Source of the DNA: Linderina pennispora
Lineage: Eukaryota > Kickxellomycota > Kickxellomycetes > Kickxellales > Kickxellaceae
Assembly (NCBI RefSeq): GCF_002104995.1
Contig: NW_024468257.1
Span: forward strand, 124,001 to 188,000
Direction: 5' to 3'
Length of the DNA stretch: 64,000 bases
The position numbers were made by a program, and so were the translations under genes. Under the pieces are notes generated by a model. That model was not told the origin of the DNA, ran no database searches, and was given only the letters and a program-made list of their open reading frames with translations. Shown here piece after piece: positions 1 through 64,000 of this stretch. How positions within the stretch are numbered: the stretch's first letter is position 1; each line of letters begins with the position of its first letter.

Positions 1-300
1 CGCGAAATCCAGGCTTAAAATATTTTCCAGCTAGACTCTCTCCTCTCGTTCTCGTTTCTCGTTTGTTACTATAGCTCCCTCCTTTACATTCTGCTCCTTG
101 CAAGACTTGCAGCCCTCATTTCGTCGCAATTATGACCGTGGAAAGCGTTACAGAGGTACAGAGAAGGATGCCAGCAAAGCCCCTGTCTTCGCAGCTCTCT
201 AGACAGCCAAGGGCGCATACTGGAGTCGCACAGTAACACGCTGGTTGAAATTTGCATGCATTTCACAGGTCGCTAAGAGCCAGCTTTCGCCCTGTAGCCA

Positions 301-1489
301 ATGCCTCCAAATGACCTGACGCGGCTTAGCCAGTTCATGGCCGACTGCATGAGCATAGGTGCCTTGAAGGTAAGACAGCGACATTCTGTTGTTTTCCAGC
401 AGCCCCTGCTAGTCACAGGGTCAGCTGAGAGACCAAGCACTGGCAGCTTATTGCGGTGTATTTTGTCTGCTTGTAGGGCTTTGCACATTTTACAATGTAT
501 ATTCGCAGCCGTGAGGAGGTCATAATGCGTATCTACCGCCGCGATGGAGTGTCCAAGCAGACTAAACCGCCAGTCTCGAGCCTAACCATATGCGATTACG
601 TGTAAGTGCATGCCAGGCATGAGCTGCGTGATATGCGGTGGCACTGAATGCCTACCCTGATAGCAAAACCCTAATGCCTATCCTATCCCGGAAAACTCTA
701 ATTGTAGCGACAAGATCCAGGCCACCGATGAGACAAAGCAAATGTGAGTTGCCCCAGGCACATTGGGTGCTGCATGAGCTGCATGAACCTATCCCCTCCC
801 AAAATGAGATGCATGCATTTGCGTGCAAGTCAATATCCCGCAACAATGTGTTTTTGCTCAATGTGCTCACCCACAGGGGATGTATCTGTAGGATGAATGA
901 GGCCAAGAAAGACATGGAGCAGCCGTTTGACATGTCAGACAAGAACCTCGAAGGACGATAAGGACGGGATCAGCTTCATGCTTGCCGGTTACCCGCGGTA
1001 CCGGTGTCCGTATGTCTGGCCCAAGACGGACCACGAATCGCTCCTACATACTGGCCGCAACCAGCGCCTGGGGCGCGACCTGCCGCTGAAGATGGAGACT
1101 GGTTGAGACGTGGCGGGTGTTTGACATCCGGCCCTGGGATATTTTGGTAGAGCTCATAGTTACTGCGGTGAACCCACCCCCGGAGAACCCGTTCCTGGTA
1201 GGACCACGACTACTTCGATGCACTGCCAATCGAGGAACGTGTGGTAGTGACTGGCGCGATGCTGGAGTTCCAGCGCCGGATCTACCTGAGACACTACTAC
1301 TTCAGCAACATGGTGTTGGATGACATCAAGAAGCTGCAGCATAGGCACTTCCGCGACATCAACACACTGCGCGAGTACCAAGCAGTCCTATGTCATTCCG
1401 TGAAACAAAGTCGTGAGCTAATAGCGGCGCACATGTCTAATACACTGTTGTTATTACATTTGTTCCCAAAAGTGTGGCGATGTAAATGA
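301..1489 (+). pseudogene. Unrecognised multi-exon gene, broken
   Basis: I do not recognise this product. A first exon from the ATG at 301 runs to about 369 and is followed by a GTAAGA donor. A second coding block resumes after the acceptor near 477 and ends at a GTAAGT near 602. A third starts near 892 after a CTGTAG acceptor. Downstream, GC-rich coding-like sequence continues in three successive frames (about 960-1106, 1117-1200, 1203-1489), including the peptide motifs GYPRYRCPYVWPK and RRIYLRHYYFSNMVLDD. The frame changes mean it cannot be translated continuously as given. It may be a decayed gene or a real gene with consensus indels. No domain, signal peptide or membrane segment is visible, and it runs convergently toward regulator A. 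Confidence 0.35.
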
Positions 1490-1669
1490 TCTGTGGTATT
1501 TACTCCTGGATGCCTTTGACAGCAAACGACAAAGATACCCCATCGATTAAATGGTTCATTCCTGTCACTGTTCCCTCGACAGCTTGCTGCCGCTGCACGC
1601 TCAAGTTCGTTTCTGCAACCATGCAGTGCATGTTGCAAGACGCTTCCATATGTGACAGCGTTCTGTTTA

Positions 1670-4600
1670 TCAGAAGTGGATCGTGGCGTCATGCTGCGGA
1701 GTGGCAATCAGCTTTGAGATCATACTCTGCAGCTCAGCACTGCTCATCTGGCTCAGATCCAGTCGCACCGGCTTTGGTGAACACACGGTCCGTGAGCATG
1801 GTGGGGTCCTTCTCGTTGGCATTGTCGACTTCATCCACACGGTTGGACAAAAAACTTGACAACAACTGCTCTGACCATTCGAAATTGTGCCGATTTTGCT
1901 GCTTGCTGTGGCCGCTGCTGTTGTTGCGAGCTATCAGCCACGGCCGACTCAACGCCAGAGACAAGGACCATGGAGGAGCATATCGATATCGGCTGCTGGA
2001 ATTGACACTGTTGCTAGATGTGTTCGAGGCGGATTGTTGGTTAGGCGCTTTGGTGACTGAGTGATCCCAGCGTCTGGAAGTTGCTCCTGAGACATTCGAG
2101 GACGAGCATCGTATGCTGTTCGAAGTGTCATTCAACTGTTGCAGATGGGCAAAGCGAGATCGTAGGTTCGCCCAACCGCTCTATTTGGCCCAGCAACCTC
2201 TGCACTCCACTGAATTTGTAACCGGATGGTTGGTTGCTGGCCTGTGATACGGGTTGCTCATTGCTCATCTCTGTAGCATGCTTAGGCGCAGGGTCAATGA
2301 CGATACCCTCAGATTCAGGGTGCGCTGGTCCTGGCTATGCCATGGCTCTACGCTAAACTGCCTAGCTGCGTTTCCAGTGTTCCACATCTGGTGACTTGCG
2401 CCGTTGTAGGAGTCGAGCAAGAATTGGCGCGGCGGGCCCATCGACGCATCAACCGACATTCTTCTGAAATCCATGTCTCTCGACTGTTGGCTGCTGCTGG
2501 TGTGGATCCCCGACAAGTGCATTGACCATCGAAATCGCCGGTCCATTTGCCCGGGGATTGGCCTGCTCCAACGTCCGGTAATGGTCGCTCTCAACCATCT
2601 TGAGATCTGGTGGGCTATAGGTGGTCTGTTTGATCACGTCATTGAAGAACCCGTGCAGCTTGCTGTACGTATACGTGAACCCCACATATGAAGCTGCAAC
2701 GAGGCACGATCCATGGGTCTGGGTCGTTCTCGTGCTCAATCAGCAGCTCCGAGTCGCCATCCTCGCTGGTACCGCTGGACTTGTTGGCTGTCAGCAGCCG
2801 CTGCTTCTTGCGCAGGTTAAACACGTGGTGCAGCACTGTGATAGTAGCGCTATTAAAATGGTAGTACTGGTCAGCCGCAACAAGCATCTTCAGGTGGACT
2901 TCAAGGTCGCGCCTCGACTGCTCGGCAATCGCGCTATCGTCGCACAATGCTGCATTGACATGGATGGAAGGCTCCTTGAACAGACCAGATTCCAACATGC
3001 GGGCCCCAATACTCAGCAGACAAAGACTCCATTGCCCAGCGAATAACGTCAGCTTGCTTATGTGCTGCCTCAATGCACACCGCTTTGGCTCGCTGAATCA
3101 TCTCTGGGACTGATCTTTTCATAGGTATATGACGGCAGTTCGGAGCGATACAGGATGATCTTGGCACCGTAGTACATGATGTGCAGGTCAAAGTAAATTG
3201 AGTAGATGTTAGTTGTGCCACTAGCACCGTCGCCCAGGTTTGCGTAGCCGCTGAGCAGCCATTCCGTGCGCGGCGGGAACTCCAAGTACGGAACGAAGCG
3301 CCCGCGGATGGACTCCAGCTCCTTGTCGAGTGCATCGAAAGTGGCGCGGCGGGACAGATCCGATGGGCGCACAGGTCTCCTTCTGCGATTCGCAAACTCG
3401 GCAATGCGTCCGCCAATCCGGTACATCTCAACGACCATCCACCAGTAGTCGGGGATTTGTGCAGGCAGCTCGTTCTCATCTGGAATTATGCCCATTATCC
3501 AGTTGTAGTCGCGGCTCGGCAGATTGACTACGATGTCGTCGTCGTGCACGGTTGCTGGCCGTGATGCGACGATCACCGACACTCGCTCTCCACAATAAAC
3601 ATACCACCATAGCCTCCGGCGCCATTCAGCTTCAGCCCAGCAGCGCGAGCTGCCGTTCGAGTTCTCGTTAAAATCCTCCTCATCAATTAAATGCAGGCGG
3701 CATCTCTGGGCAAGCCGTGTAGCCATCCCTATAATTTGAACCCCCGAGCTGAAAAGGACATTAGCAGATTGCACCATATGCAAGATGGCGAGGCATTATA
3801 AAGCGCATATATGAAGATACGATTGACAAAGCTGTAATAGCAGCCAGATGCCTTCTACTGTCACCATTGTTGGTCACGAACAGAAGCTGCATAGTTGATA
3901 TTGGCTGTCATGGCGCAAAATGTGCAGTTTTTTTAGAGACAGATGTTGCACCAAGACATGAGCACTGCACACGACACGATGAAAACATGTTAGCTTGCTT
4001 GCTCGTCTTAATGTTAGCGCTACCATTGAGATAGTAGTATTTTGCTTACCATTGTATGTCCATGCCGATTCGCCACGTCCACAACCCCACTCATATGTCG
4101 ATAGCATCATAAGACATTCAACCACATTAGGGCTAGGTCGATCGACCAGGCCGGAGATGAGCTCGGCCGATCGCTCGGCAAAAGCACGGCCCGCATTGTA
4201 TTTGGGCGAGCACACGAATTCAGGGCGACTGCTGAAACGCGCCCCCAGAGCAATGATTGCACAGATGGTAAATTCAGGTAGCTCTCCCGAGCGAAAGCGT
4301 TCAATTTGCAGCCTCATTGTGGTCGGGGGCGCCATCGGCGTGACTTGCTTGACCACAAACCCTATCATCTCCTCAATGATGTCTGGCGAAGGCAGCTTGA
4401 GAGCTGGGCGTTGGCTGCATAGCTCGTGCGGAATTCTCTGATCGACGGGCAGGTAAATTTGCGCACTATTCTGGACGAGGGGCGAAGTGCAGCCCTGTGT
4501 CACATCCATTGCCAAGCTGGTAGGGAGAATCCGCTCGATGAGCGGCTGCAGAATCCGCTCCATACACTCGATGCGCTGCTCCAGGTTGCCAACAGCACTG

Positions 4601-4887
4601 CGACGTCTGCGTCTCTTGCGGACCAGTGGGCTGTAGTGGCAAGCCAGCCTCATATTCTTGCACTGCCAGCACAAGGGCTTCGTGCTATCGCACTTTATTT
4701 TCTTGCGCCGGCAGCTGTCACATGCTTGCAGTAAGCGCTGCTGCTTGCGGGATTCAGTGTCGTCATGCTCATCCATCTTGTCGCTGCCATTATCAATAAC
4801 ACTCTCGCTGTACTGCTGCCTAATGTCAGCGTCTGGGTCCTCGGACGAGATCATGAGCGACGATGGTGTGATTTTGCGACTGGCCAT
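1670..4887 (-). CDS. Zn2Cys6 transcription factor A (fungal-specific regulator)
   Basis: Predicted nuclear DNA-binding regulator. Counting from the ATG at 4887, the zinc cluster has cysteines at residues 56, 59, 66, 73, 76 and 83 with the canonical C-x2-C-x6-C-x6-C-x2-C-x6-C spacing, followed by a basic linker and a short coiled coil (VGNLEQRIECMERILQ). I chose 4887 because the codon opening the longer frame upstream is TTG and the paralogue aligns from here. Exon 1 is 4050-4887 and the intron is 3729-4049 (321 nt, GTAAGC...TAG). The middle homology region follows (RRLWWYVYCGERVSVIV). The frame is broken at about 3113, 2968 and 2690 by single extra bases relative to paralogue B, so it is either decaying or carries sequence errors. 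The C-terminal tail ends with MSSAELQSMISKLIATPQH before the TGA at 1670-1672. Targets are unknown. Confidence 0.8.
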
Positions 4888-6908
4888 TTGTATTCGTTCA
4901 CGCAGTGGACTGGCTTGTCGTTTCAACCGTAACAAAATGGCAAAAAAATATTAAGAAGAGTATGCAGAATGTGTAGCGATAATGTGTGATAACGTATGCT
5001 TTTGCTGGGCTAAGAGAAAGAACGAGAGAAGGAAAGCGCTACTGGCAGAGTGGACAGCATGTCTCGTAGAAAAAGTGGATAAAGATTGGTTGATATGGAC
5101 CAAGGGGGAAAGGGAAAACGCATGCCCCGGATCGCCAGAGTGACGCTGCCGAAGCTTCTTTGGCACGTCGCTAGATCCCATGCAATAAAGCCCGCACGGC
5201 CAAAGATAACATATTGCTTTTGCTCCATATTCAGATTGTGGATTTGTTTGATTCCGCCAATCCCAGGCGCCGGCACCAGTAGCGATGCTGAGGTCAAACC
5301 CTTGGGCCAGTGGAACGGCGATGGACGCTCTGGCTACGTTGCCGATAATGGACGGTCAGGCACCTGGGCTGCATCGAACCAACGATGCGACATTGCGCCT
5401 AGCTAGGACATGGCCATATAGCAAATTTCTGTCGCTTTCTCCCTCGCTCTTTTGTCCCTTGTTTTATTAGGATCCTCCCAAATGCTTCCAGCCTTTCCAA
5501 AAAAAAGCACCTACACCAACTAGAGGAAAAGTATACTTGAGTATGTGCTAACAGTGTAGCTTGCCAGACAGTGGAACTCCAGCGTAAAGGCAGCTATGAC
5601 GAGACTACACCTTGTCCTGATATCACTCCCTGGTTACTATGTGGGCATCCGCTAGGAAATGTCGGCGCATATCACACAGTCGCTAGTCTTCGTTGCTGAG
5701 TCTCTGCATTATTCCACATGCCTGTGACCTAAATATTTTCATTGGAATACTTTCTCATCTCGAATAACATTTGCGCTAACCTGATATATCCTGGCAACAC
5801 TGCGGAAGGGCACCCCAGCCGTGCTTGGGTGGCACACACAAGTCAACACATATACTGCAATACATGAAATGAAAAATCAAGGAGATGGCTAATATATCGG
5901 AGTAGCAAGGGCTTGGGACAACAGGGGATAACATGACAGCCTTCCAAAAAAAGCATATCATTGAGACTGTTTCACACAGAATCCAAAATCACAGCTGGTA
6001 GGAACAAAAAGCAAGTGCACTGTTTGACACAACGTGCACATCTAACCTAGCTCACATTTAGAGCATATTTAAAAGAGAAGGGAAAAGGAATAGAAAGACA
6101 AAGAAAGTAGGACGGAGGGGGACACGTAGACAACCCTTTTTATGTACCACTGACATGTCCCTTGGCACCCTCTGCATTCTCCAGTCAATAAGAGCCAGCG
6201 AAATGTGGGGTTTGGCCACACTACTTACGGCAGTGCCCCCTAGAGGGCAGCTTCAGCTCAACTGCGGACATAATTGATGGTAAAATCCTAATGCACTGCA
6301 ACTTGTGCATTCATTGTTCATGTTCGTTCATGGAACTGTATTTGGAAAAATAGGGTGCTTGCCAGTGCTGCAGATCAACTCATCTGTCAGTTACTCCTGG
6401 ACTATTGGAATGGGCTGAGCCACCCAGAAATGCAATTGGCTCTCGAGAAAGCCCGTACTGTTTCGCATACTGTAGAGCCTCCCTGTCCTCCCTTGTCTAT
6501 GTGCAAAGCGCACTTTCGCCTACGTCGTGACAGAGCACTCTCGCAGATAGACATGGGTTGACAGCACATGCCAAATTGGCACAACAGCACCAGTTGGAGC
6601 CATTGTTCTGCCAAGCGCTTGGCAGCTGAGAGGCTCCCGAAATGGGAATATCTGCGGGATACTTTATCTGCCCGCATGAATATCCAGACCAAGCAGAGTA
6701 GCCATGCAAATAGCTACAATATATATCTCCACTATGCTGCCAACCATCACGTATCATTCAACAGTCCAGGGTCAGGATGCAGAGTTATATATGGAAACTG
6801 GTTAATAAAATTGGAAATGAAATGAAGAAAATGTCAACAAGATCGAGGCAATTGCAGTATAAGACATACAGAATGAAAGAGAGTTCTAAGAGCAATGGAA
6901 ATAAATGA
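4888..6908. other. Intergenic region between regulators A and B
   Basis: About 2 kb containing the presumed promoter of A and the 3' flank of B. No convincing gene is visible. Short open frames near 5010-5400 have no recognisable domain. The AT content is raised in parts (5480-6060), and a pair of CCAA/TTGG palindromes lies at 6569-6624 (listed separately). Confidence 0.6.
6569..6624. promoter_or_regulatory. Paired TGCCAA/TTGGCA palindromes
   Basis: A 13-bp near-palindrome TGCCAAATTGGCA lies at 6569-6581 and a perfect 16-bp palindrome TGCCAAGCGCTTGGCA at 6609-6624. Both share the half-site TGCCAA, and their starts are 40 bp apart. They sit in the A-B intergenic space, nearer the 3' end of B. 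Paired symmetric half-sites are typical of dimeric DNA-binding proteins, but the cognate factor is unknown and chance cannot be excluded. Confidence 0.3.
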
Positions 6909-7289
6909 TTAATGGTGAGTGTCATTCTTGCTGGCAGTGGTAGACGAGCCATTGGGAAGGAGTTGCATCTCAGTGCCGGCGCTCGCCAAATGCTGCTGCT
7001 GCTGTCCTCCAGAGACGCTTCCGCAACACTGAAAGCCGGCTGCAAAGTAGTGGCGTATGCTGTGGCATTCTGAGTTACTGAGGTTGACGTTGCTTCGTGC
7101 TGTGGCGACGTCATCAGCTGCGAGATCATAGTCTGCAACTCGGAGCTGCTCATATGGCTCAGCTCTTGCTGTGCAGAAGTTGCCGACACGCTCGATGTTT
7201 GCACGCCAGATGTCTGGTGACTGATACAGCCAAGTCCGCTCATCTGGTTTGCCAGCGCTGCCGACAGCCATTGCTCCGAGACCGCTGAA

Positions 7290-7325
<36 letters not shown>

Positions 7326-10300
7326 GAATGGTCTGTCATGATCGAAGCCAGTCTGGAACTGCTGAGATACATGGCTGTTTTCGACCGATCTGTTATCAGA
7401 CCCAAGCTGGCTAGCCATCGTCCCAATGCTGGCGGCAAAGCTACTGAGGAATCCATTCACGTCGCTAGCTGGAATCGTTCCGCTGTTGACTGCATTCATG
7501 GCAGCAGCTACAGCAGCTGCAGAGGGCGTGCCAGACGCATCATCGATTGTCTGGTTCATGTTGCTGGGCCCAGACACTGCGTTGATAAGCTGAGCGCTAT
7601 GTGCGCTGTTTGAGTTGCTGCTGAGCTGTTGGAGAAGCACAACACGGGAGCGCAGCTCTTCCAGCCGCTGCAACTGTTCAAGTTGCTGCTGTGTACCTCC
7701 GGTTTTGCCATTGGATTGCGCAGACTGTGCAGCAGCGGTAGCATTCAGGCTTCCGCTACTAGCAGACTTGCGGCCACGTCCACTGCTCTTACGCTTTACT
7801 GACGTGGTCCGCCGTCCTTGCTGCTGTTGCTGCTGTTGCTGCTGAGGAGCTGCAGAATTAGCAGCGTCGCTGGCGGAATTGAACATTGCACTCGACGGTC
7901 GCTTATTGGTCAGCGACGATGCTAGTGCGTTGCCCATCTCGACGTCTTGGTTAGCAGAGGGGGCTGTAGCCAGGTTGTCGGGACTGGATACCATGACGTG
8001 GCTCCCCCCGGGAGCGCCACTGGTTGTCGCATTCGGGTCAATAAATTGGCCAACGTGACCAGATCCTGCAGTAAACTGCCCTGCGGCGTTTCCAGTGTTC
8101 CACATCTGGTGACTTGCGTCAATGGGCCCGCCGCGCCAATTCTCGTTCGACTCCCACAACGGCGACATCAACCGACATTCTTCTGAAATCCACGTCTCTC
8201 GACTGTGGCTGCTGCTGGAGTGGATCTCCAACAAGTGCATTGACCATCGAAATCGCCGGTCCATTTGCCCGGGGATTGGCCTGCTCCAACGTCCGGTAAT
8301 GGTCGCTCTCAACCATCTTGAGATCTGGTGGACTATAGGTGGTCTGTTTGATCGCATCGTTCAGGAACCCGTGCAGCTTGCTGTACGTATACGTGAATCC
8401 CAAGTATGAGCTGCAACGAGGCACGATCCATGGGTCCGGGTCGTTCTCGTGCTCAATCAGCAGCTCCGAGTCGCCATCCTCGCTGATACCGCTGGACCTT
8501 GTTGGCTGTCAGCAGCCGCTGTTTCTTGCGCAGGTTAAACACATGGTGCAGCATCGTGATCATCGCCATGTTGAAATGATAGAACTGGTCGGCAGCCACA
8601 TGCATCTTCAGGTGGACTTCAAGGTCGCGCCTCGACTGCTCGGCAATCGCGCTATCGTCGCACAATGCCGCATTGACATGGATGGAGGCTCCTTGAAGCG
8701 ACCAGATTCCTATTTTTGGGTCCCAGTACTCGACAGGAACCGACTCCATTGCCCAGCGAATAACGTCAGCTTGCTTATGCGCTGCCTCAATGCACACCGC
8801 TTTGGCTCGCTGAATCATCTCGGGGCTGATCTTTTCGTAGGCGTATGACGGCATTTCGGAGCGATACAGGATGATCTTGGCACCGTAGTACATGATGTGT
8901 AGATTGAAGTAAATTGCGCAGATGTTGGTCATTCCGTTAGTACCGTCGCCCAGGTTTGCGTAGCCGCTGAGCAGCCATTCCGTACGCGGCGGGAACTCCA
9001 AGTACGGAATGAAGCGCCCGCGGATGGACTCCAGCTCCTTGTCGAGTGCATCGAAAGTGGCGCGGCGGGACAGATCCGACGGACGCACAGGTCTCCTTCT
9101 GCGATTCGCAAACTCGGCAATGCGCCCGCCAATCCGGTACATCTCAATGGCCATCCACCAGCAGTCGGGGATGCGCGTGGAGAATTGGTTTGGCACCCAT
9201 GTCTCCTCCATGTTGATATGTGCAGGCTGCTTGTCCTCGTCCGGGATTGTGCCCATTATCCAGTCGTGGTCGTGGCTAGGTAGATTTACCACGCAGTCGT
9301 CGTCGTGCACGGTTGCTGGCCGCGATGCCACGACAATGGAGATGCGGTCGCTGCAGTACACGTGCCACCACAGCCGTCGGCGCCATTCTGTATCAGCCCA
9401 GCTGCGCGAGTTGCTGCTGGCGTTCTCGTTAAAGTCTTCTTCGTCTACCAGATGCAGGCGGCATCGCTGGGCGAGTCGCGTCGCCATGCCTAAGGCGTTG
9501 GGTAAAAATGGGTGTAAATCGTGTGCTTGGCGGAGAATACCACTTGGAAAACACGGGGATTGGCTGGTAGCCCGCATTATTGCATCAGGTAGGAGGATGC
9601 CGGAGTAGTCTGGAAAATCGTGACAGGTGGAGGTTTTCAGTTCTGCCAGATGTGCCCGTAAGCTCCGCGGGAGGTAGCAGCAGACATGCAGCAAGGGGTG
9701 GTGGTACCTCCCGGTACAACCAAACTGCCGGCCAGGCTGCTTTTCTCGACACAAGGCAACAAGTGCACAACCGCAAATCGCTGGCTCCCTATCTCTCTTG
9801 TGCCTGAGCACCATGCATGCACTTTCTCTCCTCTTCCGCGACAGCAAGCGACATGCAGCAAACAAGTTTTACCACGCCAGTCATCTGACAATCGCTGCAA
9901 TGAAGCAGACGACAACCAATTGGCCAAATATAGAAAAAGAACACACATCTGCTGTCGTTTCCGATGCACTTCGTCCATGCAATCGTTTGTAGTGCATCGA
10001 GTAGCAGGATGAGCGTCACGAAAGAGCCAGCTGCGTGCATGGGGATGCTGCTGTCTGTCTGCCACATCCAATCCAACGGAGGCATTTCTCCCGCTGCGGT
10101 GTTTGAGATATCTTCTGCCGTCCCAAGCAGAACACAGCTTTGCTGGCCAGAGACTTTCTGGAATGAAGTACCAGGCGACCCAGCTTGCAGATGCAGTCTT
10201 GTCGGCCTGCCTTCGTCTTTGCAAATGTATCCGCAAGGTTGGCCAATGCACAATCATATGTCAAAAACCACTTACCAGTGTAGGTCCACGCTGATTCGCC

Positions 10301-11117
10301 CCGGCCACAGCCCCATTCGTAAAACGACAGCATAATCAGGCACTCGACGACGTCTGGATCTGGCCTGTCAACGAGACCGGAGATGAGCTCGGCCGAGCGC
10401 TTTGCGTACTCGCGCCCCGCGTTGTATTTGGGCGTACACATGAACTCTGGGCGGTTGCTGAAGCGCGCTGCCAGCGCAATGATCGCGCAAATGGTAAACT
10501 CTGGGAGCTGCCCCGAGTGGAATCGCTTGAGCTGGCGCACCCACGAGACCGGCGGAGCCATCGGCGTGATCCGCGTGATCGCAATCTCCATCATCTCCTC
10601 GATAATGTGCGGCGGCGGCAGCTGGAACGCCGGGTGGATAGTCACCGGCGGCTGCAGGCCAAACGACGGCTGGCGGTAGTACGGCTCGCGCGGAATACCC
10701 TGGGCGCCAGGCTGTGGAATGTATATCTGCTGCTGCGGCTGGATGAACGGAGCAAAGCCCGGCGCAAACTGGTTCTGGATTGGGCCCACGACCGGGTCTG
10801 TCGGCGACAGGCGCTCGACCAGCGGCTGCAGCATCTGCTCCATCGACTCGAGCCGCTCCTCTAGCTTCTCAATGATGCTTCGACGGACACGCTTCTTGCG
10901 CACCAGCGGGCTGTAGTGGCAGGCAAGCTTCATGCGGGTGCAGTGCGAGCACGAGGGCTTGGACCCGTCGCACTTTACCTTCTTGCGTCGGCAGTTGTCG
11001 CAGGCCCGCATCAGGCGCGGCTGCTTGTTGGCCTCGTTGTCGTCTTGCTCGTCGGCGTCGCCGGTGTTCTTGTCCTGATCATCGTTGTCGTTGTCGTCCT
11101 CAATATCGTTGTCGTCA

Positions 11118-11152
<35 letters not shown>

Positions 11153-11251
11153 AGCTACACTCTCGCTGTACCGCCGCGAGTCACCGACGTGCGGGTCCTC
11201 GGACGAGGCTTTTGATGACGACGAAGCGGCTTTATGGCTGGCCACCTGCAT
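6909..11251 (-). CDS. Zn2Cys6 transcription factor B (paralogue of A)
   Basis: Predicted nuclear regulator, tandem paralogue of A. The zinc cluster cysteines are at residues 84, 87, 94, 101, 104 and 111, preceded by a very acidic Asn-Asp repeat (about residues 34-58) and followed by a coiled coil (IEKLEERLESMEQMLQ). Exon 1 is 10276-11251. The intron at 9490-10275 is 786 nt and splits a Gly codon at the same place as in A. The middle homology region holds RRLWWHVYCSDRISIVV and a run of conserved helices to about 8500. The C-terminal third is rich in Gln, Ser and Ala, with a poly-Gln run near 7810-7845, a basic patch (VKRKSSGRGRKS) and a tail ending at the stop at 6909. Single-base frame changes occur near 8500, 8120 and 7320; the one near 8500 is an extra C relative to A. 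Targets are unknown. Confidence 0.85.
11081..11152 (-). repeat. GTCGTT/AACGAC hexamer repeat coding Asp-Asn run
   Basis: A degenerate hexanucleotide tandem repeat within exon 1 of regulator B encodes alternating Asn and Asp. Paralogue A lacks the expansion, so it arose or expanded after the duplication. Confidence 0.8.
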
Positions 11252-13290
11252 TGTTTATAGTGCCAAGAACTCGAGTTTTTGTTTGCTGGCAGCGTGCGTG
11301 ATATTAATAAAAAGGGTGGCTCGATAGGCGGCAGTAGAATAATCGCGCTTCGGAAGAGATAGGGAGGGAGGCGAGCACAAGATAATGGTAGTCGGGCCGA
11401 AGAGTGCACGAGTAGCGAGCAGTAGGGACAATGGGGTAAAAAGGTGCTCACAAGGACAGGTGTTCTATAAGGAGAGTAGGGGTGAGCTGAGCAAGAGCAA
11501 AACGAGAGGAGTGAGGAGGAATCCGGGCTGGCTAACGATCTTTTTGAGCCAAGTGCGATTTCATTTCCAGCGAATAAAAGGAAACCATTGGCTTTCTCCG
11601 TCGCTGTGGCCAGCGCGCGGGACGAGCGCACACAAAGAAACGAGCAAATCCCCTGGTCGGATTCGAGTGCCTTCTTCGTCCATGTCAATCCGCAAGCGTG
11701 ACTGGCCATTCCGCACCACCCAAGCTAAAAGGACATTCTTCCGGCTGTGGCCTGGATCCCTGGCTCGGAGCCTGCGATTCGCCCTGCTGCCACACACAAA
11801 GCGCTGGACTGTGGTCATCTCGGCTGGCTTGGGTGGTGCGCAGCTCTCTCTTGTGCGACTGGGCGGGAGGGAAAGCAGTGGGGATGGCCCACTGAAGCCT
11901 AAACGAGTGACGTGTACCGCACGCGCACCTGGAAGCGCCGGTAGCTAGATCAGGAACTACAGGCTCGTGTGATAAATTATAGCCCGCAGCAGGGAGTTTT
12001 TCCGAAATGCGCCAGCCCAGAATCCAGGTCCTTTGCCCCCCTGATCCCGGCCTGTATTGACGTGCGCAGCCAAGCAAAGCGGGGGTGGAGAGGGGCGGCT
12101 GGGCATTTAAGCGAACGATCCCCGACGCAGCCAGAGACAGCTGGGCCGCAGCCAGCGCTATGCCTTATTCGGCATACACGCACCGGTGCTGAAGCAATTG
12201 CGAATTTCTTGTTCAAATATGGCTGTCAATTTCGCAGGCGCCAGAACGCAGAGTACGAGAAAGCGTATCCGCAAGCATGGCCAATACGCCATCTCCCGCT
12301 TTCAGCAGCGCCAGTGTTTTTCAACAACAAACCGATGAAAAGGCGGTGAAAAGAACGGGAAAACGAGGCGTGTAGACTGCTGTCGCGCTGAGCATTCAAC
12401 AGAGCATCTTGGAGCGCCACCGTCCCCCTTGAGAAAGTATTCGTACCACGCCTCCTGCTTTCGAGGCACTTTATTTCATTTTCGCCTGCAAATGCAGCTT
12501 TTTGCGTGGAGAAGCAACCGAGTTCCAGCGCACACCCCCATCCCCCTCCCCATTCACCAACCAAGACATTCTACTATTCTTCCTCTTCTCTCCGTCCCCC
12601 TCTCCTTCCCTCCCGTCCGTCCTCGCTGTTTCTTCTCCGCTCTATTCTCCTACTCAGCATTTTGCTCCTTCTATTCTATCAATATCATTCTTCAGCCCAC
12701 CAAACACCGGGTCTTTGATTTCCCACACTGAAAAAGTTAGCGTTGGTCTGCAATCACCAAGGTTACTCCCCTGCAACGCTTTTTCTTCATTGACATCGAG
12801 GGAGCGCGCGCTTGGCGATATACAATACCGGCCCCCTCTCCCCCTTTTCATTCAGCGCCCTCGTGCGGTATATACCCGCAGACTGAGAATATCGCATATA
12901 GCTTTATTTTTCTCTCCTGCGTCGCATCTCTCCCCTCTCTCGTTCTTCGACTGCTAGCAATCTCTTATTCCCTAAAATATCCATTTCGTGAACAGCGCCA
13001 TTCTCGATATTTTCTGGACTCCGTGCGAGCCACTTCCATCTCCCGCATCTTTCATTTCCTAAGAGCCCCTTTTTAGAAACGGCAAGAGCCAATTAAAGGC
13101 AGGCCCAACCCAGACATCGTGCATACATAGCCCGCCATATATACTCCACGACTTTTTTTCTTTTGTTCCAGCGAGCAGCAGACAGGTGTGCCACATCACT
13201 CCCTCTTTCGCTTTTTTACTTTTCTCCATACCCATTTTTATTCTTATCCACCCGCCTATCCATCTCCTCTCACTTGCTCTTTTATATACA
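11252..13290. promoter_or_regulatory. Divergent promoter region between regulators B and C
   Basis: Two kilobases separate the divergent starts of B (11251) and C (13291). No gene with recognisable coding character is visible. Toward C the + strand is strongly CT-rich (about 12530-12660 and again 12880-12960 and 13180-13280), a pattern seen again upstream of the D and E starts. Shared regulation of B and C is possible but is inference from orientation only. Confidence 0.5.
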
Positions 13291-16200
13291 ATGCAGTACC
13301 CGAACGGCGTCCCCCTGCCGGGTGCATCGCCCCATGGAGACAGCGCCGGTCAGCAGCAGTTGCCGCCCAACGAAGGCCGCACGCCGCCAGTCGCACCATT
13401 GGCGAGCAAGAAGAAGCGGCTGACGCAAGCTTGTCAGCATTGCAGGTAAGTCCGACTAGGTGGTGCCTAGAAGCCAGTACCAACGCCATGAACGGGGCAG
13501 GGGGAATGTGCGCACCGGTGTGGAGCGGCGAAAATCTGGCAATGCTCTGCCATTCACTTGATTTTCCTTGCGCAGAGCGAGGCGACGATGCAGCCCATTT
13601 TTGCATGCCCGGCGCTCTCTCCCGCCCTCATGTCACTAGACACACACTCCACATTGTCTTTTCTCACACAGACAACAACAACAACAACAACAGCAGCAGC
13701 AGCAACAGCAGCGCTTCCCCGCGTCGCCCTGTCAGTTTGCACAAATGCAATTTATGCATGAAAGGCAGGGCCAATTGCCCAAAGCCCCCCATAGTGGCAA
13801 AATGGCTTGGACAGTTGCAAATCCTCCAGCCGGCGTCGCTTGCGCCTCACTAATTCTCCAAACGCTTGCCATTCGATTCTAGGAAGAAGAAGATAAAGTG
13901 CGACGGAGTCAGGCCATCGTGCAAAAACTGCTCAAAAGGGAACCTCCCGTGTACATATGTGCCGTCGGTGCGCCGTCGTGGTCGCAATGGAGCAATGCGC
14001 GTGTCCATGATGCCCTCGTTCTCCACCGGCCCCTACGATCGTCCGGCAATGCAGGCACCACATATGGTGTCCGGCCAGCTCATGGCGACAGGCCTGACCA
14101 CTGCCCCACTGCAGCTCCAGCAGCAGCAAGCACATCAGCAACAGCCCCAGCAGCAGCTCCAGCATAGCCAGCCGCCGATGTCGATGGGCCATATGCAGTC
14201 CTCTATGGGATCGCACCCGCAGCCTCACATCAATGCCCTGGGATCCAACTTCATGACCGGCGGGCCAGCCTCGCTGCATCTGAAGCGTGATCCTGGATTC
14301 GGCCACGATCCAATGGAGGAGGCCATGTATGACCCGTACAAGCAGGCGTATGAGCACAGCTCGCACTTTATGCTGCCTGTCAATTCGTTCCGGTTCCCGA
14401 CATTCACGCCGCCAAATCCGCCAAGCATGGGAAGCGGTGCTCATGCGGGGCCCAGCAACCGCAACCTCGGCGGCATCGGTGGGCAAGGGGGCTCCCAGCG
14501 GACGCCCAGTAATGGCTCCAGTAACCCGCACAACATACCCTACGGTGGCCCAGCCAGTGCCAGTAGCAGCAGTAGCGGCAATAACCGCCCAATACAGCAA
14601 CGTTCGGCGCAGGTTGGCGGGCAGTTTGGCACGCTCGACCTTTCCCAGCCGAGCGCCGGTGTTCCGTCGAACTTTGACCCGGCCTCAATTGCCCAGGATC
14701 TGTCATCAGCGTATGTGTCAATGATTGCTGGGTTCCCGACACAGCAGCCACAGCAGCAGCTGGTGGCGCCACCGTCGCTGTCAAGCACTCCAAAGTCAGC
14801 CAATGCGCTGGGAAAGAGCGCCAGCCATACGCCGGCCCCCTCCAGCGCCGACCTGGCCAACAACCCGCGCAGCAGCGCGCAACTGCGTGAGCTGCGCCAA
14901 AAGATCCGTGAAATCATTTCCAGCGTCTGGGCAGGCACCGAGTGCGGCAAATCGGCTGGCATGGCGGGCGTGGCCATGGATATCGACGACTCTGGGCTTT
15001 CCGACGACAACACCAACAAAAACAAGCAAGCAGCCGCATCGCCGGTCTCCGATGCGTCCAACCCACTGGCCAGCACCAGCCCATCCGGTCGACAAGTCGA
15101 TGGACGAGCACCTGCTTAAAATCTACTTTGAGCTGGTGCACCACCAGCTGCCGATAATCCCGACAGAGGAGTTTTATGCCAAATACCAGGGCGGCCAAGG
15201 CGCCGACGCTTCTGGTGTGTGCAATGTGCGCAGGCCGCATCGGTGTTTCTGAACCGCATCGAGGACGAGCGCAAGGCAGTGTATTCACTGTACTCGCAAA
15301 AGGTGCGCGAGCTGTTCCACGATGCGTGCTTCAAGCCCAGCCTGGAGGTTGTGCAGACCGCGCTGATCATGACGCTGTGCGAGTACCGGCAAGGGAGCCT
15401 GCAGCGCGCTTGGGTATACCTGTGTAAGTTGTCCAATATGTGGTTTCTGGGAATTTTTCCCTGTCCCTGCATGCAATTTTGCCATTCTTCCTGGTTCTCA
15501 AGGGCACTGAGCCCACACCCCCTCCCTGTTTGTTTTACCCGCTCTTCATTTCACCTGCCTACTTCTTTCCATTGCGCTCCTGGGCTTGTATTTGCCAATA
15601 CTGCTGCTCCCTCCTCTCCTCATTCTTTGCTGTGGGCCACACTCATTATTTGCCGTGTCAGCCATATATGTTGTGTATTGCATGAATGGGAGCGACATCA
15701 AATGGACATTGCGGCCCCCACACATGTACAATTGGCTCTTGTCTTATTGGGCGGGCTCCAGCGCCCAGCTGATGCGCCTGGCTAACCAAGAGGGACAATT
15801 GCGAAGGCAGGCAAAGCTGGCAGCGAGGGAAGGAAGGAGAGGTTTGCTCTCTTGCATGCGTCCCGCTGCATTCAAAGGCGCGTCACCTGTCTCCAAGTTT
15901 TCTGCTGCGTAGATGGCAGGCGAGAGGGCCACTTGCAGTTTTGCGCAGCAGAAAAGGGCGTGTGTACAGGCCACCGATCAGTATCACCTTTGGAATGATG
16001 CTGGGCGATAATTTCCTGGCATTGGAACGGTGTCATATACCGCAACGCATGCGCTAATTGCCCCTGTATATTTCTCCTGATGATGTCTGCCGAATAAGCC
16101 CGTGCCCACCCACCAGCACCTTTGCATGGTGCGCCGAGTAGAAGACTCCTCACATGATAGCCTCTGCACATTGACCACAGCGCCAAGGCGTATAGTGAGG

Positions 16201-18695
16201 GAAAGTAGGGCGGGCGTGGCTTCCCCATTCGCAAATCAAAGTGCCCGCATGTGCTGCTCTCACTCTCCATCTGCTGGCTGCCTACAATGTCTGCGCTGCC
16301 CCATGTTCGCCCCTATGTGTGCCAGCGAAGAGCGCTCCACTGCCACCCAAAGTAGCAAGAAAAGCCCACACACAATCGCCTGCCCCCTTTCAGCAGCCCA
16401 GCGCTTGTTGTCGAAAGCAAAATAGCAGCTGCACATGAATTCCACTCACACTCGCAGTTGTTCCGATTGTTCAGCTATAGCCCCGCCCCCAAATTCAGCT
16501 ATTCAGTTGCTAAAAATAATCCACGCATGTCCATACTAAAATGCTGTGTACACTGTAGCCATGGGGTTCCGCCTCGCGATTGCGATGGGGTACCACCACC
16601 TCGACATGAAGATGCGGGATGGACCAGGACCCCAAGCCAACAGACGACATTCCTCATCGCGAGACATGTCGCCGCGCCTTCTGGGGCGCGTTTTTGCTTG
16701 ACCAGGTACACGGCAATTGGCGGCGGAAAGCCGCTCGGCATAAACGATGACGATATTTCGGTGCTTCTGCCCCTGCGTGACCAGGACTGGCAGCTCGGAA
16801 TTAGCCAGGCGCCCGCCATGTCGTCGCTCGAGTTCTTCCGCCCACTCCACGTAGGGAGAAAAAAGCGGCGAGTCAGCCTTGAGCAGTAGTGGCAACGTTG
16901 GCCAGCAGCAGCAGCAGCAGCACCAATCCTAGCGTGCTGCTGTCGGCGAAGACGACTGTCACTGCAACGTCCATCAGCGGATAATCGGCCAGCTAGCCCA
17001 AAGGGCAAGATCGACGGGGGCGAGGCACGTGCCAGCAGCAGTCGATCACTGACTCCTCTGGCGGCACCAGCTGCTGGGTGGGACGGCAGGGCAGCCGACC
17101 TCAGCAGCCTCGGCCATTTTGTCAAGCTGATGACGGTTGTGGGGCAGATCGCCCAGTACATCAACGGCGCCAAGACTAGCGGGTCTAGCAGAAGGCGTCG
17201 CTAATGTGGCTACCGGTGGTGCCTTGGATAAGGGCGACCGGCCAAGCACCGCCCTATGCAACGCTGGATGCAGCACTGCTAAAGTGGAAGGAGGAGCTGC
17301 CACCGGAGCTCTCGTATAGCGAGATCCACGCTGCCGATACCGAGCCTGAGCGGGCAGTGTTTGTGGCCAGCATGCACACCATCTACCTTGGCGCCGTCAT
17401 TATGCTGAATCGTGAGAACATGAGCCTCTTGCGTGACTTGCCTGGCCAGTTTGACGTGTCGACAAACCTCGCAATCCGGTCGCTGGAGCGGTGCCGTGTT
17501 GCCGCAATGGAGCTGGTCGAGATCTCCCGCCAGCTTTGCTCGCTGCCGTCTTCAATGACCAATGCCCTGGTGCCGTGGGCGCTGTTCCAGGCGGGCACAC
17601 TGCTGATTCACTTCATGATTGCAGGAAACTCTCCGCAGGCACAGGAGGAGGCGCGGACCGCAATTCTGTCGCTAGATTCTGCGCTGCGCGACGAGCTGAC
17701 ACGGTACTGGAGTGTGTCGGCCAAGTACCACCTGGTGCTGAGCAATATGGTCAAGGCATGGGAGCGTACGCGCCAAGCGACACCGTCTACTGTGCCTGCA
17801 TCGTTTGCAGAGGCCAGGTCAATGAGCGACCAGCATAGCGCCATGATGGCTGTGCAGATGGCAGATGCCGTTGCAAATGCAGATGCAGATGCAGATGCCT
17901 GTCCAGTTCAATAACATCGCTTCCCAGCCACAGCAGCCGCAGCCACAGTCCGCAGGCGTCGTTTGCGACGATTGATGAAGGCCGTATTCCGGATCTCAGC
18001 AGCAGATCAGCCCGCAGCAGCAGCGGCAGCAGCCACCGGCCCCTCCCCAAAATCCAAGTGCCACAAACCCAGGGCCCGCCAAACAAACTGCAGGACCAGA
18101 GCGGGACTCCCAGTTTCATGTTCACTCCTGACACTGCCCAGGACTCGATAAACACGCTCAATGCGTTCCTGTCGCAGCTGTCTGCTGAGCAGGCTATGCA
18201 GATTGCCGAGGGCTTCCAGGCGTACTCGCTGCAGGGCTCAAACCGCCAGCTGACTGCGGCTGTGAGCAGCACCATTCAGTGCCCAAGGAATGAGCACCAC
18301 GCAGATGGCTAACGAGTCTCTTCTGACAGCCACGCCAACGCACTCTACGGTGATGGTGAGTGCCGTATCGGGGATTCCGCCACACATGGCGATGCTTGGC
18401 CAGGAGCGGCTGCAGAATCGGCGCGGATCTATCCCAATATCGAGCACCAGCGATCTATTTATTGCTCCTGGGGGCTGCACCCATGCTGGCATCGTCGTCA
18501 GTTAGCTCGTCGCTGCAAACTGGCCATGAGACGACGGGAATCGCGGGTGACTTGGATCCGATGCTTTTCAATCCGATGACACCGTTCTTGCAGGAGCTGC
18601 AGCTGTTCAATACTCCATTGAGCGTTGGACAGGGGCCGCATCAGCAGCACCAGCATCAGCAGCAGCCGCACTCGCAGCCTCCTCCTTCTACATAG
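13291..18695 (+). CDS. Zn2Cys6 transcription factor C
   Basis: Predicted nuclear regulator. The zinc cluster cysteines are at residues 48, 51, 58, 65, 68 and 75, but the cluster is split by intron 1 (13446-13882, 437 nt) inside the codon after the second cysteine. After splicing the join reads QACQHCRKKKIKC. A Gln/Pro/Ser-rich linker follows (about 14100-14860). The middle homology region begins near 15096 and is interrupted by intron 2 at 15424-16558, 1135 nt, which joins WVYL to SMGFRLAIAMGYHH. Exon 3 holds RRAFWGAFLLDQ and IGGGKPLGINDDDIS. The C-terminal half (17204-18695) has helical middle-homology sequence and a Gln/His-rich tail to the stop at 18693-18695. Frame changes occur near 15090, 15220, 16600, 16690, in 16870-17200, and near 17910 and 18300-18500. 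The gene extent is solid, but exact residues around breaks are not. Confidence 0.8.
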
Positions 18696-19487
18696 CCACA
18701 CCCATTAAAAAGAGCCTCCACCCTCCAGCACCACACCTTATCCGCACGACCACCTTCACATCTCTTCACCATCATCACCAAGACATTTCTTTCCCTGTCT
18801 GTTTCTTCTTTTTGCACATTCATCTCTGTAGCATTCATTTGATGTGTGTTGCATACGAGTCACCATTTATTTATTTGTTCAAGCACATTTAATGTATTTT
18901 GTTACCACCTTGCATATGGAATGTTGGCAACAAGAGTTTGGACATGACCCCGATTAACGAAATTGTCAAGCTTACGGCGTGGAATGCACTTCCCCAGCGA
19001 TGTGATCGTCTCCAACCTGCCATTACAGTAAATGCCTGGATCCCTTCTAGCTTAGTTATGCGACCAACATCCAGGATGGACAGCAGCTGCTCCGTCCCAT
19101 CTAGATTGCAGTTTTGATGCCTTTTTGCCAGGTCAGGGCCGTAGCAGCCATTACTCTGGCCAAAGTGCAGCACCAACATCATCGATGCAGCTGAGCCTGT
19201 ACTTGCCCAATGTAACCTAGGTACTATCTAGTGATGTTCTGATGATCTAAGCAAGGCAGTGACCTTGGACCAGTGGTTGTAGAAAAAGGGCCTGGTGCAG
19301 ACCAAGTTCAAGGAGGAGGGCACATAGTATAGCAGTAGTTCATACCAGTTAAATGCTCTGACGGATGTGCTTTTGAACAGCCTGTGCTGTGTTTTGGGTA
19401 TGATACACTTAGGATAGACAGCCTCCTGCTGCTGTTGGGAATACATTTATTCCCTAAGCACCTCTCTACGAATGCATATGGAATAAA

Positions 19488-19745
19488 TGAAATATGTATA
19501 TAAAAAAGGAAAGGAGAAGCTATCTGGTGAAAGGGGATGGGTATTCTATCTAAGTAGTGGTGCTGGTTACCTAGAATAATATGAATTAGTCATCATAGCC
19601 TAAGGGTCTTAATCTATAAGTTCCTGAAAATATATGGATTTTAGAAATATATAGCTAATAGTAGAAGTACTAGAATAAGTAACAACATTTAAAATCTAGA
19701 GTAAAACAATTCTTATTTAGGTCCTATCAACTATTAGAAGATGCA
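19488..19745. repeat. LTR-like repeat, copy 1 (AT-mutated)
   Basis: About 258 bp beginning TGAAATATG and ending AGATGCA. It aligns with a second copy at 47671-47882 through a conserved core (CTATCTAAGTAGTGG, CCTAGAATA, AAGGGTCTT). The TG...CA termini and matching ends suggest a solo LTR. No clear target-site duplication is visible. Most differences from copy 2 in the core are transitions, more often leaving A or T in this copy. Confidence 0.55.
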
Positions 19746-19977
19746 ATAGATAGCTGGGTTTGCCTACTACTACTGTACTAAGGTCCAACCATTCTGGAAG
19801 TAATTCATAGATAAGAAAGTTTAAAGAAACTAAAAATACTTTAATTAGAATAACTAAATAATAAATAATATATCATATTACTACTATCTATTGAAATTAT
19901 TATAATCTAAATTAATTGCAGTAATATCTAAAAATGTAATTAGCAACTATACTAGCTAACAAATAATAATACTACAA

Positions 19978-20128
19978 GGGTGCTTCCTATAAAGCCTCTT
20001 TCAAGCATCCTAAAAAAATTTTCAGTTGATTTCTTATAACCTAGCCTATATCTTAACTAGAAACATACTAATTATATATCAACAGAAATTTTTTAGGAAT
20101 GCTAATAAGGGGCTTTATAGAAGCATCC
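19978..20128. mobile_element. Fold-back (MITE-like) inverted repeat
   Basis: A left arm at about 19978-20030 (GGGTGCTTCCTATAAAGCC...) is the approximate reverse complement of a right arm at about 20078-20128 (...GGGGCTTTATAGAAGCATCC), leaving a spacer of about 47 bp. The arms are roughly 50 bp with small gaps and may extend weakly outward. It has no coding capacity, so it would be a non-autonomous element or a hairpin-forming repeat. Confidence 0.6.
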
Positions 20129-20458
20129 AAATAGTATAATGAATTAATAATTTTTGAATAGCAGATAAGCATATATTAAGTGGTTTAGTAACCTCTAAAT
20201 AGCCATCTACTGATAGTATATAATAGATATACTCCTCATTACAGATTAGGAAGTATTACCTAGTTGCTATCTCCTACTTCTATAATTTACTATAGGTTTT
20301 ATGCTGATTAATTTCCTACTTACAAAAATATTCTATCCCCTTTCTCCATTAGTTCCTTATTTCTTTGACACACTGTTGAAGTGGCTATAAAATAGTTACT
20401 TTAGATAGTGCCATTATTTAAAAATCATCATACATTTACCCCTTTATAGTAACTATTA

Positions 20459-20475
20459 ATATATATATATATATA
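20459..20475. repeat. TA dinucleotide microsatellite
   Basis: Uninterrupted AT/TA run at the edge of the AT-rich island. Confidence 0.8.
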
Positions 20476-21572
20476 AACTGCTATATCACTTGCTATAGAC
20501 AAGACAGTTATTGTAGTTCATAATATGCTTTATGCTGGCTAAGCAGATTCTGATAACACTGGAGGAAGGGGATGCTCTTAAGGTCACATAACTGATAGCT
20601 ACTACCTTTTGAGCTAGCTGAGGAGCATGTGATGCCATCTCTGTTCGACACCATGACTAAGAGCCGCTGCATTGGACAATGCGGCGGGCGAATCACAGCC
20701 AAGGTTATGGCTAGTATGTCTGGTGGCTTCAGTTCAGAGCCTGTGTTCAGCTTCACTTGGTTGAAACTATTAGGTAGCAGCGTAGCCGAGTTAACAGCAG
20801 TCCGAAACTGGCTATGAAGGGTTGCAGCATGACAAGGCCATACTAGAAGGGCTGAAGCGCCTGCCAGACTCCCCCGATGATGACGCCCGAGGCGCACACC
20901 ATCTCTGGAGCATCGATCAATGGTCGTTTTCGGCATGGGGTATGCTGATGAAGCTGATTTTGATCAAATCAGGCGATCGTACCTCCCAAACCGTGTAATT
21001 TCAATCAAGCTTTTGCTGAATTTTCGTGCGTTTTGCGTTGCGTCATTAGCGCGCTCAGTGCTCGTCTCGCCAAAATGCATGCTTTTCGTTTTGCAGTTTC
21101 GAGCTTGCTTCCTCTTTTTGTCTAATTCCCTGCACATCGCAGCAGTGCTCTCTTTTCCTTCACTACCACATACACATATTTCCTGAACTCAAGGGGCGGT
21201 GGCTCGTTCAATATACTATTTCCCTTTTTGTAAAACCCACAGTGCACGGGCTTTCTGCCAGTATTTTACACGTCTAGGTAGGTACGTGACGCTCTGGTAA
21301 CCATCGCTGCTCGTCTGAAAATCAGCGATATAGTGGAGGCAGGTGGCAATGACGAAAGCCACTGCTGTAGTCTATTGAACAGCAGCGCACGTATAGTCGG
21401 GAGCACTGTATTTGTAAGCTAACGCTGTGCTTTCCTTAATTCCTTTTTCTACATTTGTAGTCACAAAAACAGAGCGAGAAAAAGCAGCAGCCATCGTTTT
21501 CTAAACAGTCAGGGACGAGTGCTCCTTTCGCATTTATTCTATATTTCATTCGCCATTCGCACGTTCTTCTAA

Positions 21573-24500
21573 ATGACTAAAATCAAGAAGCAACATCACA
21601 AGCGGCTGAATTTCCCTGCGCAGGAAATCCAGCAGCTACGCGAAGCACTGGAGAATGATCCGGTGGACACACTGGCAGCGACGCTTCAGGCGTATCACGA
21701 GTGGCGATTCGTGCGTGGCGACATGTACCACTGGATCAAGGTGCTGAACAGGTTCGACGGAATTCTTGCAGACGTCTGCAGCAAGTACAATCTGAGCGTG
21801 CCACAGGCGCAGGCGTTTGACTCGGGGACGCAGTCGCTGCTTGTCGCCATTCTGTCATTCTCCTGCCAACTGTTGGAGAACTGCATCAACAGAAACCTGT
21901 ACAGCTCAACGGACCGTCTTGATCTGTTGCTCAATACCAGCGACCACGCAGTGCTCGAGTGCACGCTGCGCATTTTGGTGCGTACGGCACAGCGCTGGAG
22001 CTACCAGCGCGACTTGAAGACAAGCATGTTCTCGATGAGCAGCCGGCTGACGACCATTGCTGATTCGTGGCATGCTAAGAACGATATTGCGCCGTTTATC
22101 GGTAGTGGGTCGCCCGAGAGCCTGGCGTCGCACACAAACGAATTCCGGCTGCTGGCGCAGGAGCAACACACAGAGCTACTACAGAAACATGCGGGCATCG
22201 TCCATTACCAGTTTTTCCGCACAGCTGAGGAAGCGCGCAAACTCGATGCTCTAAAGCCGCAGCCGCAGGTGGTCACGGCAGCAGCAGCAGCAGCAGGTGC
22301 AGAGGCTGGTGTGGGGGATTCAGCAGGACCCGATCTGCGCCGTAAGCCTTCCAGTGGCCATCGCAAGACACCAGGCTGGCAAAAAGGCAGCCAGCGTCAG
22401 TGGCCGAGCGGCATCAGTGGAGGCAGAGGGCCTGGTGTGCATTGACGTGCCGGTGCGGGAGCTGAACGTGGACCCTAGCCTGCCGGTTGTCGAGCAGATG
22501 ACGCGCATATTCGACATGCTGGTGGAGCGGTTCAAGGTGCCGGCGTTGTACCACTTTGAGCTGCGGTTCCGCATCTACGTGGCGCTGGCAATGGCCACCG
22601 GAGACTGCTCGCTGCGGTACTCGCTGCTGCGGTCGCGTATCTATGCAGCGACAATCTTCACCTCGCTTCTGAATGACCAGGAGTTCAAGAACCTGTTCCT
22701 ATCGCGTGAGCCCAACTACACCTGCGACATCATTGGTATTCTGCAGCCTGAGGTCAACGCTCCGCTCAGCGTGCAGACAGCGGTGCTCACTGGCCTGGAG
22801 GGCGTGATGCGGCAGCGTGGTGAGGTCTCAGGTGCCTATGCGGCGCTGAACGCGTCAGCAAACCACGGGGTGCTGATGTTTATACTGCGCAAGGCCTTCG
22901 CTCACCCGCACGAGCGGCCAGCGTTCCCGCAGGACTTTATGAATGCCCTATTCAACTTCATCACCAGCATGGTCGGCAGCATGAATGGCGGCCAGCTTCT
23001 GGTATCAGCTGGGATTGTGCCGGTGTTTGTCTCGGCGCTCAAGCACGACCATCCGCTGCAGCGGCGTAGCGTCGGCCGTGTAGCCAAGCTGCTCGACTCA
23101 CTGATCACTTCGGCAAACAGTGCTTTCACAGCCTTTTGCTCGGCAAACGGGGTTGCGACTTTGGTGCAGCGGATGCACAGCGAGGTCGCCAGCGCCGTGG
23201 GTATCAGCGATGCCAGCCCCGAGATAGCCAGCGATCAGTCGTGTCCAGTTGAGCTTTCCCAGTACCCAAATTATCCAGAGCAGGTGTACCGGCGGCGCGA
23301 GCTGCTTGCAGCAGAGCACACGGTGCTGCTGAAGGAGCTGTTCAAGTTTATGTCGCGCATGCTGCAGCAGACCAGCCATCAGGACCGCCTGCGCAATCTC
23401 ATCGAGACCTCGCTGCCCCAGACCCTAGTCGCGGTTCTGTCTCACCCAGTTGTGTTCGGCAACAACGTGTACGGACAGAGTGTGCTGATCAGCGCTACGT
23501 TGGTGCACAACGAGCCCACTAGTCTACCGGTCATTCAAGAGGCCAACTTGCCGCAGACGTTCTTTGCGCGGCTTGAGAAGCACATCCCATACAGCGGCGA
23601 CGTGATCCAGTATATCCCAACCGCCATTGGTGCATTTTGCCTGAACGATGTCGGCATGGAGCAGTTCAAGCAGTCGTCAATCATCGAGCGGCTGCTGGAG
23701 ATTTTCTCGGAGACCGACTTTGCGCGGGTTCTGCAGGAGGGCGACATTCCAGGCACGCTGGGGTCGGCGCTGGACGAGCTGATGCGGCATTTCCCGTCGA
23801 TCAAGGGCAGCGTCATGGACCAGGTCATCATCATGCTGAAGCAGGTTGTCAAGGTCGGCGAAGCAGGCTCCCCGCTGCAGTCCATCGATCCCGGCAACAC
23901 GTTCCTGCTGCAGTCTGCCAAGGAAGAAGATGTCAAAATGTACCTCGAGGACTACTACGCCATGATGCTAGGAATCGGCGACGACGTTTTTGGAAGGGCT
24001 GCTGGAGCAGCGCACCCAGGGAGAGCTCTTCATGGAGCGCGGCGGCTGGGACCTGGTGGTTCGTGCCCTTCGGTCGCCGCTGCTGCCGTTTGACTTTGTG
24101 AAGTCTCGGGCGTACCGGTCACTCAACGGGCTGTCGTCAACGTTGCTTGACACGACGCATGAGGCGGTGTTCAAGTCGCTATTCGTGCAACTCAAGGACT
24201 GCCTGCAGCTGCCCCTGATTGTCAACGATGTCGACTATGAGCATATGGAGCCGGCTGGGTACATGGCATTGACGAATCCGACGGGCCTGTCAGAGGAGGA
24301 GCTGAAGGCTGTGCACACGCGGATCCACAACACGATCAGTGTCACGAGCGTCACTGCGCTGATCACGTACCTGATCAACGGGTCGGGCGGCGGCTCTCTA
24401 GCACGCAGCCTGCATGCGTCGACTGACTTTATCTCCGAGGACGATCTCGTGTGGATTCTGGGGGAGGTCTGTCGCTGCTACTGCGACAGCGTGCGCAAGG

Positions 24501-27500
24501 CAGTGGCAATTGCGCATGAAACTGCTGCTTTCGCCGAGAGCGACGACGAGAAGAAGACCAAAAGTAGCGAGGATGATGCATCGCGCATGGACGTCGACAG
24601 CGAGAAGCCTGCCCCCCCAGGCATCGAGCCGTTTGTCAAGAGCAACTACTTGAATCTGTCCGAGACCGCGATCGCCTTTACGATCAACGCTGCCGACTTT
24701 ATCGAGTGCATGTCCAACAGCCTCAGCGTCACGCTGGGAGGTGCATCGTCTCAGCCCAAGCTGGGCAACCCGCTTGCGCACGAGCTGAACGATTTCGTCA
24801 ACAACCTCCTCGATGTTTGCGAGTCTGCCGAACACACAGTAGCAGGTGCGCAGCTTGTTGACCAGAGCATGGCGACGGTGATGAAAACGCTGGTGTTTGT
24901 GCGGCACCGGGTCTACCTAAAGCTGCGGATCTTTTTGCAGTTCGTCGAGTCGCAGAGGCTGGGCAAGTTCTGCACGCTTCTCGAGACGATGTGGGGGTGG
25001 GCCGAGTCTCTGCCGCCTGCGCCTGTTTCGGAAACCAATGCAGGCAGTGTTCCCCCGCCAGCCAAGGCTGACCCGCAGGCCAAGCTGCGCCACGTGCTGG
25101 ACAACATCATTGAGAGCATGCTGTCGATTCTGAGCTTCATTGCCGATGGCGAGCCGCTGACTGAGTGTCCTGATATCGCTGCACTGGTCCGCGAACACAC
25201 CAACCAGCAGACATGGTTCCGGCCCTCCGAAGTTCTGGTACATGTGCGCACCAAGGTGCTGTCGACGCTGTCGACGCTGTGGCAGTCGGCGCTGCTGATC
25301 AGGGGGTCGGCCAACATTGCGCAGGCGTTCACGGCCTGCTTGGGCCCGATTCTCAGTGCTCAGCATGAGCAGCAGACGTCACCCTTGGCGGCGAGTTCGG
25401 CTGCAGGTTCTCAGCTTAGTTTCCGACCTGGTCTGCCCAACTATCTGGATAGGCGTCGGCTTGGGCAGACACCGGACAGCATGCCGGCGGTGCATTCGCC
25501 GCTGCCGCTGACTACGCCGCTGCTGTCACGCACTATTGGCGGCATAGAGCGTGCCTCGCCGCTATCGCAGTCGAATATGCCGTTCCTCACTCCCCACCCG
25601 GCGTCCTCGCAGCCGCATACTGTGGTGGCGAACCCAGAGCGCGTCGAGGATTTGGTGACTATGGGGTTCTCGCGAGAGGATGCGGAGGCAGCGTTGCGTC
25701 GGAACCTGAACAGTTTGGCCCGTGCTGCCAACGACCTCTTGTCGCGCGGGGCTGAGGCCGGGGCTGAGGCCGGGGCCGAGGCTGATGACCAGGATGTAGG
25801 TGAAGGCACAGGGACGGCAAGGGGAAGCGCCAATACCAGCGTTGAGGAGGCGGGCGAGGGAGTGTCGGAGCCGCGCGAGGAGCAGCCACAACCCGAGCCT
25901 GAAACCGCGGCGCCCGAGCCGGAGCCAATGGCAGTCGATGCTGTCTCTGCTGAGCCTTCAGGTGAGGCAGAGACAGCACTTGTAGCTGAGCCCGCAGCGG
26001 GTGAAGAGCAGCCTGCACCGACTGTGCAAAGTATCGAGCCATTTAACAACGACAGGTGGCGATCCAAGCGCGAGGCAGATGAGGGTGCTGACCGCGAGTT
26101 CCTGAAGGAGCTGCGCGAGTCGATGCGCGACAGTATTGGTCCGCGTGCGATCGAGCTCTTGGGCGAGTTTGCTGACCAGGCGGTCGTGCGGCTGCGCGGT
26201 ATCCTCGAGCTTGTGATGCGCAAGAACGAGTCTAGCACCATTGTGCATATGCTGCTCAATGCCCTCACACCACTGCTCGATCAGGTGAATGCCGAGAGCA
26301 GCGATGAGGTTTCATCTCTGGATAAGCAGCTGGCTGCGCACGCTCACCTGTGGGCAGTCCTGGTTAGCAACCCTGCCATGTTGGATGAGATGTACCCGCA
26401 GATTGGCAAGCTTGCTGGCCACCTGATCAGGGCCCTGGATGTGGCAAGTCAGCGCAAGGGCCGGTCTCCTGTGTGGCTAACTGCAGTGGTGCTGCTCACC
26501 GAGCTGCTGCTGCAGCATGACGACGAGCCGCAGAATGTCAAGCTGGAGACAAAGGAGGACTTCCAGCGCATTGCGAAGCGCGGGCTGACCAAATTGCCAC
26601 CGTCATCGGCGCCTATTGAGCCGATTGGCACGCCGGCGACGGGCAGCAGCGGGGGCTCTAACGTGCGTGAAGTCGTGGCAGAGCCGCTGTCCACTTCGCC
26701 AGAGGAGTCGGCAGTCAGCATGGCTGGCGAGCAGGCGTCGTCGAGCACGTCTGCCAAGCCTACTGGCGACACCGAGTCGAAGGAGCCAGCTGCTGTGCGT
26801 AAGCCAATCTTTGACAGTGCCAGCAGGCTGGAGCTGCAGCGTCTAAGCGCGCAGTTTTTCTCCCAGCCGATGCCCGCCTACGCTCCGCCGGACCTAAATG
26901 CGTTGCTGCGTCTGATTGTGATTCTGACTCGCGAGCCCGAGTTTGCAACCAGGTTCTTCGAGGACGGTCATTTGGCATGCGTTACGCGGGCCATGCGTAC
27001 TATAGCACCCGGTGATCTGCCCAGCATTGCGGCCACCGTCAGCAAGGATGCCACGCCCTTGGTGTTTGTCAACGCCATCATGTCTGTGTCCAAGGAGCAG
27101 ACCTGCGAGCTGCGGCAGGAGCGGACCCTGGTCATGCATGTGCTAAGACACACGGTCGAGTCGCGGCCGGTACTGAAGCAGGTGATGGAGAATCTGATCC
27201 ACGGATGGTTCGAGAGCCCACAGTTTTCGTCGACGGACGCCTAGCGCTTATGTGCGTGGCACGCTGGCATATGCCTTACGCAACCCACATGTGTACAACG
27301 AGGTATCTGCCGAGCGCTGCTATCTGCCGCACTACTCGGAGGACATGCGGGTCAACTGGATGGCGCTGGCGTGGCGTGCTGAGAAGCTGATTGATGAGGA
27401 CGAGATCGACAAGTACGAGGCTAGCCCACTGGTGGACGGATGACGGCACTGTGGTCGAAGGAAAACTCTGCAAAATCCGGCAATGCAAAGGCGAAGTCTG

Positions 27501-30500
27501 CTGAGTTTGAAAAGTTCTTGGAGGACAAAAAATCGCAGCCGCCGTTCGCAGCCGTACACCTTGGATGCTGAGTCAGAGCAGGCTGGCGTGCAGTGTGGCC
27601 GAGTTCCTGGCGTCTGAGATTCTCATACTCCGACCTGCAGCCATCCCGCTTCCATCGGCTCTCGATATGCAGGCGGCCGCCAAGCCTGTGCGCTCTGCAG
27701 CCACTGCGGCGTCTGGATCGGCGGTCTCGACGGCCGAGGATTACTCGCCTGACACGATCGCGTACCGGTGCTTCCTGATCCAGTGCCTGGCCGAAATGGT
27801 CGCGTCCTTCCCGTTCACCCTGCAAGCAATATTTGTGGCACGAACCAGCCACCTTTTGTCAGCCCAGATGCCCCGCACAAAGGACTCATCTAAGGGCAAG
27901 ATGCGTGCCTCGACGACAGCCCCGGCCTCCGCTGGTGCTTCGGCTGAGAACTCGGCGCAGCAGCCGGCGCTGCGTGTGCGGTCGCCGCTGATCAGTCATC
28001 TTGTGCACGACCTAGTTGTGCGGGAGGCGCTCAACAGCATCAAGCCAACAAAGCCGCGCGCGCGTGCTGATTTGTCTGCCACGGGCACCGAGGAGGAGCA
28101 GGCGCTGGCTATCACCAACCAGCAGATCACAGCCAAGCGTGGGCAGCTGTCACGGTGTGTGACGTTCTGGGCCACGGCATTGCTGAGCACGATCTGTGTC
28201 CGGCACCACGAGGGCTGGACCACGACTACCTGCGCCAACCCGCGTGTGGCGGGCAATGACGATTTCACAGTCGAGTCCCTTCGTGGCAACTACGACGCAG
28301 CACTGTCTGCTGCGCGGCAGCTGGTGCTGGACCATATTGTGCGCGCCTTCCGCGAATGCCTGTCAATGCGTATGACGGGCATTGGCGGGGCAGATGTTGT
28401 CTATGCTCGTCTGACATCCTTGGCCCAGCTCACATACAAGCTGGTCATTGCGCGCTCAATCAACCACGGGGTTCCTGGAAGCGCTCGCACGTCTGGCACG
28501 AATAGCAACGGCGAGAGTGTTAGCTTTGAGCGCGAGAGCGCCAATGCGCTGAAGAAGATGATTCTGGAGCGTGGCATTCCTCGACCTGCTGACTGCTGCC
28601 AGCAGCCGGCTGAATCTCAATTACCCACAGAGCCGCGAGATGCTCAACAACTTCCTGCGGCCCATCGAGCTCCTTTCCAAGGCAGCGGTCAAGATCAGTC
28701 GCGAGGCAGTGCTGACTGCCTGGGAGCAGTCGGGCCAGGAGAAGATGCCATCGAATGCCGATCAGCGTGGGTTTGCAGTCGACATGTTCTATGACGAGGA
28801 TGTGCACAATGGCAGCGCCGCCACCGACGCCGACGACGACGTGCCGCCTGATCTGTACCAGAACTCGGCGCTCGGGCTGTACCAAAATCAGCGCACAGGT
28901 GGCCACGACCCCAATGCCGACTATGACGATGAGCTGATGGAGGAGGGCTTTGACGAGGACATGTACGATGAAGGCGACTCGTCTGTCAGCGACATTGACA
29001 CCGAGGATGAGGAGATGGTCGATGACATTGTGCTTGACCAGAGCATCACCGACGAGGTCCATGACGTCGGTGGCAACAGCGATCTGGACATGGAGATGGA
29101 CACGATCATGCGTGAGGGTGGGGATGACGAGGATGACGATGACGACGGCGACATCGACGACGACGATGATAACGGCAGCATTGACAGCGACGACATTGAT
29201 GAAATCATTGACGGTGATATTGACGAGAGTGCTGTTACTCCTGGCGAAGCCATTGGTCTGGCGCTTGAAGACGACGAGGGCGGGTTGTTTGGCAGCGAGT
29301 TTGATGCCGAGATTGTTGAGACCGACATTGACGATCTTGAGGACGACGACCCTGATGGTCACCACCACCACCATCACCACCACCATCATCACCACCACCA
29401 TCCACCATCATGACGGCGATGATGACGACGGCTGGGAAAGTAATTTGTCAGAGGGCGAGCTTGAGGACTTGGCCGAAATTCATCGTCTGATGCGCCACCA
29501 AAGCGGCCATCGTCACCGGGGTGCTGTTGTTGGCGGCCGTGGACGCACACTTGGCGAGAATTTGATGTCTATCGTCAACAGCAGCAACATCGAAGAGTTT
29601 GAGCATGCGCTTGAGCACCATGACGACGATGACCATGACGGGGATGATCGCATGGAAGGACACGGTGCGATTGGTGCACAGCCTTTCATTGGCGACACGC
29701 TGAACCTCGACGCCAGGGCCGACCTCGGTGGCGCCAGCGGCGGGGATGGCAACGGCAGCAGCAGCTCGGGCTCCAGTGGTTCTGGCAACGACGACGACGA
29801 GGACGGCGATGAGGACGATGAGGACGAAGATGCAGACTCTTTCCTCGACGACCTCCCCAACACGTTTGAGATCACGATGGAGTCGATTGACGGACAGCCG
29901 CTGCCTTCTGGTGTGGCCAACAGCACGGATTTCGCCAACTTTTTGTCGCGCACGATCCGTGGGCATCTGGCAAACAACCGCGACCTGGCCAACGACCCCA
30001 TCGAGGGGCTGATGCAGATAGGCAGCGGGGTGTCGAATCTGGCGCGGTCGCTAGGAAGCCTGGGAGCTGCTAGCAGCGGAGGATTGGGCCCGGGTCATCT
30101 GTTCCCGCCACTTGGATCCAGCCTGCTTGATATGCCGTTCCCGCGGCTGACGTCGCTGGGCCGTGCGAATCATGGGGGTGGTGCGCTGGGCGGTGCTACC
30201 GGACACAACATGAGCCACCCAATGATAGATCCCGGCGAGCGTACGGACCGTATGGCTGGGGCAGACCGCGGGCTGCAGGCGCGTGCAGACCGTATCACAC
30301 GCAACATGATGGGAGGTCCACTGCGCACAGCGCCTGACGATGTGTACAACCTGGGCCAGCGGCTGACGTCGCAGCTGTCCCAGATGCTGTCGAGCGGACG
30401 GCGCCCAGTCCATAGTGACCCGCGGATTCTAGGCGCCAGCAACCAGCCGGTGCCATCGGCTCTGGCTGAGGAGGACTCTGCGGCAGCCAAGGACGACACA

Positions 30501-32341
30501 GTGGTTAATGCGCTTGGTGACACCAGCTCGAAGCTAGTCTGCGCACTGCAAGAGCTGATGCAGCTGAGCCGCGCAATCGCAGCAATCGAGGGATACACTC
30601 CGCAGAGCACGATCGAGCGGTGGCAAGAGGAGGCGCGGATGCTGCTCAGCGGGCCCGCATCTGGGCTGACGCCGCGGCTTATGAACGCCCTGCTGAACAG
30701 GCTGATACCCGAGGCCATCCAGCAGAACCTGCTGCGGCGCAGGTACCAGATTGAGATTGCGCGCAGGGACAATATAATCGACCGCCGACGCATGGAGCGC
30801 GAGGATGCGGATCGCAAGCGGAGAGAGGAGGAGGCGCGTGCGGCAGAGGAGCTGCGGCTGGAGGAGCAGGCCAAGCGGGCCGAGGAGCAGGCGGAGGAGG
30901 AGCGGGAGATGGAGGCCAAAGATGAGGCGGAGGTTCCGGCAAAGGGTACCGACACCATGTCGTTGGATGAGCCGGCAGAGCAGCAGGAGTCGGGCCAGGC
31001 GGCAGAACAGCAGCAGCCTGAGCCCGCGAGCGAGCCGGTGTTTGTCACAGTCAACGGACAGCGCGTGGACATCACCGATACTGGAATTGACCCAGAGTTC
31101 CTGCTGGCCCTCCCCGACGATCTGCGTATGGAGGTGATTGAGGACCGTCGCGAGGAGATGAACGCGGAGAGTCGCAACAACAGCACCGGCGCTGCTGGCG
31201 CTAGCGGAGGGGCTGCGGGTGGCGCTGCATCTGCTGGTGGCAATGAGGAAAACGATGGGATCAGCCAAGAATTCCTGGATGCTTTGCCGCCTGAGATCCG
31301 CCAGGAGGTGCTGGACCAGCAGCGGCTGCAGCGGCAGCTGTATGAGCGCGAGGAGCTCATGCGGCAGCGGATGACGCGCACGCCGCAGGCAGCTGGCGAG
31401 GGAGGCAGTGAGCGCGGTGGTGGCTCGTCATCGGCAGCCACACCGGCGAGCCAGCACCCGGCCACGGCAGCAGCTCTGGCACGGGTCGGCCTCAGCACTG
31501 GTTCTCGAGGATCGCGGTTCCGTGTGCAGCACCTGGACTCGCTGGCACGGCTTGGGCGCAGCGGCAATGCGTCCAGCAGCCACGCAGAGCCGTCGGGCGA
31601 AGCACAGCGTTTGCGTGAGCGACGCCGCAAGAAGATAGCGGCGCGGGACATCACAGTGCAGCTGCTGGGCAAGCCCGAGCTGGCGGCGCTGACGAGGTTC
31701 ATTTTCCTGCCGAACCACGGGCTGTCAAACACACTGATCATGAAGGTCATGCAGTACCTGTGCGAGAACGGTGCTACCCGGGCGCAGTTTATCCAGCTGA
31801 TGCTGTCGATTTTAGGTGGCTGTGCGCTGACACTGGCCGATGTTGACAAGGTCATTCAGTTGGCGATCATGTCGGGCTCAGAAGCTGGTGCTGCCGAGGC
31901 ACCGAGCGGCCGGACGCTGCCGCGCACAGGCAGCACCATCAGCGAGCACCAGCCAGCCGGTGGAACCTCCTCAGCGGTGCTGGGGACCCCGGCCGTGGCC
32001 CAGTTCACAGCCGGTCTGGTGCAGCAGCAGAACCCCGAGTATGCGTTCCCGCTTGGTGATCTGCATGCGGACGTACCGGCATATGTGCCTGCCCAGCGGT
32101 GTCTCGATATGCTGCACAGTCTTGCAGCGCATAACCCGCGGGCGTCGATGCACTTTTTGGTCGAGCATCCGCTGACGGCCAAGGTAGCAGTTGCAGGGGA
32201 CGAGGAGAGCCGGTTCCCACTGGTTCATCTGCTGCTGCTGCTGGAGAAGCCGCTGTTCTACAGCCACGGCAACACGGTGACGGAGCTGCTGATGCAGCTG
32301 CTGGCCACAATCACGAAGCCGCTGGGCAGCATGGTTAAGCG

Positions 32342-32416
<75 letters not shown>

Positions 32417-34595
32417 GCAGCAGCAGCAGCAGGACGAGTCACACGAGTCAGGCAGCAAGAAGCCGGCATGCCTACCGCTGCCGGTGATCCCTGCACATGC
32501 GCTGCGGGCCATCGTCAATGTGCTGGCGGCGGGCGAGTGTACATCGCGCACGTTCCAGCACACGCTGAGCCTGATCCAGAACCTGTCGCATATGCCTGGC
32601 GTGCTGTCTGAGATCATCAGCGAGCTGATCACCCGGGCCTCCTTGCTCTCGTCCAGCGTATGCGAGGATATCGGCCAGCTGCTGCCGCTGCTGCAGTCTT
32701 TGGCGCCGCCAGACAACTCTGACGAGCACGAGAACGACAGCACCAGCAACACACCGGCGCGCACGCGCACGCCAACAGACGCGACAGCAGAGCTCCTGGA
32801 CAAGGTCCGCGACACCACTCTGGCAAAGTTCTCGCCGGCATCGTCGCACCAGTCGCGGCTGCTGCGGCTGCTGATGGCCCTCGACTACATCTCCACGACG
32901 CTGTCCTAAGCGTCTCGAGGGCAGCTTGGAGACAGGAGGCCAAGCCCGCAGCGGCGGCTGGCAGCGAGGCAATGGACGTGGACTCGAAGCTCGCGCGGTC
33001 CAAGCAGTGGGCGCTGATCCGCGGTCCCAGCTTCCAGCCGCTGTGGGCAGCAACCAGCGAGTGCCTGAAGTGCACGGCGAGCTCGACGGACCTGGCGCAT
33101 GTGGCGACTGTGCTGCTGCCGCTGATTGAGAGCTTTATGGTTGTGTTCAAGCCGATTGTCGGCGAGAAGCCCATAGCGGCATCGGCATCGGCATCGGCAT
33201 CGGCATCGGCATCGGCATCGGCATCGGCATCGGCATCGGCATCGGCATCGACATCGGCCACCGAAGCCGCAGCTTCCAATTCGGATGATGCCGGGTTCCA
33301 GGCGTTCACCGAGCAGCACAAGAAGATCCTGAACACGCTTGTGCGTAGCAACCCGGGGCTTCTGAGCGGCTCGTTTTCGCTGCTGGTCCACAACCCGCAC
33401 GTGCTGGACTTTGACAACAAGCGGTCGTATTTCTACCAGCGGCTGCACGACGACTCGGCGTCGAACCCCGGAGCGCGACGCAACACCAGCTCGCGTCCCA
33501 TGCCGTCGGACGGCACTCAATCTGAACGTGCGTCGCGACAACGTGTTTGAGGACTCGTTCCACCAGTTCGCCGGCAAGTCGGGCGACGAGATCAAGCGCG
33601 GGCGGCTGCACGTCAAGTTCCATGACGAGGAGGGTGTTGATGCTGGCGGAGTCAGTCGCGAGTGGTTCCAGGCCCTGGCCCGCCAGATGTTCAATCCCGA
33701 CTACGCCATGTTCAAGCCGTCGGCGTCGGGCCGAGTGACGTACCAGCCGAACCCGCAGAGCTGGGCGAACCCCGAGCACCTGCTGTACTTCAAGTTTGTC
33801 GGGCGCATCATCGGCAAGGCGATTGTGGACCAGCGGGTGCTGGATGCGTACTTTACGCGGTCGTTCTACAAGCACATTCTGGGACGCAAGGTCGACTACC
33901 GCGACATGGAGGCCATTGACCCGAGCTACTACCAGTCGCTGGAGTGGATTCTGCAGAACGACATCACCGACGTCGTCGAGGAGACGTTCAGCATGGAGGT
34001 CGACAACTTTGGCCAGCAGGAGATCATCGACCTGATCCCCGACGGGCAGGACGTGCTGGTGACGGAGGCCAACAAGGCCGAGTACGTGCGGCTGGTGACC
34101 GAGCAGCGCCTGTCGCGGGCCATCAAGGACCAGATTGCCGCGTTCCTGACCGGCTTCCACGACCTGATCCCGCAGGACCTGATCCAGATATTCAACGAGC
34201 AGGAGCTCGAGCTGCTGATCAGCGGCATGCCCGACATCGACGTCGACGACTGGCGCAACAACACCGACTACCACGGCGGGTACAGCGCCAGCTCTGCGCA
34301 GATCCAGTGGTTCTGGCGCGCCGTGCGCTCGTTTGACCAGGAGGAGCGGGCCAAGCTGCTGCAGTTTGTGACCGGCACCAGCAAGGTGCCGCTGGAGGGC
34401 TTCACGCATCTGCAGGGCAGCCAGGGCGTGCAAAAGTTCCAGGTCCACAAGGACTTTGGCTCGCCGACGCGCCTGCCCACCGCACACACATGCTTCAACC
34501 AGCTCGACCTGCCCATGTACGACTGCTTCGAGACCCTCAAGGCCAATCTGCTGGTGGCCATCTCCGAGTGCAGCACGGGCTTTGGCTTTGTGTAA
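21573..34595 (+). CDS. TOM1: HECT E3 ubiquitin ligase, Tom1/HUWE1 family
   Basis: Giant HECT ubiquitin ligase. Known Tom1/HUWE1 proteins ubiquitinate orphan ribosomal proteins, histones and other nuclear substrates. The span predicts about 4,340 residues, the size of human HUWE1. In order: an N-terminal DUF908/DUF913 armadillo-like region from the ATG at 21573 (LENDPVDTLAATLQAYHEWR), a UBA domain near 25645-25755 (VEDLVTMGFSREDAEAALRR), a long acidic stretch near 28790-29440, two UBM-like motifs (GIDPEFLLALPDDLRMEV near 31080; ISQEFLDALPPEIRQEV near 31260), and the C-terminal HECT domain (about 33530-34595). The catalytic Cys, in HTCFNQLDLP, is encoded at 34491-34493. Low-complexity inserts include poly-His, poly-Gln and Ala-Ser. 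The frame is broken at about 22300-22440, 23985, 27243, 27440-27560 (two), 28570, 29400, 32905 and 33510, with conserved sequence on both sides each time. No intron is obvious. Confidence 0.93.
29360..29412 (+). repeat. CAC/CAT run coding poly-His in TOM1
   Basis: About 17 consecutive His codons (CAC/CAT) follow the acidic segment, with a frame change inside the run. That is a plausible place for a homopolymer-like sequencing slip. Confidence 0.75.
32343..32432 (+). repeat. CAG/CAA run coding 30 glutamines in TOM1
   Basis: Ninety bases of uninterrupted CAG and CAA codons, first alternating CAGCAA and then pure CAG, giving 30 Gln in frame between the UBM region and the HECT domain. Confidence 0.95.
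33178..33250 (+). repeat. GGCATC hexamer tandem repeat in TOM1
   Basis: About twelve near-perfect copies of a hexanucleotide encoding alternating Ala and Ser just upstream of the HECT domain. Near-perfect copies suggest recent expansion and a likely length polymorphism. Confidence 0.9.
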
Positions 34596-34655
34596 GCAAG
34601 TTGCTGTTTCTTCCCCTTTTCCATTGAAATTCACAGTATATTTAGTTTCTTCGTA

Positions 34656-35141
34656 ATGCCGTCCGAGTTCTCCGAATTGCCGACGCTCAGCGAGCTGGCC
34701 GAGCGCGCCCGCGCGCCGTCGATTGAAATGACGCAGCGCACCTGCCTGAACATGTCGCAGTTCCGGGCGCACATGAGGCTGTTGCGCAAGGTCGACGACA
34801 ACATCATCCTGCGGCTCAACAACACCAACACGGCGTCCGACCAGGAGTGCCTGGCGTTCTTCCGTATCTTGCAGACCGCGTTCATGCGGCGAGCCCAGGA
34901 CATCGCCATGTGCGCTGGCGAGGTCGACAGGGCCGTCCAGGCCAAGGAGGCCGAGCAGCAGCACGCGGGCAAGCGGAGATCCGAGCTGTTTGCTCTGCGG
35001 GCCCAGGCCGCCTGGGTCGCGAGCGAGCGCTCGGTCGAGGACATCGTGCGGCAGCGCAGCCTGGACGTGTTCAAGGCGCGGTGCCAGTTCTTTGAGCTGC
35101 CGAGCGAGTTTGTAGACTTCCTGGATCAGACATCGAAATAA
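34656..35141 (+). CDS. MIX23: MIX23/CCDC58-family mitochondrial protein
   Basis: 161-residue intact frame. It resembles the MIX23 (CCDC58) family, a small conserved mitochondrial intermembrane-space protein linked in yeast to protein import. Diagnostic stretches are CLNMSQFRAHMRLLRKVDD near the N-terminus, a central charged helical region, and ERSVEDIVRQRSLDVFKARC near the C-terminus, matching the family pattern of a Cys-containing helix, a coiled coil and a terminal VEDIV...V...RC block. The ATG at 34656 is 60 bp after the TOM1 stop, and the stop lies 20 bp from the stop of the convergent CBS gene, so the locus is very compact. The assignment is by sequence memory of the family, not a search. 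Confidence 0.75.
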   Translation: MPSEFSELPTLSELAERARAPSIEMTQRTCLNMSQFRAHMRLLRKVDDNIILRLNNTNTASDQECLAFFRILQTAFMRRAQDIAMCAGEVDRAVQAKEAEQQHAGKRRSELFALRAQAAWVASERSVEDIVRQRSLDVFKARCQFFELPSEFVDFLDQTSK

Positions 35142-35161
35142 AAACAAAAGAAAAAGCCTGC

Positions 35162-36450
35162 TTACAAAAACTGCCGCAGCACATCGGTCAGCGTGATTAC
35201 TGCAACCGGCCGCTCGCCCTCGTCCACCAGCCAGGCCCGGCGGCTGTTCATCCGCAGCAGCCCGGCCATGACCTGCCCCAGCGTGAACCGCTCGCTGACG
35301 ATATACAGGCTGGCCATCGGCAGGTGCATGCCGAACATGAACGCCAGGATGGGCTTGCCCAGCAGTCCGATCTTGTCTTCGGCCAGGGCACGCATGGCCG
35401 TGCCCGCCGCCTCGGTGACCAGCCTTCCCTCGTAGTCGACCACCGGCAGGGCGCTGGTGTGGATGTCGCGCAGCCGCTTCAGTCCGGTAAGGGCCGAGTC
35501 GCGGATAGTCAGGAAGGGCTCCAGCAGCTCGCCGCTGGATACCGAGCCGCCCAGCCTGGCCAGCGGCGAGGCCACTGCGGCGGCCGACATGTCGAGCTGC
35601 GCTCCGACCAGGTGGTTGTGCGCCTGGATGAACATTACCACGTCGTACTGCGTGAGCCCGCACACGCCCGACTCGCACTCGCCTTCGTCGAAGCTGCTGC
35701 GCCGGCTGCCCAGGTACCCGGTCTCCTCCGGCTCATGCGCTGTGTCGGGGACACTCTGCTGCTGCTGCTCGGCGAATACATTGCTGACCAGAACCCGGTG
35801 CTGCCCGTGGTTGGTGAACAGCGTGAGGAGGTCCTCCAGGGATGCATCGGCGCTGATGACCTTTGCTGCGTGCTTGCGTGAACGCAACACCTGCTCGATT
35901 GAGTCCTGCAGCACTGTGGGCTTGCCTGACGCCCTTCCCGACAGCAGCTGGAACTGCACTTCGTCCTCGAGACCCTACGGCAAGAAGCAGAATAAGCGCG
36001 AGCGTGCTTCCCTAGATCGCTGCACGTCACATGTCGGGGGAAGGGCATTCTACAATGGGCTTAGCGGTGGTGCGCATCGGCCGCCTCCTGCATTGCGGTC
36101 ACACGCACTGCAGCCGACAAAGCGCGGGCATACAGCATCCCCCTGCCAGAAAAAATCCTCCGACGGAGCTGGATTTTTTTTTCCCACCCTCTCTGTCCAG
36201 AGGCACTTACCGGAGCCAGCGTAATGTAGTCGCGCAGATCGTAGAGAGAAACGATGTCAATGAATGCGTACCGCCCGTCGGCCCCCTTGCTGCGCTCAAA
36301 CACCGGCAGAGACACAATATCATGGGCGTACATCAGCGACAGGGCATCCTGCACCGTGTTGCCCTCGCTCACCGTGTAGTGGAGCGTCGGCGTGCCGCGG
36401 GACTTGAGGACGTCGCGGACTGTGTATGCTTCGAGCGCCTGGGCCTTCAT
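35162..36450 (-). CDS. CBS-domain protein, two exons
   Basis: 350 residues with intact splicing and frame. Exon 1 is 36211-36450 (80 codons), the intron 35975-36210 (236 nt, GTAAGT...TAG, phase 0), and exon 2 35162-35974. The protein looks like a chain of CBS repeats. Repeat one (YTVRDVLKSRGTPTL ... DIVSLPVF ... DIVSLYDLRDYI) is followed by one around IEQVLRSRKHAAKVI, then KRLRDIHTSALPVVD, and a last ending RPVAVITLTDVLRQFL. CBS pairs bind adenine nucleotides in AMPK gamma (Snf4) and related regulators. The overall plan is Snf4-like or SDS23-like, but I cannot decide between them, and a low-complexity loop (EQQQQSVPD) interrupts repeat two. It is convergent with MIX23 and divergent from the 36890 gene. 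Confidence 0.8.
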
Positions 36451-36889
36451 TGGTGCAAGGAGAGATAGTACAAGAGGAGTATGTGTTGCGAGAAATAGAT
36501 ACTATGTGATAAAAAAAGAAAAGAGCGGAGGAGGAATATGACGACGAAGGGCGGGAAGGGACTGGGCAGGCCTGGCTGGATATAGCAATCGTGGAGTGGG
36601 GGCAGGGAAATCGGAGGCTACTGGCACAAGGCCTCCCCAGAGAAATAATAGCTGGCATGCCAGCGAGCGCTTGTGACGCCATGTCGGCTCTATGGCACAA
36701 GCGAGAACGTACCACAGACGATGTTTCTGTAGGGTTTCTGAAATGTCGTCAGCTCCGTCGAATAATATGCAATCTGTGCCATCCATCAGGTATTGCGCAC
36801 AGTTCAAATATTCCAGCAATTACTAATCCCCCCCCCCACCGCGCTTATTCTCTCCACACACTACTGCGGGTTTCGTTCCTTTTGCTCGC
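36451..36889. promoter_or_regulatory. Divergent promoter, CBS gene / mitochondrial candidate
   Basis: 439 bp between two divergent start codons (36450 minus, 36890 plus). It has a C homopolymer near 36828-36838. No other gene is visible. It must contain both promoters. Confidence 0.6.
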
Positions 36890-37519
36890 ATGCTGCGCTC
36901 GCTGCTATCCATTAGCCATTCCTGTGGCGCCTTGCGCAATCGCCAGCTGTGCCGCGGCCTGGCCACCGGCGTCGTGTACATCCGCCACCTCCCCAGCACC
37001 ACTGCTCTCGCAGACCTGGAGGACACAGCCAAACAGCACGGATCAGTCTACGGGGTCTGGAGGTCGTCCGACAATGATGGCGCCAGCGACAAGAAACGCC
37101 CGGCAGCGATCCGCATGGTGACCGAGAAGGTGCCCAGAGACATTGCCGAGATCGCGCGGCTGCCCACGCCCACTGCCGAGGAAGTGGAGCGGATCACTGA
37201 TGCCGTCAATAGCGTTGTGGCGGAATTCAGACGCATGTACCGGATCGACGCTGTGGCGGTTCTGCGCGACCACGGCATGTTCCAGAGCGCATCCAGAAGG
37301 ATCGCCGACAGCAGACATGGCACAGGCGACTTTGATGTGCTGACCACGAACAGGCCGCGATACACGCGCGGCATGATCGACGGGTACCGACGGGGATTCG
37401 TCGAGGCAGCAAGGCAAAGCGAGCAGGCGCAGGGCCTGGCTGCGTGCACGGAGAAGGGCAGCGACCAGCTGGCGTCGCTGGTCGAGTACTTTGAGCACAG
37501 ACACTACCATGGATCGTAA
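36890..37519 (+). CDS. Small protein with putative mitochondrial presequence
   Basis: 209-residue intact frame that I do not recognise. The N-terminus (MLRSLLSISHSCGALRNRQL) is rich in Arg, Ser and Leu and free of acidic residues, as expected for a mitochondrial targeting peptide. It is followed by VVYIRHLPSTTALADLEDTA, which looks like the first strand and helix of an RNA-recognition-like fold. The remainder is charged and helical (about residues 70-120 and 160-205). A role in mitochondrial RNA handling is possible but unproven. The stop at 37517-37519 lies 58 bp from the end of the convergent J-domain gene. Confidence 0.7.
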   Translation: MLRSLLSISHSCGALRNRQLCRGLATGVVYIRHLPSTTALADLEDTAKQHGSVYGVWRSSDNDGASDKKRPAAIRMVTEKVPRDIAEIARLPTPTAEEVERITDAVNSVVAEFRRMYRIDAVAVLRDHGMFQSASRRIADSRHGTGDFDVLTTNRPRYTRGMIDGYRRGFVEAARQSEQAQGLAACTEKGSDQLASLVEYFEHRHYHGS

Positions 37520-37577
37520 ATAGAGCTTGTATTGCGTCTAATTAAATGTCCCACCCACATAGAGCTACTAGCAGCTA

Positions 37578-39039
37578 CTAGCTTGATGGCGCCAGGAGAC
37601 GGTCGGACGAGACACGCCGGGTCTCGGCTGCTGCCATCCGCTCCTCGTCCTCCGATGCAGGCGCATGCATGCCGTACGCAAGCACGCACGACAGACACGA
37701 GCAGCATAGGCACATCGCCGACAGGGCAATAAACACAGGCACAAAGACGACTGCCAGGCGCACAGCCAGCGGGGCACTCAGCCGCCACGCCAGCAGGGCA
37801 ATGAACGAGTACACAAACGAGCTCACCACCAGGAACACCGCTGTCAGGCCGTAGACGATACCATTTTCATTCTGCGCAATCTCCTGCATCGCCCATGCTG
37901 CGCAGCTGCCCCTTCAGCAGACACAGAGTAACGAGTGACCGGATTGCCGGCAGATATGACGGCACAAATACCGCAGCCCAGCTCCATGCCAGACACTTGT
38001 CGAGCTTCAGGATTATAAGCAGTGCCTGGGCAGCGCGTATCGCAATCCACCAGTAGTTGTCGAGAGCCAGCACCAGGAAGGCGCTGATTTCGATTCCGCC
38101 GGTCTCGCCAAACTTCAAAACATTGGCCATCAGCTTTACCGTCAGCACCATCGAGTGGATGCCCTCGATGGCCAGCCACGGCGACGCTACCATCAGCGCT
38201 GTCCACTGCACCCATCCGTCCAGACGCAGTACCAGGGCAACATGGAACAATACCAGAAGGCTGACGTACACAACCGGAAGCCAGCTGCGCCATTCCCTGC
38301 AGCTGTGCCTCCATGGCCTTGCGCATGTGTCTCAGCCGCCTGCGTCGCCCCCTCCGCCGATCCGCCGGTCCCGCTGCCTCTGGTCCTGGCGATCCAGCAG
38401 CGCCGTTGCCTCGTCAGCGCACCCGGGCTGCTGGTCCGTTGCTCGAACTTGCATCACCATGGTCCCACGCATCGGAGGCGGGGCTGCTGGCTTCCTGGAT
38501 CTCCTGTCGTCATCGGCCCTGGTGGCTTCAGTCTCAATTTTCAGACAATAAGCCCAACAAACCGATACCAAAACCAGCCCGTCGATTGTCCATAGGGGCA
38601 TAAACACCGCCGAGAACGGCCATGGCCTCTGCATATCGACGCGCCGTGCCAGCAGTGCAAAAAACACGATCAGCAACATGGCCACCAGCGCCGATACAAA
38701 CGCAAGTGCGCTCAGCAGGTTGCTGACATGCGGGTCCAGGATCTCGCCGCCCATGCGGCCAGCCATCTGGATGCCCAGATCGCCGTACCGGTCGTAGATG
38801 CGGCGCATTCGCTCGTCGGACAGGATATCGTAGGCGTGCTGGATCGACACAAACCGCTGGGACGTGGTGGGGCTGCGGTCCGGGTGGTATTGCAGGGCGA
38901 GGCGGCGGTAGGCGCGTTTGATCTCGCCGGGAGTCGCGGCGGTGTCAACGCCCAGGATTACATAGAGGCTGCCGGGGTCGCTAGGTGTGTCGGTCGTTAG
39001 TGTGCGCTCGGAGGCGCGGTCAGAAAAGGGTCGGGTCAT
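37578..39039 (-). CDS. J-domain protein fused to TMEM185-like membrane region
   Basis: Membrane-anchored Hsp40 candidate of about 485 residues. From the ATG at 39039, a J domain comes first: GSLYVILGVDTAATPGEIKRAY, the HPD motif in LQYHPDRSP, and FVSIQHAYDILSDERMRRIYD. Transmembrane segments follow (FVSALVAMLLIVFFALLA; PLWTIDGLVLVSVCWAYC). After a charged linker, the C-terminal part has repeated LDG-x-Q-W and LDK-x-x-W units in hydrophobic segments (VLRLDGWVQW, ILKLDKCLAWSW), as in TMEM185/fragile-X-F proteins, and then two more hydrophobic helices before the stop at 37578. Frame changes occur near 38335, 38275 and 37890. An in-frame hydrophobic extension upstream (from 39234) is CT-rich and I treat it as leader, though it could encode a signal anchor. 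Confidence 0.8.
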
Positions 39040-39748
39040 GAATAGAGCGGAGATAATCGTGATATAGTAGAAAGAGAGTAGCAGTGCTGGCAGAAAACAG
39101 AAAGCCAGGAGACGGATGCAAGGATGAAAGAGAAAGCAAGGCAGCCCTCGCAGCCAAAACCGGCAAGGGTTCCTGGCCTCCGTTTTACCCGGATCGCATG
39201 TCTTTTTGCCAAGCGGCCAGTGTGGCGTCATCACGTGTCCTGGCTGATCGATTATCCAGTATCAGATTACTGCGCAAAACGCCAAGACTTTTCCTCCCAA
39301 CCATATGGCTCGCCGTGAATAAGCAGCAGGGAATGCACGTCCGTAGCAACGCATGGCAAACGACAAGGCTCTGGGCGTATATACGGGCAGGCAATTGTTC
39401 CCGGGCGAGTGCATGTATCACGCAAGTGGGGTTTACATGGCAGGAGCCCAAAAACGATCTGCAGGCGTGTCATGCAAGAAAAGGCGGCGGATGTGCTGGC
39501 TGTAGTCACACCTCTGCTCCCTCGCGCGGCATCTCAATGGCCGAGCTCTTCCGCCCCTAAAGGGACCTCCAAAAAGCCCTCCCCGGTCAATCTGTTTCCT
39601 CGGAAAGCGACGTTTCCTCCGCACTCTGTCCTTCCCCTCTTTTTTTCGCTACTTTGAAGTTTTTTTTTTTCTCCCACACCGTTTATTCCTTTACTCCGGC
39701 CAATTAGTCAGTGTCCCGCAGGTCATACATTTACACAGATTTTTCACA
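39040..39748. promoter_or_regulatory. Divergent promoter, J-protein / regulator D
   Basis: 709 bp between divergent starts. The regulator D side has a CT-rich tract with a T homopolymer near 39659-39670 immediately upstream of the start. No gene is visible inside. Confidence 0.55.
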
Positions 39749-42632
39749 ATGTCGGCAGACTCGAACCATGTGGCTGCGGGTGGCTCGCTAGGTGCGCCAG
39801 TCCAGAGAAGAGATAAGGACAACACCAGCACAGTAAATGGCAGGCTGTTTTACAATTCGCCTCCGCCCCAGCACAACCACAGCAATACAGCGACGTCGTC
39901 ACGGCACTCCTCCACACCAGCCGACGACCACACGCCCAGCACCACCAACGGCAGCACAGCACCGCCCCGCTACCTCCGGGCATGTGACAACTGCCGACGC
40001 CGGAAAGTCAAATGTGACGGCACCAAGCCCTCATGTGCGCACTGCCAGCGGGTGGGGGCATCGTGTCATTATAGCATCAAGCCCAAGTCGCGGCGGACAT
40101 GGAAGTGTCTTGAGACACCCGTGGTGCCTACGGACCCGGGCAGCGGCCTTGGGGGGCACGATAGGACGCAGGACGACTTGACATCGAGGCTGCTGGCGCG
40201 CGTCGAGACCATGGAGCGGCTGCTGCTGCAGCGGAACAGTGTGAGCTCGCCCCGACTCGCCGGCCCAAGCAGTGGCTCTGTTGGGATGGGACTCGCTGTA
40301 TCGGTGGCAGGCAACATAGACGAACAGCGGCAGGGCAAGCAGGGCTTCATGATCGGCGGGCCGTCTTCGGGGAAGAGAATGTCGGAGAGCGAGGGCATAA
40401 GCCTGTTTGGTACTAGCGGTGAGCTCGGCGAGAACACGGCTGGCGCTGGTGCCGAGCGGTACCTGTGCCCTACCCTGCCGTCGATAGAGATCATGAGCGA
40501 GCTAATCGACACATTCTTCGCCATCAACGACATACTGGTGATGATGGTCAACGAGAAGGCATTCCGGAAGCAGTTTGCAGCCGGCACAATGTCGCCGCTG
40601 CTGCTGTATGCGACGCTGGCGTCGGCCGCGCGACACTCGAACAGCCCGGCAGTGCGCACAGACCCGCCCCACATGGCATCCATCCCATTCATGAACAAGG
40701 CCAAGACGCTGATTGCCGACGCCATCGACGAGCCGTCGCTGGGCAACGCGCAGGGGCTGATGGTGATGTGCTTGATGAGCTTCGCTATGGGGCAGGAGAA
40801 CTCGTCGACATCGTACAAGGCGCTGACGTTCAACATGTGTATTCTGCTGGGCTACAACCAGCTCGACAGCGTTGAGGGCCCGGTGCGGCATACGCACGAG
40901 TGCGGCGAGCCGATGGTGCCCCAGGCTGCGCTGCCCATGGATTCCATGGAGCGGGAGGCGGCGAGACGTGTGTGGTGGACGGTCTTCTCGATTCGAAAAC
41001 TACGCGTCGGTGTGCATGGGCATGGCGCCGTCGGTGCAGGCCGAGTCGTGCAACCTGCATCTGCCTGGCAGCGACTACGAGTGGAGGCACAGGCAGCCCC
41101 GAGCCATGTGCTGATGGGTCGCCCAAGGCCAAGCGCCTGCGCGAGTCGGAGAGCCCGATCAACCAGCTGACGGCTTATCCATGCGCAGCTCACGATCATC
41201 TTCTCCAAGGTCGCCTGCCTGGTGACGCGCTCGGGCTCCGACATCGAAGACGCGCTGGCCGAGTTTAGCGAGCTCAACTCGGTCCTGCAGCGGTGGTACG
41301 AAAGCCTGCCCAAGGAGCTGCGGCTGTCGAGTGTCAGCTCGGCGATATTTGGCCAGACCAACCCGTTCGAGTACTACCAGGTATGTGTGCTGCACATGCG
41401 GTTCTACGCGACTGTGATCCAGCTAAACCACGCGATTCCCGAGTTCACCGACGACCCGGCCATCATCGAGCCGGGCCAGCGCAAGTGCGTGATAGCGGCA
41501 TCGCGCATCAGCGACATGCTGCGGTCGTCGTTTGATATCCCCGTCAATGCGCGAGACATGAACTGGTACATGTGCGTGTTCCGCGCCGCACACATCCACA
41601 TCTACCGCCTGCTCTCGCGCGACCCAGAGTCGATCTCCAGAGCCAAGCAGGACCTGGCGGTGCACCGGAAGCATTTGCGCGAGGGCGGGGCCCTGTGGCG
41701 GATCTGCTACAAGCTGCTGAGCCGGCTCGACGACATGGAGCAGATGGTCATGCTGCTGCCTGCGCAGATCCCGGTGCAGGACCTGGTCAAGCTGAAGCGC
41801 CTCACCAAGAAGGGGCGGTCGCAGCTGGTGAACATGCAGCTGGACTCGCTGATCAAGCCCGACCTGTTCCAGGCCGCGATGCAGGAAAACGACGATGTGC
41901 CATTGCTCGCTCGCAAGGAGATCATTGCCCAGACGCAGCACCCGGCCAGTGCATCGGTGCTGTCGGGTGTGCTGCAGTCCGCAGTTCCCGTCGTCAAGCA
42001 GCATGCTGGCTGGCTCCGTCGGCTCCGTCACCACCACCGTCGGCAGCCCTGGCAGCGCGGGTGGCAGTCTGCCGCCGCAGCAGCAGCGGCAGCAGCGGCA
42101 GCAGCAGACGTTCTCGCCAAATGCCGCCGGCGGTGGCCCCCAGGACAGCGCAGAAATGCAGCGCCGGATCAGCGTCCTGCATGACGGCTTAAATAGCACG
42201 CAGCCGGCGTCCATGCCAGTGTCGCAGGCGCCGATCGTGCCACCTGCGCCTATCGCGCTGCATCCCGCCAACGTCCAGCCGATCAACACCAACCTGGTGA
42301 TCGACAACAATATGGCCGAAACCCTTGTCAACTACTTTTACATGGTGGCCAGCTCGCAGAACCAGCGGAGCAGCAGCTCGACTGAGCGCACCGGCTCGGT
42401 GTCGTCGACCAGCGGGCCTGCGCTGCCGACGATTGGCGCGGCGATGGTCAGCCAGCAAGGCGGCGCGCTGCCCGACCTGGCGTCGCTGACGTCGCCGCAG
42501 TCGTTCCTGAGCCTAAAGGATCAGCAGCCGCAGATGGGGTCTGTGCAGCAGAGCCCACAGCAGCTGTTCTCGAATGTGTACGATCCGGCAACCATGCAAA
42601 AGTTCCCTGATGACAACGGCTCCTTTGTCTGA
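39749..42632 (+). CDS. Zn2Cys6 transcription factor D
   Basis: Predicted nuclear regulator. The zinc cluster cysteines are at residues 79, 82, 89, 96, 99 and 106, uninterrupted by an intron, followed by basic KPKSRRTWK and a coiled-coil-like segment (LLARVETMERLLLQRN). The middle homology region covers roughly 40480-41800 (MEREAARRVWWTVFSI; VLQRWYESLPKELRLSS). The C-terminal third is Gln/Ser/Pro-rich (42080-42600), as in activation domains, and ends at the stop 42630-42632. Frame changes fall near 41000, 41110, 41190 and 42000. No intron is required. Targets are unknown. It is tandem with regulator E 0.9 kb downstream but not closely similar outside the zinc cluster. Confidence 0.85.
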
Positions 42633-43519
42633 TTTTTCTGCCTTTTACATTCGTATCAACAAACGCTTTATCAGTTTACAGCGATTGCCAGATTTCGCCC
42701 ACTGCTATATCAGCAATGGCCATCAGGAGATGCATGTTAAATTGAATTGTTTGTTTCCTTCCCCTGCTCCACTGCCAGCATCATAGTCACGTTGCCCAAT
42801 TCACTGTCGTGCGTGCGGAATGCACGACCTGCGTAAATTGGCAAGCACAGGCTGAGCGGTGCCTTCTATTTTTCATTTAGCGCGCCATTTGAGGCGGGCT
42901 TGCCTTCACGGGTCCTTTGTCTTTGCTAGCTTCACCACCGGGCGTCCTACCGCACCTGCCCTCCACCGGTCTACGTTACCAGCCGGCGAGCGCGAACGAA
43001 AACAAGGACCACTGGGCTGCCCGAAAAGCTATCCTTCCACCGTTCTCGCCCCAAAAAAATTTGCTCTGGCCTTGGCGCTAAAGGTAGGAAAATAGGGCAA
43101 GATTTGGATTGTCCCTCCGTCCCCTCCAGCGTCTACAGCAAATAATTACATGGTGCTTCCCAGATTATTTGTTTGCTGACCCTCTTGCCGCGCACGTAGA
43201 GAACCTTCGGTTTCCCTGTGCCCCTTTTCCACTGCCGCCTATTGCCCTATTCGATAAAGAGGCCGGTGCTGGCGACTAATCACGCATTCGTACTATCCTC
43301 TTCTTCTCTCCTTCCCCTGCGCATTTTTATATACCCTCCCCTTCTTTTTGTGTTTTGCCTAAACCCTCCCTTGCGGCGTATATTTTTCTATTCTTCACGT
43401 TTTTTACATTTCAGACTTACCCTTTTCCCCTGTATTCCCAATTTGTACTTTTCCTTTCAACAACACCAGCGACTAGCGTGTGCAGGGCCAAGCAGACGCT
43501 AGCAACATACGCCTCAACC
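42633..43519. other. Intergenic region D-E with CT-rich promoter tract
   Basis: 887 bp between regulators D and E. No gene is visible. The last ~260 bases (43260-43470) are CT-rich on the + strand, resembling the upstream tracts of C and D. Confidence 0.55.
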
Positions 43520-46440
43520 ATGACATCATCGGCCAAGGCAAAGGTGGACGAGGTGCTGTCGCAGTTTCTTGACGATGACCCCGATGCAGCCGCCGACCTG
43601 CCGCTGCTCAAAACGTGTGTGATGTGCCGCAACCGCAAGGCAAGTACCCACCGCAAAAATACTGAGAGGGATTGCGGTCCTCCCCCCGGACCCGCCACTA
43701 CTGCCTCATGTACACACGCCTTTACCGCCCCCTGTGCCATTGTGGGGTCTGCTGAGAGCGCAATACCACTAACAATAAGACTTGTGTGATAGGTCAAATG
43801 CGGCGGAGAGAAACCCTCTTGTCTGAACTGCATCAAGCACCACTGCGAATGCATGTACCGCCCGTCCGTGCGGCACCTGCGTGGCCGGCAAAGGGAAATC
43901 TCCGAGGGCTCGCCCTCAGCGCCCAAGAAGCCCAAATCCATGGCATCGCCATTAGCCAGCTCCGCGGCCCTGCCAAAGCTGCCCGGGTATGTCCCTAGCA
44001 ACGTCATCAAGTCTGCACCGATCGTCGACACATTGTCCAGATCGCAGCTGATGCAGCCGCTGCTGTCAGAGCCTGCCCGGTCTGTTTCCGTGTTCGCCCA
44101 GCTGCCAGTCACCCAGACCATGGACGCCAAGCGCTCCTTCGACACCATGCTGGACCTCAACAGCTACGGCTCCATTGCACGGACGATCTCGCCGTTCTCG
44201 CTCAGCGACTCCAGCGACCCCCAGGCCGCGGGCAGCAATAGATGGCGGACATTGCCGCCGCTATCAGGAGCCAGCATGCCGCCAGTCCCCTCGAATGCAG
44301 AGAGTTCAAGCGAGAGTGCGCTGAGCATCCACGACATCTTGGGTGCGCCGCCGCCGCCGCTGGCAATTCCAAAGCACACAGACGCTGCCAATGGGCTGGG
44401 TGATCGCGCAACCGGACCGCAGCAGCTCATTCGCCGGCAGTATTTCGAGTCTGGGATCGCCATCGATGAGCGGGAGTCCGTCATTCCAAGGCGTCGACCC
44501 CAAACAGCTGGAAGCCGCCCTGCCCATGCCCATTCCCGACACCCTGGACAACATCCTGAAGGCATATTTCAAGTACCAGTTTCCGAGCGCCGGCATTGTC
44601 CTCGAGGAGTTTTTCTGGTACCGGTACCGCCGCAACATGCTCACGCCGCTGATTATCTACGCCATGCTGGCCATTGCCGCCTGGAACTTGGCGTCGGAGG
44701 ACAAATGCGAAAAGTACGGCAACATGCACGAGATGTTTTACAGACAGGCGAAGCAGTTCGTAGAGGACGCCATGGACGAAGCCCATCTGCGCAGTGTCCA
44801 GGGGCTGCTTGTCTTGGCCAACTACGAGACATTGGTTGGACGCTGGGGCAGCATGTGGAACCACACGACCATGGCGCGCAGGCTCGCAGAGGGCGTCATT
44901 TTCCGGGACACAGGACTTCCCTTGGCCAGGCGTGCAGCACAGCGAATTCGACTTTGAGTTCCAGCGCGTGCAGCGCGCGTACTGGCACTCTCTCATCAAC
45001 GACATCTGGTCATCTGTCCTGATGGACAAGCAAATTGGCGGCATCCTGATTCGCCTGCCGGAGCCGCCCTCCTACGACTTCACGTACCGCAATGTCAGGC
45101 TCCTGCACAGCGACGAGGCTCCAGGGTACCGCGTTGCAATGGGTCCTGACGCGCTGACAGACCCGCGGTGGGGAAACACGGCAGCCCTTGGCGAGCTGTT
45201 TCTGCTGGTTGGCGAAGTGAACAACAAGGTGTACCTGTTTTGTGCATGCAAACCAGGCGCCCTCGTTTAAATCCTTCATTGACTTTGAGATGCGCTTGAC
45301 GAGCTGGTATTTGAAGCTGCCGCAGAACGTGCGGCTTGACGACTCGACGATTGCCAGATTCACAGCAACGGCACAGCGTGCAGATCTCGGCGAGATCATC
45401 TCGACGCACATGATGTGGAACTTTGCGCGCCTAATGCTGATGAAAATGGGGCTGGTTCTGTCGCTCAAGGAGGACCCGTCGACGCTGCGGAACATCTACG
45501 GATACGAAAGGCGTTCTATAATACGGACTCGCGCGCGCTGCAGTTCTACCAGTCGTCGATGCCCATTTTGACGCCGGATCGCGCCGCTTCATACGACGAG
45601 TGGCTGTTCCATTTTTGCCGCTGCATGAGTCTGCAGTCGGTGCAGAATATCGTCAATCTTTTGCGACTTGGCGAGACACACGGTGTGCACCCAGGCCACT
45701 TTGGCGCGAGTATCAATCTGCCCATGGTCCATGTTGTCTCTGTAAGCCTCGGACTAGTGCACTCGCCTGATCCGCAGGTTGTACGCATTGCTGTCGAGCA
45801 CCTGACGACCGTCATCCGCACCCTGCTTCGGCTTAAGCACTGGTTCAACACGGCACATCTGCTGCTGCATCTGTTCCTGGCGATGCAGGACCCCCAGCTT
45901 GTTTTGCCCCGCTGCTCATACACGTCTGCAGAAGACACCCAGATTCGCGATGCCACTGATACAATCCGTGTATACAAGGCCATCGAGGTTACTTGCCCGT
46001 TCCCGCCCTCGCACCTGATAACTGAGCTCATGCGCCGCCTCAACATAACATTCGAGGAATTTGTCAAGGAAACCATCCGCGCGGTCCGTGTGTCATCGCC
46101 TACAAAGAGCCGCATTGACCCGTGCATCTCCCCACTGCTGCGGCATCTTCCAGAAGCCTCGCACCTGGCCATGATCGGCCAGGACCAGGAGCCCGAGTGG
46201 TTCAGGTATGCCCCTTCGTATTTACGATCCGCATGGAAGCGACTAGGGCGCACATACACAAACGGTGCAAAGAGAGAAGGCGAGTCCTCTGCATCGTCAA
46301 CGCATGGTACAAATAGCAGGAAAGAAAAGACGCAGCAGGAGATGAGCGCTAGCGACTCTACTACGGTTGGTTCAACAACGCTGGGAAACGGGTCGTCGAG
46401 CCACAGCTCGGAACCACCGCAGTCGTCGACCACATCGTAG
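43520..46440 (+). CDS. Zn2Cys6 transcription factor E with GC-AG intron
   Basis: Predicted nuclear regulator. The zinc cluster cysteines are at residues 33, 36, 43, 50, 53 and 60, split after CVMCRNRK by a 153-nt intron (43640-43792). The donor is AAG|GCAAGT, a good GC-AG donor, and the acceptor is GATAG; spliced, the cluster reads RNRKVKCGGEKPSC. There is no coiled coil directly after the cluster, unlike A and B. The middle homology region starts near 44500 (LDNILKAYFKYQFPSAGIVL) and runs through YWHSLINDIWSSVLMDKQ (about 44970-45035). The C-terminal part (45530-46440) is helical and ends in a Ser/Thr-rich tail. Frame changes occur near 44465, 44930, 45245 and 45505. Targets are unknown. Confidence 0.85.
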
Positions 46441-47290
46441 ACCGGCTTTTCAACTCTAATGTCTGACGGGCCTTTAGCAATTAGTTGCACATCAATTGTA
46501 CAGTTTGTCCTCTTCGCCATTCAATGTCGTATTACATAATCTGCTGTCTACCTTCTGAGATACTATGCTGAGACGGAGTTGTTTACACCATTGGCGCAAT
46601 CTGATGGTACAGCCGTTGTACATGCAGCAGGTGCCTGTTAGGAAATCTGCAGACTAAGTCGAGTAGGATGTGCCTCTCAGCATCACTCAGAACAGTTCGA
46701 GTTTGTCGCAAGTACCAGTACTTTGTTTTCGACAACCTCGAACTGTCTGAGCATAGACACTCCCATGCCCAAACACAGCAATCTACAACAGCAGCGTCTA
46801 TCATTACCCGGCAGCACTGCTCTCAGCCTTGGAAGCTGCCTCTATGTTTGTGGATTCAATCGCTGCTACTACGTTGATATGATTGTTCACTGACTCGATG
46901 CCCTCCCACAACTCCATCTTAGACTACATTACATTTGCGCGAGTGTCTCTGTACTTGCCATACAGTTTTATCCAGAGTAGTCGCTTGCTAGCAACATCAT
47001 GCCCACCAATGAACTGAGATTGTATTTGGTGATGAGAAGTCTGTGGTAATGAGACTAAGCAGATGCTTCTGAGTTGAAGGGAAAGGAGAAGAAGCAGCTA
47101 CGAGTCGTGCGCGCAACGCACTTTTTCCTGAATCTTCCCCCATTCACTAAATAGGTTGCTGTTTCTAGCTAATTGACACTTTATCCAACAGCCTTTGCCC
47201 GTTATCCAACCCTGCTAATTATGAACACTACAGAGTAGAAATTGCTCTACAGGCTGCTATTTGCGAAATGTCATCCCTATGTCGTGATGT

Positions 47291-47665
47291 ATGAACTTTG
47301 TACATTCTGGCCTGCGATTGGCACTGAATCTATGGCCGCTGAACTCTGCAAATCATATATCTGGAAATCGGATTGCCAAATCGCAATGTATCCATTTGAC
47401 TGTTTCTGAATCGGCTGCGGATCACAATTCTAGATGGAATACTATGCTAGAGGGTTATACACTTTATAACCTAGTGAGGAGCAGGGCTGAAGCACCTAAG
47501 GATGTATATCGGAGGAATATGAAAGAGTGCTGGAAAAGCACAAAGCAGGGAATAGTAGAAAGTGAAGCGACAAATAGTCCTATCCCAGGACCAGATAGCG
47601 TGGCTACTGAAAGGGGAATAGATAATAATGAGATGAGTAAAATTGGTCTAATTTTGATATATTGA
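47291..47665 (+). other. Open frame abutting LTR-like repeat
   Basis: An open frame whose stop lies 5 bp before the LTR-like repeat at 47671. Its second half is charged and Lys/Arg-rich (SRAEAPKDVYRRNMKECWKS) with a codon makeup unlike the host genes. It could be the 3' end of a retroelement polyprotein, but no protease, reverse transcriptase or integrase motif is visible. Confidence 0.25.
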
Positions 47666-47670
47666 ATGTA

Positions 47671-47882
47671 TGAAATATGCTATATGAAGGAAGGAAGGAA
47701 GAATCGTCAGATGAAAGAGCGGGTGCCTATCTAAGTAGTGGCGCTAGTCGCCTAGAATAGTATGAATGGACACTGTGGCTTAAGGGTCTTGATCAATGGG
47801 TTCTCGAAATCTTGTGGATATCGAACCACAAGAACAATGCTATTCGCATTATTAGGGTTCTATTCACTGTATAGCAGATGCA
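47671..47882. repeat. LTR-like repeat, copy 2
   Basis: About 212 bp starting TGAAATATGC and ending CAGATGCA. It is homologous to copy 1 at 19488-19745 in its 5' half and last ~45 bases, and shorter in the middle. It retains more G and C than copy 1. The termini suggest a solo LTR. No target-site duplication is evident. Confidence 0.55.
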
Positions 47883-49743
47883 TTTTCGGAGTATCGCTAT
47901 TATAAAATGAGCTGTCGCAATGAAACCAGGCAGGACTTGGTTGAAACCCGTGGACGCTATTGTTTTGTTGAAGGCTAGATTAAGGGGAGATAGGTAGCAA
48001 TGCGTGTGTCATACAGCTCACTTCCATATTTATGCCATTTCACTTGTTGGCAACAGGCGAGTTGTGAGTGATGGCATGAACCACAAACATTTATCAGTGA
48101 TGAAGGGTGACAAACATGAATCGCTTGAAAATGCACTGCATTAACCTGCCATTGCGATTTAACATAACAGTGATACATTGTCATTTTAGTTTATAGGTTA
48201 AATTCTTAGCAGGAGCTACATGTACAGAGGGACTTTAGTCTGCAGGCATTTAATCTAAGTGGCTGTTCTATATCACTGCATATTAAACATAGTAAATAAC
48301 CAAAAAGCTAAGATTATGATATCAACATTAATTCAAGGTTGTAGCTAATCAGTCATTCACCTAGAACATAGGAAATAGCACTCAAGAAGTTAATGGTCCT
48401 TGGAGCCAAATGTGCTTCTCAAATCACCATATAACTACAACGTAATATCAGCACATTTCATACTTGACAATTGCCAGCAGCTTTGCCTAAAACCGCATCG
48501 GATACAAACCAGCCCTTTACCACCATCATTAGTCGAGGATATGAATAAATAACATTCATTGAGTAGAAAAAGTGAATGACGGTGGATGGATGTGTACCTA
48601 CAATGGCTTAAAATATCGACTGTATTCAGAACCACACCTGGAGGTCATAAGTGGAGTCTAATAGACCCAGCATTCCTATTTTTGGGTAGCAGGCCATATA
48701 TTTCGCTGACACCATTTGCACCACCTGTCAACCAGTGCATGCTTGTCGGTACTTGTTGAAAACACCAAAAGCCTGCTTCTGTGTGCATGCACTGCCTACG
48801 TACAGAAGCATACTAGGAGACCCATTATCAATAGGGGAGAGTTGGCAATTCAATCCCTCGACTGCCTTGCTTAGAAGCAGGAAATTTGAGGTGCACTGTG
48901 GTAATCTAGGAGATAGAGGGTTAATGGGTATATATTGAAAAGCAAATTTCTCAAAAATAGAGCCGAGGGAAGAAGAAAAGTTGATGGTCTACCTGGGCCA
49001 TTGCATGTATGCGTTTCGGCCATGTCCATGGCGGCGCAGGGGGACTCCCGACCCCGAGTGTCAACACGCTGGATGAGCATAAGCATATTTTGTCAGGACT
49101 ATCGCTGCATGCTCACTCACTGACTTGTGAATCTACGAGGGGCCTGAAATCTGTGTGTGCCATCCACCGAACTGACCCCGATATCTGCAATATCTATTGC
49201 TCAAATAGATGACAAAGCAGTTAACGCGTATTACTCAGCACGTCCATCTACTTCGGGGCCGATTCAACGGATTATATTTGTGACCTTTGATATGTTCAGT
49301 CCGAAGTCCGAGAGGTGATGTTCTGTGCATGCGACGTGCAGGAGGATCGACGAATTCCGTGGCCATAGCTACTCTTTAGCGCAGTTTTCCCAACAGATAC
49401 GTACTCGCGCACTTGGTTCCAGAGGGTTCCTCTTCATTATGGAGGAAACTGCCGCTCGGGACAAAAGGTGGCAAAAGTTCTGCAGATTCCGGACTCACGG
49501 AGTACATGTTGTGAGGGATATACCAATAAGGCGAAAAGTACAAAAAGCGGACTATCGCAATAGCGTGTAGTTTTGCTTTTGAAGTCATCCATGTAGAAAA
49601 ATATATTTCCTTTCATCCACCTTGCGTTCTAAACCAGGTAATACTAATCAATTTCTCACAACACATCGTCTATTCCACAATGCCGCATACGAAGTAGTGA
49701 CAGTGACACATCAGCATCCGTGGTCGACCAAACCATCCGCCAA

Positions 49744-51128
49744 ATGAATAGTAGCGCTGTCATGGATGAGAGCTTTGATATTAACGAAAAGATATTGGAA
49801 AGCATGGCTGAATCCCAGGATAATATTGCAGACGAAAAAGGAAACATGTCCACTTCGGAATCAGGCTTGGGCTCCACGCAGCCAGTGGCTAAATGGTGGG
49901 AGAGCAAGTCATATGAAGATCAGCCCTGTCGACAGCAAGCATGGCTGGTTCGTTGTCATCTCAGGCTGTCTGATGATGATGTTCTCTATGGGTTGCGTGA
50001 ATAGCTACGGGTCATACCAGACATACTATCACGCGCACCAGTTTCCAGAGGAACCAACGTCAACCTTGGCATGGATCGGTACCCTGCAGTTTGCCGTAAT
50101 GAATGCAGTTGGAATTCCAGCAGGGATTCTGTGCGAGCGGGTGGACTCGCGGCTAGTCTCCTTTGTTGGCGGGGTCATCATGGGGGTCTCCTTCATCATT
50201 GCGTCGTTCTGTGATACCGCTGTTTGGAAGCTAATGCTGACTCAGGGGATTGTCTTTTCGATTGGTGCCTCGCTGGTGTTCATCCCGGCTGTGTCGTTCC
50301 CTTCGCAGTGGTTTGTGAAATACCGGCCGCTCGCAGTAGGAATCGTTCGTTGCTGGCAGCGGTATTGGCGGCCTGTGGTTAACGCCAGCCACAAATAGCA
50401 TGATCGACAGGCTGGGCTCTGGCTGGGCGCTGCGCATTTCTGGCATCATCATCATTGCGGTCTGCTCGGTGTGCAGCATCTTTATGCGCAATCGCCTCAA
50501 GCTGGAGTCGCGCGAAAAGGTTGTTGACTTTAGCGTGCTGCATGATGTGAGATTCTTGTTCATCTTTGCAGGCGCCATCTTCTCGACTACGGGCTATTTC
50601 ACACCGTTCTTTGATATGCCCATGTATGCTTTCAAAGTCGTCGATATGGATGCGTCCCTGGCCAAAAATCTGGTCACCATCATCAACGCTGCATCGACTG
50701 CTGGCCGTGTGGTGACTGGGCAGATTGCGGTGATCGTGGGCAACATCAACGCGCTTCTTGTATGCATGTTTGTCGCCGCTCTGAGCCTGCTGGTGCTGTG
50801 GCTGCCGTTTGAGGCCACAGGAACCACTTTAGCTTGCAGCATCATTTACGGGTTCTTTTGCGGAGGCTTCATCAGCCTGCTGCCGGTTATTATTGCCGAC
50901 CTCTGGGGCGTCAGTCGTATAGCGACAATCATCGGTTTGCTCTACATTGCCACATTCATGGGCACTATGATCGGTGCTCCGTCGTCAAGCGCAATCCTGG
51001 ACAATATCGGTCATGGCACGAACTTCCGTCCGACGATTGCCTTCTCTGGGTGCTTTATGGCGGCTTCATTCCTAGCGTTCTGTGGCCTGCGCATTGCCAC
51101 AAACAGAAAGCTGCTGAAGAAGGTGTGA
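49744..51128 (+). CDS. MFS transporter, monocarboxylate-porter type
   Basis: Predicted plasma-membrane or organellar transporter of the major facilitator superfamily, about 460 residues. The ATG at 49744 follows an upstream GTG and opens a charged cytoplasmic N-tail of about 60 residues. Transmembrane helices follow, beginning at DSKHGWFVVISGCLMMMFSM, the usual position of the monocarboxylate-porter first helix, with GVNSYGSYQTYY-like and SRLVSFVGGVIMGVSF segments. The C-half contains FLFIFAGAIFSTTGYFTPFF, AGRVVTGQIAVIVGN and SRIATIIGLLYIATFMGTMIG. It ends in a short basic tail (NRKLLKKV). Frame changes occur near 49918 and 50350. Substrate is unknown; fungal relatives (Mch/Esbp6 group) include riboflavin and other acid transporters. 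It lies 0.7 kb upstream of the Fanzor. Confidence 0.88.
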
Positions 51129-51857
51129 TGTTTTACACGATGCTACCGTGCACTACAGCTTTTCTAGAACTGATTTGATGACTTTAGAATGCGCGCAATA
51201 AGCGGCCAGTGAGCAAACAATTGGAAGTCTGGGTTGTCAGCACATCTTTTACCTATATATAAGATTTTATAGTCCAAAAAGTGTCCGACCGTTCGCTAGA
51301 GCCTTCTTATTAGTTAAACAAAAAACTCCTATGCTTCAACACAAATTTGGGTGACTTGCTCTGTAAACTCCTTTTGATCTTGTGTGGCATCTGACCTCAT
51401 CAGTGAAACCAGGGTGACAAGCTGGTATTGTAGTGGTCACTGGTTTCCACTAGATACCTCCATTGGTTCAGCACAAGAGCTGCTCTCATTGTCGGTCGGC
51501 CTGATAACTTCCATGGCATCATCATGTTGGTCATCACTGGCTGCGCAACACTCCTAGGATATTTATCTATGAGCACCTATTGAATGAGGCCATATAGCTC
51601 TTCTAGCAGTCATGCAATATTTGTGGATATATTTTATAAATTAATTTGTCTCATGAACATGCGCAAGCAGTAGTATTTGGGCCACAATGGACCCAGTCTG
51701 TATAGACTGACTCAAGAGACTGTATCAGTGCTAAGGGCCCCAAGAACTATGCAAGCCAGATCATTTTTAATAGAAAGTTCTTAATGCTATGCATCTGCAA
51801 TACAGCAAAACTGAACAGCATCATTTCTCTTCTTACTTTGCCTATTGAGTTTCTCAA
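51129..51857. other. Spacer upstream of the Fanzor
   Basis: 729 bp with mixed, rather AT-rich composition. No coding sequence, terminal inverted repeat or RNA gene was recognised. If the Fanzor belongs to a transposon, its 5' end should lie here. Confidence 0.5.
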
Positions 51858-53759
51858 ATGAATATTACCCGCAGCACTACTGCCATAAAGACATCACTTG
51901 GTGGTATTGGCTTCCGTGATTCTATGTTGCCCCGCCTAGAGCAATTTGTATACAGTGTCAATATCATCAAAGAGCATACATACATGCTTGCATGATGGAT
52001 ATTACTCCATCAACTAGCTGACGATGATGCCTTTGACCCTGCAACATTTGTGAATAAGGGGGCTTTCGTTCTATTTATTTATTTATCTATCATAACATGA
52101 AGGCAAATCCACTTGCTGCTATCAGAATTAGATTTTCCTCATTTCATTGTTCTATTTTCTCTTTATATTTTGCTACCCAGTCCAATACTGGACCGGATCC
52201 TTCTTGTCTTCCTTCTATATTTTTTCTACTTGCTTAGTGCCTTTCTGCACTCTCTCACACTTTCCCAATATATCTATCTTCGGGTGTTCCAGCCCGCTCT
52301 ACAATTTTACTTGTATCGCTTGTAATCTTCTGACAGCTGCTGCATCGGCGGCAGCAGCAGACACTGTTGCAGCACTTAACAATGCATATGCACCAGCACC
52401 CCCAGTCTGTGCACACGACCCGGTCCAAGGGGTTACACAATCTGTGTGGGATGTGTGGGGCCGGGTTGCAGATCTAACATCAAAGCCATTTAAGGTGCAT
52501 GGTGATAGAAAATTCCACGGAATGGTGACAACAGATGGTGTAATGATATGCATTCTGTTACAAGACAAGGTATCCAAGGCTGATGCTGCAGTAGGTGCTG
52601 ATGCTGCGGGAGGCGATGCTGCGGGAGGCGATTCTGTGGGAGGCAATACTATAGCTGACTGTTGCTATATCCACCAGATCCCACAGCCTGAGCTGCAGAA
52701 TCTGAAAGGCGCTGTGTATTCATCGATCCAGGTCGGGGCGATTTGCTATACATGATGCACGAAAATAGCAGCAATGGGAAAGAGGGTGAAAAAAATGCTC
52801 TACCGCTACGCACGGCAGCAGCGCAATAAGGAGCTCAAGCTGCGCCACTATGACAGGATTCGTCAGGCTACAAAAGATCAAGTCCCAGAAGATGCTGTCC
52901 GCAGAGCAGAGGCAGAGCTTTCCAAGCACTGCTGCCGGACCCTTAGCCCAGCAAAATTCCGTGCCTACGTTGCTGCCCGTGCATCTGTGCGGTGTGTCCT
53001 AGCACCGTTTTATGCAAACACGGTGACAACACGAATGTTACTAGAGCAGCAGCCAACTAAGTCAAACAAGCAGCACCAAAGGCGCTGGAAGGCCCATCCA
53101 GGTGTCAGTACCAGTCCCAAGGTGTACCCGCTTCACCGCAAGCTGCGCCTTGATTCATTCATGAACCAGGCCCGTGCAGACCACAGGCTTGCCGCAAAAC
53201 TCCGGAGCAAGTTTGGAGCAAGTTCGGTCCAGATCCAGTGGTGATCATGGGCAATTGGAGTGCGCCAATGGCCCGATACCATGCGCTGATTCATGGCAAG
53301 GGATGGCGCGACAAGTTCAAGCACCATGGCTTTGAAGTCTATCTGATCGACGAATTCCGGACATCGTCGATGTGCCCGTTCTGCTGCGAAAAGTCACTGC
53401 AGACATTCCGGCATGTTCCCAACCCGCGGCCCTACCAGAGATCGAAGAACTCAACTGTGAAGTGCCATGTCCTTCTCCGCTGTACAAGCGAGTCATGTAA
53501 GCGGGCCATGGCACAATACAGGCGGGCCTATTCGTCTCAGCTCTTGAACCGCGATCTCGCAGCAGTTCTAAACTTCAGACTCATTTTCCAGTCACTCTGT
53601 GATTCAGGCAGTATTCCTGAACGGTTCCGTCGCTCTACGGCTATTGCTGCCAATGCTTCTGGCACCACCCCTGCAACAAAGAGGCCGCGCAAGAGGCGTG
53701 CAGCAGCAGGCGATTCTGTTGCCAGCAGCAGCGAGCCAGCGCTGAAGCGCCTGCGCTGA
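51858..53759 (+). CDS. Fanzor (eukaryotic TnpB-like RNA-guided nuclease), disrupted
   Basis: Fanzors are eukaryotic relatives of transposon TnpB that cut DNA guided by an omega RNA. An N-terminal block at 51858-52070 (FRDSMLPRLEQFVYSVNII, ADDDAFDPATF) carries an in-frame TGA at 51993. A pre-RuvC block (KFHGMVTTDGVMICILLQDK) lies near 52500-52570. RuvC-I reads IDPGRGDLLY with Asp at 52725-52727. A basic helical segment follows (YRYARQQRNKELKLRHYDR). RuvC-II lies in VYLIDEFRTSSMCPFC with Glu at 53352-53354. The same segment opens a zinc finger, CPFC, completed by a downstream CTSESC. RuvC-III is NRDLAAVLNF with Asp at 53553-53555. The C-terminus ends with a nuclear-localisation-like KRPRKRR. 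Frame changes at about 52720, 52770 (run of seven A) and 53210 break it, and the stretch 52071-52330 is not recognisable. So the catalytic set is present but the gene as given is not intact. Confidence 0.85.
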
Positions 53760-55208
53760 GCAGGCCATCAAGACAGGAGATGTCCATGATCGACATTGCA
53801 CCAACAACCATCCGACACGTTCAAATGACCGGTTCGCCGTGATGCCCTTATCGATGTGTCAACCCATGCTGACTAGCAGCCGAGCTCGCATCGCAAGCAG
53901 AGTAATTATAGTACGATAAATTATGGAAAATGGGTCAGCATTAGGGTTAGAGAGTAGAGGAAATTGGTAGTTGGGTGGTGGTGGTAGTGAGGAAGTAGGG
54001 ATGAAGCAGTCAGTATGACATTTTGTGAGGACACGAAGAGGCAGGAGGGCAGTGAAGGACGACGACGGTGTGTTTGAAGTGACGCGAGTGCAGCTAGGAA
54101 CAGAGGTAAAGAGGCAGATGACGCAGGAGGAAGAGGTGACAACGAGTGAGTAGCAGAGCAGACTGACCTGGCAGACGCTGTGGACATGAGGGAGCAGACG
54201 ATTCAGTAGCGCAGATTATGCTGGCAGACCCAGCGACGACACCAAGAGGCTAGAAACGGCTAGCGGATCAAGGTATCGCGAAAAGAGTGCAATAATGACA
54301 CTGCAGACCAAACTCGGGAGAAGAAACGGAGAGGAAAAATGTGCAATGACAAGATGGAGGGGGAGGCATACGATGGCGTCGGCACGCCCATGCAAGCCGC
54401 TTGTGTGATTTTTCCCTTGTTTGTGACAACTTTTTAATCAGGTGAACAGAATGCACAACCAGATCAGCAGGCAACTAAGGCTTGTGTGCTTGCAGCGTGT
54501 TCTTTGGTGACATGGCTACCCCACTAGCGGCGTCAGCATAGGCCATGAGATGTCGGCTTTCTAGTCGACAGCCCACTGGGCCACTTGGATGTGCGACCGA
54601 TAGATATGTCTTCAGGGTACCAGATAGCAAAAGAAATTCCAGTTAGCGCTCGTCATTTTCTGCCATTTTCTGCCATTTTCTGTTACATCTGGTTTTTACA
54701 TATCAATTTCCATATCCTCGCCTATACAGACATCTGCGGCGGGCTGTCGCCACTTTTAGTTACAACATCGATATGTATCAGTGATAGCCATGTGCACAAG
54801 TGTGATCTGTGTTGTGGTCGAGCTTGTTGCTGGCAGAGACTTTCTGTGCAATATGTCGCATCTGCACAGCGAGCAGTGGGTATGCCCATTTGGTAATCCT
54901 AGCGTCTAGCCGTGCAGCACCGGTGGTGGAGGCTCTAGGAAACCTCTGCCTATCTGCCTACCTGGTTGACAAGGTATCACGCGTGGGCGTCTCCATTTGC
55001 GCTGGAGTACTTGGGAGCATTTTCTCCGCATCACGAAATAGCCCTAGCCATCTCCACCCACGTCATCGAGCAAACTGGCTGGGCATGGCTTTTTCTCCCT
55101 ATTTTCGTCAACGCTTCTGCATTTTACTCGTGCATTCGCAGTTTTTGCATTAAAGCTGGCTTCATTTTCAAACATTTATTCCTTTCTTGTTCTTGCTGCC
55201 ACAAAAGA
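53760..55208. other. Fanzor 3' flank and rabenosyn 5' region
   Basis: 1.45 kb without a recognised gene. Directly after the Fanzor stop the sequence is mixed and then becomes purine-rich on the + strand (about 53935-54130). An omega RNA, if encoded on the 3' side as in TnpB systems, would lie in the first few hundred bases. An open frame upstream of the rabenosyn start (54966-55208) looks like leader sequence. Confidence 0.5.
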
Positions 55209-57629
55209 ATGTCAGATGGAATGTCGACACCACCACGCACAGGGAAGGGAGCTCCAGTACCAGTTAAGCATGTGCGACGGCCGGCGCGCACCTTCGGGCC
55301 GTCGACAGCGAGGTCCGAGTCGCCGCTAACACGAATGGCTGACCTCTTTGCGGAGCCAGTGAACGGAGCAAAACACACGCGGTCACAGTCCACCCAGCTC
55401 AACGTGCCTGCTGGTAGCCCGGCACAGACGCGCCCTCGGCGACTCTCTGAAGCAGTAGGTGGCAGCGCATGGCGCAGCACGGCCGGCAATGGCTCGCCGT
55501 CGCTGCAAGCCCAGTTGGCAGGAGGCAGAGGCGAGGCTAACGGGCGTAGTCGGCGGGCAAGCAATGCAAGCTCGACTGGCGCAGGCGAGACCGCAGCCCT
55601 GAACTGCCCAATATGTGGGGTAATGGCGCCTAGCCTGTTTGCCCTGAATGTGCACCTGGACGACACTCACTTTGCTGGCGACGGCAGCGGCGGAGGGATG
55701 GGTGGCGGCGCTGGAAGCACCGCGCTGCGAGAGCACGAGGCGAGTGGCACTGGGCAAAATGGGCAGGTAAAGTCGCGGTATGCGTCGCAGGACGATTTGG
55801 ATGAAGTGAAAGGCGCTATTCTGGGGTTCTTCCGAGGTGCTGGTCGTGCCGTCAAGGGGCTCAGTGGCACACAGACCCAGGAGTCGCCCAGTTCTAATGC
55901 CAGTGACATGGGCGACGATCGCCAGATCCCATCGGCAGGGACCGAGCAGACAGCTGTGAGCCAAGGGCGCTGGCACGCTGGGCAGAGCGATGGAGCCGAT
56001 CGAGGGCAGGTGACAAAGGCACACTGGCAGCAGTACAAGTCGGGCGATCGCTGCAATGTACCAGCATGCACACTGGTGCTGACATCACAAACCGGTCATG
56101 TCAACTGCCGCAAGTGTGGTCGGCTGATGTGCAGCCAGCATTGCAACTACCGGCTGAATCTGGCGCCGACTGCCCAGCCATCGGCGCGCGGCACTGCGTG
56201 CAGAGTGTGTGAGGAGTGCTACCAGCGCGCGACGCAGAGCCAGAGTGGACCATCGCGCAACCACACAGCGGCATTTGTGCATCTGCGGCGAAAAGTTGTC
56301 AACGTGGCACTGCTGGAGGGAAACCGGATGGAGAAGCGGCTGGAAAAGCTGTCGCTGGTATACGCAGCAACAGATACAGGCGGATCAGCGCCATCGTCGC
56401 TGCTGCGTTCAAAGTCGCTGCAGACGGCTGAGCAGGAGGTGGTTGTGTGGGAGGATGATGCCCATGTCCATTCATGCCCGCTCTGCCAAAAGTCATTTGG
56501 GCGGCTGGCGTCTCGGCGGCACCATTGCCGGCTGTGCGGGCGGGTGGTGTGCGGGCGGCCCAGCTGCTTGGTGCAGCTGGCGATTCCGCTGGCGAACCCC
56601 GACGGGTCTGGCTTCTCGCAGGAGCGGTTTGCCAACGTCAAGGCGTGTAAGGACTGCGAGCACATTGTGCTGCGGCATCGCGACCGGACTGCGCGGACAA
56701 GCCAGGCGCCAACAGTTCTGGCACAGCTTTACACGAAAATCGGCCAGTACATGGAGCAGGTCGAGGAGGTGCTGCCGACATTCAACGCCTTGGCGCTTCG
56801 TTTGGGCAGTGCTGGGACTGCAGGGAGCCCCGACTTGCCGCGGGCAGCGCGGATCCGTCGGCAGCTGACGGCGTCGTTCAATGATCTGGACAAGATCTCA
56901 AAGCGGATTGCGCAGCTGCCGGCACAAACGGCCACGGACCAGCGGTTGCATGTGGCGATTCGACGGTCGGTCGCGCAGTACCTGCAGCTGCACATGTTTC
57001 CGCTGACCATGCTGCCAAAGCCCGACCACAAGGCCAGTGCAAAGCCAGAGCGAGCGCCGCGCGCACCCACGCCGCTGCGGCAGTCGACCAGTGTTGCAGA
57101 GGCCTCGGAGGATGGCGATGCGACGCAGAGCAAGGACACGCTGGCAGCAGCGCCGCCATCGGTGTCTCCTACACCGTCGATTCCGTCAAGCATCTCGACG
57201 CTGAACATAGAGGCAGACGTGCCGCTGGCGGCCAAGAGCCCGGGGGTGTCGGCCAAGTCGATTGTCAGCAATGTCACCAGCGTGGGCGGTGCGGTGGTGG
57301 GCGGGACAGTCACTGGGATCTCGTCGCTTTTGTCGTTCGTCACGCCGGGGACGCCCAAGCAGAGGAACAAGTCGAGCGGCGGGCTGCCGTCGCAGGATGA
57401 GCTGATTGCGCAGGCACTGGCCAGGGACCCCGAGCGGGAGCAGCGGGTGGTGGACATGGGGCATGACGAAAAGCTGACAACGCTGTCGGTGCTGCGCGAC
57501 CAGCGCGAACGAGTCAAGGGGTATATTAGAGAAGCACAGCGCGAGCGGCGACTCGAGGACGCCGTGTCGCTGCAGACATCACTGAGCGATCTCGAGGTCG
57601 AGCTCTCGCTAATTGAGCGTAACTTGTGA
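55209..57629 (+). CDS. VAC1: Vac1/Pep7 (rabenosyn-5)-like double-FYVE protein
   Basis: 806 residues, intact. Family members bind PI3P and Rab5/Vps21 on early endosomes and link Rab to SNARE and Vps45. From the ATG at 55209: a Ser/Pro/Arg-rich N-tail, a C2H2 finger near residue 135 (LNCPICGVMAPSLFALNVHL), and a first zinc FYVE-like module near 56055-56235 (CNVPACTLVL ... CRKCGRLMCSQHC ... CRVCEEC) that lacks the basic RRHHCR signature. A second, canonical FYVE domain lies near 56470-56670 (CPLCQKSFG ... RRHHCRLCGRVVC ... CKDC). A Rab-binding helical C-terminus (EAQRERRLEDAVSLQTSL) ends the protein. The frame is open upstream to 54966, but that part has no domain and I take it as 5' leader. An AATAAA-like signal follows the stop near 57674. 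It is convergent with YOP1. Confidence 0.88.
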   Translation: MSDGMSTPPRTGKGAPVPVKHVRRPARTFGPSTARSESPLTRMADLFAEPVNGAKHTRSQSTQLNVPAGSPAQTRPRRLSEAVGGSAWRSTAGNGSPSLQAQLAGGRGEANGRSRRASNASSTGAGETAALNCPICGVMAPSLFALNVHLDDTHFAGDGSGGGMGGGAGSTALREHEASGTGQNGQVKSRYASQDDLDEVKGAILGFFRGAGRAVKGLSGTQTQESPSSNASDMGDDRQIPSAGTEQTAVSQGRWHAGQSDGADRGQVTKAHWQQYKSGDRCNVPACTLVLTSQTGHVNCRKCGRLMCSQHCNYRLNLAPTAQPSARGTACRVCEECYQRATQSQSGPSRNHTAAFVHLRRKVVNVALLEGNRMEKRLEKLSLVYAATDTGGSAPSSLLRSKSLQTAEQEVVVWEDDAHVHSCPLCQKSFGRLASRRHHCRLCGRVVCGRPSCLVQLAIPLANPDGSGFSQERFANVKACKDCEHIVLRHRDRTARTSQAPTVLAQLYTKIGQYMEQVEEVLPTFNALALRLGSAGTAGSPDLPRAARIRRQLTASFNDLDKISKRIAQLPAQTATDQRLHVAIRRSVAQYLQLHMFPLTMLPKPDHKASAKPERAPRAPTPLRQSTSVAEASEDGDATQSKDTLAAAPPSVSPTPSIPSSISTLNIEADVPLAAKSPGVSAKSIVSNVTSVGGAVVGGTVTGISSLLSFVTPGTPKQRNKSSGGLPSQDELIAQALARDPEREQRVVDMGHDEKLTTLSVLRDQRERVKGYIREAQRERRLEDAVSLQTSLSDLEVELSLIERNL

Positions 57630-57849
57630 GGTAGGAGACTGCACGTTATATTTCAAAGTGGCTGGGAAAAAGTAAATAAAGCGAAAGAGCGCAGACAGCG
57701 TAGCCTAACTCCATCGGCAGTGGGTAGCTACAAGAGATGTCGAGTTGCTGCAGAACATGTGACATATGAGGAGGTATCCAGGGCAAGTAAAAGCCGGCGT
57801 AGAGAAGCTGCGAGGCGAAAAATGCGAGTTGGCCAGGCAGAGCATGGGT

Positions 57850-58832
<983 letters not shown>

Positions 58833-59140
58833 TGCTGGCGAATTTGAGTAAAGATGAGGTTGCTGCAAAAGCGAAAAAACCCAGGTATAGGGAAGAAGTG
58901 AGAAAAAATAGGTTGGGAGGGAGAGAAAAGAAGACAAACGTCATCGGAGAACGGCAGCGGCTTTAAGCAGGCATCAGGGAGAGAGAAAATTTTCATGCTT
59001 GGCGAAAGTGGGTGGTTTGTCACACTGCCAAAAACGGAAGTAGTACGCGTGAAAGCCGGCTGCATCGCCGCCCGGCATGTTGGGGGAGAGATTGGGCGTT
59101 GCATTAGTTGGTGTATTGAAATAAAACAGTGGGCCGGTGG
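58833..59140. promoter_or_regulatory. YOP1 promoter and TBC gene 3' flank
   Basis: 308 bp between tandem minus-strand genes. It is CT-rich on the minus strand near the YOP1 start. No gene is visible. Confidence 0.5.
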
Positions 59141-62100
59141 TCAGTGCTTGGGCGTGGTTACCGCTGCGGTTGCAGACCGGGTCAGGCGCTCGATATGGCG
59201 CTCGGAGACCTTGACGTTGATGGCAGCGCTGATCAGCGCGTCGGCGTCAACCAGCGACGGCGGGATGTGCAGCAGGAAGCCCAGCTGCTCGGTGATTGTC
59301 GGGCAGGCGTCCAGCAGATAGTCGCTGGCGAGATCCATGATGGCCAGGGCAATGCGGAACAGCGCCTTCGGGCCACGATACAGGAACCAGTCCCACACGC
59401 GCAGCGCCGACTGCCACGGCAGCGACAGCGTGAAGATGGTCATGAACCACGGCGTGGCATACATCAGCGCATCGCAGCCCTGCGCAGCCAGGTGCTCGTA
59501 CAGCTGCGGGCAGCGCTCACGCAGCAGCGACTCGAAGACAGCCGTGTGGATGCGCAGCCCGCCTAGATCCGGCTCGTAGTACCTGGGGATGTAGTTGCTG
59601 ATGGTCGCAGCCAGCGCCCAGAAGGCCCGCTCCTCAGACATGCCCACTATCAGGAACAGCCCCACCAGACGGCCCATGCCCTGGCAGTATCCGACCTTGG
59701 CGTTGTGGTGTGCATATGCCCGCAGGATGCGCCGCAGCTGGCGCTGGCCAGCACCGTCGGCGTCGGCAAACATCACGTGGTCGGGATAGCACCGCGGGAC
59801 ATCGCGCTCAATGACATCGTAGATGGGCAAGTCGCCCATGGCCAGCAGCGCTGCGTAGTGGTGCGGCTTCTCGAGCCGCGGCGCACCCGAGAGCAGATAG
59901 TAGATCTGGCTGCGGAGCCGCATCGGCAGACCCGCCTGGACCAGCTGCTTGATCTTGCGCGACCCGCGCATGGTGCTGGCATCCAGCGTCCGCAGCAGCG
60001 CCCCCCACTTGGCCTCGGCCGACTCTCTGCTGTCGCCCAGCCCGTGCGGCAGGCTGCGCTGGTGCCGCAGCTGCGTCCCGCGGCTCGGCCGCTGCGCCCG
60101 CCACGCATTGTACTGCTGCGTGTACTCGGACTCGCGGCCGTCGTCGCCCTCAAACTCCATGAACCCATCGGCATCCACATGCTTGACCTGCTTGCGTCGC
60201 TCGGCCTTGAGCTGGTGCAGTCCGTTGGGATCCAGATCCACTTGAGCCCCACTGCCCTCGACGTCAAACAGGTTGCTGGCCAATGCGTCGCTGTTGTCAA
60301 ACATGGGCACCTTGCCGGCAACTCGCAGCGCAATGCGGCTCAGTCCAGCTCGCATCAGCAGCCGTGTGGCAATCTGCCGCGACTGCTGCGTCGTCGAGTG
60401 CTGCTGGTGCTGACGGTCTTGGTGGCTCGGTGGAATGTGGACATGGTGGCCCTGGTTCTGCTGCACTGCGCCTGGTGCTGCCCGCTTCGTCCCATGCGTG
60501 ACCGACGAGAACTGTGATGTCATTGATAGCCGCCGCGCCTGTGTCTGTGCTGAATGTACATTTGAATGCACTGATGCCCGTCGCGGGTTGGCCGAGATTT
60601 CCGCCGATACCCGAGGCTCCGCCATGCTGCTGCGTCGGCTGCCTTGCTTGCGCACGGAGAGCTGTGCAAACGCATCGGAAATCCGCGAGGACCGCCGGCT
60701 GGAGCGCTGTTTCACGCCGTCCTTGTCGGCCTCCTCTTTCTTCTCCTCCTCCTCGTCTTCGGCGGGTGCTTGCACAATGCCTTCCTGCTGCCGGCTATTA
60801 TCGCTGCGCTGAGGAGTACTGGCTGTCAGTCTGTCAGTCGGCGAATCCGGGGCATGCTCAAGTCGCGGCTGCACCGGCGGCAGCGGCTCCGACGGGAATC
60901 CCACCCGGGTGCTGCTCATGCCAACGCTACTGTTGTCACCAATGCTACTCTTGACAGACCGGCTTGGGCCGCGGCTCACTGGCGCTGACCTTGATCCCAC
61001 CGGACCGCCGGCGTGCTGTGTGGGAATCGGCGGCATTGGTGGCAGCTCCCGGGCCGGCGCGCCTGATACCAGGTCCTTCTGCGTCGATGGGATTGGAATG
61101 AACGTCGACACTGTTGGGCCTGCCATTGGACTAGCAAAAACCTCGCGCGATGCGACCACATTGCATCCACGCCGCTGCCGCAGCGTCTGATTATCCGGCC
61201 GCTCCTGCGGCACAGTCACCGCCGATGGCCCCTCAATAGCCAGGGTCTCGTCCTCTTCTCCGTCATTGATCTGCTGGATTGCGTGCGAGTAAAACAGCGC
61301 ATTCTCCAGCGTCTGCGAGTAGCTGTTATCCGACTCCGCCTTGCCATAGTAGCTCGATGTCGCTCCACGCCCTGCTGCCACGCCAGGGTTGAGCATGTTT
61401 GCGCTGTCGCTGCTCTGCAGCCCGCGGCTGCCTCGCCACGAGTTGATTCGGTCTTTGTGGTGTTGCGGGCCTGGCTTATGCGATAGTCGCTGTGAATGCC
61501 GCAAGTCGCCCGCCGCCATAGAGTGCGTGCTGCCTTCGTCAATGGGTAAATAGTCGTAATAGCTGTCGAGCAGTTCCACGTAGTCAATATCGCTCATTCT
61601 CTCCTCGCTCGACGGAAAGCGTGTCGCGGTGGCGGATGCTGGCATGCTCCTGCTCTGCCGCAGAGCTTCGGGATATTCGCCGTCAAGCTGCAGTGAAGAC
61701 AGCACGGGGGGTGATGCGGTCTGGCCTGCTCGCCCCCATCTGCTGCCATGAGGCGCTGATTACTATCTGCATTGCCGTCCAGCATTGTGCCGGCGTGGTG
61801 CTCTCCGTCAGCAGTAGCCATGGAATCAGCATACTGCATGTCGTTGCTGTCCTCAGCAACGTTGTTGTGCCTGCTGGTCCACCCGTCTGCACCGCCGCCG
61901 TCCAGCATAGCAGTGCTGTTTACTGCGTCCGTCTCTGTCGCGCTGTCTCCTAATGATGCCGCCGGCGAGTAGTATTCCATTGTCGGTGTGCTCTGCAGCG
62001 AATCCGTTTTGTGCGCCTGTGCTGCTGCTGATGGTACTATGGCGCCTGTTGCGCTCTGCTGCTGCTGTCGCTTGCGGCCACCGGCCCGCGTAGCTTTGCT

Positions 62101-62625
62101 GGTCTGAGGTTTGTTTTTGTTTTTGTTTACCGAATCGCCAGCGAGCGACTCCTGCTCCGGTTCGCTGCAGCTGCTGTGCTGTGCAAGCTGCCTTGGCAGC
62201 CCATCGTCCCCACTGCTGATTATTGACCTGCTGTGAAGGGGTGTCCTCGCTGCGCCAAAGTCTCCACGACTCGTAGCTGCAGACTCTGGCACCTTTGTGA
62301 ACATGGAGTCACTCGACGACTTTGCAATTGTGCTGTTGTCGGTCATAGAGTCTCTGGTCGCGCTGGTTGCCTGTCCAATACTGGCGTCGTTGGCAGCCGG
62401 AAAAGGTGAATGGGAAATGCTGCTCAATTGGGGAGGCGTCGTTAGCGAACGGGGTGGACAGGAAGAAGAAATCTGCGCTTCCCCACTGCCAATGCTGATA
62501 CCGGCAGTTCCTGTGTGCTGCTTGTGTGCGCTCTGCAGCTGGCCATTGGCCGCTCGCGCCGACATCTCTGCCATGCTTTGCGGCGCTTGAGCTCTACTGC
62601 CGCCGGGACCACTCGGTTCTGCTGT

Positions 62626-62662
<37 letters not shown>

Positions 62663-62790
62663 GCGGCAGCTGGTCGGACCAGACGCAACCGTCCTGACCG
62701 CCGCTGGCTCGCTGAGAGCGATGCGGCGACAGCTGGAGGCTGCAGCTGCTGCTGCTGCCGTGGCGAGTTGGCGAACTGGCCGCTGTTCAT
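59141..62790 (-). CDS. TBC-domain RabGAP with long disordered N-terminus
   Basis: About 1,215 residues. TBC domains accelerate GTP hydrolysis by Rab GTPases. The start at 62790 (MNSGQFANSPRQQQQ) opens a long Ser/Gln/Ala-rich disordered region containing a poly-Ala run. One frame change near 61705 joins it to the second half (SDIDYVELLDSYYDYLP). The TBC domain occupies the C-terminal third (about 59965-59150): GLPMRLRSQIYYLLSG, the Arg-finger motif IERDVPRCYP (I-x-x-D-x-x-R), the Gln finger VGYCQGM (Y-x-Q), and WFMTIFTLSLPW ... VWDWFLYRG. Both catalytic fingers are present, so it should be active. The specific Rab partner cannot be assigned; the neighbouring Vac1-like and Yop1 genes also act in membrane traffic. 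The stop is at 59141-59143. Confidence 0.9.
62627..62661 (-). repeat. GCA run coding poly-Ala in the TBC gene
   Basis: A pure trinucleotide run read as alanine codons on the minus strand, in the disordered N-terminus of the RabGAP. Confidence 0.85.
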
Positions 62791-63489
62791 CGTTGTGCTG
62801 TAGTACAGGCTGGAGTTACACCGGGGAAGCGGGAGCGAGAGGGAGAAAATAGGTAATATCAGGGAGAGCAAAAGTATATGTCGCGGGAGGCGCGGAGGGG
62901 GAAGGGGAGAGGGAGAGCGAGGCAACAACAGCAAAACTAATAGGGAAAGAAAGCGATATAATACTAGGGCTGGGCGCGGTTCGTCCCCGATCGGCCTACG
63001 TGCCAGAGCCAGCCCTTTATACAAAGCTGCAGACCCTCTCCCGCTCTGTCGTAATTGGGCTGGGAGCGCGTGTGGGCCCAAAAGCTCTAACCAGGCTGGA
63101 AAAGAGGGCGCACGCTAAATTGGGCGCCGAGCTTTGACGCAAATCCTTGCGATTCACTGCAGACGCTGTTGTTGTGATTGTTGCCGGACCAGCGAGTAAG
63201 CGGTCTTGGGCCACAGCCCGCGCTCCCAGCCCCAGCGATCTGCGCAGTGCGAGCCGGCGCGCAGGCCGAGGGCCCACGCTTAACGGGGGCTGCTGCCGAG
63301 CCCACTGTGCATGGCCGGCCATTTCGCCTGGGTGTATATTTAGCACCCCCGCCGGTCCCTGCACGCGCCATTCCCGCAGGTGCGAAAATACAATCTAAAT
63401 ATACACGTCGGACAGGTCGCCTTGCGCAGGTCGAGTGTATAACGTAAACTTTTGTTGATGGTGAAAAAAAACTGAAAAAAGCTTCTTCG
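62791..63489. other. TBC promoter and BRE1 3' flank
   Basis: 699 bp between tandem minus-strand genes. The minus strand just upstream of the TBC start is CT-rich (62810-62940), like the other promoters here. No gene is visible, although an open frame extends through part of it (to 63081). Confidence 0.5.
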
Positions 63490-64000
63490 TCACAGATAGA
63501 TTTGCCTGACATCCTTTGCGCCAAACGGCTCGCTGCACGACGGGCACTTGCGCTGCCGAGTCTCGATGCGCGAGTCGATGCATTCCTTGCAAAACACATG
63601 CATGCAGCGCAGCAGGACATGCGACTTGAAGTGTGTCTGGCATGTCGGGCACTTGAGCAGCGCCTTGTAGTCGGCGCACATCTGCGCCAGCCCGCTCTGG
63701 TCGGTGATCTTCTCGGCCTCGCTGACGCGCTTGCTGGCCAGCTCCAGGGCCTCCTCGGCGCGCCGCCGCTCGTGCTCAGCCCGCGACAGGCTGTCTGTCC
63801 GCTCGTCCAGCATCTGCGTCGCGACGCGGTGCTTCTCCTCGAGCGCCCGCACCTGCTCCTCGAGCTCCTGTGTCCGCCGCTGGGACTCCTGCAGATTGGT
63901 CTGGCAGCCCTGCCATGCCAGCGTCGCCTGCTGTGTCTCGGCGCTGGCCAGCGACAGCTCCTGCGCCATGGCCCGGTCGCGCTCCTCGATGGTCTTGATG
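63490..64000 (-). CDS. BRE1: Bre1 E3 ubiquitin ligase, C-terminal part (runs off window)
   Basis: Partial gene: the last ~169 residues, with the N-terminal part beyond 64000. Bre1 (RNF20/40) monoubiquitinates histone H2B with Rad6, promoting H3K4 and H3K79 methylation. The visible part has a long coiled coil (QELEEQVRALEEKHRVATQ) followed by a C-terminal C3HC4 RING: LKCPTCQTHFKSHVLLRC, MHVFCKECIDSRIETRQRKC and PSCSEPFGAKDVRQIYL, with the protein ending a few residues after the last zinc ligand, as is usual for the family. The stop is at 63490-63492. No frame change is seen. Confidence 0.93.
   Translation of the reverse strand, partial: IKTIEERDRAMAQELSLASAETQQATLAWQGCQTNLQESQRRTQELEEQVRALEEKHRVATQMLDERTDSLSRAEHERRRAEEALELASKRVSEAEKITDQSGLAQMCADYKALLKCPTCQTHFKSHVLLRCMHVFCKECIDSRIETRQRKCPSCSEPFGAKDVRQIYL

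Follow-up and report, generated by a model that had tools for sequence, protein, structure and literature searches.

The Fanzor locus and its neighbours

The window analysed here is a stretch of 64,000 nucleotides of the Linderina pennispora genome (contig NW_024468257.1, positions 124,001 to 188,000, forward strand). At positions 51858-53759 the initial annotation had named a fungal Fanzor copy lying between a transporter and a trafficking gene, and this was borne out. The motifs it had quoted all lie on the + strand, in the order IDPGRGDLLY, VYLIDEFRTSS, CPFC...CTSESC and NRDLAAVLNF, followed by a basic tail ending at the stop codon. An MFS transporter gene (PF07690, 2.4e-16 in Pfam) adjoins the Fanzor unit on one side, and a gene with the FYVE/Rabenosyn domains PF01363 and PF11464 (Pfam) lies on the other. 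Judged from an uninterrupted paralogue, P0001, position 51858 is the ATG and 53759 the stop end of the Fanzor frame. The moved unit is not the gene alone but a 2667-bp Helitron (51245-53911), which begins 117 bp downstream of the MFS stop codon. The features of the locus are as follows.

51245..53911 (+): Helitron1 unit of 2667 bp, non-autonomous and bearing Fanzor; borders set by aligning both termini of many copies, and by genome-wide end patterns
51244 and 53912-53913 (+): host bases at the borders, A before and TA after; end alignment
51245..51300 (+): Helitron 5' terminus, TCTTTTACCTATATATAAGATTTTATAG...; 5'-end alignment, 127 places genome-wide
51858..52119 (+): Fanzor N-terminal remnant, ~residues 1-85, with an in-frame stop; tblastn of P0001
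52120..52335 (+): ~216-bp repeat of another family, in place of ~residues 85-365; 29 genome places including the window
52336..52709 (+): Fanzor remnant to ~residue 508, frame 3; DNA match from 52336, tblastn from 52375 (residue 378)
52710..52784 (+): RuvC-I stretch, catalytic Asp codon at 52725-52727, frame 2; motif and tblastn
52785..53235 (+): Fanzor ~residues 534-683, frame 3; tblastn
53220..53759 (+): RuvC-II, TNB zinc finger, RuvC-III, basic tail and stop, frame 2; motifs, PDB match, tblastn
53352-53354 (+): RuvC-II Glu codon; VYLIDEFRTSS motif
53373-53384 and 53481-53498 (+): zinc-finger pairs CPFC and CTSESC; motifs
53553-53555 (+): RuvC-III Asp codon; NRDLAAVLNF motif
53757-53759 (+): Fanzor stop codon; frame 2
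53810..53911 (+): final ~100 bp, on position only a candidate scaffold of an omegaRNA; low ratio of shared to private variants, fold no better than shuffles
53884-53898 (+): Helitron 3' hairpin, one stem base altered; comparison with other copies

Identity of the Fanzor protein

Profile comparisons with Pfam and the PDB were made with the separate window pieces and with P0001. The C-terminal frame of the window (53154-53759, 201 aa) matched the solved Fanzor1 proteins of Parasitella parasitica (PpFz1, E = 1.8e-34) and Spizellomyces (SpuFz1, 4.5e-21) in the PDB, and the frame at 52756-53244 gave a weak match to PpFz1 (2.2e-4). On the profile check proposed in the initial annotation, the PDB match to Fanzor1 was strong; the Pfam model Cas12f1-like_TNB scored 19.9 bits on the window, under its cut-off of 26.3. 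A PF07282 profile search across the genome found no match, this family search being too weak in the Linderina genome, and no Pfam family was named for P0001 at E = 0.01.

P0001 (L034:409-2997, 863 aa) begins with MNITRSTT; its start resembles that of the window frame, and it extends a few residues beyond the latter. It aligns with PpFz1 at a whole-sequence E value of 2.4e-83, residues 7-302, 491-620 and 650-812 matching and residues 402-442 forming a weak stretch; residues 7-302, the N-terminal REC/WED region, are homologous with an i-Evalue of 6.3e-25. The match to SpuFz1 (2.9e-33) falls mostly on residues 647-814, and that to GtFz1 (7.9e-6) includes no single stretch passing alone. The RuvC-I stretch is weak against SpuFz1 (i-Evalue 28) and clear against PpFz1 (4.6e-13). 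The RuvC Asp/Glu/Asp triad, with the Glu in DE[FY]xTS, is assigned by alignment to the solved Fanzors: D514, E719 and D786 of P0001 align with D383, E541 and D606 of SpuFz1 (numbered with a chain offset of 394 derived from the P0001-PDB alignment), which are named as metal-binding in the excerpt consulted of PMC10432273. These three residues are kept in 29/30, 29/30 and 30/30 copies, respectively, and all three codons are present in the window; the C4 (TNB) zinc finger that separates RuvC-II from RuvC-III retains its four cysteines in 30/30.

One search for relatives of the Fanzor protein returned 14, all from Coemansia. A search with the RuvC part gave 130, and those with an organism name among the 120 matches listed were from Coemansia and Mucoromycota, Parasitella included. 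A profile built from 15 relatives had one protein only in its result. We regard the identity of the window gene as Fanzor1 as practically certain.

Decay of the window copy

The Fanzor frame of the window is broken into pieces lying in element frames 2, 3, 2, 3 and 2, with internal stops. By tblastn, residues 1-92 of P0001 match 51858-52136 with stops (77% identity, E = 1.7e-37), residues 378-863 match in alternating frames, and residues 93-377 find no match in the window copy. The last bases of the first piece overlap a 216-bp repeat, so that the true gap is ~residues 85-365. The DNA match to other copies stops near 52107 and restarts at 52336, and the repeat itself, at 52120-52335, occurs at 29 places in the genome, the window included; by our reading it is LTR- or MITE-like. 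Most of the N-terminal region homologous to the solved Fanzor1 proteins is gone (tblastn against P0001). The window copy has no intact reading frame, with frameshifts, stops and a large missing part, and is a pseudogene, which can make no Fanzor. The finding in the window is real and correctly named; the copy, however, is dead.

Both flanks of the window insertion recur on contig C84, at 98% and 96% identity. The element on C84 has no match to window positions 52107-53397; it was thus cut in another way than the window copy.

Ends and copy number of the Helitron unit

The initial annotation had also proposed a search for intact sister copies. Such copies were found, some of them uninterrupted: the 26.17-Mb assembly contains at least 152 matches to the Fanzor protein, and at 14 of the matches listed the open frame, measured from one stop to the next, spans at least 798 codons. 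The borders were set with 20 copies plus the window, L058 and L060 at the 5' side, and with 61 ends representing 44 different flanks at the 3' side. They are sharp: a host A is followed by TC... at the 5' end, and a hairpin and CTRR are followed by host TA at the 3' end. TA directly follows all 61 3' ends. CTRR is present in 42 of the 44 different ends (39 CTAG, 3 CTGG), the exceptions being CTTG and the ATAG of the window copy, where most other copies have CTAG; the exact hairpin GCTCGCATCGCGAGC is found in at least 29 of the 44. At the 5' side, TC follows the host A in most ends (A at 51244 and TC at 51245-51246 in the window), and a few vary, for example L064 (ACC) and L080. Allowing up to 3 mismatches, the 3' end pattern occurs at 201 places in the genome and the 5' end pattern at 127, and the backwards control gave 0 for both. 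Judged by these patterns, the ends of the Fanzor unit are those of a canonical Helitron1.

Some of the flank statistics reflect how the flanks were chosen. Sixty flanks were picked with a pattern starting ATCTTT, a choice that in part dictates the A at -1; the T at -2 in 51/71 flanks is inflated by ATCTTT repeats; and 9/80 flanks not ending in A, at least 4 of them misoriented, were left out of the tally. Extra ATCTTT hexamers precede many of the 5' ends (L088, L099, L077, L079 and others), which looks like a multiplication of the terminal hexamer. At L033, two 3' ends lie in opposite orientation within ~2.6 kb.

A RepHel unit joined to the Fanzor unit

A Helitron_like_N profile matched 13 places in the genome, of which one belongs to a clearly different family. 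This more distant match (G000:C68:198243-198650, - strand) lies inside a 1989-aa open frame and likely belongs to a second Helitron family. The RepHel unit joined to the Fanzor unit matches Helitron_like_N (PF14214, 2e-49) and the PIF1 helicase (PF05970, 2e-78) in Pfam and has the HUH and Tyr motifs. In copy L087 (C157:10900-20100), a 5' end of the Fanzor-unit type precedes Rep and PIF1 helicase frames; the RepHel unit then ends in its own hairpin and CTAG, directly followed by the Fanzor unit. The L087 RepHel protein is spread over several open frames (introns or frameshifts). The Tyr motif of Rep reads KYLFKSVYKG in L087/L082 (one copy) and KYLFKYVYKG in L083-L086, the second tyrosine being lost in the former.

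Up to 3 mismatches allowed, the RepHel 3' end is found at 8 places in the genome. At all 8, the CTAG abuts the 5' end of a Fanzor unit with zero host bases, and hence no host A, in between; the plain TCTTTACC start follows in 5/8, and few-base changes occur just after CTAG in 3/8. This count covers RepHel units with a recognisable 3' end. The remnants on C182 and C127 stand outside it, that on C182 ending short of the terminus and continuing into other sequence. In addition, one site with the same flanks holds a tandem on C112 and a solo Fanzor unit on C208. Together with the eight junctions, this pair makes the tandem appear to be the autonomous form. We consider it very probable that the autonomous element is a RepHel-Fanzor tandem, and the solo Fanzor units appear to be its many satellites. 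The main caution as to its present activity is that RepHel is itself broken in several copies.

Filled and element-free sites

For 19 sites, a search was made for the two flanks joined, and an element-free counterpart was found on another contig for 5 of them. The one on C58 has no extra base and no target duplication, with one substitution at the junction. In the other four (sites L149, L157, L158 and L159) the insertion point holds additional bases: ~9 on C193, ~8 on C106, ~11 on C206 and ~104 on C16. Extra bases being present at four of the five, Helitron1 insertion without target duplication is seen at C58 alone, itself one base changed.

The extra bases look like footprints of excision, or like bases that insertion removed; the change may have run in either direction. 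Repair scars of Fanzor were considered as another source. Cas12-type cuts would fall ~15-20 nt further in, and footprints or deletion on insertion fit better. For maize Helitrons, TA-repeat excision footprints are reported in the excerpt at hand of PMC10095026.

On several contigs (C84, C80, C175, C203, C208 and others), the two flanks of a site known from another contig recur with ~91-100% identity across 37-54 bases. These contigs are probably alternative haplotypes or duplications.

Selection on the Fanzor copies

Selection was assessed on the 30 copies with the best DNA match to the window (L031-L060), codon columns covered by fewer than 12 copies being dropped. Variants private to one copy comprised 442 nonsynonymous and 181 synonymous changes (omega ~1.02), and those present in two or more copies 203 and 146 (omega ~0.58), a significant contrast (Fisher P = 7e-5). 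By region, the contrast was found in the N-terminal part (P = 4e-4), and was not significant in the middle (P = 0.27) or in the RuvC part (P = 0.22), where omega was 0.75 for private and 0.55 for shared variants. The simplest reading is constraint in the source lineages and neutral decay after insertion, as the two variant classes suggest. Recurrent CpG changes, of which there are many here, may be counted among the shared variants; 6 shared variants are stops. Only 4 of the 30 copies have no frameshift or stop relative to L034. An 834-bp deletion is common to L037, L039 and L044, which indicates that a deleted form also spread, and that Fanzor is not needed in cis.

The 3' end as a candidate guide RNA

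The last 101 bp of the element were compared with the leader for variant classes, L047 and the window copy (L031) being left out. They contain 32 private and 10 shared variants; the corresponding counts for the leader are 87 and 64 (P = 0.03). Per site, shared variants show no significant deficit (P = 0.16), and private variants are more numerous. A sub-region contrast over the 44 ends was weak (P = 0.08 and 0.16). RNA folding of the 3' end was no better than that of shuffles (z = -0.66 and -0.12), an Rfam search of it found no match, and there was hardly any covariation within it, pairs varying almost only on one side. From position only, an omegaRNA might be drawn from this 3' end, with the flank as guide.

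Origin of the window copy and possible role of Fanzor

Our explanation is that the dead Fanzor1 gene of the window was brought there as the cargo of a canonical Helitron1 with a RepHel partner, and we give this a probability of about 0.85 as a whole. RepHel would mobilise Fanzor units both in cis (the tandems) and in trans (the solo units). The scaffold would be carried by an RNA reading out through the 3' end, with the flanking host sequence serving as guide. An intact Fanzor would then cut the matching element-free allele, and repair would copy the element in. The window copy, with its 3'-end region kept, would at most be a 'ghost' guide locus.

Such a homing or retention role of Fanzor is a tentative proposal, to which we give somewhat less than even odds; it is weakened by the possibility that the donor site keeps its element when a Helitron is copied out. 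A more elaborate version, which we think rather unlikely, would make the obligate RepHel-Fanzor tandem the eukaryotic counterpart of bacterial TnpA/TnpB. The 3' hairpin would also be the scaffold end, and A^TA would also be the target-adjacent motif. Once a Helitron was lost, Fanzor would cut the element-free allele, and escaped alleles would be those with altered junctions. All five element-free sites found are altered at the junction.

Fanzor could also be a passive cargo that gives the element no advantage and spread by hitch-hiking. This is a possible, though doubtful, alternative: internally deleted derivatives spread, RepHel units are few, private changes are neutral, and the RuvC part taken alone lacks the selection contrast. 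Neutral cargo, however, should not be conserved in source lineages; the overall omega of the shared variants and the near absence of catalytic and zinc residue losses in 30 copies therefore speak against it.

It is improbable that RepHel and Fanzor units are mere neighbours by repeated independent insertion, forming no composite. The few-base differences at three junctions would suit such insertions, but the direct joining of CTAG to the Fanzor 5' end in every case, lacking the host A, and the plain start in five argue for a composite. That the window copy is a functional, single-copy, domesticated host gene, as its position between two ordinary host genes might suggest, is refuted by its broken and incomplete frame, its Helitron ends and the 152 matches. 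An inserted TnpB from a giant virus or a bacterium, or contamination, has next to no probability: Fanzor2 and TnpB do occur in viruses and bacteria (PMC3627910), but the relatives with an organism name, among the matches listed, are from Coemansia and Mucoromycota, and copies with host flanks are scattered over many contigs.

We therefore retain the reading of a dead Helitron1 cargo gene, and compare it with known systems on the basis of excerpts of the papers cited. The Linderina family shares homologous N-terminal, RuvC and zinc-finger regions with PpFz1 (PDB 9cf0-9cf3) and SpuFz1 (8gkh, 9ceu-9cez), with D/E/D positions alike and the Glu in DE[FY]xTS. Terminal inverted repeats of 33 bp, with putative duplications of TA, are described for the SPu-1 element (PMC3627910); the Linderina element is a Helitron that lacks such repeats, and its window copy is broken. 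Closest in kind are CRe-1, -2 and -3 of Chlamydomonas, where Fanzor1 lies in Helitron2 elements (Bao and Jurka 2013, PMC3627910): they too are many-copy, non-autonomous Helitrons with 5' truncations and internal deletions. They differ in having two hairpins and inserting after TTTT, whereas the fungal Linderina element is a Helitron1 (TC...CTRR, A^TA) whose RepHel unit is physically joined to Fanzor. Precise end-to-end joins, copies in tandem and several 5' termini within a single element are described for Helraiser (PMC5876387) and for Fusarium and Metarhizium Helitrons (PMC5148889); in Linderina, in contrast, the genes differ between the two joined units, and the only complete RepHel form found is this join. 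Yoon et al. 2023 report a Helitron association of Fanzor, with hundreds of copies (PMC10711439), and Saito et al. 2023 mention a possible Fanzor role with HUH transposons such as Helitrons, as well as guide-only 'ghost' loci, stating that the function remains unknown (PMC10432273). Fanzors in Helitrons, and joined Helitron units, are thus known. In the excerpts covered by our literature search on Fanzor and Helitron, neither a RepHel-Fanzor tandem nor a Fanzor-bearing fungal canonical Helitron1 was found, and the Fanzor papers among the matches listed, all of which also mention Helitron, contain none of the names Linderina, Coemansia or Kickxell. Within that literature, the union of RepHel and Fanzor in a canonical fungal Helitron is new.

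The surprise lies in the family, in which a joined RepHel and Fanzor, signs of past selection, and filled and empty sites are found in one assembly. The uninterrupted relatives of the dead window copy could reveal what RNA-guided cutters do for transposons. With linked RepHel-Fanzor units, long open frames, many non-working copies and filled/empty pairs, the service of Fanzor to its transposon is directly testable in one fungal genome.
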